Assembly: GCA_016871315.1 (NCBI GenBank)
Contig: VFZE01000038.1
Location: 1-56,195 of the forward strand
Reading direction: 5' to 3'
Source of the DNA: Acidimicrobiia bacterium
Lineage (GTDB): Bacteria; Acidobacteriota; Terriglobia; Bryobacterales; Bryobacteraceae
Length of the DNA: 56,195 nucleotides
The translations under genes were made by a program, and so were the position numbers. The notes under the pieces are model-generated. The model worked only from the letters and a program-made list of their open reading frames with translations, was not told where the DNA came from and did not search any database. Of the stretch, positions 1-56,195 are shown one piece after another (position 1 is the first letter of the stretch; each line of letters starts with the position of its first letter).

Positions 1-1160
1 CGATACTTCTGGCCGCGGCGGCACTGGTGATGATGCCGACGCACCTGCCCAGTTGCGATCCGTGGTTCCCCCAAGCGGTTTTTCACGAGCAGTCCCAGCC
101 CCAATACACCGAGGCGGACCTCCTCGCCGGCCGGCTGGAAGTGATCCAGCCCAGCTTCTGGCGGAAGTATCTGTGCTACGCCTACCGTCACTTGTCCGGG
201 AAGCCGCTGACGGCGGCAGATCTGCAAACTCCCGCTTCGCCGCCGGTCGATGGCGCGAGAATGTGGCTGGATGCGCGCGCCGAAGTCAGCGGCGCCGCCT
301 CTCCCCGATGGCTGCAAACTTCCCGCCAGGCGCAGCAATACGTCTATTTCGAAAACTGCCTTCCGGACGCCTTGGCGCAAGCGTCGGCCACGCTGCGCGA
401 CCGCGTCCGACGGTTCGGTGCGACTCATGAGGGAGTGAAATCGTGGCTGCCAGCCCAGGACATCGTCTTTCAAAACTGCGACGAGGGCAAGTCAATTCCG
501 CCTGACGCCGAGGCCGGCCTCCCGGCCCTGCTGAAGGCCGACCGCGCCTATCAGCAGGCCGCCGCGCTGTTCTATTCGCAGTCCTACGATGAATCGCGGT
601 CGAAGTTTCTCGCTATCGGCAGAGACGCCTCCTCCCCATGGCGCGCCATGGGACCATATCTTGCCGCGCGCGCGCTCATCCGCAAATCCACGGTAATGTC
701 CGCCGAAGGAGAAGTGAATCGCGGCCTTCTTCTCGATGCCGCCCGCGAGCTGAAGGAGATCATGTCCGACCCCGGGCAAGAGCAGATGCATGAGGCCGCC
801 GGACGGATGCTCGGCTACGTCACGGTCCGCTTGGAACCGCTCGAGGCGTTGCGCAGGATCTCCCAAGAGTTGATGACGCAGACGGCCTCCGGCCAGAGCC
901 TCATCGACTTCCAGTACCTCATGGATCAGTACGCCGCCAATTGGGAGGAAGCGCGTCAAGCCGGTGAACTGCCCGAGTGGATCTCCACGTTTCAGCGAAG
1001 CGGGCCTGAAGCGCTGCAATACTCTCTGGATCGTTATCGCGCCGGGCGTGGAGCCCCGTGGCTTGTGGCTGCGATGTCGAAGCTCGATGGCAGGCATCCT
1101 GAGGCGCGCCGCGTGATGGAAGAAGCCTCGGGTGTGGGCCCGGAGTCAACGACTTCCTGA
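1..1160 (+). CDS. Secreted hypothetical protein, N-terminal part (5' end outside window, frame later broken)
   Basis: I do not recognise a named family. The frame is already open at the left edge (ILLAAAALVMMPTHLPSC...), so the true start lies upstream and the first visible residues look like the end of a signal peptide. An internal ATG at 27 would remove that hydrophobic stretch. The body is rich in helical, repeat-like segments (for example around 540-700: YQQAAALFYSQSYDESRSKFLAIG, shown here only as a TPR-like pattern), which suggests a periplasmic TPR-type scaffold. The frame ends at 1160 with an atypical tail (GPESTTS). The reading continues sensibly in another frame downstream, see the next entry, so this is half of a disrupted gene. 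Function unknown. Confidence 0.6.
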   Translation, partial: ILLAAAALVMMPTHLPSCDPWFPQAVFHEQSQPQYTEADLLAGRLEVIQPSFWRKYLCYAYRHLSGKPLTAADLQTPASPPVDGARMWLDARAEVSGAASPRWLQTSRQAQQYVYFENCLPDALAQASATLRDRVRRFGATHEGVKSWLPAQDIVFQNCDEGKSIPPDAEAGLPALLKADRAYQQAAALFYSQSYDESRSKFLAIGRDASSPWRAMGPYLAARALIRKSTVMSAEGEVNRGLLLDAARELKEIMSDPGQEQMHEAAGRMLGYVTVRLEPLEALRRISQELMTQTASGQSLIDFQYLMDQYAANWEEARQAGELPEWISTFQRSGPEALQYSLDRYRAGRGAPWLVAAMSKLDGRHPEARRVMEEASGVGPESTTS

Positions 1161-1750
1161 AACATGCCCCCAGGGAACCACTGCGTTTCCTCGACGACGT
1201 AGGGGAGAAGCCGGCCGGGCGGAAGCCCCTTTTCGATGCCGACGCGACCGCGGTGTTCAATACCGGCCTCCCGCTAACCGCCCTGGAAGCCGCGGCAAAG
1301 TCGGACCAACTGTCCGCCGAACTGCGCGTGCGCCTTGCCGCCATGGCCTGGACACGGGCCATCCTCGCCGGAAACGAAGTAGCCGCGCTGGCATTGGCTC
1401 CGCTCACCCCGGAACTTAGCGGCTATGGACAGGCCGCCGCCGATGAAAGGCCGTTTGCCGCCGCGCTCCTCATTCTCCGCAACCCGGGTCTGAGCCCCGC
1501 GCTGCAGGACGGCTACGACCGCAGAACCGGGACCCCGCTCAACGAACGCAGTATTTACCGCGACAACTGGTGGTGCGACGGCGAACATGACCCACGCGCA
1601 CCGGAGGCTCTGCACCGCACCGTCTACGCCACCCGCTACGGCTGTCCCGACACGCACAACGGCGAGATCTCCCAGTCAGCCTTTCAGCTGCTGCACCGTC
1701 ACTGGCCGAACTCCGAGTGGGCGAAGAAAACTCCCTACTGGTACAAATAG
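1142..1750 (+). pseudogene. C-terminal part of the same secreted protein, in a shifted frame
   Basis: This frame is open from 1103 and reads VNDFLKHAPREPLRFL from 1145, continuing to GRKPLFDADATAVFNTGLPL and the tail WAKKTPYWYK. It has no convincing start with a ribosome site of its own (the GTG at 1253 lies inside continuous coding-like sequence), and it follows the upstream part without a gap. The simplest reading is one gene with a one-base loss, or a small deletion with frame change, between about 1103 and 1160. It is a real decayed gene or an assembly error. The stretch DFLKHAPR..., close after the end of the helical repeats, suggests that some repeat sequence may also be missing; that is inference. 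Confidence 0.55.
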
Positions 1751-1754
1751 CCGT

Positions 1755-2831
1755 TTAACTCGCCAGCGGATGTTCGCGATTCACCAGCGGCAACGCGACC
1801 CTCGCCCCGCGCTTGTGGGATTCATACGCGCCATGCGCCATCTCCAGTGTCCAGCGCGCCACGCGCGCCGACGCCTGAGGCTCGCGGTCCTTCTCGATTG
1901 CCTCCAGCAGGTCGGCAATCATCAGGTGGTAAGCCTCCAGCTCATTGTGCGGCCCGATGTGCTTCGGAATCTCCAGCCGCTTCCACGGCTCCCCCGTCCA
2001 TGTCGGCGAAGCCGTTTGGTAGACCAGCGGCGAATGAGCGGCGCGTATCGAGAGAATCCCCGCCGAACCGTAAAGGTCCAGCCCGAAACGGCGCCCGGAA
2101 ACGTCAGGATTCTTTTTCGATCCGAAGTAGCCCGTCATGCCGCCTGAAAAACCGTACATCGCCTCAATCGTGTCGCCGGCCAGATAGGTCAGTCCCTCGG
2201 CCCCGTTCGGATTCACGTCGGAGCGCTTTGCTTCGCGCCCCTCTACCGTGACTCGCGCCGACACCCACTGAGGATCGCCCGCGAAGCGCCGCATCAGGTC
2301 GAACACATGCGTCCCCAGCACCATCATGTCCTCCCCGCCCGCGCGCCGGTCCTCCTTGCCGCGCCCGCGCAGCTCCTGCACCTGCCCGATCAAGCCCTCG
2401 CGAACCCGCGCCTCCACAAAATCGAGAATGGGACACACCCGCATATTGTGAGCAATGGAAGTCTTCCCATGCACGCGGTCGCAGGCGTCGATGATCCTGT
2501 CGCACTGCGCCAGGTTCGGCGCAATCGGCTTCTCCATGAAGATCGAGCTGCGCGCCTCCGCCGCCGCCAGCGCCATTTCCCTATGTGCATCCACCCACCG
2601 CGACGCGATCACCGTCACCTCCGGCTTTTGGTCGCGCAGCATCTTCTCGTAACTCGCGTATAGCGCGCTCACCCCCAGCCGCTCACCCGCCTTGCGCAAG
2701 CCCTCGGGATTGTCGTCGGCGACACCTACCACCTGCACACCCGGGTAGGTTTTCCAGGCGACGTCGATATTGTGTCCGTAGTTGCCGCGGCCGGTGCGGC
2801 CGATGATCCCCACTCGCCAGGTTTTTGCCAC
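1755..2831 (-). CDS. Gfo/Idh/MocA family oxidoreductase
   Basis: A 358-residue NAD(P)-dependent sugar or cyclitol dehydrogenase-like protein. Residues 5-40 form the Rossmann beta-alpha-beta (VGIIGRTGRGNYG, then GVADD). EKP at 100-102 is the conserved Lys-Pro motif of the family, and GTHVFDLM (173-180) supplies the GxHxxD-type active-site His and Asp. The length is typical. It lacks an obvious signal peptide, so it should be cytoplasmic. The start is GTG at 2829-2831, right before the Rossmann fold. It lies downstream of the amidohydrolase on the same strand with about 90 bp between them, so it may be cotranscribed. The substrate cannot be read from sequence. Confidence 0.85.
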   Translation of the reverse strand: MAKTWRVGIIGRTGRGNYGHNIDVAWKTYPGVQVVGVADDNPEGLRKAGERLGVSALYASYEKMLRDQKPEVTVIASRWVDAHREMALAAAEARSSIFMEKPIAPNLAQCDRIIDACDRVHGKTSIAHNMRVCPILDFVEARVREGLIGQVQELRGRGKEDRRAGGEDMMVLGTHVFDLMRRFAGDPQWVSARVTVEGREAKRSDVNPNGAEGLTYLAGDTIEAMYGFSGGMTGYFGSKKNPDVSGRRFGLDLYGSAGILSIRAAHSPLVYQTASPTWTGEPWKRLEIPKHIGPHNELEAYHLMIADLLEAIEKDREPQASARVARWTLEMAHGAYESHKRGARVALPLVNREHPLAS

Positions 2832-2870
2832 CGCGGTATTCTATCGCGGCTGGCCGGCAAATGGGAACCC

Positions 2871-2909
2871 CTGCTCCGGCCATCTGCTCCGGCCATCTGC
2901 TCCGGCCAT
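2871..2909. repeat. Three perfect 13-bp tandem repeats
   Basis: CTGCTCCGGCCAT occurs three times head to tail (2871-2883, 2884-2896, 2897-2909), followed by a partial copy (CTGCCGGC). It sits in the short gap between the amidohydrolase stop and the oxidoreductase start. It could be a slippage product or a repeated protein-binding site. No spacers, so it is not CRISPR-like. Confidence 0.8.
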
Positions 2910-2921
2910 CTGCCGGCTATC

Positions 2922-4508
2922 TTACCTTCCGCTCTGCCGCCCCGGCCCGTACAGCACCTGCCCGGGCATCGCCCCGGTCATTCTGCCGTCCTTCAGCACC
3001 GGCTTCCCGTTCACCACAACGTGCGCGAACCCAACCGAGTACTGGTGCGGTTTGCCGAACTCCGCCTTATCGGCCACCGCCGCCGGGTCGAACACCACAA
3101 CATCGGCCAACATCCCCGGACGCAGCAGGCCCCGGTCCATGATCCGGAATCGCGCCGCCGGCAGCGCAGTCATGCGCCGCACCGCCTCCTCCAGCGTTAA
3201 CGTCTTCCGCTCCCGCGCATAGCGGCCCAGCACCCGGGCAAAAGTTCCATAGTTGCGCGGGTGCGGCACATCGCGCCCGAACACGATCACCCCGCCGTCG
3301 GAGGCGATCATCGTGTGCGGGTACTTCAAAATCCGCTCCACGTCATCCTCCCGGATCGCGTGGTACACCGCCGAACAACCCCCGCTAGACTGGATCCAAA
3401 TCGCCGTCTCCGCCGCGTTTTCGATCGTCACCGCCATCCCCCGCGCCGCAGTTACGTCGGCCAGCGTCTTCCCCGCAAGCGTTTTGTCAAAATCGCAGGA
3501 GGCCAGCTGAATATTCTTCGGGTCGCCGCCCCCGCGGTCAATCCGAATCCTGTCCACGATCACCTGCTTGATCTGCCGCCGTGACTCCGGCGCGTTCAGC
3601 CGCTCCGCCAGCGCCTTGCCGCCGCCGGAAAGCGACCACTGGGGGAACATCGCCGCCGTCCCCGTGCTGGAAGCCGTATAGGGGTACTGATCGATCGTCA
3701 CATCCACCCCCCGGGCCCGCGCCTCCTCCACCAGCCGCAGCGTGTCCACGCTGCGCCCCCAGTTCGGCGCCCCGATGATCTTGTGGTGGGTCAGCTGCGT
3801 CGGCAGGCCCCCCTCTTCCCCGATCCGGATCGTCTCGCGCACACTGTCCAGAATCCCGTCCGCCTCGTCCCGCATGTGCGAGGTGTGAATCCCGCCGAAA
3901 CTCGCGGCAACCCTCGCCAGCTCGATCACCTCTTCCACCGGCGTGTAGTTTCCCGGTACATAAAACAGCCCCGTCGACAGCCCGAAGGCGCCATCCGCCA
4001 TCGCCTGTCGCGTGATTTCTTTCATTTTCTGGATTTCTTCCGGTGTCGCCTTCCGGTTTTCCGTACCCATCACTGCCTGACGCACCGTTCCCTGCCCCAC
4101 CATCAACCCAAAGTTGATCGAGATCGGCGTCCCCGCCAGCTTCTCCAGGAACGGCTTCAGCGGCACCGGTGAACTCCCGTCGGGCCCCTCGATCACCGTT
4201 GTCACTCCCTGCCGGATCAGGTTCTCCGCCGCCGGAGCCTCGAATATCGACCGCCGGCTGTGGGAGTGGGTATCGATGAAACCGGGCGCCACAATCTGCC
4301 CGCCGGCGTCGATCGTCTCCGCCGCCTGGTGGCGTCCCAGCACGCCAACCGCGGCGATCCGGTTGCCCTGTACCGCTACCGAACCCTGAAACCACGCGGT
4401 TCCGGCGCCATCCAGAATGCGCGCATTGCGGATAACCAAATCGTAATTAGCTGTCTGGGCGAAGCAGAAGGGAATGAAAAGAAGCGCGGCCAACAGGGGG
4501 CGAGACAT
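2922..4508 (-). CDS. N-acyl-D-amino-acid deacylase-like amidohydrolase, exported
   Basis: Amidohydrolase-superfamily enzyme resembling D-aminoacylases, which release D-amino acids from N-acyl-D-amino acids. With the ATG at 4508 it is 528 aa and begins with a signal peptide (MSRPLLAALLFIPFCFAQ). Metal-site features are visible: HSH at 81-83 after APGFIDT, a later GIHTSHMRDE, LTHHKIIG, and the distal Asp in MIASDGG. The C-terminal part closes with the usual small beta domain (GMLADVVVFDP). In-frame starts at 4517 (ATG) and 4526 (TTG) are possible but only lengthen the signal peptide. Export suggests a role in scavenging D-amino-acid derivatives or modified peptides. Substrate specificity is not certain. 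Confidence 0.8.
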   Translation of the reverse strand: MSRPLLAALLFIPFCFAQTANYDLVIRNARILDGAGTAWFQGSVAVQGNRIAAVGVLGRHQAAETIDAGGQIVAPGFIDTHSHSRRSIFEAPAAENLIRQGVTTVIEGPDGSSPVPLKPFLEKLAGTPISINFGLMVGQGTVRQAVMGTENRKATPEEIQKMKEITRQAMADGAFGLSTGLFYVPGNYTPVEEVIELARVAASFGGIHTSHMRDEADGILDSVRETIRIGEEGGLPTQLTHHKIIGAPNWGRSVDTLRLVEEARARGVDVTIDQYPYTASSTGTAAMFPQWSLSGGGKALAERLNAPESRRQIKQVIVDRIRIDRGGGDPKNIQLASCDFDKTLAGKTLADVTAARGMAVTIENAAETAIWIQSSGGCSAVYHAIREDDVERILKYPHTMIASDGGVIVFGRDVPHPRNYGTFARVLGRYARERKTLTLEEAVRRMTALPAARFRIMDRGLLRPGMLADVVVFDPAAVADKAEFGKPHQYSVGFAHVVVNGKPVLKDGRMTGAMPGQVLYGPGRQSGR

Positions 4509-4877
4509 GCAGGCCATTGTAGCCAATTGCGGGCTGGGGTGAGCAGGAATTACCCAACAGGTGTGTCGATACTACAAGGCGGTGAACCCTAGCGTCCAGC
4601 GCGAGGGGACGACGACAGCATGGACAAAAAGAGTCCAACTATCAGAAATCCTGCAACCAAACCCGAGATCAGCATCGCAAGTACCTCATCCTCCGAAAAG
4701 ACCCAGCCACCAAATCACGCTCTATATGTGCAATCGGGGTGCCAAAACTTTCACCGTCTTTTGCATACCTTCTCATCGGCGTCTCCGCACGGGTCCTCTA
4801 TTCATGTAGACGCCGAAGAACCGGTTCTCGATTCACCTAATCCGTTCTCATTGCCCGCCGTATGATACGTTGACTCT
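4509..4877. other. Intergenic region between divergent genes, no convincing gene
   Basis: About 370 bp of visibly lower GC than the flanks. Short open frames exist on both strands (for example 4620-4865) but have no family resemblance, codon bias or ribosome site. It should hold the promoters of both flanking divergent genes. A perfect 12-bp palindrome, AGAACCGGTTCT, lies at 4818-4829, about 50 bp before the LarA start, and could be an operator. TATGAT at 4861-4866 is a possible -10 box without a good -35. Confidence 0.5.
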
Positions 4878-6155
4878 ATGCGCGTGGATTTCGCCTTCGG
4901 AAAGACCGGCCTCCTGCTCAATCTCCCCGGCCAATTTCACTACCACCTGTTGGAAGCTCGCTCCGCCGCGCCCCTGCCCGACTGGCAGTCCTCCCTCCAC
5001 CACGCCCTGGACAACCCCATCGGAACCCCTGCCCTGGAAGAAATGGCCCGAGGCAAGAGCTCCGCCGCCATTTCCGTCTGCGACATTACCCGCCCCGTGC
5101 CGAACCGCCTCACCTTGCCCGCCATCCTGCCCCGCCTGGAGCGCGCCGGCATCCCCCGCGGCAACATCACCATCCTCATCGCAACCGGGCTCCACCGCCC
5201 CGCCACCGATGCCGAAATCCGCGAGATCGTCGGTGAGGAGACCGCCTCCCAATACCGCGTCGTCAACCACTACGCCCGCAACCTCAACGAGCACCGTGAT
5301 TTGGGCTCCACCGCCTCGGGCACTCGCGTCTACATCGACGAGCGTTTCGCCGGCGCCGAACTCCGCATCACCCTCGGCTTCATCGAACCGCACTTGATGC
5401 TTGGCTACTCCGGCGGCCGCAAGCTGGTCGCCCCCGGCCTCGCCGGCGAGCCCACCATCAAGACCCTCCACAGCCCCCGTTTCATGCGCGACGCAGGCAC
5501 CCATGAGGGCTCCATCGAGGACAACCCCCTCCACCGCGAGCTGCTCGAAATCGCCCGCATGGCTGGCCACGACTTCATGCTCGACGTTTCCCTCACCCGC
5601 GACCGCAAGATCGCCGGAATCTTCGCCGGCGACCCCGTCCAGGCCCACCGCGCCGGCGTCGACTTCGTCTCCCGCGTCATGCTCGAGCTCATCCCGGAAC
5701 CCGTCGACGCCGTCATCACCACCTCCGCCGGCTACCCGCTCGATCTCACCTTCTATCAGGCCGTCAAGGGCATCACCGCCGCCCAGCACATCTTGAAGCC
5801 AGGTGGAAAAATCCTCCTCCTGGCCGCCTGTCAGGAAGGTCCGGGCGCTCCCGAGTTCCGCGACATGCTCAAAACCGCCCCGGAGGCCGGCCGCTTCCTT
5901 ACCGACATCGAACATCGCGACGTCGTGGTCGATCAGTGGCAGATGGAAAAGCTCGCCATGGTCGCCCGCAAGGCCGGCCTGCTTTTCTACGTCCCCGGCC
6001 TGCCCGAGGAATTCTACGCGGCGCTCTGGGGAACCGCCTTCCGCACCGCTCCGGAAGCTGTCGAAACCCTCACTCGCGATCTGAAAGACGGCGCCCGAAT
6101 CGCCATCATCCCCGAAGGCCCCTACGTGCTCGCCAAGGTAGCGCAGGCCGCCTGA
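4878..6155 (+). CDS. larA: LarA-family nickel-pincer-dependent racemase/epimerase
   Basis: A 425-aa protein of the lactate racemase family, which isomerises lactate or other 2-hydroxy acids by hydride transfer through a covalently bound nickel-pincer nucleotide. The residues known from Lactiplantibacillus LarA are all here with a 2-3 residue offset: Arg72 (DITRPVP), His106 (ATGLHRP), His172 and Lys182 (in GFIEPHLMLGYSGGRK), and His198, sixteen residues after the lysine. No larB, larC or larE cofactor-synthesis genes are in the window, so they must lie elsewhere. The family includes sugar-acid and other epimerases, so lactate is not assured. It runs towards the stress-protein gene. Confidence 0.85.
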   Translation: MRVDFAFGKTGLLLNLPGQFHYHLLEARSAAPLPDWQSSLHHALDNPIGTPALEEMARGKSSAAISVCDITRPVPNRLTLPAILPRLERAGIPRGNITILIATGLHRPATDAEIREIVGEETASQYRVVNHYARNLNEHRDLGSTASGTRVYIDERFAGAELRITLGFIEPHLMLGYSGGRKLVAPGLAGEPTIKTLHSPRFMRDAGTHEGSIEDNPLHRELLEIARMAGHDFMLDVSLTRDRKIAGIFAGDPVQAHRAGVDFVSRVMLELIPEPVDAVITTSAGYPLDLTFYQAVKGITAAQHILKPGGKILLLAACQEGPGAPEFRDMLKTAPEAGRFLTDIEHRDVVVDQWQMEKLAMVARKAGLLFYVPGLPEEFYAALWGTAFRTAPEAVETLTRDLKDGARIAIIPEGPYVLAKVAQAA

Positions 6156-6159
6156 TCCG

Positions 6160-7041
6160 CTAAACGCTCACTACCGGACAAGGCGAATTCCGGATGATTG
6201 CGTAGGCGTGGGTCCGCAACCGCCCGATCCCGGCCGCCAGCGCTCCCCGCGCGATCACCACCAGGTCCGCCTTGCTCTCCGTGGCCGCCGCGCGGATCGC
6301 CTCCGCCGGGTTGCCCGATCCGATCCAGATTTCGCAGTTCACTCCCGCCTTGCGTGTCAACTCCGCCACCTGTTCCCGCGCGCGAGAGGCGAGCAGCGCC
6401 GCGAACTCGGAATCCATGTACCGCGCCGGAAAAGCCTCCACCTCCGGCGTGGCGTGTGCCACGGTCAGTTGCGCGCCATATTCCCGCGCCAGCGATGACG
6501 CCCACTTCACGGTAGCCTCGCTCTGCGGGCCGAGGTCGATCGCGCACACGATGTGCCGGCAATGGATCTGTTCCAGCGGAGGAGCTTCCTCCAGGTGAAC
6601 TCCGGTCCATACCGGGCAATGCGCGTCGTGCAGCACCTTCGCCGTCACCGATCCGATCACGAACCGCCGGAATGGACCGAACCCGTGGCTCGGCATCATG
6701 ATCAGGTCGATCGGATTGTCGTGCGCATAGGTGATGATCTGGTGCGCCGGCTCGCCCTCCACCAGCGCGCGCTTGACGTCGAAATGCTTCACGGCCGCGC
6801 CCAGGTACTGATTCAGTTTCGAGTTTGCCTCCACCAGCCGGTCTTCCCGGATCTTGTTCAGCGTCGCCGCCCCGTAGGACTCCGGCCCGCCGAATAGAAA
6901 TGATGGAGTCTCCACCACATGCAACAGAATCAGTTCCGCCTGAAACCGGCCGGTGAGCGCCTCCACATAATGCGCGGCGCCATCAGAACGGTCCGAGAAA
7001 TCCACGGGGAACAGAATGCGCTTGATGCGGAAATCCTTCAT
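6160..7041 (-). CDS. Tandem-domain universal stress protein
   Basis: 293 aa with two UspA domains. Domain 1 (about 6-150) starts KRILFPVDFSD and ends with a full nucleotide-binding signature (SHGFGPFRRFVIGSVTAKV then CPVWT). Domain 2 (about 160-293) starts RHIVCAIDLG and ends CPVVSV, but its G-x2-G-x9-G loop is degenerate (RGALAAGIGRLRTHA). So only domain 1 is likely to bind ATP. No signal peptide; cytoplasmic. Its start faces that of the baeRF gene across a 153-bp shared promoter region, consistent with joint stress control. The precise role of such proteins is generally unknown. Confidence 0.88.
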   Translation of the reverse strand: MKDFRIKRILFPVDFSDRSDGAAHYVEALTGRFQAELILLHVVETPSFLFGGPESYGAATLNKIREDRLVEANSKLNQYLGAAVKHFDVKRALVEGEPAHQIITYAHDNPIDLIMMPSHGFGPFRRFVIGSVTAKVLHDAHCPVWTGVHLEEAPPLEQIHCRHIVCAIDLGPQSEATVKWASSLAREYGAQLTVAHATPEVEAFPARYMDSEFAALLASRAREQVAELTRKAGVNCEIWIGSGNPAEAIRAAATESKADLVVIARGALAAGIGRLRTHAYAIIRNSPCPVVSV

Positions 7042-7194
7042 GGCATCTCACCTGCTACTATTTTCCCATGCAAGCGGCCTTCCAGCCGCGAAAGGCCCGG
7101 AAAATGGGCCAAATCGTTCCATTCTCCTTGCGCGATTTGCCGCAAAGGGGAACTTGGCGCAGCCAGTTTTGGGCTCATATAGGAGAATGCGGAA

Positions 7195-8346
7195 ATGAGA
7201 AGCACAATCGAGCACCGGAGAGCGGATTGGGCTGTAGCGGGTGAGTTAAGCCGGGAAGCAGGACCCTGCATCAGCATCTACCTCGGACCCTATGCCAGCG
7301 GCCTGGGCACCCGGCCCAGGAGCACGCGGCTGCGCACCATCCTCGGAAAACTGCAGGAAGAGGCCGCCGCCGCCGGCGAGAAGATGGAATTGCTCTTGCC
7401 CGTGCAGGCCTTCCTCAAGGAACCTGACATCGACCGGGAGCACGGTGGCGCTTGCGCCTTCTTTGCTTCGCGCAGCGGCTGGCACTGCCTGGAAATGAGC
7501 AGCGCCGTCGCAGACCAGTGGCGGCTGGAAGGCCGCTTTTTCCTCCTGCCGCTGCTGGAATACTTGCGCGCCCATCGCCCCTTCCACATTCTGGCCATCA
7601 GCCGGAAACGCATGCGGCTCATCCAGTCCAACTCGCTGGGCGTCGAAGAGATCCCCTTTCCCGCCGGAGTGAGGCAAACTCGGGAGGAGGCCACCGGGCT
7701 TGACACGCCCGAGATCAACCTCACCCATTCCCAGGTTGGCGGAGCCGGCGGCGCCATGGGCGCGGTCCGTTTCGGCGCCGGCAGCTTCCGCGACAAGCAG
7801 GACCGCTACTTCCGCGAATACTGCCAGAGCGTCGATCGCGGTCTGCGCCGCTTTCTGGACACTCACGGCCTGCCGCTGGTTCTCGCCGGCGTCGAGGCCG
7901 AAGTCGCCCATTACCGCGATGCCAATACCTATCGCGGACTCACCGGTGTCGCCGTGACCGCCAGCCCCGACAGCGGCATCAGTGATGCCGAGCTCGCTCA
8001 CCGCGCAGGGGAGCTAATGCATCACTGGCTCGATGATCAGGAGCGTCATGCGCTCGATCAGTTCCGTACCAGCGGTGCTTCCCTAGTGGCCACCGAAACC
8101 AACCACGTTGTGCGTGCCGCCCGCCAGGGCCGGGTCAGCCACCTGTTCTATGCCGAAGGCCACCGCGAGACGGGCAATCTCCGCCAAGCCCTGGAACTCC
8201 CCGGCGCCGAATTGTGGGCTCGCGCCAAGGAGGACCTCGTCAACGCCGCCGGGGTGGAAACGCTGCGCCACGGCGGCGCCGTTTTGCCCCTCGCGGCCGA
8301 GCAAATGCCCGAATCACGATCCATCGCCGCCGCGCTACGCTACTAG
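7195..8346 (+). CDS. baeRF-family protein (eRF1/Vms1-like fold)
   Basis: 383 aa. The three-part layout resembles bacterial relatives of archaeo-eukaryotic release factor 1 (baeRF families): an N-terminal region with ISIYLGPYASGLGTRP, a middle region with GGACAFFASRSGWHC and FHILAISRKRMRLIQS, and a C-terminal region with GRVSHLFYAEG, then a Gly/Ala-rich end. In this superfamily the last domain is ribosome-associated in eukaryotes and Vms1/ANKZF1 members rescue stalled ribosomes; a bacterial role is inference. Many such genes are misnamed in databases. The ATG at 7195 follows GGAG at 7183-7186. It is divergent from the universal stress gene, suggesting a stress response. Confidence 0.65.
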   Translation: MRSTIEHRRADWAVAGELSREAGPCISIYLGPYASGLGTRPRSTRLRTILGKLQEEAAAAGEKMELLLPVQAFLKEPDIDREHGGACAFFASRSGWHCLEMSSAVADQWRLEGRFFLLPLLEYLRAHRPFHILAISRKRMRLIQSNSLGVEEIPFPAGVRQTREEATGLDTPEINLTHSQVGGAGGAMGAVRFGAGSFRDKQDRYFREYCQSVDRGLRRFLDTHGLPLVLAGVEAEVAHYRDANTYRGLTGVAVTASPDSGISDAELAHRAGELMHHWLDDQERHALDQFRTSGASLVATETNHVVRAARQGRVSHLFYAEGHRETGNLRQALELPGAELWARAKEDLVNAAGVETLRHGGAVLPLAAEQMPESRSIAAALRY

Positions 8347-8357
8347 CCGCCCGATCA

Positions 8358-9858
<1,501 letters not shown>

Positions 9859-9876
9859 GGCTCCACGGGCTGCGCT

Positions 9877-12540
9877 ATGTGGCGACTCTTTGCGATCGCG
9901 CTGGTTCTCGGCCGCGGCCTCTCCGGGCAAACCGCCTTGTCGGGCCTTGTGACCGATGAGAGTGGCGCGCCGGTGCCGGAGGCAACGGTGGCGCTGCGAA
10001 GCGCCGGCCAAGTCACCGTCAGCCGGGTGGATACGGACGCCGGCGGCGCGTTCCAATTCCCGCTCATCAGCCACGGCACTTATTCGCTTGTGGTGACGCG
10101 CATAGGATTCGCCGCGTTCCGGACAGCGGTGCGCATCGGGCCGGATGCCAATGTTCATGTGCCGGTCCGGCTTTCCGTGCTGCCCGGGCGGTTTGAGGTG
10201 ACCGTGTCCGCGGAAACAGGCCGGGCCGCCGACTCCGATGAGGTTGCCCAATCGGTCAACCTCATCCCGGAAAGCACTGCCGCGCTCCGCCTGAGAACCG
10301 CCAACGTCGATCTGTTTGAAGAGGAGCCGGGAGTCGAAGTCCAGCGCACGGCCCCCGCGATGGGGGGCGTGGCGGTCCGCGGCTTGCTCGGTAGAAACGT
10401 GGCGGTTTTCCGCGATGGTGTCCGCTTCACCACTTCCACGCAGCGAGGCGGCGTATCCACCTTCTGGAACCTCACTGAGGCCGCGAACCTGGACTCGGTG
10501 GAAGTCCTCCGCGGCCCCAATAGCGCGCAATACGGTTCGGACTCCCTCGGCGGCTCGGTTCACTTTCAATCACGCGTGCCCAGCCTCGGCTCCTCGCCCG
10601 CGTTTCACGGTGAATTCGCCCCGCTCTATTTCACCGCCGCCAATGCCTTTGGCGGCCACCTGCTCGGTTCCTACGCAGGACTCCGCCTGGGCGCCGTCGT
10701 GAACCTGTCCGCCCGCCGCAGCAACTCTTTGCGTCCCGGCGGCGGCATCGACACCCACGCGGCGGTCACCCGGTTTCTTGGACTGCCCTCCACGATCTTC
10801 GGCGGGCGCCTGCCTGACACGGGATTCTCCCAGTACGGGGCGATGATCCATGCTCAGTACGCGCTCGGCCCGAGAAATCAGCTTGTCGCGCATCTCGAGC
10901 GGGGGCACCAGGACGGCGTCAAGCGCTACGACCAACTGCTCGGCGGCGACGGCAACCTCGTTGCCGACCTGCGCAACCTCATGCTCGACTTCTCCTACCT
11001 GCGCTTTGCCTTCTTCCCCGCCGCCTTCTTTCAGCAGATCGTCCTGACAGCTTCCTACAATGCGCAGCGCGAGGAACGCGTCAACCAGGGCGGCAACGGT
11101 AATCCCTTAGCCCGAATCACACATCAATACGAGCGCACAAGGGCTTGGGGAACCAGCTTCTTGCTCACCAAAAAGCTCGGCGGCGGCGACATGCTGCTGG
11201 GCGGCGATGGCTATAGCGAGCGCACCCGGACGCCCTCCTTCACCTTCCATCCGGCCACAGGCATCACCTCTGTTACCCGCCCCAGAATCCCCGACAGGGC
11301 CCGCTATCTCCTCTACGGACTGTACCTCCAGCACGTTTGGGAACCGCTCGCCTCCGGGACGCTTCGTCTCAGCGGAGCGATGCGCTTTGGCGGATCATCC
11401 TACCAGTCGCGAGCCCGTCATAGCCAGATCATCGCCGGCCAGCCTCTGTGGCCCGACGATAGCCTTGCCGCCAACGCCGTTACAGGCCGTCTCGGAGCTA
11501 CCTGGCGCATCGGAGAACCATTCCGCCTCCACTTCAATTTCAGCCGCGGCTTCCGTGCGCCTAATATCACGGATCTGGGCTCAGTGGGTCTTCAGGGGAA
11601 CGGGATGTTCGAAACCTCTTACGCGGATCTCATCGGGCGCGGCGCGATGGTGGGCAATCGAGCGGATGACCGTGCCCTTTCCTCCGGCCGTGCGGTGGCG
11701 CCGGTCCGTCCAGAAACCAGTGACAACTACGAAGCCGGGTTTAGCTGGAGGCTCTCACCGGTGCGTGGCGATGTCAGGTCATTCCGGATCAGCCTGAATG
11801 ACACCCTCGCCTCTCGAACATTGATACTGCCCCCAGGGCAGGCCGGACAAGCGCTGGGAGATCAAATCATAACCCGCCAGCTTCCCGGCGGCGCCGTGTT
11901 TGTGCCCGCCACAACGGGCCCCGTTCTGGTCCGCTCCAACCTCGGCGACGTTCGCCTTCGCGGCCTCGAGTACCAGTCGGAGGCGCGGCTGCCGGCATCA
12001 CTGACCTTGGCCGGGAACTTGACCTGGATTCACGCCGAAGATGCGCGCACCCTTCTGCCCCCGGACATCGAAGGAGGCATTCCTCCGCTTACCGCCAACC
12101 TGCGCTTGCGCTGGGCTCCTGCCGCCGCGGGATACTGGATCGAGATCTACTCTTCGCTGGCCGACCGCCAGGACCGGCTTTCCTCCCTGGCTCTGGCCGA
12201 TCGGCGCACCGGCGCCGCGCGTTCCCGCTCCAACATCGAAAGCTTCTTCCACCAAGGCGCAACAGTGCGGGGGCTGGTTGCCGGTGAAGTTCTGCTTCCG
12301 ACCGGAGAGACACTACCGCAGGTGCAGGACCGCGTTCTGCCTCAAGCCGCTTCCGCGCCTATGTTCACGGCCGTTCCGGGCTACGCGGTTCATGGCATTC
12401 GAGCAGGATGGCAGCATCGGGATCGCTCCAGCGTCTTTGTCGATCTTGGCAATCTGTTGGACAAGAGCCATCGCGGCGTCAACTGGGGTATCAACGGCCC
12501 AGGCCGCAGCCTCACCCTCCGTTACCGTTATCAGTTTTAG
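9877..12540 (+). CDS. TonB-dependent outer-membrane receptor with N-terminal carboxypeptidase-regulatory domain
   Basis: 887 aa. Signal peptide at 1-17 (LFAIALVLGRGLSG), then a CarboxypepD_reg-like beta domain (about 20-105: SGLVTDESGAPVPEATVAL, TDAGGAFQFPLISHGTYSLVV). A plug domain (about 130-245) contains VAVRGLLGRNVAVFRDGVR and VEVLRGPNSAQYGSDSLGG. A 22-strand barrel fills the rest and ends in aromatic LTLRYRYQF, the usual outer-membrane sorting end. It imports an unknown ligand, energised by TonB/ExbB/ExbD, which are not in the window. No ligand-degrading genes or binding proteins lie next to it. Iron chelators, vitamins or glycans are all possible. Confidence 0.88.
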   Translation: MWRLFAIALVLGRGLSGQTALSGLVTDESGAPVPEATVALRSAGQVTVSRVDTDAGGAFQFPLISHGTYSLVVTRIGFAAFRTAVRIGPDANVHVPVRLSVLPGRFEVTVSAETGRAADSDEVAQSVNLIPESTAALRLRTANVDLFEEEPGVEVQRTAPAMGGVAVRGLLGRNVAVFRDGVRFTTSTQRGGVSTFWNLTEAANLDSVEVLRGPNSAQYGSDSLGGSVHFQSRVPSLGSSPAFHGEFAPLYFTAANAFGGHLLGSYAGLRLGAVVNLSARRSNSLRPGGGIDTHAAVTRFLGLPSTIFGGRLPDTGFSQYGAMIHAQYALGPRNQLVAHLERGHQDGVKRYDQLLGGDGNLVADLRNLMLDFSYLRFAFFPAAFFQQIVLTASYNAQREERVNQGGNGNPLARITHQYERTRAWGTSFLLTKKLGGGDMLLGGDGYSERTRTPSFTFHPATGITSVTRPRIPDRARYLLYGLYLQHVWEPLASGTLRLSGAMRFGGSSYQSRARHSQIIAGQPLWPDDSLAANAVTGRLGATWRIGEPFRLHFNFSRGFRAPNITDLGSVGLQGNGMFETSYADLIGRGAMVGNRADDRALSSGRAVAPVRPETSDNYEAGFSWRLSPVRGDVRSFRISLNDTLASRTLILPPGQAGQALGDQIITRQLPGGAVFVPATTGPVLVRSNLGDVRLRGLEYQSEARLPASLTLAGNLTWIHAEDARTLLPPDIEGGIPPLTANLRLRWAPAAAGYWIEIYSSLADRQDRLSSLALADRRTGAARSRSNIESFFHQGATVRGLVAGEVLLPTGETLPQVQDRVLPQAASAPMFTAVPGYAVHGIRAGWQHRDRSSVFVDLGNLLDKSHRGVNWGINGPGRSLTLRYRYQF

Positions 12541-12552
12541 AGCACGCCCTGC

Positions 12553-13476
12553 TCACTCCTCCGCCGTCACCTGGGCCCATGGCGCCCGCGGCGGCCGCGC
12601 CACGATCACGATGCCGGCCGTCACCAGCGCCGCTCCCGCAAGCAGCCGCGGCGACACCGGCTCGCCGAATAACCACAAACTCAGCAGCACGCCAAAGAAG
12701 GGAACCGTGAAAGCGAACATAGAAATCGTGCCCGCCGGATGCTTGCGCAGCAGCAAGGTCCAGACGATGAAGCAGAAACCGGCCACCGCGATCCCCTGGA
12801 ACAGAATCGCCGCCACCGGCGGCGCCGTCACCGGGCCAGCGAGCACCGGCTCCCGCAGCACGGCCATCACCAGGAACAGCGGCACCGATACCAGCATCAT
12901 CCACACCACCGCCCGCAGCGGCTCAATCTCCTGCACCAGCCGCCGCGTGTAGACGCTGCGCACGCCCAGCAACGCCGCCGACACCACCATCAGCAGGTTG
13001 CCGAGAATCGGGCTTGGCGCCAGGCTCGGCTCCGGCTTCCCCAGGAACACGTAACCAACGCCGGCCATGGCCAGCATCAGGCCCAGAATCCGCAGCGCCG
13101 ACAGCTTCTCTTCGGTCTGCTGAAAATGTCCGGCCAGATTCGCGAACACGGGATGCGAATTCAACAGCACCACCGCGAACCCCGGCGACGTCAGATTTGT
13201 GCCGATGTTCAGTAGCGATATCTGCGCCGTAAACAGGAGCCCGAGCGTCACCAGACTCCGCGCCTCACCCTCGACTGGCCGTAACGAAACACGCTGCGTT
13301 AGCGCGAACGCCGCCACGATCAGCGTACCCAGTAACATTCTCCAGAAGGCGCTCCACAGCGGCGGGATCGCTGTCAGCCCCAGCTTGATCGCCACCACGT
13401 TGCCGCCCCACACCGCCGACACCGCCAGCGCCCAGAACGCGCTCGCCCAGCCAATCGGATGTGTTCGCGGAGTCAA
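12553..13476 (-). CDS. EamA/DMT-superfamily transporter
   Basis: 307 aa of almost continuous hydrophobic helices in two homologous halves, the ten-TM EamA arrangement. The first half begins AFWALAVSAVWGGNVVAIKLGL, with the helix-1 W-G-x-N motif; the second half begins near ILGNLLMVVSAALLGVRSVYTRRL. Such proteins usually export metabolites or amino acids. The likely start is a TTG at 13474-13476; no ATG occurs in the first helix. Its 3' end is 12 bp from the convergent TonB receptor stop. Substrate unknown. Confidence 0.85.
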   Translation of the reverse strand: MTPRTHPIGWASAFWALAVSAVWGGNVVAIKLGLTAIPPLWSAFWRMLLGTLIVAAFALTQRVSLRPVEGEARSLVTLGLLFTAQISLLNIGTNLTSPGFAVVLLNSHPVFANLAGHFQQTEEKLSALRILGLMLAMAGVGYVFLGKPEPSLAPSPILGNLLMVVSAALLGVRSVYTRRLVQEIEPLRAVVWMMLVSVPLFLVMAVLREPVLAGPVTAPPVAAILFQGIAVAGFCFIVWTLLLRKHPAGTISMFAFTVPFFGVLLSLWLFGEPVSPRLLAGAALVTAGIVIVARPPRAPWAQVTAEE

Positions 13477-13531
13477 AAGGGATATTGTAGCGGGATAAAT
13501 CCCCCGCCAGAACTGCCATAATCGAAGGAGA

Positions 13532-13903
13532 GTGTTAACGATCGCCGCCTACGATACCCATGTGGAGCAGCTTCAGAACATTCTGGAGAGGCTGGCTCAG
13601 GCTCTCACGAAGGCGGCCATCCCTTACCGTATCGTGGGCGGAATGGCGGTACATAACATGCCAGAGACGCGGAGCGTGGTTCACATCATGGAGTCTGAAA
13701 ACTCCGAACCCGTCGTCACCGAGGAAGGCGTTCTGCTCGCCCCAGTCGCCGACTTGGTCCGCATGAAGCTGACCAGTTTTCGCCTGAGAGACCAGGTGCA
13801 TATTCAGGACCTTGACTCGGTCAGACTGATTACGCGGGAAATCGAAGAGTCACTGCAGCCGGCCTTGCGTGAACGGTTGGCCCAAGTGCGGCGAAGCCGC
13901 TAG
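13532..13903 (+). CDS. Nucleotidyltransferase-like protein lacking its catalytic segment (internal in-frame deletion)
   Basis: 123 aa. The N-terminus (IPYRIVGGMAVH) matches the GG motif that opens minimal nucleotidyltransferase folds, where a T-x-D-V-D catalytic segment should follow within about 15-20 residues. Here the protein jumps to TRSVVHIMESENSEPVV and then a normal-looking C-terminal half (VLLAPVADLVRMKLTSFRLRDQVHIQDLDS). So about 50-60 residues with the metal-binding aspartates seem to be missing in frame. It is probably inactive, a pseudogene or a retained remnant of an AbiEii/MNT-like module. The GTG start at 13532 is only 1 nt after AAGGAG, so the start is uncertain. Its stop overlaps the convergent xseA stop in CTAG. 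Confidence 0.55.
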   Translation: MLTIAAYDTHVEQLQNILERLAQALTKAAIPYRIVGGMAVHNMPETRSVVHIMESENSEPVVTEEGVLLAPVADLVRMKLTSFRLRDQVHIQDLDSVRLITREIEESLQPALRERLAQVRRSR

Positions 13904-15258
13904 TCGCGCCGCTCCCGCACCCGAGCATGCACCTCTCCCTTCCACAGCCTGATCCGCAACTCCTCATCCGCGCTCACTTCTGCCGCCTGACGCACGACCA
14001 CGCCGCCTTCTTTTTGCACGATCGCGTAGCCGCGCTCGAGCACCGCAAGCGGGCTCAACTGCACCAGTGCCGCATCCAGACGGTGGCGCCGATGCGCCGC
14101 CTCATTCAAATGGAGCCGCATCCGCTGTTCCGCCGCCGCGGCCAGCAACTGCAGGCGGTGACGCGCCTCGCCCAGCCGCACACGCGGGTCCATCTGCCTT
14201 AACCGCCGGTCCAGGTCCTGCAACAAGCGCCGGCCGCGCGCCGCGCGCTCGCGCAGCCGGTCCCGCAGCGCCGCGTCCAGCTCATCGACCCGCTGCGCGG
14301 CCCGGCCCAGACTTCTTCTCATCTCTCCCGCCGCACGATGCGCGCTTAACCGCTCCAGCTTTGCCGTGCATTGCGCCAGGCGGTAACTCAATGCACGCTG
14401 CCCACGCGCCTCGGCGGCTGCAATCTGCTGCAGCACGTCGGCGCGAGTCCGAACGACGATCTCCGCCGCGGCCGACGGCGCCGGCGCACGCAAATCCGCC
14501 ACAAAATCGGCGATCGTGAAGTCCGTTTCATGCCCCACCGCGGAAATCACCGGCACCGGACACGCCGCAATCGCCCGCGCCACCGCTTCCTCGTTGAACG
14601 TCCACAAATCCTCGAGCGAGCCACCACCGCGCCCCACGATCAACACCTCCGCCCATCCCGACTTGCCGAAATACTCGATTCCCTCGACCACCGCCTCCAC
14701 CGATCCCACTCCCTGCACCTGCGCCGGATAAAGCCGGATGTGCAGACCCGGAAACCGCCGCTCCAGCACGTGCAGCATGTCGCGGATCACCGCTCCGGTG
14801 GGCGAGGTGACAATCCCTATCCGCGACGGCATCGCCGGCAGCGGGCGCTTCCTCGATGCCGCGAACAGCCCCTCGGCCTCCAGTTCTTGTTTGAGCTGAT
14901 CGAAGGCGACTTGCAGTTGCCCGAACCCCTGCGGCTCCAGCGTCTCGACAATCAACTGGTATTCCCCGCGCGGCTCGTACAAATCGATCCGCCCTCGCAC
15001 CACCACGGCGATGCCATCCTGCGGCTTGAACTTCACCCACCGCATCGCCGATTTGTAGCAGACGCAGCGGATCTGCGCACCGGCGTCTTTGAGGGTGAAG
15101 TAGGCATGGCCGCTGGCGGCGAGCTTCGATCCCGAAATCTCTCCCGCCACCCAGATGTTTTCAAAGGAGTTAACCAACAGCGCCTTGATCGAGGCCGTCA
15201 ATTCCGCGACGGTGAGAATCCTACGTTGCGGCTCCCAATCGAGCCTGATCTGTTCCAT
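13900..15258 (-). CDS. xseA: Exodeoxyribonuclease VII large subunit
   Basis: 452 aa, typical length. It degrades single-stranded DNA from both ends together with the small subunit XseB. The N-terminal OB-fold (about 14-110: LTVAELTASIKALL, VAGEISGSKLAASGHAYFTLKD) is followed by the catalytic domain (RIGIVTSPTGAVIRDMLHVLERRFP, then GRGGGSLEDLWTFNEEAVARAI and AVGHETDFTIADFVAD), a long Arg/Ala-rich coiled coil (about 270-400), and the closing beta segment (LERGYAIVQKEGG). No xseB follows, so the partner gene is elsewhere. The ATG at 15258 faces the glnA promoter region. The last bases overlap the previous gene's stop. Confidence 0.95.
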   Translation of the reverse strand: MEQIRLDWEPQRRILTVAELTASIKALLVNSFENIWVAGEISGSKLAASGHAYFTLKDAGAQIRCVCYKSAMRWVKFKPQDGIAVVVRGRIDLYEPRGEYQLIVETLEPQGFGQLQVAFDQLKQELEAEGLFAASRKRPLPAMPSRIGIVTSPTGAVIRDMLHVLERRFPGLHIRLYPAQVQGVGSVEAVVEGIEYFGKSGWAEVLIVGRGGGSLEDLWTFNEEAVARAIAACPVPVISAVGHETDFTIADFVADLRAPAPSAAAEIVVRTRADVLQQIAAAEARGQRALSYRLAQCTAKLERLSAHRAAGEMRRSLGRAAQRVDELDAALRDRLRERAARGRRLLQDLDRRLRQMDPRVRLGEARHRLQLLAAAAEQRMRLHLNEAAHRRHRLDAALVQLSPLAVLERGYAIVQKEGGVVVRQAAEVSADEELRIRLWKGEVHARVRERRD

Positions 15259-15271
15259 AACTTTTTTCGAT

Positions 15272-15298
15272 TTGACGCTCGTGGGGCGTTCCTATAAT
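15272..15298 (+). promoter_or_regulatory. Likely glnA promoter
   Basis: TTGACG (15272-15277) and a perfect TATAAT (15293-15298) with a 15-nt spacer, about 150 bp before glnA. The spacing is short (16 nt if TTTGAC is used). The leader that follows contains a CCCGG/CCGGG hairpin near 15400-15420 just before the ribosome site. No NtrC or sigma-54 -12/-24 element was recognised. Confidence 0.5.
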
Positions 15299-15447
15299 CT
15301 TATACTTTATTGCTCGCCAGGCGCTAGCCACGTTGCCGGGTTCTGGCCTTGATGCCGGATCCCTGGGCGGGGCCATTGGACCGGATAGCAATCGATTCGC
15401 CCGGCTTCAAACCCGGGTCACAAGTGCGCACAATCCATGGAGGATAG

Positions 15448-16857
15448 ATGACCCCGAAAGAAGTTCTTGATTTTGCGAAGAAAAACGAAGTCCGGCAGCT
15501 GGACCTGAGGTTCACTGATCTGCCCGGCCTCTGGCAGCACGTTTCCTACCCGATCACTCAGCTTGACGAAGGCAGCTTCGAAGACGGATTCGGCATCGAC
15601 GGATCCAGCATCCGCGGCTGGGCCGCCATCAATGAGAGCGACATGCTCCTGATCCCGGACGCCAAGACCGCGATGATCGATCCCTTCTTCGAAGTTCCGA
15701 CCCTCGTCATGGTCTGCGAGGTAATCGATCCCATCACCCGCCAGCACTATGAGCGCGACCCGCGCTGGATCGCCCAGAAGGCGGAAACCTACCTCAACTC
15801 CACCAACCTCGGCGACACCGCCTACTTCGGCGCCGAAGCCGAGTTCTTCATCTTCGACAACATCCGCTTCGATCAGAACCAGCACTCCGGCTATTACTTC
15901 ATCGACGCCGAAGAAGGCCGCTGGAACTCCGGCCGCAAGGAGAACAACCTCGGCTACCGTCCGCGCTACAAGGAAGGCTACTTCCCGGTTCCGCCCACCG
16001 ACCACTACCAGGACCTGCGCGCCGAGATGGTCGAGATGATGATCAAGTGCGGGCTCAACATCGAGTGCCATCACCATGAAGTGGCCACCGCCGGCCAGTG
16101 CGAAATCGATCAGAAGTTCGACACGCTGGTCAAATCGGCCGACAACATGATGCTGTACAAGTACGTCATCCGGAACGTCGCCAACAACTACGGCAAGACA
16201 GTCACCTTCATGCCGAAGCCCCTGTTCCAGGACAACGGCAGCGGCATGCACACCCACCAGTCGCTGTGGAAGGGCGGCAAGCCGCTGTTCGCCGGCGACG
16301 GCTATGCGGGCCTCAGCCAGATGGCGCTGCACTACATCGGCGGCCTGCTGAAGCACGCCCGCGCGCTGTCGGCCATCATCGCCCCCACCACCAACTCCTA
16401 CAAGCGCCTGGTGCCGGGCTACGAAGCGCCGGTCAACCTCGCCTATTCGCGCCGCAACCGTTCCGCCGCCGTGCGCATCCCGATGTACTCGGCCAGTCCC
16501 AAGGCCAAGCGCGTCGAGTTCCGGCCGCCGGATCCCTCCGCCAACCCGTATCTGGCCTTTGCCGCCATGCTCATGGCCGGCATCGACGGCGTGCTGAACA
16601 AGATCGATCCGGGCGAATCCCTCGACAAGGACATCTACGACCTGTCGCCGGAAGAAATGAAGGCCGTTCCTTCGATGCCCGCATCGCTCGACGAAGCCCT
16701 CACCTGCCTGGAAGAGGATCACGCCTTCCTGCTGAAGGGCGATGTCTTCACCGAAGAACTCATCGAAACCTTCGTCACCTACAAGCGCAAGAACGAAGCC
16801 GATGCCGTGCGCCTGCGCCCGCATCCCTACGAGTTTGCGCTCTACTACGACATCTAG
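15448..16857 (+). CDS. glnA: Type I glutamine synthetase
   Basis: 469 aa, the length of the dodecameric GSI-beta class. It makes glutamine from glutamate, ammonia and ATP. Visible are the N-terminal latch region ([17 protein letters not shown]), metal ligands in [10 protein letters not shown] and [15 protein letters not shown], the ATP/glutamate segment ([18 protein letters not shown]) and NRSAAVRIP. The adenylylation site is intact: IYDLSPEE with Tyr397, the same number as in E. coli, and the matching adenylyltransferase GlnE is encoded about 5 kb downstream. GGAGG at 15439-15443 fixes the ATG. It has its own promoter and terminator, so it is probably monocistronic. Confidence 0.97.
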
Positions 16858-16882
16858 TCTGCAAGTTAAACTGGATTCACGG

Positions 16883-16914
16883 CGGGCGGCCCTCACGGCC
16901 GCCCGTTCGCTTTT
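16883..16914 (+). terminator. Intrinsic terminator after glnA
   Basis: A 9-bp stem (16883-16891 with 16897-16905, CGGGCGGCC/GGCCGCCCG) and 5-nt loop, followed by TTCGCTTTT. It begins 25 bp after the glnA stop and ends just before the MOSC start at 16917, so a transcript that stops here would exclude the MOSC gene. Confidence 0.65.
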
Positions 16915-16916
16915 GC

Positions 16917-17417
16917 ATGAAACAGCCCACCGTTGTTCAGATCAACATCAGCCCGGGCGGCCTGCCCAAGCGCGCCATCGCGGAGGCGATCGCGACACCC
17001 ACCGGCCTGGAAGGCGACTCCTGGGCGCACCCCAACATCCACGGCGGACCCAAACAAGCCCTGCTGCTCATCGCGCGGGAAACCATCGATGATCTAAAGG
17101 ATCGCGGCTACCCGCTTTTCTACGGCGCGCTCGGGGAGAATCTCACCACCGACGGACTCGACCCGAAGCGCCTCCGCGCCGGCCAGCGCTACCGCATCGG
17201 CCAGGAAGTGATCATCGAGCTCACCAAGCCGCGCGGCCCCTGCAATGCGCTCGACGTCTACGGCGCCAGCCTCAAGTACGAAGTTTACGACGACGCCGTC
17301 AAAGCCCGCGACCCCGCCTCCCCGCGCTGGGGCATGAGCGGCTTCTACGCCTCGGTGGTCACGGGCGGGCTGATCCTGCCCGGCGCGCCGATCCTGCTGC
17401 TGGACCAGGCGGTCTAG
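16917..17417 (+). CDS. MOSC-domain protein
   Basis: 166 aa, essentially one MOSC domain as in the C-terminal half of molybdenum-cofactor sulfurases and in YiiM/YuaD-type proteins. It has the conserved IHGGPKQALLL, GENLTTDGLD and the invariant cysteine in KPRGPCNALDVYG (Cys109), thought to carry sulfur. The role is probably sulfur transfer or detoxification by a molybdenum-linked system; no molybdoenzyme is adjacent. I chose the ATG at 16917 because it begins the domain; upstream sequence in this frame is the antisense-type shadow of glnA. Its 3' end overlaps the 3' end of the next, opposite-strand gene by 59 bp. Confidence 0.85.
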   Translation: MKQPTVVQINISPGGLPKRAIAEAIATPTGLEGDSWAHPNIHGGPKQALLLIARETIDDLKDRGYPLFYGALGENLTTDGLDPKRLRAGQRYRIGQEVIIELTKPRGPCNALDVYGASLKYEVYDDAVKARDPASPRWGMSGFYASVVTGGLILPGAPILLLDQAV

Positions 17418-17616
17418 AGCCACATGGTTCTCCGGAACAGATGGAACAGGTTAAGGCCGCATGCAGCGTCCGGCCGATGCGAGGTCCGATTCGCTCCAGA
17501 TCCGTCTCCAGCCCCCACCGAATCTCTTCCATCCGCTCGCGGCTGATCTCAATGAGCAGATTGCGTGACAGTGCATCTATCAGCAAGGCGTTTCTGTCCA
17601 GTTCTGGTTGGGCCAT
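17359..17616 (-). CDS. Small unrecognised protein, downstream partner of the next gene
   Basis: 85 aa, family not recognised. The first 55 residues (MAQPELDRNALLIDALSRNL...) look like a real helical protein; the last 30 are Pro/Ser/Arg-rich and may be an accidental run-on over the MOSC 3' end, which this frame overlaps by 59 bp. The ATG lies one base after the TGA of the upstream gene (TGA-A-ATG), typical of translational coupling. That suggests a partner or immunity-type protein for the upstream product, but no function can be assigned. Confidence 0.4.
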   Translation of the reverse strand: MAQPELDRNALLIDALSRNLLIEISRERMEEIRWGLETDLERIGPRIGRTLHAALTCSICSGEPCGSRPPGPAAGSARRAGSARP

Positions 17617-17617
17617 T

Positions 17618-18367
17618 TCAGAAACCAGCGATCACCACGGATTTGCCGGACTTGTAGGCATTCAGAACCGCCGCCGGAAGATTCGCGTAAGGCTCACGCG
17701 AGAAACTGACTCCACCAGTCTGTAGGGGATGCAGGTACGCCCGGAACCCCAGCCCGTCACGTTCGAACGTGTCGGAGCCGATGACACACCAGGCCAGGTT
17801 GGCGACCACGGAAGACGGGCCTGGGGCCACTGCCCGCGAGGAATCCCACAGGGTGAGCGCCAACCAGAGGTCGGACACGGCCGCATAGTTGGCGCAAGGC
17901 TCGTCAGGATGGAAGCAGACGCAGTCAATCTGAAACCGGGTTCGAAAGGAATTCCGTAGCTCGTGATTCGCGCAATCGGCGTGGATTGTGGTTGTCAGCA
18001 TCCGGTAGGGAGCCGGATGATAGGTGATCCACTGCTGATACAGATCCACTCCCCTAGGATCGGTGGCATCAAAAAGACGGAACCTGGAGGCGTTGACCGT
18101 CCCTACGACACCCACATCCCCATACATCATCGTGCTCAGCGGCTGCGACAGCGGCGCTACATATACGGCATCGCCCCATGTGAATCCCTTCGCATCGGAG
18201 GCAAGCAACTTCTGGTTCGTCAAAGCGGTATCCAGCCATCGCGCCGGCAGATACTTGATCACGTGGAATAGAGATTTTTCCGCCTTCAGCCGCTCCAGCA
18301 GTGCATCCCGGCGCCTCCGCTCCTCCACGTACTGCTCGATTTCCTGTTCCAGCGCATCCAGAGTCAT
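17618..18367 (-). CDS. Unrecognised 249-aa protein
   Basis: I do not recognise this family. It starts with a charged helix (LEQEIEQYVEERRRRDALL) followed by a globular domain with motifs FHVIKYLPARWL, FTWGDAVYVAPL, MMYGDVGVVGTV, TTTIHADCANHELRN and CVCFHPDEPC. The order His - TWGD-x-VYVAP - YG is reminiscent of an ADP-ribosyltransferase-like or toxin fold, but that is a weak guess. No signal peptide or membrane segment. The ATG at 18367 is preceded by GGGGA; a TTG at 18385 is also possible. It lies about 40 bp downstream of the M16 peptidase gene on the same strand and is coupled to the small gene after it. Confidence 0.65.
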   Translation of the reverse strand: MTLDALEQEIEQYVEERRRRDALLERLKAEKSLFHVIKYLPARWLDTALTNQKLLASDAKGFTWGDAVYVAPLSQPLSTMMYGDVGVVGTVNASRFRLFDATDPRGVDLYQQWITYHPAPYRMLTTTIHADCANHELRNSFRTRFQIDCVCFHPDEPCANYAAVSDLWLALTLWDSSRAVAPGPSSVVANLAWCVIGSDTFERDGLGFRAYLHPLQTGGVSFSREPYANLPAAVLNAYKSGKSVVIAGF

Positions 18368-18404
18368 TGGTTCCCCGGGCGGCAAACCGGTTGCCTGAGA
18401 TTAT

Positions 18405-19688
18405 CTAACAAACCAATTGCTTGCGCCCGATCTTCAGCCCGTTCAACTGTCCCAGGGCGGTCAGCGACAGCCGGTCCGGCCGGAAGAAATCCTGCGCCAC
18501 TTGCTGAATCTCCGCCGCGGTCACGGCATCGATCTTCTCGATAATCTCATCGAGCGAAAAGAACCGTCCGTAGTAGAGCTGCTGGCGGGCGAGATTGGTC
18601 ATGCGGCTGGAAGTCGACTCCAGCCCCAGCATCAGAGAACCCTTCAAGTGATTCTTCCCGCGCAACAGCTCTTCTTCCGACACCGGTTCCTCTTTCAGCC
18701 GCCTAAACTCCTCCAGCACCAGTTGGATGACTTCCTGTACGGTTTCGCGGCCGGTGCCTGCATAGACGCCGAGGCAACCGCTGTCCTTGTACATATTCAA
18801 ATCGGAGAACACCGCGTACACCAGCCCGCGCTTTTCCCGGATATTCTGAAACAGCCGCGAACTCATGCTGCCGCCGAGCAGCGTGTTCAGCACATAGGCC
18901 GGAAACCGCATCTCGTGCGAGACGGAATAGGCCGGAACCCCCATCATCAGATGCACCTGTTCGAGTTCCTTCTTCTTCCGCAGCACCAGGTGAGCCTGCG
19001 TCTTCGGGACCGGTTGCGGCTTCAGTTCCTTGCCCGGCTTCAACCCTTCAAACTGCGCGCGCACCATCTCCACGATGCGGTGATGGGTGAGGTTGCCGGC
19101 GGCGGTGACGATGAGGTTCGCCGGTGTATAGATGGAGCGATAATAGCCGTCGATCATTTCGCGGCTGAAGCCCTCGATTGTCTCGCGCGTTCCCAGAATC
19201 GGCTGCCCGAGCGGTTCATTCTTCCAGAAATTCGACGAGAACGTCTCATGCACCAGGTACTCCGGGTTGTCGTTCTCCATCTTCAGCTCTTCCAGAATGA
19301 CGCTCTTCTCCTTGCGGATATCCTCTTCGCGGAATGCCGGCCGCAGCAGCATATCGGAGAGGACGTCAAACGCCTCCGGCAGATGCTCATCCAGCACCTT
19401 CGTGTTGAAGCAGACCAGCTCCTTGCCGGTGAAGGCATCCAGGTGGCCGCCGAGCGAATCCATCGTGCGCGCGATCTGCTCGGCCGAACGTGTCGGCGTG
19501 CCCTTGAAGACCATATGCTCGATGAAATGCGAGATGCCGCTTTCGGCGCCCTCTTCCCGCCGCGATCCGGCGTCCACCCACACGCCGATCGAAACCGAGC
19601 GCACATAGGGCATCGCCTCGGTGATCACCTTCAGGCCATTGGAAAGAGTGGTTATTTCGATCAACCGATCGTGTGCGGATGAGGGCAT
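18405..19688 (-). CDS. M16-family zinc metallopeptidase (insulinase/mitochondrial processing peptidase type)
   Basis: 427 aa. The inverted zinc motif HxxEH is present at residues 54-58 (HFIEH in [17 protein letters not shown]), with the distal glutamate region ([15 protein letters not shown]) at the expected spacing. The C-terminal half has the family's Arg/Tyr substrate-binding features ([29 protein letters not shown]). No signal peptide, so it may act in the cytoplasm or be exported by other means. The length matches single-chain bacterial MPP-like enzymes such as PqqL/YmxG types. It is divergent from rlmN and is the first gene of a possible three-gene unit with the two unrecognised genes after it. 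Confidence 0.92.
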
Positions 19689-19762
19689 TTGCGTGGGAAT
19701 TCGGGGAACTTCAACTTCAATTCTATCATTCGCGCCGCCGGCCCTTTGTTAGACTGGGCTTT

Positions 19763-20827
19763 GTGGGGCAAATCTCCCTCCTCGGCCTGGATCTGGAGGC
19801 GATCCAGCAACTGATCGCCGATCAGCCCGCCTATCGCGCGCGTCAGATCTATCGCGCCCTCTACCGCGAGCGCATCTCCGGCTGGGAGCAGATCACCACG
19901 CTGCCCAAACCGCTGCGTCAGTCTCTCGCCGGGCGCTTCTCCATCGGCCTCCCGGAGGTGGCCGCTGAATATCTTTCCGCCGACAACACCCGCCGATATC
20001 TGCTCCAACTCGCCGACGGCAAAACCGTCGAAACTGTCCTCATGCCCGAGGAGCGCCGCGACACCATATGCATCTCCACGCAGGTCGGCTGCCCCGTCGA
20101 CTGTAAATTCTGCCTCACCGCCCTCATGGGCCTGGAGCGCAATCTCACGGCCGGCGAAATCGCCGGACAGGTCCTGCTCGTCGCCGCCCGCCATTCGCTC
20201 GATCCGCTCGCCGCGCGCATGAACGTCGTCATGATGGGCCAGGGCGAGCCGTTGCTGAACCTTTCCAGCGTCATCGCCGCCACGCGGCTGCTCACGGGCA
20301 AAGACGGTGTCGCGATGTCGGAACGCCGCATCACGCTATCGACATCCGGCATCATTCCCGCCATCGAGAAGCTGGGCCAGGAGCCGGTGCGCCCCAAGCT
20401 CGCCATCTCGCTCAACGCCAGCCAGGAAGAACAGCGCCGCCGCCTCATGCCCATCACTGGCAAGTACTCGCTCAAGGACCTCATTGCCGCCTGCCGCGCC
20501 TATCCACTGCGAAGCTGGGAGCGGCTCACTTTCGAATACGTACTGCTGGGCGGGGTGAACGATACCGATGCCGACGCACGGCGTGTGGTTTCCCTGCTCG
20601 GCCAGCTGAAGGCAAAGGTCAATCTCATCGCGCTCAATCCCGGCCCCGGCATTCCGTTTGAGACGCCGCCGCCGGAACGCGTTGCGAGTTTTCAGACCAT
20701 CGTCGCCCGCGCGCTGCCCTGCTTCGTGCGCAAGCCCCGCGGGCTCGACATCTATGCCGCCTGCGGCCAGCTCAAGCGCATGGCCTCGGAGCCCGCGCCC
20801 GCCGCGCTCGTTCCCGCGCCTGCCTGA
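19763..20827 (+). CDS. rlmN: 23S rRNA (adenine2503-C2)-/tRNA adenine37 methyltransferase RlmN
   Basis: Radical-SAM enzyme that makes m2A2503 in 23S rRNA and often m2A37 in tRNA. From the GTG at 19763 ([14 protein letters not shown]) it is 354 aa. The 4Fe-4S cysteines are Cys110, Cys114 and Cys117 (GCPVDCKFC). The methyl-carrying and resolving cysteines are also present: Cys103 (CISTQVG, seven residues before the cluster as in E. coli Cys118/Cys125) and Cys334 (DIYAACGQL). An upstream ATG at 19673 would add 30 residues without homology and would run into the M16 gene start, so I prefer the GTG. The Ala/Pro-rich tail is lineage-specific. Confidence 0.93.
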
Positions 20828-20862
20828 TTGGTTGTAGAATCACCTTGGACAAGGAGGCATCT

Positions 20863-21804
20863 ATGGAGCGCAGAGAATTTCTCCGGCAGGCCGCGCTGGC
20901 CGGCGTGGTTCCCGTGGCGGCGTCCGCGGCGAAGACACAGCCACCGGATTCGGAAACCCTGGTGGCGACCCTGTACAACAGCCTGACGGAAGAGCAGAAG
21001 GGGAAAATCACGTTCCCGTTCGGTCATCCCCTGCAGCACAAAGTGGACGCCAACTGGTTCATCACGCCTCACCGCATCTCCAAGTTCTTCACCCGCGACC
21101 AGCAGGCCATGATCGAGGAGATCTTCCGCAAGCTCCACAACCCCGATTTCGTAGACAAGGTCATGCACCACATCCAGGAAGATGCCGCCGGCCTCGGCAA
21201 CTACACCATCGCGCTGTTCGGTGAACCGGGCAAAGGCAAATTCGAATTTGTCCTCACCGGCCGCCATTGCACCGCCCGCTGCGACGGCGACTCCGTGGAA
21301 GGCGCAGCCTTCGGCGGGCCGATCATGTACGGCCACCAATCAGGGCCCAGCGGCAATGAGCCGGCCGACCACCCGAACAACGTCTACTGGTTCCAGGCCC
21401 TGCGCGCCAACCAGGTCTTTCAGGCGCTCGACGGCAAGCAGCGGGAAAAGGCTCTGCTCTCTGTCAGCCCCCGCGCCGAACGCGCCACCGAAACCGTCAC
21501 CATCAAAGGCAAGACCGAGCGCTTCGCCGGACTCCCCGTCAGCGACATGAAGCGCGACCAGCGGGAGCTGGTCAGAAAAGTGATGGCCGATCTTTTGCTG
21601 CCGTTCCGCAAGAAGGACACCGACGAAGTCATGCGCTTCATTCAAGCCGCCGGTGGTGTGGAGAATCTCAACCTTTCCTTCTATAAAAACCTCGACATCG
21701 GCAACGACGGCGTCTGGGATGTCTGGCAGCTGGAAAGCTCCAATATGGTCTGGTACTTCCGTGGATACCCGCACGTGCACACCTGGGTGAACATACGCGC
21801 ATGA
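20863..21804 (+). CDS. DUF3500-family exported protein
   Basis: 313 aa. Starts MERREFLRQAALAGVVPVAASA, a Tat-like signal (RR then hydrophobic stretch). The body matches DUF3500 proteins: YNSLTEEQKGKITFPF, KFEFVLTGRHCTARCDG, AFGGPIMYGHQ, and a His/Trp-rich end (SSNMVWYFRGYPHVHTWVN). The function of the family is not established. AAGGAGG at 20851-20857 sets the ATG at 20863. It lies 35 bp after rlmN and 22 bp before glnE, in one direction, so cotranscription is likely although no functional link is obvious. Confidence 0.8.
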   Translation: MERREFLRQAALAGVVPVAASAAKTQPPDSETLVATLYNSLTEEQKGKITFPFGHPLQHKVDANWFITPHRISKFFTRDQQAMIEEIFRKLHNPDFVDKVMHHIQEDAAGLGNYTIALFGEPGKGKFEFVLTGRHCTARCDGDSVEGAAFGGPIMYGHQSGPSGNEPADHPNNVYWFQALRANQVFQALDGKQREKALLSVSPRAERATETVTIKGKTERFAGLPVSDMKRDQRELVRKVMADLLLPFRKKDTDEVMRFIQAAGGVENLNLSFYKNLDIGNDGVWDVWQLESSNMVWYFRGYPHVHTWVNIRA

Positions 21805-21826
21805 TCGTATTCCTCAGCCTCCACGC

Positions 21827-24739
21827 ATGCTCCGTCTAACTCAGGAAATTGAGTTCCGGGACTCTTCCCGCGCTTTGGCCAGCCTCACCCGTCTTAGCGA
21901 GGAGCTTCCACCCAAGGTGCAGGAGCGGCTGGGCCTGCTGATGCAGAACTCGCCCGACCCGGACACGGCGCTGCATTTCCTCAGCCGGCTCCACGATGAG
22001 AAGCCCGGCGCGTTTCATTGGATCTCCCGGTCACCGGCCTGCCTGCAATTCCTCATCGCCGCCTTTTCCCAAAGCAGGTTCTTGAGCGAGCAACTCTTGC
22101 AGACGCCGGAGTGGCTGGAACCCCTGCCTGCCTCCGGCGACCTGCACCGTGTCATCAGCGCCGAAGAGTACGCCGAACGGTTGGATGCGCGCCTCCCCTC
22201 CACCGATGGGGAGCCGCCGCCGGCCGAGGAATTCGCCGCCTTCCGCCGCGAACAACTGCTGCGCATCCTCCTCCGCGATCTGCTCGGATTCGGCTCCCTC
22301 AGCGACGTGACCGAGGAGCTCTCCAATCTCGCCGACGCCATGCTCGAGGTGGCCTGCTCGCGCATCCGCCGCGCGCTGGAAACGCGGCACGGAGAGGCCG
22401 CCACCGGCTTCACCGTTCTCGCCCTCGGCAAGCATGGGGGCCGCGAACTCAACTACAGCTCCGACATCGACCTCATGTTCCTCTATGCGGAAAACGGAGA
22501 AACCGGCGGCGGCGATCCCATTTCCTACAAGGAACTGTTCAAGAAGCTCTGCGTACAGCTCACGGATCTGTTGAGCCGCCACACCTCCCAAGGCGCCTGT
22601 TACCGCATCGATCTCCGCCTGCGCCCGGAAGGCACGCTGGGCGAGGTTTGCACCTCTCTTGACGGCGCACGCAACTACTATCAGAAGCGCGCCCGCGACT
22701 GGGAGCTTCAAATGCTCATCAAGGCACGCGTCGCCGCCGGCGACCGCGCCACCGGACGCGCCCTGCTCGAGTTCGTCGAACCCCTCACCTACTCCACCAC
22801 CACGGACTTCTCCAAGATTGAAGCCGTCTCGGAGGCGCGCCTCCGCATCTCGGAAAAGCTCGCCCGCCGCCGCGGCACACGCCAAGGCTTCGACGTCAAA
22901 CTCGCCCCCGGCGGTATTCGCGACATCGAATTCATGGTCCAGTGCCTCCAGCGCCTCCACGGCGGCCGCGAACCCTGGATCCGCCACGCCGGAACGCTGC
23001 TCGCGCTCTCCCGCCTCCGCGACAAGAGTCTGCTGAGCGACATCGAGTATTCCCGTCTCGCCTCCGCCTATCAGTTCCTGCGCAATCTCGAACATCGCCT
23101 CCAGTTCGCCGAGGACCGCCAGACCCACACCCTGCCCGCCGAGGACGCCGAGCTGGAGCTGCTCGCCCGCCGCATGCCGCCTGGTGAGCTCGGCAGCGCC
23201 CCTTCCGCCGCCGGCCTCAAGCAACAGATGGATGGCCACCTCGCCGACGTCCGCGAAATCTACGACCGCGTCGTTCACGCTCATCAGCCGCTCTACTACG
23301 GCGGCCCCATGGCCCCTCCTCATGACGCCGGCGATGAGCCGGAGTCCACCGAGCCCAGGCCCTCCGAAACCCCCGCCGCCACCGCCGAGCCTCCGGCAAG
23401 CAATCTGCTCCGCGCCATCGCCCAAAGAGCGCCGGGCCTGGCCGCCGTCATCGCCCGCACCCGCATCCGGCACGGCGCGCGCGCATTCGAGCATTTCCTG
23501 GAATCCATCCTCCCCACGCCCAAATATCTCGCCTGGCTCGACGAGGATCCCGTGCTTGCCGGCTATGCCATCGATCTGTTCGAACACAGCCCCTATTTCG
23601 CCGAACAGCTCAACCGCAGGCCGGAGCTGATCGAAGAACTCCAGCAAATGCGCGAAAAGCCCGAGCAGGCCCCGCAGTACGGCCGGATGCCTCCGCTGCT
23701 GGCAGGCGTCTCCGAGCTCCGCCGCTTCTTCAACCGCGAGATGCTGCGCATCCAGTGTGAAAGCATCTGCCTCCGCGTTCCCATCTTTCCCATCCTTCAG
23801 CGCACTTCTCTGCTCGCCGATTGCGCTGTTGCCACCGCTTATGAAATGGCGGTCAACCAGGTCGCCGCCTCACAGCCCCCTGTCTCGGCTCACTACACTC
23901 CAAAAAGTCAGATGTCGGTCATCGCCCTCGGCCGCCTCGGCATGCAGGAGTTCGATCTCGGCTCCGACGCCGATCTCAACTTCGTCCTCCCCGATGAAGA
24001 CTCCGCCGAGAAGCTCTTCTGGACCCGCGTCGCCGAACGCATCATCGACATTCTTACCGCCTACACCGGCGAAGGCGTCATGTTCGCCGTCGACACCCGC
24101 CTGCGTCCCAACGGCCGCGAAGGCCAGCTCGTGCAAACCGAGTCCACCTACAAGGACTACCTGGAGAAAACGGCGCAAGCATGGGAAGGCATCACCTACA
24201 TGAAATCGCGCGCCGTCGCCGGCAACCTCGACCGCGGCACCAAGTTCCTCTCCGAACTGCAGGACGTCGACTGGCGCCGCTACGGCCAGGGCGGCCGCTC
24301 CAAACAGGAGCTGCGCGACATGCGCCAGCGCCTGGAGCAGGAGCAAGGGGAAGCCAATCCACTGAAGGCCGGTCCCGGCGGCTACTACGATATTGACTTC
24401 GCTCTCATGTATCTGCGCCTCAAGTCGGCCGGCTTCTTCTTCGCTGTCCTCAACACGCCCGCCCGCATCGAGGTGATCGAGAAGATGGGCCATCTTGACC
24501 GCGCCGATTCCGTCTTCCTCCTCGATGCCGCCACCTTCTACCGCGCGCTTGATCACGGCCTCCGCCTCAGCTCCGGCCACGCCGAAGGACGCCTCCCCAG
24601 CGCCCAGCTTCAGCTCGACATGCTGACGGAGCTGGTCAGCCGCTGGACCCCCGCGCACCTGCATGACCAGCCGCTTCCTCTTGAGCTTGCACAGATCCAG
24701 TCCAAGACCCGGGACTACTTTGACCGCCTGTTCGGTTGA
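21827..24739 (+). CDS. glnE: Bifunctional glutamine synthetase adenylyltransferase/deadenylase
   Basis: 970 aa, about the length of E. coli GlnE (946). It adds AMP to and removes AMP from the regulatory Tyr of GlnA in answer to nitrogen status through PII. Two nucleotidyltransferase domains are visible: the N-terminal deadenylase with ALGKHGGRELNYSSDIDLMF near residues 199-217, and the C-terminal adenylylase with ALGRLGMQEFDLGSDADLNF near 700-718; both keep the D-x-D metal site. A Pro/Glu/Ala-rich linker lies near residues 490-520 (PPHDAGDEPES...). GlnA with Tyr397 is in this window. No PII gene (glnB) or glnD was found. The ATG at 21827 has no clear ribosome site. Confidence 0.95.
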   Translation: MLRLTQEIEFRDSSRALASLTRLSEELPPKVQERLGLLMQNSPDPDTALHFLSRLHDEKPGAFHWISRSPACLQFLIAAFSQSRFLSEQLLQTPEWLEPLPASGDLHRVISAEEYAERLDARLPSTDGEPPPAEEFAAFRREQLLRILLRDLLGFGSLSDVTEELSNLADAMLEVACSRIRRALETRHGEAATGFTVLALGKHGGRELNYSSDIDLMFLYAENGETGGGDPISYKELFKKLCVQLTDLLSRHTSQGACYRIDLRLRPEGTLGEVCTSLDGARNYYQKRARDWELQMLIKARVAAGDRATGRALLEFVEPLTYSTTTDFSKIEAVSEARLRISEKLARRRGTRQGFDVKLAPGGIRDIEFMVQCLQRLHGGREPWIRHAGTLLALSRLRDKSLLSDIEYSRLASAYQFLRNLEHRLQFAEDRQTHTLPAEDAELELLARRMPPGELGSAPSAAGLKQQMDGHLADVREIYDRVVHAHQPLYYGGPMAPPHDAGDEPESTEPRPSETPAATAEPPASNLLRAIAQRAPGLAAVIARTRIRHGARAFEHFLESILPTPKYLAWLDEDPVLAGYAIDLFEHSPYFAEQLNRRPELIEELQQMREKPEQAPQYGRMPPLLAGVSELRRFFNREMLRIQCESICLRVPIFPILQRTSLLADCAVATAYEMAVNQVAASQPPVSAHYTPKSQMSVIALGRLGMQEFDLGSDADLNFVLPDEDSAEKLFWTRVAERIIDILTAYTGEGVMFAVDTRLRPNGREGQLVQTESTYKDYLEKTAQAWEGITYMKSRAVAGNLDRGTKFLSELQDVDWRRYGQGGRSKQELRDMRQRLEQEQGEANPLKAGPGGYYDIDFALMYLRLKSAGFFFAVLNTPARIEVIEKMGHLDRADSVFLLDAATFYRALDHGLRLSSGHAEGRLPSAQLQLDMLTELVSRWTPAHLHDQPLPLELAQIQSKTRDYFDRLFG

Positions 24740-24752
24740 TACCATCAGAAAA

Positions 24753-25580
24753 GTGGTTCGTTTTTCCGCGGCTTGTTTCCTTTTCTGCTCGCTCGCCCGG
24801 GCCGCGCCCATCGACGACGCCTTCCGCTGCCTTTACAATTTCGATTTTCCCGCCGCCCACCGCGTTCTCGACAACTACATCGCCGCCAATCCCAAGGACC
24901 CGCTCGGCTACTCCACCCGCGCCGCCGCTTACCTGTTTCACGAGCTCGACCGCCTCAACATCCTCGCCGCCGAATTCTTCGCTGACGACAAGAAAATCAC
25001 AGCCAACAAGCGCCTTGAGCCTGATCCCGTCGTCCGCGAGAAATTCTTTTTCGCCATCGAGACCGCCCAGCAGCTCGCCAATGAACGCCTTCTCGGCCAT
25101 CCAGGCGACGCCAACGCTCTCTTCAGCCTCTGCCTTGCCGAAGGCATGATCACCGACTATATGGCCTTCGTCGAAAAGAAGCGCCTGCGCAGCCTCGGAC
25201 CCGCCCAGCGCTCCCACCGCCACGCGCTCGAGCTTCTCCGCCTGCATCCCGATTTCGCCGACGCCTACCTGACCACGGGTCTCAACGAATACCTGGTCGG
25301 CAGTCTCCCCTTCTTCATCCGCTGGTTCGTCCGCTTCGACGGCGTGGAAGGCAACAAGCTCACCGCTGTTTCCAAGCTCGAAAAAGTCGCCCGCGAAGGC
25401 CGCTACCTCGGCCCCTTCGCCCGTATTCTCCTCTCCCTGCTCCACCTCCGAGAAAAAAGGCCCCACATCACCATCCGCCTGCTCGAGGAACTTATCGCCG
25501 AATTCCCGCATAACCCCCTCCTTCGTTACGAACTCGATAAGATCCGCGCCAAATTCCCGCCTCCCGCTATCCGCCGCTAG
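24753..25580 (+). CDS. Exported TPR-like hypothetical protein
   Basis: 275 aa from the GTG at 24753, which starts a clear signal peptide (VVRFSAACFLFCSLARA, cleavage before APIDDAF). The mature part is helical with TPR-like pairs (FDFPAAHRVLDNYIAANPKDPLGYSTRAAAYLFHELD and later HALELLRLHPDFADAYLTTGLNEYLVG), and ends with another such pair (LLEELIAEFPHNPLLRYELDKI). No catalytic motif seen. A longer frame begins at 24663 inside glnE but would put the signal peptide in the middle of the protein. It begins 13 bp after the glnE stop. Likely periplasmic protein-interaction role; function unknown. Confidence 0.7.
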   Translation: MVRFSAACFLFCSLARAAPIDDAFRCLYNFDFPAAHRVLDNYIAANPKDPLGYSTRAAAYLFHELDRLNILAAEFFADDKKITANKRLEPDPVVREKFFFAIETAQQLANERLLGHPGDANALFSLCLAEGMITDYMAFVEKKRLRSLGPAQRSHRHALELLRLHPDFADAYLTTGLNEYLVGSLPFFIRWFVRFDGVEGNKLTAVSKLEKVAREGRYLGPFARILLSLLHLREKRPHITIRLLEELIAEFPHNPLLRYELDKIRAKFPPPAIRR

Positions 25581-25604
25581 CCGGTCCGTTATCATGTTCT
25601 AGTC

Positions 25605-26543
25605 ATGCTCTCCCGCCGCCTCTTCCTGCTCTCCCTCGCCGCCTCCGCGGCGCCAGGCAACAAACCCCTCCGCGGCATCTTCCCCATCATGCAGTCCCCG
25701 TTCACCGCCGACGACAAACTCGACCTCCCCATTCTCGCCAAGCAAGTCCACTTCCTCGAACGTTGCGGCGTCCACGGCATGGTCTGGCCCCAGCTCGCCA
25801 GCGAGTACTACAACCTCACCAAGGACGAGCGCCTCGCCGGCATGGAGACTATCCTCGCCGCAGGCAAATCCACGAGGCCCGCCCTCGTCATCGGCGTCCA
25901 GGCCGATGACTCCTCCGCCGCCGTCGAATACTCCAAACTCGCCACCAAACTCGGCGCCGACGCCCTCATCGCCCTCCCCCCGCGCGAGGAAAAAGACTGG
26001 AACAAGATCACCCTCTACTACAGGGAAATCGGCGCCGCCTCCCCGCTCCCCCTTTTCATCCAGGCCATCGGCAACGTCACCGTCCAAGGCATTATCGATC
26101 TCTCCAAAGCCATCCCCACGCTCCGCTACATCAAGGATGAAGCCGGCCCCGTCCTCTCCCGCCTCACCGAAATCCGCTCCAAGGCCCCCGCGCTTAACCC
26201 CTTCACCGGCGGCCACAGCAAGACCCTGCTTGATGAAATGATCCGCGGCTCCGCCGGCACCATGCCCGCCTCCGCCTGGGCCGACCTCCACGTCGCCGCC
26301 TGGGACGCTTTCCACTCCGGCGACCGCGCCCGCGCCGCCAACCTCTGCGCCAAGAGCCTCCTGCTCATCTCCACCGTCGACGCTTACGGCATGCCCGCCG
26401 TCAAATATTTCCTCCACCTGCGCGGTCTCTTCCCCACCTATCACCTCCGCCGCGACACCTCCCGCAACAACGCCCTCGACGACCACGCCAAACGCTATCT
26501 CGCCGAATTATTCGCCCTCCTCAAACCCCACCTCCGCGCCTGA
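25605..26543 (+). CDS. Exported dihydrodipicolinate-synthase-like (DapA superfamily) protein
   Basis: 312 aa with the (beta/alpha)8 pattern of N-acetylneuraminate lyase/DapA enzymes (GIFPIMQSPFTADDKLDLPIL). The Schiff-base lysine is present, Lys177 in RYIKDEAG. However the Thr-Thr of the GTTGE motif is replaced (WPQLASEYY) and the active-site Tyr position reads FIQAIGN, with Gln153 instead. So the proton-relay triad of true DapA is absent and it should not be called DapA. The N-terminus (MLSRRLFLLSLAASAAPG) looks like a Tat or Sec signal, unusual for this fold. Start 24 bp after the upstream gene. Its 3' end overlaps the RHH antitoxin gene by 23 bp. Confidence 0.8.
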   Translation: MLSRRLFLLSLAASAAPGNKPLRGIFPIMQSPFTADDKLDLPILAKQVHFLERCGVHGMVWPQLASEYYNLTKDERLAGMETILAAGKSTRPALVIGVQADDSSAAVEYSKLATKLGADALIALPPREEKDWNKITLYYREIGAASPLPLFIQAIGNVTVQGIIDLSKAIPTLRYIKDEAGPVLSRLTEIRSKAPALNPFTGGHSKTLLDEMIRGSAGTMPASAWADLHVAAWDAFHSGDRARAANLCAKSLLLISTVDAYGMPAVKYFLHLRGLFPTYHLRRDTSRNNALDDHAKRYLAELFALLKPHLRA

Positions 26544-26754
26544 ACCCTTTCTTCAACTTTTCTAGCAACTCCAATCCTCGTCTTGCCGACCCTTTGCTTG
26601 CCAGCGCACGGAAGCGCGTCTCGGCATCATGCTGAGCCAGCGCTACCGTCGCCAGCTCATCGATCAACTTATTCATACTGATCCCACGACTCTCCGCCAG
26701 CCGCCTCAGCCGCTCATGTTTCGATTCCGGCATCCTGATCGTCAAAGTGCTCAT
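26521..26754 (-). CDS. Ribbon-helix-helix antitoxin
   Basis: 77 aa. The N-terminus TLTIRMPESKHERLRRLAESRGISMNKLI (split here by meaning: a short beta strand TLTIRMP, then two helices) is the ribbon-helix-helix DNA-binding fold of CopG/Arc-type antitoxins; the basic C-terminal tail probably binds the toxin. Its start overlaps the PIN toxin stop by 4 bp, so it is the second gene of a coupled pair, with the toxin first. It probably represses the operon by binding the palindrome at 27187-27208. Confidence 0.82.
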   Translation of the reverse strand: MSTLTIRMPESKHERLRRLAESRGISMNKLIDELATVALAQHDAETRFRALASKGSARRGLELLEKLKKGFRRGGGV

Positions 26755-27176
26755 CGCAAACTCCTCAGCATCTCCCCGGGACTCACCACCCGGATGCCCG
26801 GAAACCGTAACTCCGCTTGCACAAAATCACGGCGGTTGTTCGTCACAATCATTCCGGCGCCTCCTGCCACCGCCAGCTCAATCAAGTGATTATCCGCTTC
26901 GTCGGACAGGTTAGGCGTCCAGGAATAGTAAACCTGCACCCATTCTCCGGCGCTAGCCATCGCCGCCACCAGTTCCCAACGCTCCTTCCTCGTCAAAGAG
27001 CATTTCCGGAACAATTCGTCCCGGCTGATCACGTCTTCATATTCTGATATCAGCGCCTGCCCGAACAAAGGGACCGCCTTGCCTTCAAGACAAGCTCGAA
27101 TCACCGCTCGATTCGTTCCGCTCCTCCGAAGCAGCGCCGCAACCAGCACGTTGGTATCAACCACAACGCGCTCCAT
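26751..27176 (-). CDS. PIN-domain toxin (putative toxin-antitoxin toxin, PIN family)
   Basis: 141 aa from the ATG at 27176 (MERVVVDTNVLVAALL). PIN-fold ribonuclease: the first catalytic Asp is in VVVDTN, the conserved Glu in LISEYEDVI, further acidic residues in DEADNHLIELAVAGGA, and the last part in VTNNRRDF. Such toxins cleave RNA and arrest growth. Alternative in-frame ATGs at 27179 and 27188 exist; the latter lies inside the palindrome, so I prefer the downstream ones, just behind GAGGGAG. The operon order toxin-antitoxin is less common than the reverse. Confidence 0.85.
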   Translation of the reverse strand: MERVVVDTNVLVAALLRRSGTNRAVIRACLEGKAVPLFGQALISEYEDVISRDELFRKCSLTRKERWELVAAMASAGEWVQVYYSWTPNLSDEADNHLIELAVAGGAGMIVTNNRRDFVQAELRFPGIRVVSPGEMLRSLR

Positions 27177-27186
27177 CATCTCCCTC

Positions 27187-27208
27187 ATGATAGCACATAT
27201 GCTATCAT
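27187..27208. promoter_or_regulatory. Palindromic operator of the PIN/RHH operon
   Basis: Perfect inverted repeat with 9-bp arms ATGATAGCA - CATA - TGCTATCAT. It lies directly at the 5' end of the toxin gene and even contains the first of its possible ATGs. RHH antitoxins bind such palindromes and autorepress; the assignment is by position and symmetry only. Confidence 0.65.
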
Positions 27209-27232
27209 CAAACCGCTCCTACTCTGTGTGGG

Positions 27233-27267
27233 GCGGGCCTTTAGCCCGCGCGAGGCTTCAGACTCGC
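27233..27267. repeat. REP-like pair of hairpins
   Basis: Two adjacent short stems: GCGGGC-CTTTA-GCCCGC (27233-27249) and GCGAG-GCTTCAGA-CTCGC (27250-27267). This GCGGGC-TTTA-GCCCGC form is typical of dispersed intergenic palindromes in GC-rich genomes. No second copy was noticed in this window, so the dispersed-repeat status is inference. Confidence 0.4.
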
Positions 27268-27291
27268 CACCACTTGCCCTACAATAAGAGC

Positions 27292-27417
27292 GTGCGCCTT
27301 TCCATTGAGCTTGACAGGGAAGAGGACGGCCATAAAAGCGGACTTCACAATCGGGCCACGTCGACACGCACTCTTGCGTCCACCAAGTTCATCAGCAGTT
27401 CAATCGCTGCGTTCTGA
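27292..27417 (+). pseudogene. Relic of a HicB-type antitoxin gene
   Basis: From GTG 27292 the frame reads VRLSIELDREEDG, the characteristic first strand and turn of HicB/UPF0150 antitoxins, where R-W-x-A-E should follow. Instead it continues HKSGLHNRATSTRT, which has no resemblance and is antisense to the Avd-like relic. Only about 13-14 codons (to about 27330) survive. No HicA toxin is nearby. A TACAAT -10-like box precedes it at 27279-27285. Non-functional. Confidence 0.45.
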
Positions 27418-27527
27418 GGACTCTGGCCGATCGTGAATCGATGGGAGCGTGGGAAATTCTCCCCCTTCGGGATGATCCAAAGCGTTAAGTCATAGGCTTT
27501 CTGGACAACAATGGCAGGTTCAATCAC
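27345..27527 (-). pseudogene. Truncated Avd-like four-helix-bundle gene
   Basis: From GTG 27527 it reads IEPAIVVQKAYDLTLWIIPK, then ENFPRSHRFTIGQ and IELLMNLVDAR. This matches the N-terminal half of the accessory variability determinant (Avd) of diversity-generating retroelements and its stand-alone relatives, which are about 115-130 aa. Here it stops after 60 codons: the third and fourth helices are lost at a junction (about 27340-27375) with the HicB relic. No reverse transcriptase, template or variable repeat was found in the window, so it is an orphan fragment. Confidence 0.5.
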
Positions 27528-27639
27528 AGTTCAATCACCGTAAAAATCTGTCCGCCACATCTCTAACCGATCCGCACACGTCGAGGTCCGCTCAGTGGAC
27601 GGTCTCGGCCCGGTAACCTCCTGCAAAGCGCTGGCGCTC

Positions 27640-27661
27640 ATTATATCCATCTGGATATAAT
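27640..27661 (+). promoter_or_regulatory. 22-bp palindrome containing the -10 box of the RelE/HigA-type operon
   Basis: Perfect inverted repeat ATTATATCCA-TC-TGGATATAAT. The right arm ends in TATAAT (27656-27661), so transcription should start about 7 nt later, at the ATGs of the toxin gene (27666/27669), giving a leaderless message. No ribosome-binding sequence precedes them. By symmetry a TATAAT also faces the other way. An antitoxin bound here would cover the promoter. Confidence 0.7.
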
Positions 27662-27665
27662 CTTC

Positions 27666-27995
27666 ATGATGAAGCCCATCCGTTTCCTCGGTGACTCGCT
27701 GAAGTGCCTGCGAGACTTCCCCGAGGTTGCGCGGCACGATGCGGGCTATCAACTGGACAAGGTGCAGCGCGGAGAGCAGCCTGTTGACTTCAAACCTATG
27801 CCCTCCGTCGGCAAGGGAGTCGAGGAGATTCGTTTGACGGATGAGAGCGGTGCTTACCGCGTGGTCTATTTTGCCCGGCGCGCCGAAGCCGTCTACGTGC
27901 TGCACGCTTTTCAAAAGAAGACGCAAGCGACTTCGAGGCGCGATATCGAAATCGCCAAAAAACGATTCGCACAACTGTCAAGAGGTGACATATGA
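27666..27995 (+). CDS. RelE/ParE-superfamily toxin (HigB/Gp49-like)
   Basis: 109 aa (107-108 if the second ATG at 27669 is used). It matches the phage-Gp49-like/HigB branch of RelE toxins, which cut mRNA on the ribosome: KPIRFLGDSLKCLRDFPEVARHDAGYQL, then MPSVGKGVEEIRLTD, GAYRVVYFARRAEAVYVLHAFQKKTQ and the closing helix DIEIAKKRF. The start lies 5-8 bp after the -10 box, so translation is probably leaderless. Its stop overlaps the antitoxin start in ATGA, a toxin-first order usual for HigBA. Confidence 0.85.
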   Translation: MMKPIRFLGDSLKCLRDFPEVARHDAGYQLDKVQRGEQPVDFKPMPSVGKGVEEIRLTDESGAYRVVYFARRAEAVYVLHAFQKKTQATSRRDIEIAKKRFAQLSRGDI

Positions 27996-28273
27996 GGAAA
28001 CTGGAAAGCTACGCCAGCGTTTGGGAGGCGATTGCGGACACGCCCGGCCAGGCGGCGAACCTCCGAGCCCGCGCCGAGCTGATGCGGCAGATTGCAGCCA
28101 TCGTCAATCGGAAAGGCTGGACGCAGGTGGAGGCAGCGGACCACTGCGGAGTGACGCAGCCACGCATGAACGATTTGCTCCGCGGCCGTGTTTCGCGCTT
28201 CTCCCTTGACGCGCTGGTGAATATCTCCACCGCCTTGGGCTACCGGGTGCGTGTGGATCTTGAAGCTGCCTAA
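27992..28273 (+). CDS. XRE-family antitoxin (HigA-like)
   Basis: 93 aa. A central helix-turn-helix is clear: QIAAIVNRKGWTQVEAADHCGVTQPRMNDLLRGRVSRFSLDALVNI, shown by WTQVEAADHCGVTQPRMNDL as the core. The end (LGYRVRVDLEAA) is the usual dimer strand. It neutralises the upstream toxin and very likely binds the 22-bp palindrome at 27640-27661. Start ATG overlaps the toxin stop by 4 bp. Its stop codon overlaps, on the opposite strand, the last codons of the decayed SUMF1-like relic. Confidence 0.88.
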   Translation: MRKLESYASVWEAIADTPGQAANLRARAELMRQIAAIVNRKGWTQVEAADHCGVTQPRMNDLLRGRVSRFSLDALVNISTALGYRVRVDLEAA

Positions 28274-29162
28274 ATGGAATCCCCGGCGCACCGAAAGCCG
28301 AAGTCTAGGAGCCGGATCGCCGGACGGTAGAAGACACGGCTCGGGACGCGAACAAACTGAGGAACGTTGCTCCAGGAGCCCCCGCGCAACACTTTGGCCT
28401 CACCTTCGCCTGGTCCTTCCGGGTTCTTCTCACATCCCATCCCGTAGTGACTATACCAATCCAGTTAACCCCTGTCACATATAGATCTCGTCGATCCCAA
28501 AAACGTACGGCTCGGCCCGTTTGATGGTAAAGCCGGTCACGCGGATCGTCCGGTTCTGATCTTCCAGCGCCCGGAGGTAAGTGTCCGGATCGACAATAGG
28601 GCTGGCCGGCCTCAGCCCCGTCCGCACCGGTCCAAGCGCGTCCGAAACCAGGTGCCGTATGCTCGCCGCATCCGTGAACGTGCCCCTCACGTACCGGCTG
28701 AGTTCCCCCTTGAACTCCGCTAGCTTCGCCTCGTTCCGCTGAACCTCCTGCCGCAGTTGTTGGAACTGATCCGGTGGCAGGTTCTTTCCTTTGATCAGCC
28801 GGTAATCTTCCCTTTGCTCCGCCGGCCAAGAGTATTTCTCGTCCACCAGAAAAGCGATTACTTCCTTGCTTAGTGACCTTCCAGGCATGCTCGCACTCCA
28901 GCCACGTGATGCTCTTGTGATCCGGATTCATTGGCCCCTCGGGCACCCACCCATACCGGTGCGCCACAATCACCACCACCACTTCGGCCTCCCCGACCAG
29001 CTTGAGGCAGGCTTCCACGCTCCCGGCATCTCCTCTGGCCGGAAAAAACTCCATCATCCGCGGCGAGAACCCGCACGCGATTGCCGCATTCCTGGCCTGC
29101 TCGCGGTACTCCTGCAGGTCTTCCGATGTCGAGGAGATAAAGACTACCGGATCGAACGGCAT
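28270..29162 (-). pseudogene. Decayed DUF4062 - (lost middle) - SUMF1/FGE-like gene
   Basis: From ATG 29162 a DUF4062 domain reads FISSTSEDLQEYREQARNAA, VVVVIVAHRYGWVP and SITWLECEHAW, then the frame breaks near 28880. The domain resumes in another frame (EVIAFLVDEKYSWPAEQRED ... FTDAASIRHLVSDAL) to RAEPYVFGIDEIYM and a stop at 28475. Eleven bases further a third frame (28464 to 28270) reads LDWYSHYGMGCEKNPEGPG, VLRGGSWSNVPQF and GFRCAGDSI, the C-terminal end of a SUMF1/formylglycine-generating-enzyme fold. DUF4062 often precedes a NACHT-type NTPase, and FGIDEIY is where such a region would begin. I infer one large gene that lost its middle and suffered a frameshift. DUF4062/NACHT proteins are suspected defence or signalling ATPases. 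Surely inactive as it stands. Confidence 0.65.
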
Positions 29163-29353
29163 GGCACGGTTGATTGTAATATGGCATTAAGCTATTGCGA
29201 GGCTCGAACCGTCCAAACGATAGCCGCGGGGTCAGCAACTACCACGCGCTCAACCACTTCCCGACGCCCTGCAACTCGAAAACCCGTGTCCATCGGTGTC
29301 CCGAATCGCAATCCCGCAAACCCGCAACCACCACCACCCGAGCCGGGTGCTTC
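29163..29353. other. Non-coding gap upstream of the attenuator
   Basis: About 190 bp between the decayed gene's start and the promoter of the DAHP synthase leader. Open frames on both strands (for example 29192-29392 on -) are Gly/Arg-rich with no recognisable family. It presumably held the promoter of the decayed gene; nothing else seen. Confidence 0.4.
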
Positions 29354-29382
29354 TTGCAATACCACCAACCATGACTTAATAT
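29354..29382 (+). promoter_or_regulatory. Promoter of the Phe/Tyr leader and DAHP synthase operon
   Basis: TTGCAA (29354-29359), 17-nt spacer, TAATAT (29377-29382). A start about 7 nt after the -10 box would fall at 29388-29391, that is, on the ATG of the leader peptide, so the leader may be translated from a leaderless 5' end. Confidence 0.6.
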
Positions 29383-29390
29383 GAAGCTTC

Positions 29391-29438
29391 ATGCTCTGCG
29401 CCGCCCCATTTTCGTTTCGATACCGGTTCTATTTCTAG
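29391..29438 (+). CDS. Phe/Tyr-rich leader peptide (attenuator)
   Basis: A 15-codon open frame encodes MLCAAPFSFRYRFYF and ends in TAG at 29436-29438. Six of the last nine residues are Phe (7, 9, 13, 15) or Tyr (11, 14). It lies between a promoter and an intrinsic terminator, directly upstream of the DAHP synthase gene, whose pathway makes Phe and Tyr. The codons overlap the first RNA segment of the attenuator, as in classical enterobacterial phe and trp leaders. Ribosome stalling at Phe/Tyr codons would sense charged tRNA(Phe) and tRNA(Tyr). It is far too short for usual gene finders. Translation start may be leaderless; a weak GAAG lies 4 nt before the ATG. Confidence 0.75.
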   Translation: MLCAAPFSFRYRFYF

Positions 29439-29505
29439 AACCGGGTGGCGTTGGCATCGCAGTTTTCGTTTCTGACATTCCAACCCACTCGGCAACGAGT
29501 GGGTT
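29423..29505 (+). promoter_or_regulatory. Attenuator RNA with alternative stems 1:2, 2:3 and 3:4
   Basis: Segment 1 (29423-29431, CCGGTTCTA) pairs perfectly with the first part of segment 2 (29436-29444, TAGAACCGG). Segment 2 (29441-29454, CCGGGTGGCGTTGG) can instead pair with segment 3 (29480-29492, CCAACCCACTCGG): 8 bp with one G-U, a small internal loop, then 4 bp. Segment 3 (29482-29491) pairs perfectly with segment 4 (29496-29505) to form the terminator. The states are mutually exclusive. A ribosome stalled at codons 11-15 covers segment 1 and frees 2 for 3 (read-through); a ribosome at the TAG covers segment 2 and lets 3:4 form (stop). Confidence 0.75.
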
Positions 29506-29514
29506 TTGCTTTTT
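29482..29514 (+). terminator. Intrinsic terminator of the DAHP synthase leader
   Basis: Perfect 10-bp stem AACCCACTCG/CGAGTGGGTT closed by a GCAA tetraloop (29482-29505), followed at once by TTGCTTTTT. It ends 12 bp before the DAHP synthase ATG and so must be regulated for the gene to be expressed. Confidence 0.9.
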
Positions 29515-29526
29515 CTGGGGGTTCCG

Positions 29527-30567
29527 ATGATCATTTCAATGAAATTGCATTCCACGCAGGAAGAGATCGACGCCGTCTGCGACCGCATCCGCCACTTCGG
29601 CTACAAGATCCACACCATCGAAGGTGTCGAGCGCGTCGTCATCGCCGCCATCGGTGTCGGCGATGTCACCGCCTGCATTGAATCGCTGGAAGCGATGCCG
29701 CAGGTCGAAAAAGCCGTCCGCATCTCCGCGCCCTATAAGTTCGTCTCCAAGGAGTACAAGGAAGGCCGCACACGCGTGCGCGTCAACGGCTTGGAAATCG
29801 GCGGTGATCAGTTCATCGTCATGGCCGGTCCCTGCTCGGTCGAATCCGAGCAGCAGATCATGGAGTCGGCCGAAGCCGTCGCTGCCGCCGGCGGCCACAT
29901 CCTCCGCGGTGGCGCATTCAAGCCCCGAACCTCCCCTTACGAATTCCAGGGCCTCGAGCAGGAAGGCTTGAAGCTTCTCCGCAAGGCCAAGGAGCGCACC
30001 GGCCTCGCCATCATCACCGAAGTCATGAGCGACCGCGACGTCCCCCTCGTCGCCGAATACGCCGACATCCTCCAAATCGGCGCCCGCAACATGCAGAACT
30101 TCTCCCTCCTCAAACAGCTCGGCAAGGCCGGACGCCCCATCGTCCTCAAGCGCGGCCTCAGCTCCACCATCCGTGAACTGCTCATGTCCGCTGAATACAT
30201 CGTCGCCCACGGCAACAAGGACGTCATCCTGTGCGAACGCGGCATCCGCACCTTTGAAACCGCAACGCGCAACACGTGCGACATCGTTTCCATCCCGCTG
30301 CTCCAGGAGATGACCCACCTGCCCATCATCCTCGACCCCAGCCACGCCACCGGCAAGCGCAGCCTCGTCCCTGCTCTGTCCCGCGCCGGCGTCGCCATCG
30401 GAGCCGACGGCCTCCTCATGGAAGTCCACCCCTGCCCCGAAAAAGCCTACTCCGACGGTGCGCAATCTCTCCACATCCCGGAGTTCAACCAAATGATGCA
30501 GAGCCTCAAGCCCTACATCGAAATCTGGAAGCAATCCCGGATGACAGAGGGCGCCGTCGCGGTGTAG
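29527..30567 (+). CDS. aroF: 3-deoxy-7-phosphoheptulonate (DAHP) synthase, type I-beta with N-terminal regulatory domain
   Basis: 346 aa. It condenses phosphoenolpyruvate and erythrose 4-phosphate, the first step of aromatic amino acid synthesis. Residues 1-70 form a ferredoxin-like regulatory domain as in Thermotoga DAHP synthase ([17 protein letters not shown], ... [10 protein letters not shown]), which in that enzyme mediates feedback inhibition by Phe and Tyr. The barrel holds GPCSVES (101-107), [12 protein letters not shown] (127-138), [15 protein letters not shown] and [14 protein letters not shown] at 29517-29521 precedes the ATG at 29527; ATG 29539 is an alternative. The upstream attenuator controls it, and three genes follow within 3-15 bp. 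The symbol aroF is used loosely for the enzyme class. Confidence 0.95.
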
Positions 30568-30582
30568 GCTCGGGAGATAGGC

Positions 30583-31500
30583 ATGCGCATCCGGCCCTGG
30601 CAGTTCGTCGCGATTCTCCTCGCCGTATGCCTGCTTTCCATCGGCGCGCTCGAGTACCGCCGCCGCCAGCGCGACACTTCCACCGAGGCTCTGCTCCGGC
30701 GGTTCCCTTCCGACTCCGTCAAGCTCGTTGTCGATGTCCAGGCCCTGCGCCAGGCCGGCCTGCTCGAGATGCTCGCCGGCAGCCGCGCCGCCGAGGAGAC
30801 CGAATACAAGCGATTCGTCGCGACCACCGGCTTCGACTACCGCGAGCATCTCGACGTGATCCTCGCCGCCTTCCGCAATAGCGAACGGATCTTCCTCCTC
30901 CGCGGCCGTTTCCAGTGGCCCCTCATCCGCGACTATGCCGTCTCCGCCGGCGGCACTTGCCGCAATGGCTATTGCCAGACCCGCCTCGACAACGGCGAAC
31001 TGTTCGTTTCCGTGTTTCAGATCATGCCCGGCGTCCTCTCGCTCGCCATCAGCAAGGATCCAAGCGCCGCCTACATCCCCACCGGCTCCAACCCGCCGGA
31101 CCCGGACAACCTCCATCCCGACGCGCCTGTCTGGCTTTCCGTGCCGGAATCCGTGATCAAGGAGCCCTCCAACCTGCCCGACGGCACCCGCGCCTTTGTA
31201 TCCGCCATCCAGGGAGCACGCCAGGCAACGCTCGCCCTCGGCGCCACCGGCAACGGTTTTGAGGCCACCCTCGGCGTCGTCTGCCGCAGCCCTCAGGACG
31301 CGCAGCGCGCCGCCACCGAACTCGCCCAGCTCACCGAGAAACTCCGCCGCTTCATTGAACGCGAGAATCAGAAACCCAATCCCCGCGACCTCAGCGGAGT
31401 TCTCACCTCTGGCGCCTTCCGCTCCGAACAAAGCCGCGTCCATGGCCGATGGCCCATCGAAAGGGGCTTTCTCGAAGCCATCTCCGAAGGCAGCTTTTAG
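30583..31500 (+). CDS. Membrane-anchored hypothetical protein
   Basis: 305 aa, family not recognised. One N-terminal membrane helix (PWQFVAILLAVCLLSIGAL) anchors a periplasmic domain with alternating strands and helices (DSVKLVVDVQALRQAGLLEML, GFDYREHLDVILAAF, ...LSLAISKDP, ATLGVVCRSPQDAQRAATEL). Two cysteines (GTCRNGYCQ) could form a disulfide. GGGAG about 8 nt before the ATG supports the start. It lies 15 bp after the DAHP synthase gene and 3 bp before the PfkB gene, so it should share the attenuated transcript. Function unknown. Confidence 0.7.
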   Translation: MRIRPWQFVAILLAVCLLSIGALEYRRRQRDTSTEALLRRFPSDSVKLVVDVQALRQAGLLEMLAGSRAAEETEYKRFVATTGFDYREHLDVILAAFRNSERIFLLRGRFQWPLIRDYAVSAGGTCRNGYCQTRLDNGELFVSVFQIMPGVLSLAISKDPSAAYIPTGSNPPDPDNLHPDAPVWLSVPESVIKEPSNLPDGTRAFVSAIQGARQATLALGATGNGFEATLGVVCRSPQDAQRAATELAQLTEKLRRFIERENQKPNPRDLSGVLTSGAFRSEQSRVHGRWPIERGFLEAISEGSF

Positions 31501-31503
31501 TTC

Positions 31504-32442
31504 GTGCCCGCCGCCGTGTTCTGCGCCGGCAATCTTGTTGCCGATATCCTCGTCCGCCCCGTCAGCACCGTCCGCTGGGACACAACCACCTGGGTCGATT
31601 CCATCCAGCAGAGCATCGGCGGCAACGGAGCCAACACCAGCTTCGCGCTGGCCAGGCTCGGCGCTCATGTTGTTCTCACCGGCGCTGTAGGAGCCGACCC
31701 GTTCGGCCATTTCGTGCTCGATCATCTGCGCCAGGCTGGCGTCGATACCAGCCTCGTCCAAACGGTGGATGCTTCCACCGCCGTCACCGTCGGCCTCGTT
31801 CACGACAACGGCGCGCGCGCTTTCCTGCACCGCCCTGGAGCCAGCGCCGAGGCATTCTCCCAGCCGGTGGACTTCACAGCCGCCACTGGCTGCTCGCACT
31901 TTCACCTGGCCAATGTTTTCGGGTTGCCTCGCATGCGCCCGCAGGCCGCGGACACTTTGGCGCAAGCGCGGCGCGCCGGCCTGACGACGTCGCTCGATAC
32001 CGGCTGGGACGCGCGAGGCGAATGGATGAGCATCGTCGAGCCTTGCCTGCCGCATCTCGACCTGCTCATGGTCAACCTCGACGAAGCCCGCCACCTCACC
32101 GGGCTTGGCACGGCCGAAGAAGCCGCCGCTAAACTTCGCGATCTCGGAGCCGGACGCGTTGTCGTCAAGCTCGGCGGCGACGGCTGCGCCGTCTTTGCTC
32201 CGGAGTTTTCAGGTCCGGTCCCGGCCTTCGACGTTCCCGTGGTCGACACCACCGGAGCCGGCGATTGCTTCGCCGGCGGCTTCCTCACCGCCTGGCTCGC
32301 CGGAGCATCGCTTGAGGAAGCGGCCGTCTTCGCCAACGCCGCCGGCGCTCGCAGCGTGCAATCGCTCGGCGCCGTCACTGGCCTGCTACCGCGCCAGGAA
32401 ATGCTCGATTGGATGAAACAGACGCCTCAGCGTTACTGGTAG
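31504..32442 (+). CDS. PfkB-family carbohydrate/nucleoside kinase
   Basis: 312 aa of the ribokinase/PfkB fold. It has the N-terminal sugar-binding GGNGANTSFALARLGAHV, the lid and central region, and the catalytic signature DTTGAGDCFAGG (Asp248 start), with Asp254-type base in GAGD. No signal peptide. Such kinases phosphorylate ribose, fructose, 2-keto-3-deoxygluconate, adenosine or similar; the residues do not let me choose. GTG start at 31504, 3 bp after the previous stop. It lies in the run behind the DAHP synthase gene; erythrose-phosphate supply is a possible link but unproven. Confidence 0.9.
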   Translation: MPAAVFCAGNLVADILVRPVSTVRWDTTTWVDSIQQSIGGNGANTSFALARLGAHVVLTGAVGADPFGHFVLDHLRQAGVDTSLVQTVDASTAVTVGLVHDNGARAFLHRPGASAEAFSQPVDFTAATGCSHFHLANVFGLPRMRPQAADTLAQARRAGLTTSLDTGWDARGEWMSIVEPCLPHLDLLMVNLDEARHLTGLGTAEEAAAKLRDLGAGRVVVKLGGDGCAVFAPEFSGPVPAFDVPVVDTTGAGDCFAGGFLTAWLAGASLEEAAVFANAAGARSVQSLGAVTGLLPRQEMLDWMKQTPQRYW

Positions 32443-32452
32443 ACTTTGTCCA

Positions 32453-33277
32453 ATGCGGACTGTTGTGTGGTTGTTCTTGGGCGCTTCGGTTGCGCTGGCC
32501 GCGGAGGCCCAGCTGGGCGACATCAAGGTTCATTACGAAAGCGCGGGGCAAGGTGATAAAGCAGTTGTGCTGATCCACGGCTGGACCTGCGATCACACTT
32601 TCTGGCGTCTGAATGCGCCGGCTCTCGCCAAACAGCGGAGGGTGCTCTCCGTCGATCTGCCGGGCCACGGGCTGAGCAGCAAGCCGCGGATCGCCTACAC
32701 GATGTCTCTATTTGCGCGTGCGGTGGAGGCGGTGATGAGGGATGCAAAGGTGGATCGCGCGGTGCTGGCGGGCCATAGTATGGGCGTGCCTGTGATCCGG
32801 CAATTCCATCGCGAATTCGCCAATAAAGTGACCGGACTGGTGATGGTGGATGGAGGGGTGCCGCGCGAGGCCGGCTCGGAGGAGGCCAAGAGGCGCGCCA
32901 GAGATCGGTATACCGGCGATGATTTCCAGGAGCTTGCCGGCAAGGCAATCGACTCCATGTTTGTCGGGGCCACGGCTCCCGCTTTGCGCGAGGAGATCAG
33001 GAGGAAAATGCTGGCCACTCCCCAGCATGTGATGGCCAGCGCGTTTGCGGAGATCTTCGAGCCATCCACAAGAACGCCCGATGGCGCCGGCGTTCCTGTC
33101 CTGTTTGTCTTCGCCCGGCGGACGGCTACTCCATCAGATCAGGAACAGTTCTTGCGGGGGCTGTTTCCCAAACTCACTTACGAACCGATGGAAGGAGCGG
33201 GGCACTTTCTGATGATGGAGCAGCCGGAGCGATTCAACCGGATTGTCGTGGAGTTTCTGGAGAAACACGGACTGTAG
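32453..33277 (+). CDS. Exported alpha/beta hydrolase
   Basis: 274 aa. A signal peptide (VVWLFLGASVALAA) precedes a standard alpha/beta-hydrolase fold: oxyanion strand VVLIHGWTCDHTFW, nucleophile elbow GHSMG with Ser109, and the His in GAGHFLMMEQPERFN; the Asp is probably in the region VFARRTATPSDQEQFL. Periplasmic esterase or lactonase-type activity is likely; substrate unknown. Odd: the gene is G-rich on its coding strand while its neighbours are C-rich, which may point to a separate origin. Starts 10 bp after the PfkB stop. Confidence 0.85.
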   Translation: MRTVVWLFLGASVALAAEAQLGDIKVHYESAGQGDKAVVLIHGWTCDHTFWRLNAPALAKQRRVLSVDLPGHGLSSKPRIAYTMSLFARAVEAVMRDAKVDRAVLAGHSMGVPVIRQFHREFANKVTGLVMVDGGVPREAGSEEAKRRARDRYTGDDFQELAGKAIDSMFVGATAPALREEIRRKMLATPQHVMASAFAEIFEPSTRTPDGAGVPVLFVFARRTATPSDQEQFLRGLFPKLTYEPMEGAGHFLMMEQPERFNRIVVEFLEKHGL

Positions 33278-33290
33278 TCTCTCCACACCG

Positions 33291-33890
33291 CTAGCGCAGG
33301 CCCAGCGGCTTGAGTTTCATGCTACGGAATTCGATGCGATCCTTGTTCGATTGCAACCCGATGTGGCCCTGGCTAGCCTTCCCGTCGCGCGTTTCCAGAA
33401 CAGTCTCGCCGTTCAGCTTCACCACCCACTGATCGCCCCGCGCCGTCACCTGATAGCTGTTCCACTCATCGCCCTTCAATCGCCCGCCCTTCGACGCCAC
33501 GTGGTTCACGAAGCTCCCTGTGGGGAATTCTTCGTTGTAGTTCCAGATCTGCAGCTCATAGCCGGTCACATGAGGCTGACCGTCTTTGGCGGCCCTCAGG
33601 AATATCCCGCTGTTTCCCTTCTCGTGCGTGCGGAACTCGCACTTCAGCACGAAGTCGCTGAATGAGCCCTCGCTGCGGAGCCAACCGTTGCCACCTTCCT
33701 CGGCGAGAATCGCTCCGTCCTGAACCCGCCACTTCGCCTGTCCGTTTTCGACCCATCCTTTGAGCGAGCTTCCATCGAATAACAGAATCCAGCCTTCGGC
33801 CTTCTCCACGGGAGTCAGTTGATTCAACTGGGCCAAGGTACATCCGGCCAGGGTCAGCAAACACAAGAAGATTTTCATAACGCCCGCCAT
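33291..33890 (-). CDS. DUF1080-family lipoprotein (3-keto-disaccharide hydrolase-like)
   Basis: 199 aa (195 from the ATG at 33878). MKIFLCLLTLAGCTLAQ is a lipoprotein signal with lipobox LAGC. The mature part is the concanavalin-like DUF1080 beta sandwich: GWILLFDGSSLKGW, WRVQDGAILAEEGGNGWLRS, FVLKCEFRTHEKGNSGIFLRA, YELQIWN and the end GHIGLQSNKDRIEFRSMKL. Members of this family have been linked to sugar, including 3-keto-glucoside, hydrolysis. It is convergent with the hydrolase gene (13 bp apart) and lies on the strand of the large permease gene upstream. Confidence 0.88.
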   Translation of the reverse strand: MAGVMKIFLCLLTLAGCTLAQLNQLTPVEKAEGWILLFDGSSLKGWVENGQAKWRVQDGAILAEEGGNGWLRSEGSFSDFVLKCEFRTHEKGNSGIFLRAAKDGQPHVTGYELQIWNYNEEFPTGSFVNHVASKGGRLKGDEWNSYQVTARGDQWVVKLNGETVLETRDGKASQGHIGLQSNKDRIEFRSMKLKPLGLR

Positions 33891-33911
33891 GATATCAGGT
33901 GAGCTGCAGGA

Positions 33912-36900
33912 CTACCCCGCCCTCAACCCCTCCACCAGCTTCATCCGTAGCGCTGAATAGGTAGCCGTCCCCGTCGCCGCAATCCCCGTCAGAGCCACCA
34001 CCGCCAGCATTGCGGCAAGCGATGCAGTCGAGGCCTGGAACCCGCGGCTCACCACAACCGGAGCGATCGCTAGCGCTGCCGCGACCGCGCCCGCCGCCAG
34101 TCCCGAGCCTAGCAGCAGCAGATTCTCACCCAGAATCAGCCATCCCAACCTGTTCCTGGAATAGCCCACCGCGGCCAGCAACGCCAGTTCGCGCCGCCTC
34201 TCCATCACGTTGCGGATCAGCACCGCCGCCAGCCCAAGTGTCCCCAACAGCAGCCCCATCGCGCCCAACGACTGAAACGTCGACAAGTACGTGTTCTCCA
34301 CACGGTGAAACGCCTCCAGCTTCGCCGCCGTGCTGATGGCGTCGAAGCCCTGATCGGCCAGCGCATTTTCGATCACTTCGGCCAGTTGCTTCTCCTTTCC
34401 GCGTGGCGTCTCGATCAGAAACACGCGAAACCCCTGCTGGCCGGGAAACGCGCGCAGAAAGGCCCGCTCATCGATGATCAACTCGCTTTGAAACACGCTG
34501 TCCCGCAGCGCCGCCACCAGCTTCAGCCGCAGCTTTCCCCGCGACGTGGTGATCTCGATCTCCTCTCCCAGCTTCTTATGCAGCACGTAGGCCATCGAAT
34601 TTGCGTCCGCCGCCGCCGGGATCGCACCGTTCTCCATCCCCTCCAGCAGCAGCCAAGGATTCCGCTTCTCTGCCTCTGTCTGAGCAAGCGAGCCGGCAAA
34701 GGAAAACCGCCCCTGTTGCAGAAACGCCTCCGGCGCTCCCAGAATCCGCGGATTCTGCGGTTGGTAGAGATTCAGGCAGCTGGCATCGTCGCCCGGGCGG
34801 AGCCGGAATCCTTCAAAGCGCGCCCCAGCCGCCATGTCCAGATTCAGCCGCATCCGTCCCTCTTCGGTGTTCGGATTATGATGCAGCGGCCGCACCGATT
34901 CGCCCATCAGCGCGTAGCCGCCGGTTCCGCTTTTCACATCCATCGAGCCTGCATCCGGCGGCCTCCGGAACGACTCCAGCGACACGATCAAGAACGTCGC
35001 CGATCCGATCAGCGCCGCCGAAAGCACCGTGCGGCCCGGCCGCCATGCCGTATTCCGGTACATCAGCCGCAACATCGCCGACGCGCCCGCCCCGGCCAAA
35101 CCGAACTTCCCGCTGCCGCCCAAAGATCCTCGCAGCAAAGAAAGCGCGGCCGCAAGCAGCAACGCCCCGGCGCCGAAAAATGCGCCCGCATCCGCCACCC
35201 ATCCCATGATCCCCGCCACGACAAGCCCCGCCGCCAAGACCGCCGATACGATCGCGATCCTGTAGCCGCCCCACTTTACCGGCGTGGACACCGGAGCGCT
35301 CTCCCCGCTCAACAGCTGCTTCGCCGACAGCCGCCGCAGCATCCGCAGCGTTGTCAGTGTCGCCGCCAGCGACGCGACAATGCCCGCCGCCAGCCCCAAC
35401 AGCAGTGCCCCGCTGGAGACCTCCAGCCCCAACTGCTTGGTCCCCACCGCATCCACCCACCAACTACCCAGTCCGGTCAGAATCAGCCCCGCGTAGCCGG
35501 CCGCCAGCGGCAATCCAACCGCTCCACCCGCCAGCGCCAGCAGCAACGCCTCGATGCCGTACAGCCAGGTGATGCGCGCCGGCTGGAACCCTACGGCCTC
35601 CAGCAAACCGATCTGCGATGCACGCTGCTCCACTCCCAGCCGGAAAAACAGCCCCGCCAGCAGCAGCGCGCTCGCCATTAAGAAGAAGCTGAAGTACAGG
35701 AAGTACTCGCCGAAATCGGTCGCCCCGCGGGATGCCTCCAGTGCCTGCTCCCGCAACGGTAGCGCCGCAATCCCGGCCCTCATCGGATCGACGCGCGTCC
35801 GCAAGTGCCTGCGGAACTCATACTCAGCGGACTCCAACGGCACATGCTTAGCCGGGCGCAGCCGGATCGTCGTCAGTTTGCCGAACCTACTCCGCCACAG
35901 CTGCTGACCGCGCGCCAGCGTAACCCACGCCTTCGGGGTCGTCCGGTACTGCTTCCAGTAGTCCTCATCGACAGGCCTCACCCGGCTCAAATCCAGCGGG
36001 AAGGGAGGATCCCAGTCGCTCACATTCTCTGAATCGGTGATCCCCGGATACTCCGGCGCAAGGTTGCGGTCCGCCGCCAGCCCCCTGATCGGCGTCACGC
36101 CCGCCACCGTGAACGCCGCCTTTTCCGTGGTGATCCTGCCGTCGTCGTGCCACAGCATGTAGTCCATGAGCAGCGGGTCGCCCGCCTTCGCCCTAAGATC
36201 CCGCGCCGCCCACTCGTTCAGCACAATCGCGTCCTGGTCGAACTTGCCCTTTCCGCCCAACGCCGTCAGATCCACCGCCGCCACCAGCGAATAAGGCGCC
36301 TCCCGGTCCCCCACCCGCAGGGTCGTCGCCAAATATGTCAGCGCCGGAGTCGCCGCCAGATCCGCCGACACTGCCGACTTCAATGCCGCCTCCGCCAGTT
36401 CATCCGCGAGGATTCCGCTGCTGGTCTCCATTTGGAGTTCTCCCGCTTCCGCCATCGCCCACACACGAATCCCCAGGTCCTCCAGCTGGGCCGTCTGGCG
36501 GATCCCCTCTATCACCCTCACGAGCGGCTCCGAGGAAAGGATCACGTTCACCCGCTCTCCGGCTCCCGTCTGCTCTTGCAAGAGCTTCAGCGGAGTGAAC
36601 GCCGCCTTCACCTCGCCCTGCTTGGGCACTAGCGAAAACTCGCCCAGCTGCCCCGGCGACAGCACTCTCTTCAGCCTCACCCGAATCGCTTGCGACGCCT
36701 CTTCTTTTCTTCCGAACAGCGAATCGGCCGGGATCTCCGCGCGGCGGTCGATCCGCACCAGCAATGTATCGCCCTCCTTGGCCCCCAGCTCTTCGGCCAG
36801 CGCCGGGCTGATCGCCGCCTCGCGACCCTCCAGCGCTACCGGAGCACGCTGGTGAAACCGCCAGAACCGATCATCGACTCCATACACCGCCACCTGGGTC

Positions 36901-37190
36901 GCCTGCGTCCCGCTCGTCTGGCGCCGCACCAGCCCTTCGGCCGCCATCATCGGAGCCGACGGCGCGATCTCCAGCGCCGGTTCCTCCCGGAACATTGCGT
37001 CCGCCCGGACCACCGTCACCGTGCTCCCAATCCTGTCCAGCGCCAGCCGCCGCAGGCTCGCCCGCACCGACTCGCCGACCATCAGCGCCCCAGCCAACAC
37101 CGCGATCGCGATCCCCACCCCGCCCACAACCACCAGGTTGATTCGCCAATAATACCGGAGACTCCGGATCACCAGTTGCCAGCTGCGCAT
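33912..37190 (-). CDS. Large FtsX/MacB-type ABC permease
   Basis: 1092 aa. N-terminal membrane helix (LVVVGGVGIAIAVLAGALMV) followed by a long periplasmic part (about 50-500) of MacB-PCD type, a central cluster of helices (about 505-760: YFLYFSFFLMASALLLAGLFFRL ... LLEAVGFQPARITWLYGIEALLLALAG), a second periplasmic part, and three C-terminal FtsX helices (GAMGLLLGTLGLAAVLIRN, ERRRELALLAAVGYSRNRLGWLILGENLLLLGSG, AMLAVVALTGIAATG). It therefore carries two FtsX modules in one chain. No ATP-binding subunit gene adjoins it, so it is an orphan. Export of lipids, peptides or lipoproteins is possible. Starts ATG 37190. Confidence 0.85.
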   Translation of the reverse strand: MRSWQLVIRSLRYYWRINLVVVGGVGIAIAVLAGALMVGESVRASLRRLALDRIGSTVTVVRADAMFREEPALEIAPSAPMMAAEGLVRRQTSGTQATQVAVYGVDDRFWRFHQRAPVALEGREAAISPALAEELGAKEGDTLLVRIDRRAEIPADSLFGRKEEASQAIRVRLKRVLSPGQLGEFSLVPKQGEVKAAFTPLKLLQEQTGAGERVNVILSSEPLVRVIEGIRQTAQLEDLGIRVWAMAEAGELQMETSSGILADELAEAALKSAVSADLAATPALTYLATTLRVGDREAPYSLVAAVDLTALGGKGKFDQDAIVLNEWAARDLRAKAGDPLLMDYMLWHDDGRITTEKAAFTVAGVTPIRGLAADRNLAPEYPGITDSENVSDWDPPFPLDLSRVRPVDEDYWKQYRTTPKAWVTLARGQQLWRSRFGKLTTIRLRPAKHVPLESAEYEFRRHLRTRVDPMRAGIAALPLREQALEASRGATDFGEYFLYFSFFLMASALLLAGLFFRLGVEQRASQIGLLEAVGFQPARITWLYGIEALLLALAGGAVGLPLAAGYAGLILTGLGSWWVDAVGTKQLGLEVSSGALLLGLAAGIVASLAATLTTLRMLRRLSAKQLLSGESAPVSTPVKWGGYRIAIVSAVLAAGLVVAGIMGWVADAGAFFGAGALLLAAALSLLRGSLGGSGKFGLAGAGASAMLRLMYRNTAWRPGRTVLSAALIGSATFLIVSLESFRRPPDAGSMDVKSGTGGYALMGESVRPLHHNPNTEEGRMRLNLDMAAGARFEGFRLRPGDDASCLNLYQPQNPRILGAPEAFLQQGRFSFAGSLAQTEAEKRNPWLLLEGMENGAIPAAADANSMAYVLHKKLGEEIEITTSRGKLRLKLVAALRDSVFQSELIIDERAFLRAFPGQQGFRVFLIETPRGKEKQLAEVIENALADQGFDAISTAAKLEAFHRVENTYLSTFQSLGAMGLLLGTLGLAAVLIRNVMERRRELALLAAVGYSRNRLGWLILGENLLLLGSGLAAGAVAAALAIAPVVVSRGFQASTASLAAMLAVVALTGIAATGTATYSALRMKLVEGLRAG

Positions 37191-37341
37191 CGTTTCTTAT
37201 CCCACCCTTTGGCGCAACCGGATCCACAACCGGGCCGTCAGACTCCTTGTGGCTCGCCTCGATTCCAGCACCCCCTTAGTCTACCGTCCCCTAACTCCAT
37301 TTGTGTTCTCATTCCCACCCGCTGTATCCTGGAGTTTTCCC

Positions 37342-39720
37342 ATGCGTTGTCTACTTCCCCTCGCCCTTGTGTGGCCGCTCTGCGTAGTTTCCGCCGCCTC
37401 GAAAGCGCCGCCGTCCGCCGCTCGCCAGTGGCTACAGCAACTGCCGCTGCGCTTTGAGGAAAACCGCGGCCAGTCGGATTCCGCCGTCCGCTTCCAGTCC
37501 TCGTTGTCCCGCTACAAGCTCTCGCTGCTCGATCAGGAAGCCGTCCTATCCCTGCCCTCCTCCACGCTGCGCATCCGGCCCCTCGGCGCCAATCCAAAGG
37601 CTGCTCTTCGCGGCGCCGATCCGCTCCCCTCCAAGACACGCTACTTCTACGGCAACAATCCCTCCCAGTGGCACACTCACGTCCCTCACTACGCCCGCGT
37701 CCGTTACGAACGCCTCTATCCCGGCATCGACATGATCTACTACGGCCGCGGCGCCGAGCTGGAATACGATTTCGTCCTCGCCCCGGGAGCCGACCCCTCC
37801 CTCATCAAGCTCCAATTCACCGGCGCTTCGCTCCGCCTCACCCGCGGCGGCGCCCTTCAACTGCAGTCCGGTGGCGTCAGCCTCACCCAGCACCGCCCGG
37901 AAATCTACCAACTCGACGCGCAAGGCAAGCGCCGCAAAGTCGACGGCCGCTACCGGCTCGTCTCCTCTAACCAGGTAGCCTTCCATATCGGCCGCTACGA
38001 CAGATCCGCACCGCTCATCATCGATCCCGTTCTCAGCTTCTCTTCCTACTTCGGCGGTGACGGCATCGACGTCGCCCGCGTCGTCGCCACCGATGCCAGC
38101 GGCGACGTCTGGATCGCAGGCCACACGAGTTCCCCCACCATCCCTACTCCCGGCCAGCCTTTCGGCACAACCTTCCTTGGCTCCAAGGACATCTTCGTCG
38201 CCCGCTTCCGCCCCTCGCAAAGCGGCGATGCCTCCCTCGTCGAAGCCACCTACTTCGGCGGCTCAGGCGAAGAGGAGCCCCTCGCCGCGCACATGGACAA
38301 CCAGGGCTTCCTCTATCTCACCGGTTTCACCACCTCTTCCAATTTCCCCGTCGCCGGCGCCGCGCTGCTCGGCGAAGGCATTGAGGGCCGCAACATCTTC
38401 ATCGTCAAGCTCAACACCAACGCCGGCGGCGCCGATGCCCTCTGGTATTCGACCCTCATGGGCGGCAACCGCGACGAACAGGGCCTCGCCATCACCACCG
38501 ACTCCCTCTCCCGCATCTACGTCACCGGCTACACCTCTTCCACCGATTTCCGCCTCACCTCCAACCGCCTTCAGGCCACCAACCGCGGCGGTTGGGAGAT
38601 CTTCCTCATTCAGATCGATCCCAACACCGCCTCCTTCGATAACGCTTTGCTCTACTCGTCCTACATCGGGGCACCCAGCACGGATGTCGCCACCGCCATC
38701 CACGTTCCTACGCCCAACAACGTCTATCTCGCCGGCTACACCATGTCTCCGGATTTCCCCATCGCCGGCAACTCCTTCCGCGATTTCTACGCCGGCGGCG
38801 GCGACGCCCTCCTCCTCAAGCTCGACCTCAACCTCCCCGGCCTGGACGCCCTCACCTACGGCACCTTCCTCGGCGGCGGAGCTCTGGAAATCGTCTACGG
38901 CATGGCCGCCGACTCCGCCGGCAGAATCTACATCGCCGGCTATACCCTCTCCAACGACTTCCCCACCGCCGGCCCCGCCTACCAGACTTCCAACGCCGGT
39001 ATCGCCGACCTCTTCGTCTCCCGCTTCGATCTCTCCCTCCCCGGCCCCGCTCAGCTCACCTACTCCACTTACCTCGGCGGCAGTAACAGCGAAATCGGCT
39101 ACGGACTCGCCGTCGAACCGAACGGCCGCGTCTGGCTCACCGGATACACACTCTCGGAGGATTTCCCCATCGCAGGCGGTCCCGCGCAAAACCGCTTCGG
39201 CGGCGTCACCGACGCCTTCCTCGCGCAAATCGACACTGCCGTACCCACTCTCCTTTACTCCACCTACCTCGGCGGCGAAAGCTTCGACATCGGCTACGGC
39301 GTCGCACTCAACCCCGCTGGACTCGCCTTCCTTGCCGGATCCACCCAGTCCGCCGATTTCCCCGTTCTGGTATCCTCATTCCGTTCCCGGCGCGTCGCTC
39401 TCACCGACGCCATCATCACGAGCTTCGACACCACACGAACCGCCTCCACATCCGGCTCCTCCAAGCTTGCCAAATCCGCCTCGCGCCAGCAGATCTCCTT
39501 CCTCATTCACGATGCGGGCTCCCTGCGCCGGGCTCTCCCCGATTCCGCCGCCGATCCGGAAATTCTCTCCGGCGCCGAGTGGCTCTCCGTCGAAGACGGG
39601 CAACTCATCGCCAACAAAGACGGGCTCCTGCCTGGAATCCACACCGGTCTCCTCCGCCTGACTTCTCAGTACGGCCAGACGCAACTCATCCCGGTTTCCC
39701 TCCTGGTCAGCCGGGATTGA
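37342..39720 (+). CDS. Secreted SBBP-repeat protein
   Basis: 792 aa from ATG 37342, which begins a signal peptide (MRCLLPLALVWPLCVVSA); the longer frame from 37249 adds 31 codons without a signal. An N-terminal beta domain (FEENRGQSDSAVRFQSS ... RVRYERLYPGIDMIYYG, DFVLAPGADPSLIKLQF) precedes seven or so SBBP/beta-propeller repeats of about 55 residues, of the form YSTYLGG..-D.G...A.D..GR.Y..GYT.S.DFP (about 235-690). The C-terminal 80 residues (EWLSVEDGQLIANKDGLLPG ... YGQTQLIPVSLLV) resemble a BACON-type Ig domain. Probably an extracellular or cell-surface binding protein. No enzyme motif seen. Confidence 0.85.
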   Translation: MRCLLPLALVWPLCVVSAASKAPPSAARQWLQQLPLRFEENRGQSDSAVRFQSSLSRYKLSLLDQEAVLSLPSSTLRIRPLGANPKAALRGADPLPSKTRYFYGNNPSQWHTHVPHYARVRYERLYPGIDMIYYGRGAELEYDFVLAPGADPSLIKLQFTGASLRLTRGGALQLQSGGVSLTQHRPEIYQLDAQGKRRKVDGRYRLVSSNQVAFHIGRYDRSAPLIIDPVLSFSSYFGGDGIDVARVVATDASGDVWIAGHTSSPTIPTPGQPFGTTFLGSKDIFVARFRPSQSGDASLVEATYFGGSGEEEPLAAHMDNQGFLYLTGFTTSSNFPVAGAALLGEGIEGRNIFIVKLNTNAGGADALWYSTLMGGNRDEQGLAITTDSLSRIYVTGYTSSTDFRLTSNRLQATNRGGWEIFLIQIDPNTASFDNALLYSSYIGAPSTDVATAIHVPTPNNVYLAGYTMSPDFPIAGNSFRDFYAGGGDALLLKLDLNLPGLDALTYGTFLGGGALEIVYGMAADSAGRIYIAGYTLSNDFPTAGPAYQTSNAGIADLFVSRFDLSLPGPAQLTYSTYLGGSNSEIGYGLAVEPNGRVWLTGYTLSEDFPIAGGPAQNRFGGVTDAFLAQIDTAVPTLLYSTYLGGESFDIGYGVALNPAGLAFLAGSTQSADFPVLVSSFRSRRVALTDAIITSFDTTRTASTSGSSKLAKSASRQQISFLIHDAGSLRRALPDSAADPEILSGAEWLSVEDGQLIANKDGLLPGIHTGLLRLTSQYGQTQLIPVSLLVSRD

Positions 39721-39764
39721 CGTCTCCATCCGCCGCCATGTAGTCTAGGTATGGTGGAAGTTGG

Positions 39765-40328
39765 ATGACCCGTTACTCTCCATCGCGGAACTACCTCACC
39801 GCGGGTCTGGTGGCCTTGGGAATGGCGGCCCTTTCCTTTTGGCTCGCCACCCGCTGGTCCGTCTCCGTTGTGCCCGGAATCCTGTTCTCGATCTTCGCCG
39901 TGACGCTTATCTTCCTCGCCACCCGCCCTCCGGTTGAAATTCATCCGCGCCACCTCCGTATCGGCGCCCGCGACATCCCCTGGAGCGAAATCCGCGGCGT
40001 CGATCTCACCGGCTGGACCTCCCCGTTGATCCTCATGATCACCCTCGCCAACAGCTCCCGGCTCGTCATGATTTACCCCGCCGACATCGACAGCTCGATG
40101 AGCCTCCTCCGCCAGATCCGCCGCCTGGCTCACGCCGCTCTGCTCGACGGTATCCCCCACGCCGAATTCTGGGGCGAATCCCAGAACCCCTCCGCCTCCA
40201 GAAAGCGACTCGCCTCGCCCCGTTACCCTCTCTTGCGCCAGGAGGACGAGGAAGAGGTCGAGCGCCTCTATCAGAGGCTCAAAACTGTCGGCCATCTCGA
40301 TCCCAAGAACGGTCCCGAAGAGAGCTAG
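39765..40328 (+). CDS. Two-helix membrane protein with PH-like domain
   Basis: 187 aa. Two closely spaced membrane helices (YLTAGLVALGMAALSFWLA and VSVVPGILFSIFAVTLIFLA) are followed by a small beta-rich domain (VEIHPRHLRIGARDIPWSEIRGVDLTGW ... RLVMIYPADID) resembling bacterial PH domains, then a charged tail. Function unknown. First gene of a tight run with the YdcF and ABC exporter genes (3-bp gaps), suggesting envelope work. Confidence 0.7.
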   Translation: MTRYSPSRNYLTAGLVALGMAALSFWLATRWSVSVVPGILFSIFAVTLIFLATRPPVEIHPRHLRIGARDIPWSEIRGVDLTGWTSPLILMITLANSSRLVMIYPADIDSSMSLLRQIRRLAHAALLDGIPHAEFWGESQNPSASRKRLASPRYPLLRQEDEEEVERLYQRLKTVGHLDPKNGPEES

Positions 40329-40331
40329 TCT

Positions 40332-40952
40332 TTGCCCGTAAAGCGCTCGGCGCGTCCCTCCCGCCGCTGGTTAGCCCGTCTTGCCTTCGCCTTACTCGCT
40401 CTGCTCATCCTGGCCGCCATATCCCATCCCATATGGCTCGCCGCCATCGGCGGCTTCCTCGTCAAAGCCGATCCTCCCGAACGGGCCGATCTCGTCATCG
40501 TCCTCGCCGGTGACTGGTCAGGCAATCGCATCCTCAAAGCCGGCGAGCTCGTCAAGCAAGGCCTCGCGCCCGTTGCCCTTATCGATGGTCCCAGGCACCA
40601 CTTCGGCCTGCGCGAGTATGAACTGGCCATCCCTTTCGCCGTCCGCAACGGCTACCCCGAGCGCTACTTTGAAGGCTTCCCCGTGGATGCCAACTCCACG
40701 CGCGAAGAAGCCGCCCTCCTCAATACCGAACTGCGCCGCCGCGGCGTGAAAAAGGTCCTCGTCGTCACCAGCAACTACCATACCCGCCGTTCCGGCATCC
40801 TATTTCGCGAAATCATCCGCGGCTGCGAGTTCCGCATCGTCGCCGCTCCCGACAAGCACTTCCGGCCTGGAGATTGGTGGCTCCGCCGTGAAGCGCAAAA
40901 GACCGTCTTCCATGAATGGGTGAAGCTGCTCACCACCCCCTTCGGCCTCTGA
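40332..40952 (+). CDS. YdcF/ElyC-family (DUF218) membrane-anchored protein
   Basis: 206 aa. N-terminal helix (LARLAFALLALLILAAISHPIWLAAIG) and a DUF218 domain: ADLVIVLAGDWSGNRILKAGELVKQG, then STREEAALLNTELRRRGVKKVLVVTSNYHTRRS, where the Glu and SNYHTRR form the family signature. Members act in envelope physiology (for example ElyC in peptidoglycan and lipid-carrier homeostasis), exact reaction unclear. The likely start is a TTG at 40332, 3 bp after the previous stop. Its position before an MsbA-like exporter suits a role in envelope precursors. Confidence 0.82.
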   Translation: MPVKRSARPSRRWLARLAFALLALLILAAISHPIWLAAIGGFLVKADPPERADLVIVLAGDWSGNRILKAGELVKQGLAPVALIDGPRHHFGLREYELAIPFAVRNGYPERYFEGFPVDANSTREEAALLNTELRRRGVKKVLVVTSNYHTRRSGILFREIIRGCEFRIVAAPDKHFRPGDWWLRREAQKTVFHEWVKLLTTPFGL

Positions 40953-40955
40953 TCC

Positions 40956-42698
40956 ATGCGACTCGCCATTCAAACACTCGGCCCTCTATTCTGGTCCTAC
41001 CGCCGCGGCCTCGCCATCGGATTCGGCGCGCTCCTTCTGAAAGACCTCCTCGGCGCGTCCCTGCCCATCGTCATCAAGGCTGGCGTCGACGCTCTTACCA
41101 CAGGATTCACTCTCCGCAGCCTCTTCCTGTTCGGCCTCGCCATGCTCGCCCTCGCCGCCATGAAGGGCTTCTTTCAATACTGGATGCGCGTACTGTTGAT
41201 CGGTATCTCGCGCGACATGGAATACGATCTCCGCAAGCGGCTCTTCGCCCACCTCATCCAGCTCGACAACGGCTTCTACCTCCGCTACCGCACCGGCGAC
41301 ATCATGGCCCGCGCCACAAACGACCTCAATGCCGTCCGCATGATGCTCGGTCCCGGCGTCATGTACTGGACGGAAACCTCCATCACCTTCGTTCTGGCCT
41401 TCTCCGTCATGCTCTACACAGACTGGAAGCTCACTCTGATCGCCCTGATCCCCGGCCCCTTCGTCAGCCTTGCCGTCATCTTCTTCGGCCGCCACATCCA
41501 CTCCCGCTTTGAGAACATCCAGGCGCTGTTCTCCGACATCTCCAGCCGCGTCCAGGAAAACCTCGCCGGCGTCCGCGTCCTCCGCGCCTACGTCCAGGAA
41601 GAGGCCGAGCTCGCGCGATTTGAGCGTCTCAACCGCGAATACATCCGCCAGAATCTCAAGCTCGGCATCATCTCCGGCCTTTTTATGCCCCTGCTGGAAG
41701 GCCTGATCGGCCTCGTCTTCTTGATCATCCTCTGGGCCGGCGGCACGCGCCTGCTGCAAGGCGGAATCTCTCTCGGCAGCTTCATGATGTTCACCATCTA
41801 CATGGGCATGCTCACCTGGCCCATGATCGCCATGGGCTGGGTGGTCAACCTCATGCAGCGCGGCATCGCGTCGCTCGAGCGTCTTCACGAGATCTTCCAG
41901 CAACAACCCGCCATCGCCGCTCCCTCAAACCCCGTGGCAGTCCCCGAACCGCTTTGCGGGGAGATCGAATTCCGCGGCGCCTGCGTCGCTTTTGAAAACG
42001 GCAACGCCGTCGGCCCCATCCACCTCCGCATCCCCGCCGGCCGGACCGTAGCGATCGTCGGCCACACAGGCAGCGGCAAATCGACTCTCGTGCACCTCAT
42101 CCCACGCCTGCTTGACCCGACCTCCGGCGCCGTCCTCCTGGACGGAATCGATCTCCGCGAATTTGACCCCACAGACATCCGCCGGCAGATCGGCTTCGTC
42201 CCCCAAGAGACGTTCCTGTTCAGCGCAACATTGGCCGAAAACATCGCCTTCGGCGTCGAAACCGCCACCCGTGAGCAAATCCAGCGCGCGGCCGAAATCG
42301 CGGGCCTCGGCCCCGACATCGCCTCCTTCCCCAACGGCCTCGACACCCGCGTCGGCGAACGCGGAATCACCCTCTCCGGCGGCCAGAAGCAGCGCACCGC
42401 CATCGCCCGCGCCATCCTCCGCAACCCCACGATCCTCATCCTCGACGACGCCCTCTCCTCTGTCGACACGCTGACCGAGGAGCGCATCCTCACTCATCTC
42501 GCCGACGTCCTCCGCGACCGCACGACTATCCTCATCTCCCACCGCGTCTCCACCGTCCGCAGCGCCTCCCACATCTACGTCATCGAAAACGGCCTCCTCG
42601 CCGAGCAAGGCTCCCACGAATCTCTCCTCGCCCAAGGCGGCTATTACGCCGACCTCCACCAAAAACAACTCCTCGAAGAAGAACTCGAAGCCATCTAG
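40956..42698 (+). CDS. MsbA/LmrA-type ABC exporter (fused permease-ATPase)
   Basis: 580 aa half-transporter. Six membrane helices in residues 1-310 (with coupling helices such as RARATNDLNAVRMM), then the ATPase: Walker A GHTGSGKST (369-377), Q-loop FVPQETFLFS, signature LSGGQKQRTAIARA, Walker B ILILDDALSSVD and switch His in LISHRVSTV. It works as a homodimer or with a partner, exporting lipids or drugs. Last of three genes spaced by 3 bp. Its 3' end marks the point where the base skew of the + strand changes from C-rich to G-rich. Confidence 0.93.
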   Translation: MRLAIQTLGPLFWSYRRGLAIGFGALLLKDLLGASLPIVIKAGVDALTTGFTLRSLFLFGLAMLALAAMKGFFQYWMRVLLIGISRDMEYDLRKRLFAHLIQLDNGFYLRYRTGDIMARATNDLNAVRMMLGPGVMYWTETSITFVLAFSVMLYTDWKLTLIALIPGPFVSLAVIFFGRHIHSRFENIQALFSDISSRVQENLAGVRVLRAYVQEEAELARFERLNREYIRQNLKLGIISGLFMPLLEGLIGLVFLIILWAGGTRLLQGGISLGSFMMFTIYMGMLTWPMIAMGWVVNLMQRGIASLERLHEIFQQQPAIAAPSNPVAVPEPLCGEIEFRGACVAFENGNAVGPIHLRIPAGRTVAIVGHTGSGKSTLVHLIPRLLDPTSGAVLLDGIDLREFDPTDIRRQIGFVPQETFLFSATLAENIAFGVETATREQIQRAAEIAGLGPDIASFPNGLDTRVGERGITLSGGQKQRTAIARAILRNPTILILDDALSSVDTLTEERILTHLADVLRDRTTILISHRVSTVRSASHIYVIENGLLAEQGSHESLLAQGGYYADLHQKQLLEEELEAI

Positions 42699-42735
42699 GA
42701 GCTGGTTGGCTCACGCATCGGCTTGTGCTGGAGCT

Positions 42736-44121
42736 TCAGCCTTGCTGCTTGATGGACGGCCGGGGTAACAGGTGTTTCTGCACCTTGCCTAGTGCAGTGC
42801 GAGGAAGAGTGTCCACTTTGATGAACTCACGTGGCAGTTTGAAGGACGCGAGTTCGTGGCGGCAGACGGCCTCCAGGTGAGCGGCGTCGAAATCGCCGGC
42901 GACATAGGCGACGGGCACCTCGCCGCGGATGCGGTCGGGAATGGCGGCGACGGCGGCTTCCCGGACACCGGGCTGCTCCAGCAGCAGCTCTTCAATCTCG
43001 CGGGGATAGATGTTGAAGCCGCCGGAGATGATCAGGTCGGTGCGGCGGCCATGGAGGGTGTAGTAGCCGTCATCGGAGCAGGTTGCCATGTCGCCGGTCT
43101 TGAACCAGCCGTCGTCGAAGGCCTCGGCGGTGGCTTGTGGATCGCGCCAGTAGCCGGGAAAAACGTTGGGGCCTTTCAGTTGGACTTCGCCATCGATGAG
43201 GCGCGCTTCCACATTGGGCAGCGGCATGCCGACGGTTCCCGGGCGGCGTTCACCGCCGTAGGGGTTGCTCATATTCATCAGCGTCTCCGACATGCCGTAG
43301 CGTTCCAGGATGGTGTGGCCGTAGCGGGCGCGGAAATCTTCCAACACTTGTGCGGGCAGAGGCGCGGAGCCGGAGACGAACAGACGCATGTGGGCGCTCA
43401 TGCGGCGGGCGGTCTCTACGGCGATGTCGAGCAGGCGAAGATAGATGGCGGGGACGCCGAAGAAGAGTGTCGGCTGAAAATCGAGAAACTCCGCGGCGGC
43501 CTTTGCATGTTCAAAGCGTTCGAGAAGCCGCAAGCGGCAGCCGGATGCGAGCCAGCAGTGCAGGCCGTTGCCGAGTCCGTGGACGTGGAACAGCGGCAGC
43601 GGAAGCAGGAGGCGGTCTTCGGCGGTGATGCGCCAGGCTTCGATCAAGTTGCGGGCGTTGGCGGTCCAGTTGCCGTGAGTGAGCACGGCGCCCTTGGAGG
43701 CGCCCGTAGTGCCGGACGTGTAGACGATGGCGGTGGGGGTACTGGTTTCGAGCCGCGCTTCGGGGCGCGTGGGATCGAACGAATGCGCGCCGGCGATCTG
43801 AGCCGGGTCGGTAACGAAGAGCTTCGGCTCGGCGTTAGAAAGGATATGAGAGACCTCGCGGTCGCGGTAGAGAACGTTGACGGGTACGAAGAGGATACCG
43901 GTCTTGACGCAAGCGAGGTAGAGATCGATGAATTCGATGCTGTTGGGCAGTTGCACGCAGAGACGGTCGCCAGGCTCCAGGCCGCTATTCAACAGAAAAC
44001 GGGCGGTGCGGTTGGAGCGGGATTCCAGGTCGCCGAAGGTGAGGATCTGGCCATGCCACTCCAGGGCGGGCCGGCCGGCGCCTCCGATCAAGGAGGCATC
44101 CAAGAGCGACGGTATGGTCAT
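42736..44121 (-). CDS. AMP-forming acyl-CoA synthetase/ligase
   Basis: 461 aa from ATG 44121 ([14 protein letters not shown]); a longer start at 44145 would overlap the divergent gene's start codon. ANL-superfamily signatures: P-loop-like [18 protein letters not shown], then [54 protein letters not shown], and the C-terminal lysine in RTALGKVQK. It activates an acid to acyl-AMP and then to acyl-CoA; the rather short length and motifs recall malonyl-CoA synthetase or medium-chain ligases, but substrate is unsure. No acyl-CoA metabolism genes are adjacent. Convergent with the ABC exporter. Confidence 0.88.
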
Positions 44122-44143
44122 CCGTAGATATAGAATAACGTTC

Positions 44144-45979
44144 ATGAAACTCTTGTTGGCCGTGTGGGGCGTTGGGGTGTGCGCGATGGCGCAGCGGCCG
44201 AGCTTTGTGCGCGACGTCTGGCCTGTACTGAAGAAGGCCGATTGCCGGGGCTGCCACAATGCGGATGGAGTTTCCTCGACGACGCGGCTGCTTTTTCCTG
44301 AAGAGAGCGCGGCGGAGGTGGAATGGGAAGCGTTCGGCGATTCGCTGCGGCTGCTGGTGAACCGCGAGAATCCGGACGAGTCACTGCTGGTAGTGAAGCC
44401 AACCAATCGAGTGCCGCACGGGGGCGGGATGCGGATACATCCCGGCAGTGAGCAGGAAGAAGTACTGAAGCGCTGGGCGCGGCACCTGGCCGGCTCCGCG
44501 CCGCTCGTGCGGGCGAAGGTGAAGATCGCCCCGGGTGAGAAGACGGTCCTGCGGCGCCTGACGCATGCGCAGTATGACAACACGGTGCGTGATCTTGCCG
44601 GCGACGCGACCTCTCCGGCGCGGAACTTCCCGCCCGAGGATTTCATCGACGGCTTCAAGAACCAGTACCATGCGCAGGGAATCTCGCCGATGCTGGCCGA
44701 GAGCTACGGCGAGGCCGCCGAGAAGCTGGCCTCGCAGGTGAAGGATACGGGGCCGCGCTTTGTGGATGAGTTCGGCAAGCGGGCCTTCCGGCGTCCGCTG
44801 CGCCCGGAGGAGCGCAAGCGCTACGCGGCGCTCTACACAAAGGGGGGAGCGAGGCTGGTGGCCGAGGCGATGCTGCAATCACCGGCGTTTCTTTTCCGCG
44901 CGGAGAAGGCGGAGTTGCCCGCGGAGGTTCCCTATGCAAGGGCGGCCCGGCTGTCGTACCTGTTGTGGGACACGATGCCGGATGCGGCGCTGATTGCCGC
45001 CGCCGAACGCGGCGCGTTGAATACGCCGGCCGGCTTTGAGGCGGCAGCGCGGCGGATGTTGAAGGACAAGAGAGCACACCAGGCGGTGGATGAGTTCTTC
45101 TCGCAATGGCTGCGGTTTGACCGTGTGGTGATGATGGTGAAGGAGCGGCGGTCATTCCCGAACTTCACGCGCGAGCTGGCGGTGGCGATGACGGAGGAGA
45201 CGAGGCGGTTTGCCTCGCACATGGTATGGTCCGATGCCGACTTCATGGATTTCTTCCGTGCCGGCTATTCATTTCTGAACGGCGATCTGGCGGTGCTGTA
45301 CAAGGCTGCCACTCCGCCGGATGAATTCGCGAAGGTGAGTTTTCCGGCCGATTCCGGGCGCGGCGGAATTCTGGGACAGGCGACGTTCCTGGCGCTGACA
45401 TCGAAGCCATCCGATACCTCGCCGACGGCGCGCGGGCTGTTCGTGCGGGAGCAGTTCCTTTGCCAGCAGGTGCCGCAGCCGCCGCCTGGGGTGAATCAGA
45501 ACCTGCCCGTTTCCCGCGCGGACAAGCCGATGACGAACCGCGAGCGGCTGAAGGTGCATCTGGATAATCCCGGCTGCGCGACCTGCCACAACCTGATCGA
45601 CCCGATCGGGATGGGATTGGAGAAATTCGACGGCGTCGGGGCGTACCGGGAGAAGGCGAAGGTGGACATTCTGCCATACGACAGGAAGGAGCAGATCAAG
45701 ACGGTAATGCTCGATCTGGACGTGAGCGGATGGGTGGCGGGGATTCCGGGTTCGGAGTTCTCGACGCCGCGGAAACTGGGCGAGGTGCTGGCGGCGACAC
45801 CGCAATGCCAGGAATGCATCGTGAAGCAGTATTTCCGGTACGCGATGGGACGTCACGAGACGGCGGCCGATAAGACGCTGATCGGCGAGGTCACGGCCGA
45901 TTTCCGGAAATCCGGGTTCCGGTTCCAGGAGATGATGATATCCTTAGTCAAACGGACTGAGTTTGCTGGGAGGGAATAG
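44144..45979 (+). CDS. DUF1592-family secreted protein with cytochrome-like CxxCH motifs
   Basis: 611 aa. Signal peptide ([17 protein letters not shown]), then a Planctomycete-type cytochrome-like segment with CRGCH (Cys34-His38). DUF1587-like [16 protein letters not shown] is followed by DUF1595/DUF1592 ([19 protein letters not shown] ... [23 protein letters not shown]), DUF1588 with a second haem motif CATCH in [24 protein letters not shown], and a DUF1585-like end. Such proteins occur paired with DUF1552 proteins, as here, and are thought to act in extracytoplasmic redox or polymer degradation; the activity is unknown. ATG 44144 follows a start codon overlap (CATG) with the opposite gene's upstream ATG. 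Confidence 0.85.
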
Positions 45980-45980
45980 A

Positions 45981-47285
45981 GTGCGTCAACTTTCACGCAG
46001 GACATTCTTAAAAGGCCTGTCGGCGGCCAAGCCGGTGGCGCTGGCGCTGCCGCCTCTGGAGATCATGTTCAACGCGATGGGGACGGCGTACGCCTCCGAT
46101 GGCGCGGGCGTGGAGAGCCGTTTCGTGCTGTGGTTCAACGGCAACGGGATTCCGGAGAAGTACTGGATTCCACGCGAGACCGGCTCCGACTACGTGCTGA
46201 CGCCCTGCCTCACGCCACTTGCCTCCTTCCGCAATGACATTCACGTGATCACCGGCCTGGACAGCCCGGCGGCGCGGCTCCCGGGTCCGGGCAATGACCA
46301 TCACCGTTCGATGAGCGCGCTGATGACGGGGACGCAGTTCACCGGACGAGGCGCCGGAGGCCCGTCGATTGACGCGGCGGTGGCGGCGAAGATCGGCGGT
46401 GATACGCGCTTCCGGTCGCTTGAGATCGGCGTGTCGCAGGAATCGTTCGGGGAAAGCGTGCAGCGCAACATGAGCTGGGCCGGTTACGACCGCCCGTTGC
46501 CGCCGGAGATGCTGCCGCACAAGCTGTTCGACCGTTTGTTCGGCCAGCGCGAGCTCGGCTGGGTGAACCGGAAAAAGAGTGTGCTGGACGCCGTGGCGCA
46601 GGATGCCCGGCAGTTGAAGAAGTCGCTCGGCGCGGCCGATCAGGCGCGGCTGAGCGAGCATCTGGATTCTATCCGCGACGTGGAGCGCTCCGTGGCCAGC
46701 CTGCCGCCGCAGTACTACAAGGTAGAAGAGCCGCAGTACGACGGTGATATGAAGGATTGGCCGCGGATCGCCAAGCTGCAATCGGACCTGCTGGCGCATG
46801 CGCTGGCGACGCGGCAGACGCGGGTTGCTTCCTACATGCTGACGAAGTGCCAGGGGCTGACGCGGTTCCCATGGCTAGGCTACACGGCGGCGCGGCATCA
46901 CGACTACACGCACCGCGACGGCAAGGCGCCGGGGGCCGACGGGCCCGACGGGCAGCGGATCATGCGCGACATCTGCCGCTGGCATGTCGAGGAGTTCGCT
47001 TATCTGCTGGCGAAGCTGCGCAGCATCCGCGAAGGCGAAAAGACGCTGCTTGACCGCACCTGCCTGCTGTTTGTGCATGAGCACGCCGAAGCCAATGATC
47101 ACAAGAACAACGGACTGAGCGTGATCGTGGCGGGGCATGCCGGCAAGCTGCGGACTGGTATGCATACCCGAACGACGGGAACGATCGGGGATCTGTACCT
47201 GACGCTGGCCGATGACATTATGGGCGCGGGGTTGGAGAAGTATCCCACCGCATTGCGCAAGATGACCGACATCGTGCGCGGGTGA
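45981..47285 (+). CDS. DUF1552-family Tat-exported protein
   Basis: 434 aa from GTG 45981, with GGGAGGGAA as ribosome site 6-7 nt before. N-terminal Tat signal with [11 protein letters not shown]1552 features: [46 protein letters not shown], later [26 protein letters not shown] and [24 protein letters not shown]. The protein lies 1 bp after the DUF1592 gene and pairs with it, as in many Planctomycetes and Acidobacteria. Fold resembles DUF1501/sulfatase-like hydrolases, function unknown. An earlier in-frame start (45963) would overlap the DUF1592 gene. Confidence 0.85.
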
Positions 47286-47460
47286 AGCCGCGTCACCTTA
47301 GCTTGAAGTTGACCTGGATAGTCGCGGCCACGTCAACCGGGCTGACGGTGGTGTCGCATTCCATTACCGGGATCGAGTCGTGGCGAGTAATCAGACGCCC
47401 TCGCCGCACCAGCCTATGCATGTGAATCACGAGCTTGTCAATGCTAATTTTTTAGCAACG

Positions 47461-48705
47461 CTATTTTTTCCACTCGATGCGCGTCAGCTCCAGCGGTTGC
47501 GGAGCCTCGTTGTAGCGGGCAGAGGCGCCGGGGGCGAGGAACAGCGTTTCGCCGATCTGGCGCGCTTCGCCGTTGAGGCGGATGTCCACGGCAGCCAGTT
47601 GGTTGGCCGGGCAGGGGCGTCGCGATTCGCAGGCGATTCGGGTGATACGGACCACAGGGCCATCGAGCACGACGCGGGAGAAGCCGTCGGCGGCGGTGGG
47701 CGAGGCGTCGTTGTAGCGGATCTTTTCCGAAGCAGCCTGCTTCAGCTCGACGCGGATGTGCTGCGGCGGCTGAATGGCGAGCGGAACAAAGACCCCCGCG
47801 CCCTCGGAAGAGGCGCCCGGCGCGCGGATCACGCGGAAGTAGGCGTTTTCGGAAACTACTTGGGGCTCGGTAATGGAGGCTTCCGGGCGGCCCAGGACGG
47901 TCAGCGCGGGGGCGCGCTGCTGGAGCAGATCGAAGCCATTCGCGGTGACGGCGGTATCGGCCAGATCCACCCATCGCAACGCGGGTGTGGAGGCCAGATG
48001 GGGAATCGCATCGTCGCCGATGCGCTTGGCCCCGTAGAGGTTCAGCTTGGCAAGTTTCCTGAGGGGAACCAGCTTGGCGAGGCCTTGGGCGGTGATCTGG
48101 GTGCCGGAGAGGTTGAGCGATTCCAGATGAGAGAGTGTGGCGACGGGATCGAGCGCGAAATCGGTGACGGCGACCGACCAAAGGCCGGAGTCGGTGCGCT
48201 GGCGGCCGGCGATATCGAGGTCCGTAAGGTTCGGCAGCGAGCGCAGCACCTGCATGCCGACGTCGGTCATCTTGTTGCCGCCGAAGGCAAGCTCGCGGAG
48301 ATTCTTGAGTCTGGTGAGGTGCTGCAGGCCGCTGTCGGTGACTTCGGCGAAGCCGATGTCGAGCGCGACGATGGAATCCTTGCCGGCCAGCAGAGAAAGT
48401 GTGTTGTCGGTCACCTTGGTGCCGCGTAGGTTGAGCCGTTCGATCTTCGGCCAATCCTTGAGCACCGCTAGCCCCTCGTCGGTGATCCACTCGGCGAAGA
48501 AGAGGTTCAGCTCGCGCACGTGGCGGAGATGCTTGAGGCGAAGGAGCCCGAGATCGGTCACGCGAGTGAGGGAAAGATCGATGCGCTCGACATCGGCCAT
48601 CGCGGCAATGCGGTCCAGGTCCGCGTCAGTCACGAATGCACCGCGATAGTTCACGTCCGCGGCGAGCAGGAACGCCGGAACAAAGAAAAGCAACGCCCTC
48701 TTCAT
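47461..48705 (-). CDS. Secreted leucine-rich-repeat protein with C-terminal beta domain
   Basis: 414 aa. Signal peptide ([15 protein letters not shown]). About eight LRR units of about 24 residues (for example [19 protein letters not shown] style: T-x-V-T-D-x-G-L-x-x-L) at 20-250, then a non-LRR region (about 280-414: [22 protein letters not shown]) ending in a cupin-like or beta-sandwich segment ([27 protein letters not shown]). Binding rather than enzymatic function is expected. It lies 3 bp after the larger LRR gene and is cotranscribed with it. Downstream T-rich sequence might terminate the operon. Confidence 0.85.
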
Positions 48706-48708
48706 GCC

Positions 48709-50658
48709 TCAGCTCCCTCTCCGGTTGGGAAGCGCCGACTCGCGGTCCCAGATGATCCTGCAAGAGGGCAAAGCTTGTTGCAGCTTCTGCTGCGCGGCTT
48801 CCCCGACCAGGGTGTGATAAAGGTTGAGAACCTGTAGTTTCTTCATGGCTGCGAGGCGGTCGACACCGGCGTCGGTGATCTTGGCGGTGTCGGCGTAGAG
48901 TTGCTCCAGCGCCGGAAGCCGCATCAGCGGCTCCAGGCCTTCGTCGCTCAGTCCTGTGTAGTTGAGGTTCAGCAGGCGCAGCTTCTCCAGAGCGGAAAGG
49001 TGCGAGATGCCGGGGTCAGTGATGGGAGTGCGCGCCAGGTGAAGGGTTTCCAGGGAAGTCAGCTTCCCCAGTTGAGGCATGCCCTTGTCTGTGAATCGGC
49101 CGTAGCTGATGTCAAGTTCGCGCAGCGAGGTCAGTTTGGCCAGATGCTGCATGCCGGAATCTTCGATGTCGTTGGAGGATGCATCGAGAACCCTTAGCTG
49201 GGATAGCGAGGCGAGATGCGCGAGGCCGGTGCTGGTAATTTCCGTGTAGCTGATGGCAAGGCTTTCGAGCGTTTTGAGCGAGGCGATGCGGGATAGTCCG
49301 GCGTCGTTGACGGGCGCGCCGGAGAGATCCAATTCAAGCAGGGCAACGAAGCGCGGGAGCGCCGCACCGCGAACGGAGGTGTGGTTCAGGTTGAGGGTTG
49401 TCAGCGAGACAGGCAGCGACTGGAGCCCGGTGTCGGAGGCGGTAGTGTGGGCGAGATTTAAGTGTTCCAGCGCCGTCAATGGGGAGAGGGAACGCAAGCC
49501 GACATCACCGACTTCCGTTGCGAAGAGACTGAGGCGGCGCAGCGCCGTCAGCTTGCCCAGGTGTTGCAGCTGCGCGTCGGTGACCGCCGTGGAGGAAAGA
49601 TCGGCCTCGGTGACGCGGCCGTTTTCGAGTTTCGCCTTCCCGCCCAGGGCGCTGATCCAGGCGGCGATGCCTTCCTCGGAGCTGTCCTTCAACTCGGCGG
49701 CGGTTTCCGAACGAGCTGGTGCGGAGTCGAGAAACATGACTTTGACATCCGGGAGGGCAACGCGGAGCGCTTCCATGCCGGAGCGGGTGACACGGGAGTA
49801 GCGGAGGTCAACGGCGCTGAGTCTCTTCAGGCGGTGAAGTGTTTCCAGCCCAGCATTGGTGATCTGGCTTCGATAGAGGTTCAGCTCTTCCAGTTCCGTC
49901 ATGCCGGCCAGCGCCTGCAACCCCTCGTCGGTGACGGGCGCGCCCAGGAGGTTCAACTGCCGAAGCCGGGTCAGCGGCTTCAGCGAAGGCAGCCCACCGT
50001 CGGTGATGCGGCAGCCGTAAAGATCGAGATGGGTAAGATTCGTGAGTCCTTCCACATGGATCAGGCCGCGGTCGGTCACCAGCGTGTCCTTGGCGATCAG
50101 GCGCTCCAGCCCCTTCATTCCGGCCAGCGCTGCCATGCCTTCATCGTCAAAGGTGGAATAGCTGACGTCGAGGGCTCGGAGATTCACGAAAGGCGCCAGG
50201 GTCTTGCCCTTGATGCGAGACTGCGCCAGCCGGAGCTCCTTGAGGTTCGTCAGTGGCGCAATCAAGGCGAGTCCGTTATCCCGAATATTGATATTGGTAA
50301 GGAAGTGTACGCTGACTTGTAATTTCTCCAGCGTCTTCAAATGGCCGAGATATTCGAAGGCCGTGTTGGAGTCACGGCGGCTGCCGGCGCCTTCGTTCCA
50401 CATCGGAGCGGGGAGAAACAGTTCCTTGAGTGACGCCAAGTGGCGGATGCGGGGAAGCTCTTCGGGCGTCAGCAGCGTGCCGGTAAAATCGGCCACCGTA
50501 ATGCGCAGATCCCCCGGCGGCAGCTGCTGCAGGTTGCGGATCGGGCACGGCGATTGCTCCGCCAGGCAGACGCCGCCGCCGAGGCGGATGATCCACTCGG
50601 CGACAGGGCGCTGTTGTGCCAGAAGCGGCAGGGCCAGAAAGAAAAGGAGGAACCTCAT
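48709..50658 (-). CDS. Secreted leucine-rich-repeat protein, long
   Basis: 649 aa from ATG 50658 (MRFLLFFLALPLLAQ signal); a longer frame from 50688 adds ten residues before the signal. The mature protein has about 20 LRR units of 24 residues with T-x-I-T-D-x-G-L-x-x-L consensus, in two blocks: about 75-310 and about 360-630, separated by a linker (PARSETAAELKDSSEEGIAAWISALGG). The repeats belong to the TxVTDxGLxxL type frequent in Planctomycetes. Probably a periplasmic or surface adhesion protein. First gene of a two-gene unit. No enzyme domain. It sits beside the DUF1592/DUF1552 genes but on the other strand. Confidence 0.88.
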   Translation of the reverse strand: MRFLLFFLALPLLAQQRPVAEWIIRLGGGVCLAEQSPCPIRNLQQLPPGDLRITVADFTGTLLTPEELPRIRHLASLKELFLPAPMWNEGAGSRRDSNTAFEYLGHLKTLEKLQVSVHFLTNINIRDNGLALIAPLTNLKELRLAQSRIKGKTLAPFVNLRALDVSYSTFDDEGMAALAGMKGLERLIAKDTLVTDRGLIHVEGLTNLTHLDLYGCRITDGGLPSLKPLTRLRQLNLLGAPVTDEGLQALAGMTELEELNLYRSQITNAGLETLHRLKRLSAVDLRYSRVTRSGMEALRVALPDVKVMFLDSAPARSETAAELKDSSEEGIAAWISALGGKAKLENGRVTEADLSSTAVTDAQLQHLGKLTALRRLSLFATEVGDVGLRSLSPLTALEHLNLAHTTASDTGLQSLPVSLTTLNLNHTSVRGAALPRFVALLELDLSGAPVNDAGLSRIASLKTLESLAISYTEITSTGLAHLASLSQLRVLDASSNDIEDSGMQHLAKLTSLRELDISYGRFTDKGMPQLGKLTSLETLHLARTPITDPGISHLSALEKLRLLNLNYTGLSDEGLEPLMRLPALEQLYADTAKITDAGVDRLAAMKKLQVLNLYHTLVGEAAQQKLQQALPSCRIIWDRESALPNRRGS

Positions 50659-50710
50659 GAGCACGGTGACACCATGAGCATATCTCAAGTAGCTAGCCTG
50701 TGAGAGGAAA

Positions 50711-52672
50711 CTACATGTACTGCGGAACGCGGATGCCGAGGACGTCGAGCGTCCGCTCCAGCTGCCGCCGGAAATAATCTGTCATCCACAGCAGGAAGCT
50801 CTTCTTCTCCGGATCGGTTTCGTGAATCACCGGATAGTCGTGATAGAAGGTGTTGAACGACTGCGCCAGCGTGAAGGCGTACTTGGCGACATGGGCCGGT
50901 TCGCCGGAGGCGATGGCGCGAGCCACCGCGGCGTCGGCCTTCGACACGGCCAGCGTGAGTTGCCAGAAGTCCTCCTGCGCCAACTGGCGTCCGAAGGCGT
51001 CTGAGGAAAGTACCGCGGCAAAGTCCGGCAGCTTCTCGCCGCGTTCTTCCAGCTTCCGGAGGATGTTGCGGGAACGGACGGCGGCATATTGAACGTAAGG
51101 GCCCGTTTCCCCTTCGAAGCTGAGCGCCTCCTGCATATCGAAGGCGATGACGGTGTTGCGCGTGAACTTCAGCATGAAGTAGCGCAGCGCGCCGATGGCG
51201 ATATCGGTGGCAACGGCTTGCCGTTCGGCGACGGGCGCCTGCGGATGGCGGTCGTCCACTTCCACGCGCGCCTTTTCGATCAGCTTGTCGATCAGGTCGT
51301 CGGCTTTCACGCCTAGCCCTTTGCGCCCGGAGACCTGCACATGCGCTTTCGACTTGTCGCTGTCGGAGAGATCGATTCCAAGCTCGGCGCAGGTGCGCGG
51401 GGAGAGGGCGACCATTTCGTAGGAGAAATGAATGGACCGCTCGGCCTGGTCTATGTAGCCAAGTGCGCGCAGGCCAGCGGCCACGACATCCTGCAAATAG
51501 GCCTGGCGGGAATCGATCACGTTGTAGACTGTCGAGCCTCCCCCGAACTTCGGCGCACTGGAAGATTGCGGATGATCAGTGGAGACCCACACCTGATGAC
51601 CATTCGATCCGGTGAGCAGTGGATGGTAATGGAAGTCCTTGCCCAGCAGCCCGAACTTCCACAGCTGGTAGGCGATGTCCTTGCCGACGTAAGTGACGAT
51701 GCCGTTGGAGCGGACGATCACCTTCGAGTCATCCTCGGCGGCCTCATCGGAGTAATGCGAACCGGCCATCACCCAGCAGCCCTTCTTCGGGCCTTCGGTC
51801 TCCAGATGAATCGCGTTGCGCTCCTTGAGCAGTTCGAAAGCGGTGGCCCAGAACTTCAGGTGGAGAATCTCGCTTTCCCGCGGCAGCACGTCGTAGGAGA
51901 CGCCGAGGCGCGCCATGGTCGCCAGGTGGCACAGCACGATGGCGTCGGAAACGAGGTGGCCCATCTCGGAGGCCACGCCCGAGCCCTCTTCAATCGAGTG
52001 CAGCACTTCCTGGCGCCAGTTTTTCTCATCGTCCTTCGAGGCGGCGAAATGCTGGGAAACGCGCGCATAGAGGTCCCAGCAGAGATAGTCAAAGCGCGGC
52101 TGGGCGGCCAGCACGCGGACCTCGTCAAGCGATTTGTTCTCCAGCTTGAGGAAACCGGCGACCACGTCGGCCACCTGCACGCCCGTGTTGTCGATGTAGT
52201 TTTGCACCTCCACCTGAGCGCCGGTGGAGCGCAGCATGCGGACAAAGGTGTCGCCAAGCACGGCATTCCGCAGGTGGCCGATATGCGCCGCTTTGTTCGG
52301 GTTTATGTTGGTGTGCTCGACGATGATCTTGCCCGCCGCGGCTTCGGTGGAACGCTCGTCGGGTTTCAGCAGCGAGGAGCCGTAGACGCCGCGGTCGAGC
52401 CGGATGTTGATGTAGCCGGGGCCGGCGATCTCCATTTGCGCGACGCCGGGCAGAGAGCCGAGCTCATCGATCAGCTCCTGTGCGACGGCACGCGGAGCTT
52501 TTTTCAGCTGCTTGGCAAGCTGAAAGGCGATGGTGAGCGCAAGTTCGCCGAATGCCGGGTCGGCAGGTTGCTCCAGCCAGACCGGCGCATCATAGCCGTA
52601 ACGGGCCTGCAAATGGGCGGAAACCTGCTCTGGAAGATGGGTCTGGATGTGATGAAACACGGGGAAGTTCAA
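50711..52672 (-). CDS. argS: Arginyl-tRNA synthetase
   Basis: 653 aa, longer than E. coli ArgS (577) mainly in the catalytic insertions. It charges tRNA(Arg). N-terminal Add-1 domain (about 1-95), class I HIGH motif at 130-133 (AAHIGHLRNAVLGD), Rossmann core with VQNYIDNTGVQVADVV and the later ALSPRTCAELGI, a degenerate KMSKS-like loop (VSGRKGLGVKADDL), and the anticodon-binding helical end (DYFRRQLERTLDVLGIRVPQYM). ATG at 52672. The upstream Oar-like receptor gene ends 27 bp away on the same strand; the LRR operon follows with about 50 bp between. Essential housekeeping gene. Confidence 0.95.
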   Translation of the reverse strand: MNFPVFHHIQTHLPEQVSAHLQARYGYDAPVWLEQPADPAFGELALTIAFQLAKQLKKAPRAVAQELIDELGSLPGVAQMEIAGPGYINIRLDRGVYGSSLLKPDERSTEAAAGKIIVEHTNINPNKAAHIGHLRNAVLGDTFVRMLRSTGAQVEVQNYIDNTGVQVADVVAGFLKLENKSLDEVRVLAAQPRFDYLCWDLYARVSQHFAASKDDEKNWRQEVLHSIEEGSGVASEMGHLVSDAIVLCHLATMARLGVSYDVLPRESEILHLKFWATAFELLKERNAIHLETEGPKKGCWVMAGSHYSDEAAEDDSKVIVRSNGIVTYVGKDIAYQLWKFGLLGKDFHYHPLLTGSNGHQVWVSTDHPQSSSAPKFGGGSTVYNVIDSRQAYLQDVVAAGLRALGYIDQAERSIHFSYEMVALSPRTCAELGIDLSDSDKSKAHVQVSGRKGLGVKADDLIDKLIEKARVEVDDRHPQAPVAERQAVATDIAIGALRYFMLKFTRNTVIAFDMQEALSFEGETGPYVQYAAVRSRNILRKLEERGEKLPDFAAVLSSDAFGRQLAQEDFWQLTLAVSKADAAVARAIASGEPAHVAKYAFTLAQSFNTFYHDYPVIHETDPEKKSFLLWMTDYFRRQLERTLDVLGIRVPQYM

Positions 52673-52698
52673 GTATAGCGCGACCTTCCCCGGTTTCT

Positions 52699-55600
52699 TT
52701 AGAACGAGAGCCGCAGCGCCAGTTGCACGTTCCGCGGGTCATTGGCCTGGGAGGGCGATATCAGGCCGAAGTTGGCCGAGCCGAGCGTCGTGTTGGGAGT
52801 GCCGAACCACGGCGTGTTGCTCAGGTTGAACGACTCGGCGCGGAGTTCCAGGTTCCAGCCTTCGGTGATGGGGAAGCGCTTGAAGATGGAGAAGTCGAGA
52901 TTGGGCGGCCGGAGGTTGCGGATATTGGGGAAACGCACGCTGAGAGTGCGCAGCGTGAACGGGGGCATGACGGTGAAGGCGACCGGGTCGTTGGGGCTGG
53001 CGCAGTTCTGGCGGGCGCCGTTCAGCGCCAGCGTGCATGTGTTGAACCAGCGGGTGCGGCTGCGGACGTCGTTGGATAACTGGGGATCCAGGCCGGTGGA
53101 GAAAGCGTTGCCCGGCGCGTTGATGGGCAGGCCGGACTGCGCGGTGAAGATACCCGTCAGTTGCCACCCGTGGAAAGCCTGCTTCAGGACGCCGCGCGAG
53201 CCTGCCAGGAACGGCAGCGCCCAGGAGCCGCTGACGATGAGTCGGTGAGGAGCATCGACGGAGGTGAGCACGCGGGCCAGATCGCCGAAGTTGTCCTGCG
53301 CGTTCAAGTAACCGACTGCTTCAATGGACTTCGACAGCGTGTAGCTGCCGAGGAAATGCACGCCGTGGGACATGCGCTTTTCGACACGCAGCTGGAAGGA
53401 GTCGAAGTTGGAATAGCCGATCGTGTGGCGGTCCTGCGTGATCCCGGTGAATTGCGGGAATGGGCGCAGCAACTGCTGGCGTGGCACGCGCGGGCCGTTA
53501 AAGGCGGTACCGGGCAGGCGGCCTTCAAACGGGTTCGTCACCTGGGTTAGCAGATCCTGGCCGAGGGCCAACTGCTGGGCGGATACTTCATTGATGCCCC
53601 TGCTGCTCTGCAAGGAGCGTGAGCGGCTGCCGACGTAAGAACCGTCGATCAGCACGCGCCAGGGCAGTTCAGTCTGTAGACCCAGGGAGAACTGATGCAC
53701 GAGCGGGATGTTCCGGTCGAAGAAGCCATAGCTGAAACCATTGCCGACGAGGGTGGCGAGACCACCGGAACGGCCTGGCGGATTCAGATAGCCGGCGGGG
53801 AAGGGATTGCTGATCTGGCCGGACGGGGTAAGTCCTCCGTCGACGGAAGCGACGTATGGGGTCTCGACACTGAAGCCGTTGTTAAAGCCCGTGTCGAAGG
53901 TGGGCAGGTAGGAGAGGCCGTACCCGGCGCGGAGGACGGTTTGGGCAGCGAGCTGCCAGGCGATGCCGGCGCGTGGTTGAAAGTTGTTGAAGTCGCGCTT
54001 GAAGGGCAGTCTCGCACCGGCGTCGGTGAAGAGCAGCCCGCCTTTGAGCTGGAGACCGGGAACCTGGAAGTTGCTGGCGCTGGTTGCGTCGAAGCCGCGG
54101 TTCTGCTGATTGAAGCGTTCCGTTTGCGGCGATTCATAGTCCCAGCGGATACCGACATTGAGCGTAACTCGGGAAGAGAGGCGCCAGTCGTCCTGCATGA
54201 ACAAGACGAAGTAGCGGTTGGAATAAGCAGGAGCGACGCGGCGGTCCGACATGCCGCTGGCAGGGAAGCCGAGCAGCAGCGCGGCAAAGGAGTTGCCGCT
54301 GGCGGCATCGCCACGAAGTGGGTCGCGCTGCGTGAAGCCGCGGTTAAAGTCGAAGCGGGCGAAGGAGGAGGTGGGATTGTCCTGATTGTTGAACATGAGG
54401 CGGAATTCGGCGCCGAACTTCAACGAGTGGCTGCCGGTGACCTTGTTCAAAGTTTCGGCGGCCGACCACGTGTCAGAGAAGGTGAATTGCGAGCCGGTGC
54501 TGCGCTGCGGGCCGAATGCCGTGTAATCGGTGTAGACGATGCGCGGGAAGAACTTCCGCGGCAGCGGGTCGATTTGCGCCGCCGGGAAACCGAGCTGCTT
54601 CGGATCAAAACCCTCGCCATACTGGGCGATGGCGAACTGGTGGCGGATGTAGCCGGCGCGGAAGCTGGAGATCAGCGTCGGCGACAGCGTCGAGGTCAGG
54701 TCGAAGTTGCCGCCCTGATTGATGCGCCAGTGCGAGTACCAGGGTGCTGCCGCGTGCTGCCACAGCGCATCGCCGTTCACCTCATGACGGTTGCCGCGAA
54801 CGTAGCGCGAGAAGAAACGGTGGTTGGCGGTGAGCTGTTGGTCGACGCGGGCAACGAACTGATCATATTCATCGGTGACCTGGTTGGGGCTGGCGATGAG
54901 GTTGAAGAAGCCCTGGGCGTTGCCGGGCTGGTTGGGCTGGGGCAGGAATTCGAGAAGCTTGCGCGAGACCGGATCAAAGCGGCTGGTCGGGACGCGGTTG
55001 CCGGCGAAGGGCTGGCGGACGAAGTTGGCTCCCTGCGCCTGAGTGGTCAGCGGGTCGTAGATGGTAATGAGCTGGTTATTCGCCTGCAAGGTCCGGGAGA
55101 AGTCGCCGGCGCGCTGCTCGAGGGTGGGAATGGTCTGGGTTTGCGGGAAAGGAATGGCCGATTTGATTTTCTCCCAGCTGAACATGAAGAAGGTGCGGTT
55201 GCGGCCGTCGTAGAGCTTCGGCAGCACCACCGGGCCCTGGAACTGAACGCCGGGCTGATTCCACTGAAAAGTGCTGCGCTTGACGCCGGCGAGATTGGAC
55301 TCGAAGGCGTTGGCATTCAGCTTGTCATTCCGGAAGTAGTGGTACAGCACGCCGTGCGGCTCGTTCGTTCCGGACTTGAGAGAGACGTTGATGACACCGC
55401 CGCCGGTGCGGCCGTATTGGGCGTCGTAGGTGTTGGTCTGCACCTTGAATTCCTCGGTCGCGTCCGGCGAGGGGACAAAGGAGAGGTTGGAGGGCGAGGA
55501 GGTTTCCGTGTTGGTGTCGGGCACACCGTCGAGCAGGAACTCATTGGTGGTTTGGCGGCCGCCGTTAATGGAGAAACTGTCCATGCCGCCGTTGTCAAAG

Positions 55601-56115
55601 GGACGATTGGAGCGTGAGCCGCGCGTCGGCGTGTACTGGACGCCAGTAGAGATAGCTGCCAGCAGAAAAGGATTGCGGCCGAGCAGCGGCAGGTCCTTGA
55701 CGGCAGCGGAATCGATCACCTGACCTTTGGATGCGGTGGTCGTCTCCAGCAGCTCGGCGGCGGCGACAATGGTGACCTGTTCGGTCAGACCGCCGACTTC
55801 CATGCGGAAGTCGATCTGTAGGCGGTCGCCTACGCGCAGTTCCACCTCCTCGCGCACCGCCACTTTAAAACCGTCCGCGGAGACACGCACGGAGTAGCGC
55901 CCGATGGGGAGAAAAGGCGCGACATAGATGCCGGAATCGTTACTCACCACCTCGGTCTGGATGTTGATGGCGAGGTTGCGGACCTGGATCTTCGCGCCCG
56001 CCATCACGGCGCTCTGCGGGTCCGTAACCGTTCCCGTGATCGTGGCGCGGAACTCTTGGGCGAATAGGCCAGAGTTCAGGGCAAAAAATAGCAGTACAAG
56101 TGTCAGGCGAGTCAT
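52699..56115 (-). CDS. Oar-like TonB-dependent receptor with carboxypeptidase-regulatory domain
   Basis: 1138 aa from ATG 56115; AAAGGGGG just upstream fixes it, and MTRLTLVLLFFALNSGLFAQ is the signal peptide. A CarboxypepD_reg domain (about 22-105: TITGTVTDPQSAVMAGAKIQVR, GRYSVRVSADGFK) precedes a plug (VTIVAAAELLETTTASKGQVIDSAAVKDLPLLGRNPFLLAAISTGVQ; split: plug start LLETTTASKGQV) and a very large barrel with Oar-type segments (QYGRTGGGVINVSLKSGTNE, FFMFSWEKIKSAIPF, and the end FGLISPSQANDPRNVQLALRLSF with C-terminal Phe). This is the receptor type expanded in Acidobacteria. It probably transports oligosaccharides or peptides. No partner gene is next to it except argS downstream. Confidence 0.9.
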   Translation of the reverse strand: MTRLTLVLLFFALNSGLFAQEFRATITGTVTDPQSAVMAGAKIQVRNLAINIQTEVVSNDSGIYVAPFLPIGRYSVRVSADGFKVAVREEVELRVGDRLQIDFRMEVGGLTEQVTIVAAAELLETTTASKGQVIDSAAVKDLPLLGRNPFLLAAISTGVQYTPTRGSRSNRPFDNGGMDSFSINGGRQTTNEFLLDGVPDTNTETSSPSNLSFVPSPDATEEFKVQTNTYDAQYGRTGGGVINVSLKSGTNEPHGVLYHYFRNDKLNANAFESNLAGVKRSTFQWNQPGVQFQGPVVLPKLYDGRNRTFFMFSWEKIKSAIPFPQTQTIPTLEQRAGDFSRTLQANNQLITIYDPLTTQAQGANFVRQPFAGNRVPTSRFDPVSRKLLEFLPQPNQPGNAQGFFNLIASPNQVTDEYDQFVARVDQQLTANHRFFSRYVRGNRHEVNGDALWQHAAAPWYSHWRINQGGNFDLTSTLSPTLISSFRAGYIRHQFAIAQYGEGFDPKQLGFPAAQIDPLPRKFFPRIVYTDYTAFGPQRSTGSQFTFSDTWSAAETLNKVTGSHSLKFGAEFRLMFNNQDNPTSSFARFDFNRGFTQRDPLRGDAASGNSFAALLLGFPASGMSDRRVAPAYSNRYFVLFMQDDWRLSSRVTLNVGIRWDYESPQTERFNQQNRGFDATSASNFQVPGLQLKGGLLFTDAGARLPFKRDFNNFQPRAGIAWQLAAQTVLRAGYGLSYLPTFDTGFNNGFSVETPYVASVDGGLTPSGQISNPFPAGYLNPPGRSGGLATLVGNGFSYGFFDRNIPLVHQFSLGLQTELPWRVLIDGSYVGSRSRSLQSSRGINEVSAQQLALGQDLLTQVTNPFEGRLPGTAFNGPRVPRQQLLRPFPQFTGITQDRHTIGYSNFDSFQLRVEKRMSHGVHFLGSYTLSKSIEAVGYLNAQDNFGDLARVLTSVDAPHRLIVSGSWALPFLAGSRGVLKQAFHGWQLTGIFTAQSGLPINAPGNAFSTGLDPQLSNDVRSRTRWFNTCTLALNGARQNCASPNDPVAFTVMPPFTLRTLSVRFPNIRNLRPPNLDFSIFKRFPITEGWNLELRAESFNLSNTPWFGTPNTTLGSANFGLISPSQANDPRNVQLALRLSF

Positions 56116-56195
56116 GCTGCCCCCTTTCGATTTGCATGTAATCATGACACAGGCTTTGGCTCCTGGCAATCCCTTGAGCCGCCCTGAGCCGCAGG

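Follow-up and report, generated by a model that had tools for sequence, protein, structure and literature searches.

The locus described here raises the question of whether half an avd gene, found on a contig together with toxin-antitoxin genes, is the relic of a diversity-generating retroelement (DGR) or of a stand-alone Avd-like gene, both of which the initial annotation had allowed for. The window, meaning the whole stretch of DNA that was analysed, comprises positions 1 to 56,195 of contig VFZE01000038.1 (GCA_016871315.1, genome size 6.25 Mb). It holds the wreck of one DGR, consisting of an avd stub and remnants of a target gene with toxin-antitoxin genes between and around the pieces, and nothing at the locus now works as a DGR.

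The accessory protein Avd is present as its N-terminal half only (27363–27527, minus strand, 53 matched codons, delimited with Avd profiles and homologues) and is a pseudogene. The 60-codon minus-strand frame at 27348–27527 matched the NCBIfam Avd model NF033474 with residues 6–53 on profile positions 2–49 of 104 (E 9.5e-9) and the Pfam bAvd model PF22296 (E 1.8e-5), both scores lying below the curated cut-offs, which half a protein would be expected to do; the frame runs on beyond the avd homology, which begins at 27363, to a stop at 27345–27347. The stub is 55–67% identical to four full Avd proteins from MAG contigs (three Bryobacterales, one Acidobacteria), three of which were scored by the Avd model at 72.6, 79.6 and 88.5 bits against a cut-off of 80, and the Avd protein of locus L004 matched it by tblastn at E 7e-20. 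These profiles and homologues bear out the approximately 55 Avd codons first read on the minus strand. The S23-type model PF05635 reached E 0.1 on the same frame, far weaker than the Avd models, which outscored PF05635 and TIGR02436 in the stub as well as in those full-length relatives that were scored, so that the resemblance is to Avd and not to unrelated S23-type proteins alone. Against solved structures the stub gave two weak chains, one at E 0.012 whose name suggests a designed protein and one at E 1.4, and neither carries the name Avd. The intact copy that the initial annotation proposed to look for was not found: across all 6.25 Mb the stub was the one place matched as Avd, both in a single-protein search and in a profile search (E 3.3e-7). 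The profile search was a loose one that also gave matches in 8 of 14 control genomes, all of them below the cut-off. At the avd start codon (27519–27538) the sequence TTCAATCAC stands twice in a row, a short tandem duplication noticed by eye.

Taken by itself, such a stub might be a truncated stand-alone gene of the Avd or S23-like four-helix kind, with the DUF4062 domain and the variable-repeat-like end described below as unrelated neighbours. The weak PF05635 match would suit this, as would the near-complete avd genes that lacked a reverse transcriptase (RT) in the stretch compared at L089, L094, L117 and L073 (the last with a frame change). The four nearest Avd relatives (L002–L005), however, all have an RT beside avd. 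Among 76 avd loci including the window, the RT spanned at least 290 of 331 profile positions in 48, was partial in 8 and absent in 20; five of the 48 have the RT in more than one frame, some of the partial or RT-less loci are cut by contig ends, and L116 was counted once though it bears a second, RT-less cassette. At L004 the target gene, avd, RT and template repeat (TR) follow in that order on one strand, and at L084 (genome G091) the target is open in one frame from DUF4062 to the variable repeat (VR), followed by avd, a full-profile RT and the TR.

Judged by homology, the window also holds a DGR target gene, which was overlooked in the initial annotation and has the same orientation as the avd stub. 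The L004 target protein matched the window twice on the minus strand, with residues 111–151 at 28600–28478, a linker (68%, E 8.5e-13), and with residues 833–893 at 28461–28279, the C-terminal end of the FGE/C-type-lectin domain (52%, E 4.7e-13). About 680 codons (about residues 152–832 of the L004 target) have been lost between linker and C-terminal end, at an internal deletion junction that the two flanking matches place at 28462–28477. Upstream in the target a DUF4062 domain (PF13271, E 4.2e-19) runs on the minus strand from 29162 to about 28884 and is 71–75% identical to the starts of the DGR targets at L003, L068 and L084; it has a relative in 12 of the 79 loci tested, L003 and L082 being the same place, and no DUF4062 match was obtained in the L004 target. 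The frame changes just downstream of this domain, and the VR end lies in a 64-codon frame. From the two L004 matches and the upstream DUF4062 domain it follows that the window holds both ends of a DGR target gene. The remnant counts as a C-type-lectin (FGE) variable domain through its L004 match, FGE-sulfatase being found in the whole targets of L004, L068 and L070. By Pfam, the whole targets of L068 and L070, where the RT is damaged at both, have DUF4062, NACHT and FGE domains, and a NACHT part of the window target is predicted from these relatives.

The C-terminal end includes a VR (28279–28388, minus strand), recognised by comparison with the TRs of relatives as adenine-diversified. The window's own TR has been lost, and the bias was therefore measured against TRs of other genera. 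Against the L082 TR, 20 of 29 adenines were changed versus 13 of 81 other bases (p=3.2e-7), and against the L085 TR 20 of 29 versus 17 of 81 (p=6e-6). In all, 18 TR regions were tried, of which 13 aligned over at least 107 positions and five were short, with significance tested for L082 and L085 only; adenines were changed more often than other bases in 13/13 of the long alignments. Seven control comparisons with avd and linker DNA gave no adenine bias (p 0.17–0.67). A TR/VR pair was found in 16 of the 17 relatives having both regions (L095 being the one without), with 14–23 of 27–32 template adenines changed and 0–2 of 77–90 other bases, except in the noisy L092 (12/81). Since the VR shows this bias and the avd and linker DNA do not, the cassette has probably been active at some time. 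The earlier statement that no repeats remain is accordingly wrong for the variable repeat and right for the template repeat.

The target pieces thus lie on the avd strand in DGR order, their linker and VR end resembling by homology those of a DGR target, and together with the adenine bias and the RT beside avd in L002–L005 they make a stand-alone gene with chance neighbours highly improbable. Of the two origins offered by the initial annotation, the past DGR is upheld, by a target with a VR in the window itself and by the RT found beside avd in the nearest relatives and in most of the loci surveyed (48/76), and the stand-alone Avd gene is dropped. Sharing strand and order with the DGRs of relatives (L084 included), the target remnants support one dead DGR, and the pieces are very probably what is left of a single minus-strand element once arranged target-avd-RT-TR. 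It could be imagined that a fixed VR was kept after RT loss and that the window remnant still acts as a receptor, as the target still has a long open frame at RT-less loci of relatives (910 aa at L066, 1069 aa at L072, 562 aa at L073, 1008 aa in the second cassette of L116 and 954 aa at L127). The window target, however, has its frame change, its loss of ~680 codons and a VR end confined to a short frame, and a receptor still at work here is scarcely credible.

The claim that no RT remains was upheld over the whole genome, which is 98.34% complete. No RVT_1 match was found in the 6.25 Mb by a profile search that also gave matches in 4 of 14 control genomes, and the L004 RT, a clear RVT_1 (67.9 bits), had no convincing match there, the best being at E 0.2 with a stop inside. 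A second copy of the VR, as a template repeat would be, was not found in the genome either, the next best match covering 18 bases. As the assembly stands at this completeness in 166 contigs, an unlinked RT on a missing contig is possible.

Facing the avd stub is a hicB-like remnant on the plus strand, with a GTG start at 27292 and 13 codons kept (27292–27331). Together with a little upstream DNA it was delimited at 27273–27331 by alignment to the 5' ends of three relatives' genes, and these DNA alignments, over 45–60 bases, all stop at 27331. Pfam and NCBIfam profiles gave no match to the 21-residue stub, because it is too short. An 18-codon query from the window matched 21 of 61 family genomes including its own, the others weakly (E 0.16–9.4), and 8 of 9 further loci retrieved (L165–L167 and L169–L173, L168 being without it) carry a gene whose product begins V(H/N)L(S/T/A)IELDRE(E/D)DGR, then IAEALELPGVM or a near variant. 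DUF7387 was the top Pfam match in seven of these eight full genes (E 2.6e-5 to 1.1e-3, below cut-off) and HicB_lk matched four (E 0.007–0.09, below cut-off), with L173 lacking any match. In five of the eight (L165, L166, L169, L171 and L172) a short frame follows directly, with a stretch that we take, by reading its motif, to be HicA-like; no HicA-like gene was seen beside the window stub. With the HicB-like/DUF7387 genes of relatives the window shares the first 13 codons and some upstream DNA, and it retains the stub only. Of the 13–14 HicB codons first reported, the gene start is real by the evidence of the eight relatives, and the HicB name is less sure, the Pfam matches being below cut-off.

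The arrangement had been described as head-to-head; the stubs are instead convergent, their truncated 3' ends facing each other across 31 bases that could be assigned to neither gene. A junction does exist, but the edges of hicB-like and avd homology place it at 27332–27362, slightly to the left of the 27340–27375 first given. Its proposed role in removing the rest of both genes is consistent with a single deletion through hicB and avd, and no intermediate was seen.

Around the junction, a PIN_3 gene (Pfam) lies at 26751–27188, and the PIN region with its neighbour (26585–27033) recurs in part, as broken fragments, elsewhere in the genome (G000:C85, L081:3504-3729). A 44-base repeat at 27226–27269, just upstream of the hicB-like stub, has at least 8 further genome copies at 86–95% identity. 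An RNA family search of 25500–29600 gave a single weak match (25832–25895, E 0.051), under its gathering score. The one congener compared (G031) matches the window at 29354–32415 and 25661–26440, on two contigs that do not join up, and in the stretches compared there no target, avd or RT matched at E<=1e-3. Its own DGR piece sits on another contig, without an RT in the stretch compared, and its avd is 48% identical to that of L004, versus 66% for the window copy. Accordingly, no orthologous site, intact or empty, was found, and the intermediate steps are unseen.

Between the target end and avd lies a HigBA-type toxin-antitoxin block (27642–28277, plus strand), comprising a HigB-type Gp49 toxin (27666–27995; PF05973, E 1.4e-25) and an HTH_37 antitoxin (27992–28273; PF13744, E 9.5e-24). 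The block is 82.7% identical to a copy on another congener contig (G031:C389), with sharp edges at 27642 and 28277, and since its right edge covers the target stop codon, the natural end of the target has been replaced. Within the dead-DGR explanation, the block could itself have killed the element by cutting avd and RT from the target transcript, with the deletion coming later. The sharp homology edges, the covered stop codon and the diverged copy in the congener would all agree with this, whereas 27561–27680 and 28231–28330 share no word of more than 7 bases, giving no sign of a target-site duplication, and the order of insertion and deletion is unreadable from one genome only; we regard a killing by the block as possible but somewhat doubtful.

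By analogy with live elements, the RT of the window DGR, with Avd, would have reverse-transcribed the TR, putting random bases at adenine positions, and the mutagenised cDNA would have replaced the VR, giving a varied ligand-binding face to a receptor-like STAND NTPase; passages in PMC10907252 and PMC7159879 suggest that such a target may have sensed invaders. The death of the element would have come with the loss of RT, of TR, of the 3' half of avd and of the 3' part of the convergent hicB-like gene, for which a single deletion is the simplest account. The target would have decayed through the frame change and the deletion of about 680 codons, and the HigBA-type block would have come to lie between VR and avd. 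That a single deletion took both gene ends, and the sequence in which these events fell, are our inference.

Avd matches at E<=1e-6 were present in 51 of 237 family genomes (40 of the first 200), and in a phylum sample 13 of 396 genomes had an Avd match, the window's genome included. Breaks in the middle of avd are seen at several RT-less loci, for example L066 (in the congener), L067, L069, L072, L126, L127 and L174; the clustering of these breaks at residues 43–80 is partly a detection effect, because short stubs escape the search. Seven loci without an RT in the stretch compared (L066, L072, L073, L116, L117, L127 and L174) have long open targets, and most of these end in variable-repeat-like sequence, which makes them candidate frozen receptors. 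Separately, avd was seen to be divergent from the RT, on opposite strands, in L118, L120, L122, L175, L179 and L186, close relatives being co-oriented; two avd genes stand in tandem ahead of one RT at L189:243-1987; and at L074:5922-6455 an internal deletion joins avd and the C-terminal third of the RT in one frame, with a TR-like stretch kept.

Toxin-antitoxin genes at the breaks of RT-less loci were counted as ORFs of at least 65 codons within 2 kb downstream that reached the Pfam cut-off of a toxin or antitoxin family, for which we ourselves assigned PIN, RES, Gp49, ParE/ParD, HTH_37 or HTH_3 beside a toxin, UPF0150, Phd, Zeta and AbiEii; ParE/ParD in L115 and AbiEii were scored by E-value and not by cut-off. 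In the first set they were found in 5 of 14 loci with RT absent or a stub versus 1 of 20 with RT (p=0.06, from the best 25 of 26 families). Among the matches listed, the positives were L069, L070, L072, the second cassette of L116 and L126 and, on the RT side, L115 (ParE/ParD, placed by reading); the downstream sequence was limited to 1010 bases at L070 and 1414 bases at L116, and L069 passes through HTH_37 alone, its HicB_lk match being below cut-off. In the second set both RT-less loci (L174 with Zeta, L176 with RES) were positive versus 1 of 13 with RT (AbiEii; p=0.029), these 13 comprising nine from new genomes and four from the first sample, at least five with avd and RT on opposite strands. 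Pooled, the counts were 7/16 versus 2/33 (p=0.003, the first set from the best 25 of 26 families). A within-locus control 2–4 kb beyond the break gave at least 2 of 13 (p=0.13 versus 7/16, from the best 25 of 34 families), the positives being PIN_3 and DUF433 with DUF5615, placed by reading in L117 and L069.

The window, as the index case, was not counted, and sub-threshold HTH matches were counted in neither set. Three RT loci used have the RT in two frames (L082, L183 and L185). L119 and L124 had RT and room and were unused, other RT loci being left out for short flanks or a damaged RT; also unused were contig-end cassettes (L108, L110, L123, L128, L129, L188 and others), L068 and L074 (RT truncated), L132 (weak Avd, no target), L075 (a 100-base stretch) and L131 and L133 (overlapping or repeating other loci). 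With sets picked by hand, loci of one genome not independent and genomes rich in toxin-antitoxin genes (8 HicB_lk matches in the window's genome), the tendency of RT-less loci to carry such genes at the break is no more than suggestive. Among the literature matches listed, seen in part, none described toxin-antitoxin genes at DGR breaks, which is not proof of absence. It would be a bolder and rather unlikely proposal that DGRs of this family repeatedly lose RT and TR but retain an open target, freezing a chosen receptor, that toxin-antitoxin modules settle by preference at the break and hold the frozen locus in place, and that the window is the last stage, with the target decayed too.

The window's genome, in which no RT was found, preserves traces of a diversifying receptor system that was probably active in the past, and the adenine scar of the VR allows such a relic to be recognised after RT and template have disappeared. 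How DGRs die, and whether cells retain frozen receptors, are questions that can be put to the RT-less cassettes of this family. In Thiohalocapsa PB-PSB1, passages of Doré et al. 2024 (PMC10907252) describe degenerate DGR loci with key machinery missing or pseudogenised, and the window DGR is therefore a wreck of an already known kind. The two cases are alike in the loss of machinery, and the PB-PSB1 targets are described in these passages as STAND NTPases with C-terminal FGE domains; the term DUF4062 is absent from the main text of that paper. They differ in that each PB-PSB1 class, according to the same passages, also has a complete locus, whereas no RT was found in the window's genome. Nearer at hand, L084, L003/L082 and L004 have homologous avd, linker and VR end, the targets of L084 and L003/L082 also starting with DUF4062. 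Unlike the window, which has neither, these loci keep RT and TR (the RT of L003/L082 in two frames), and L084 is the closest whole form read.
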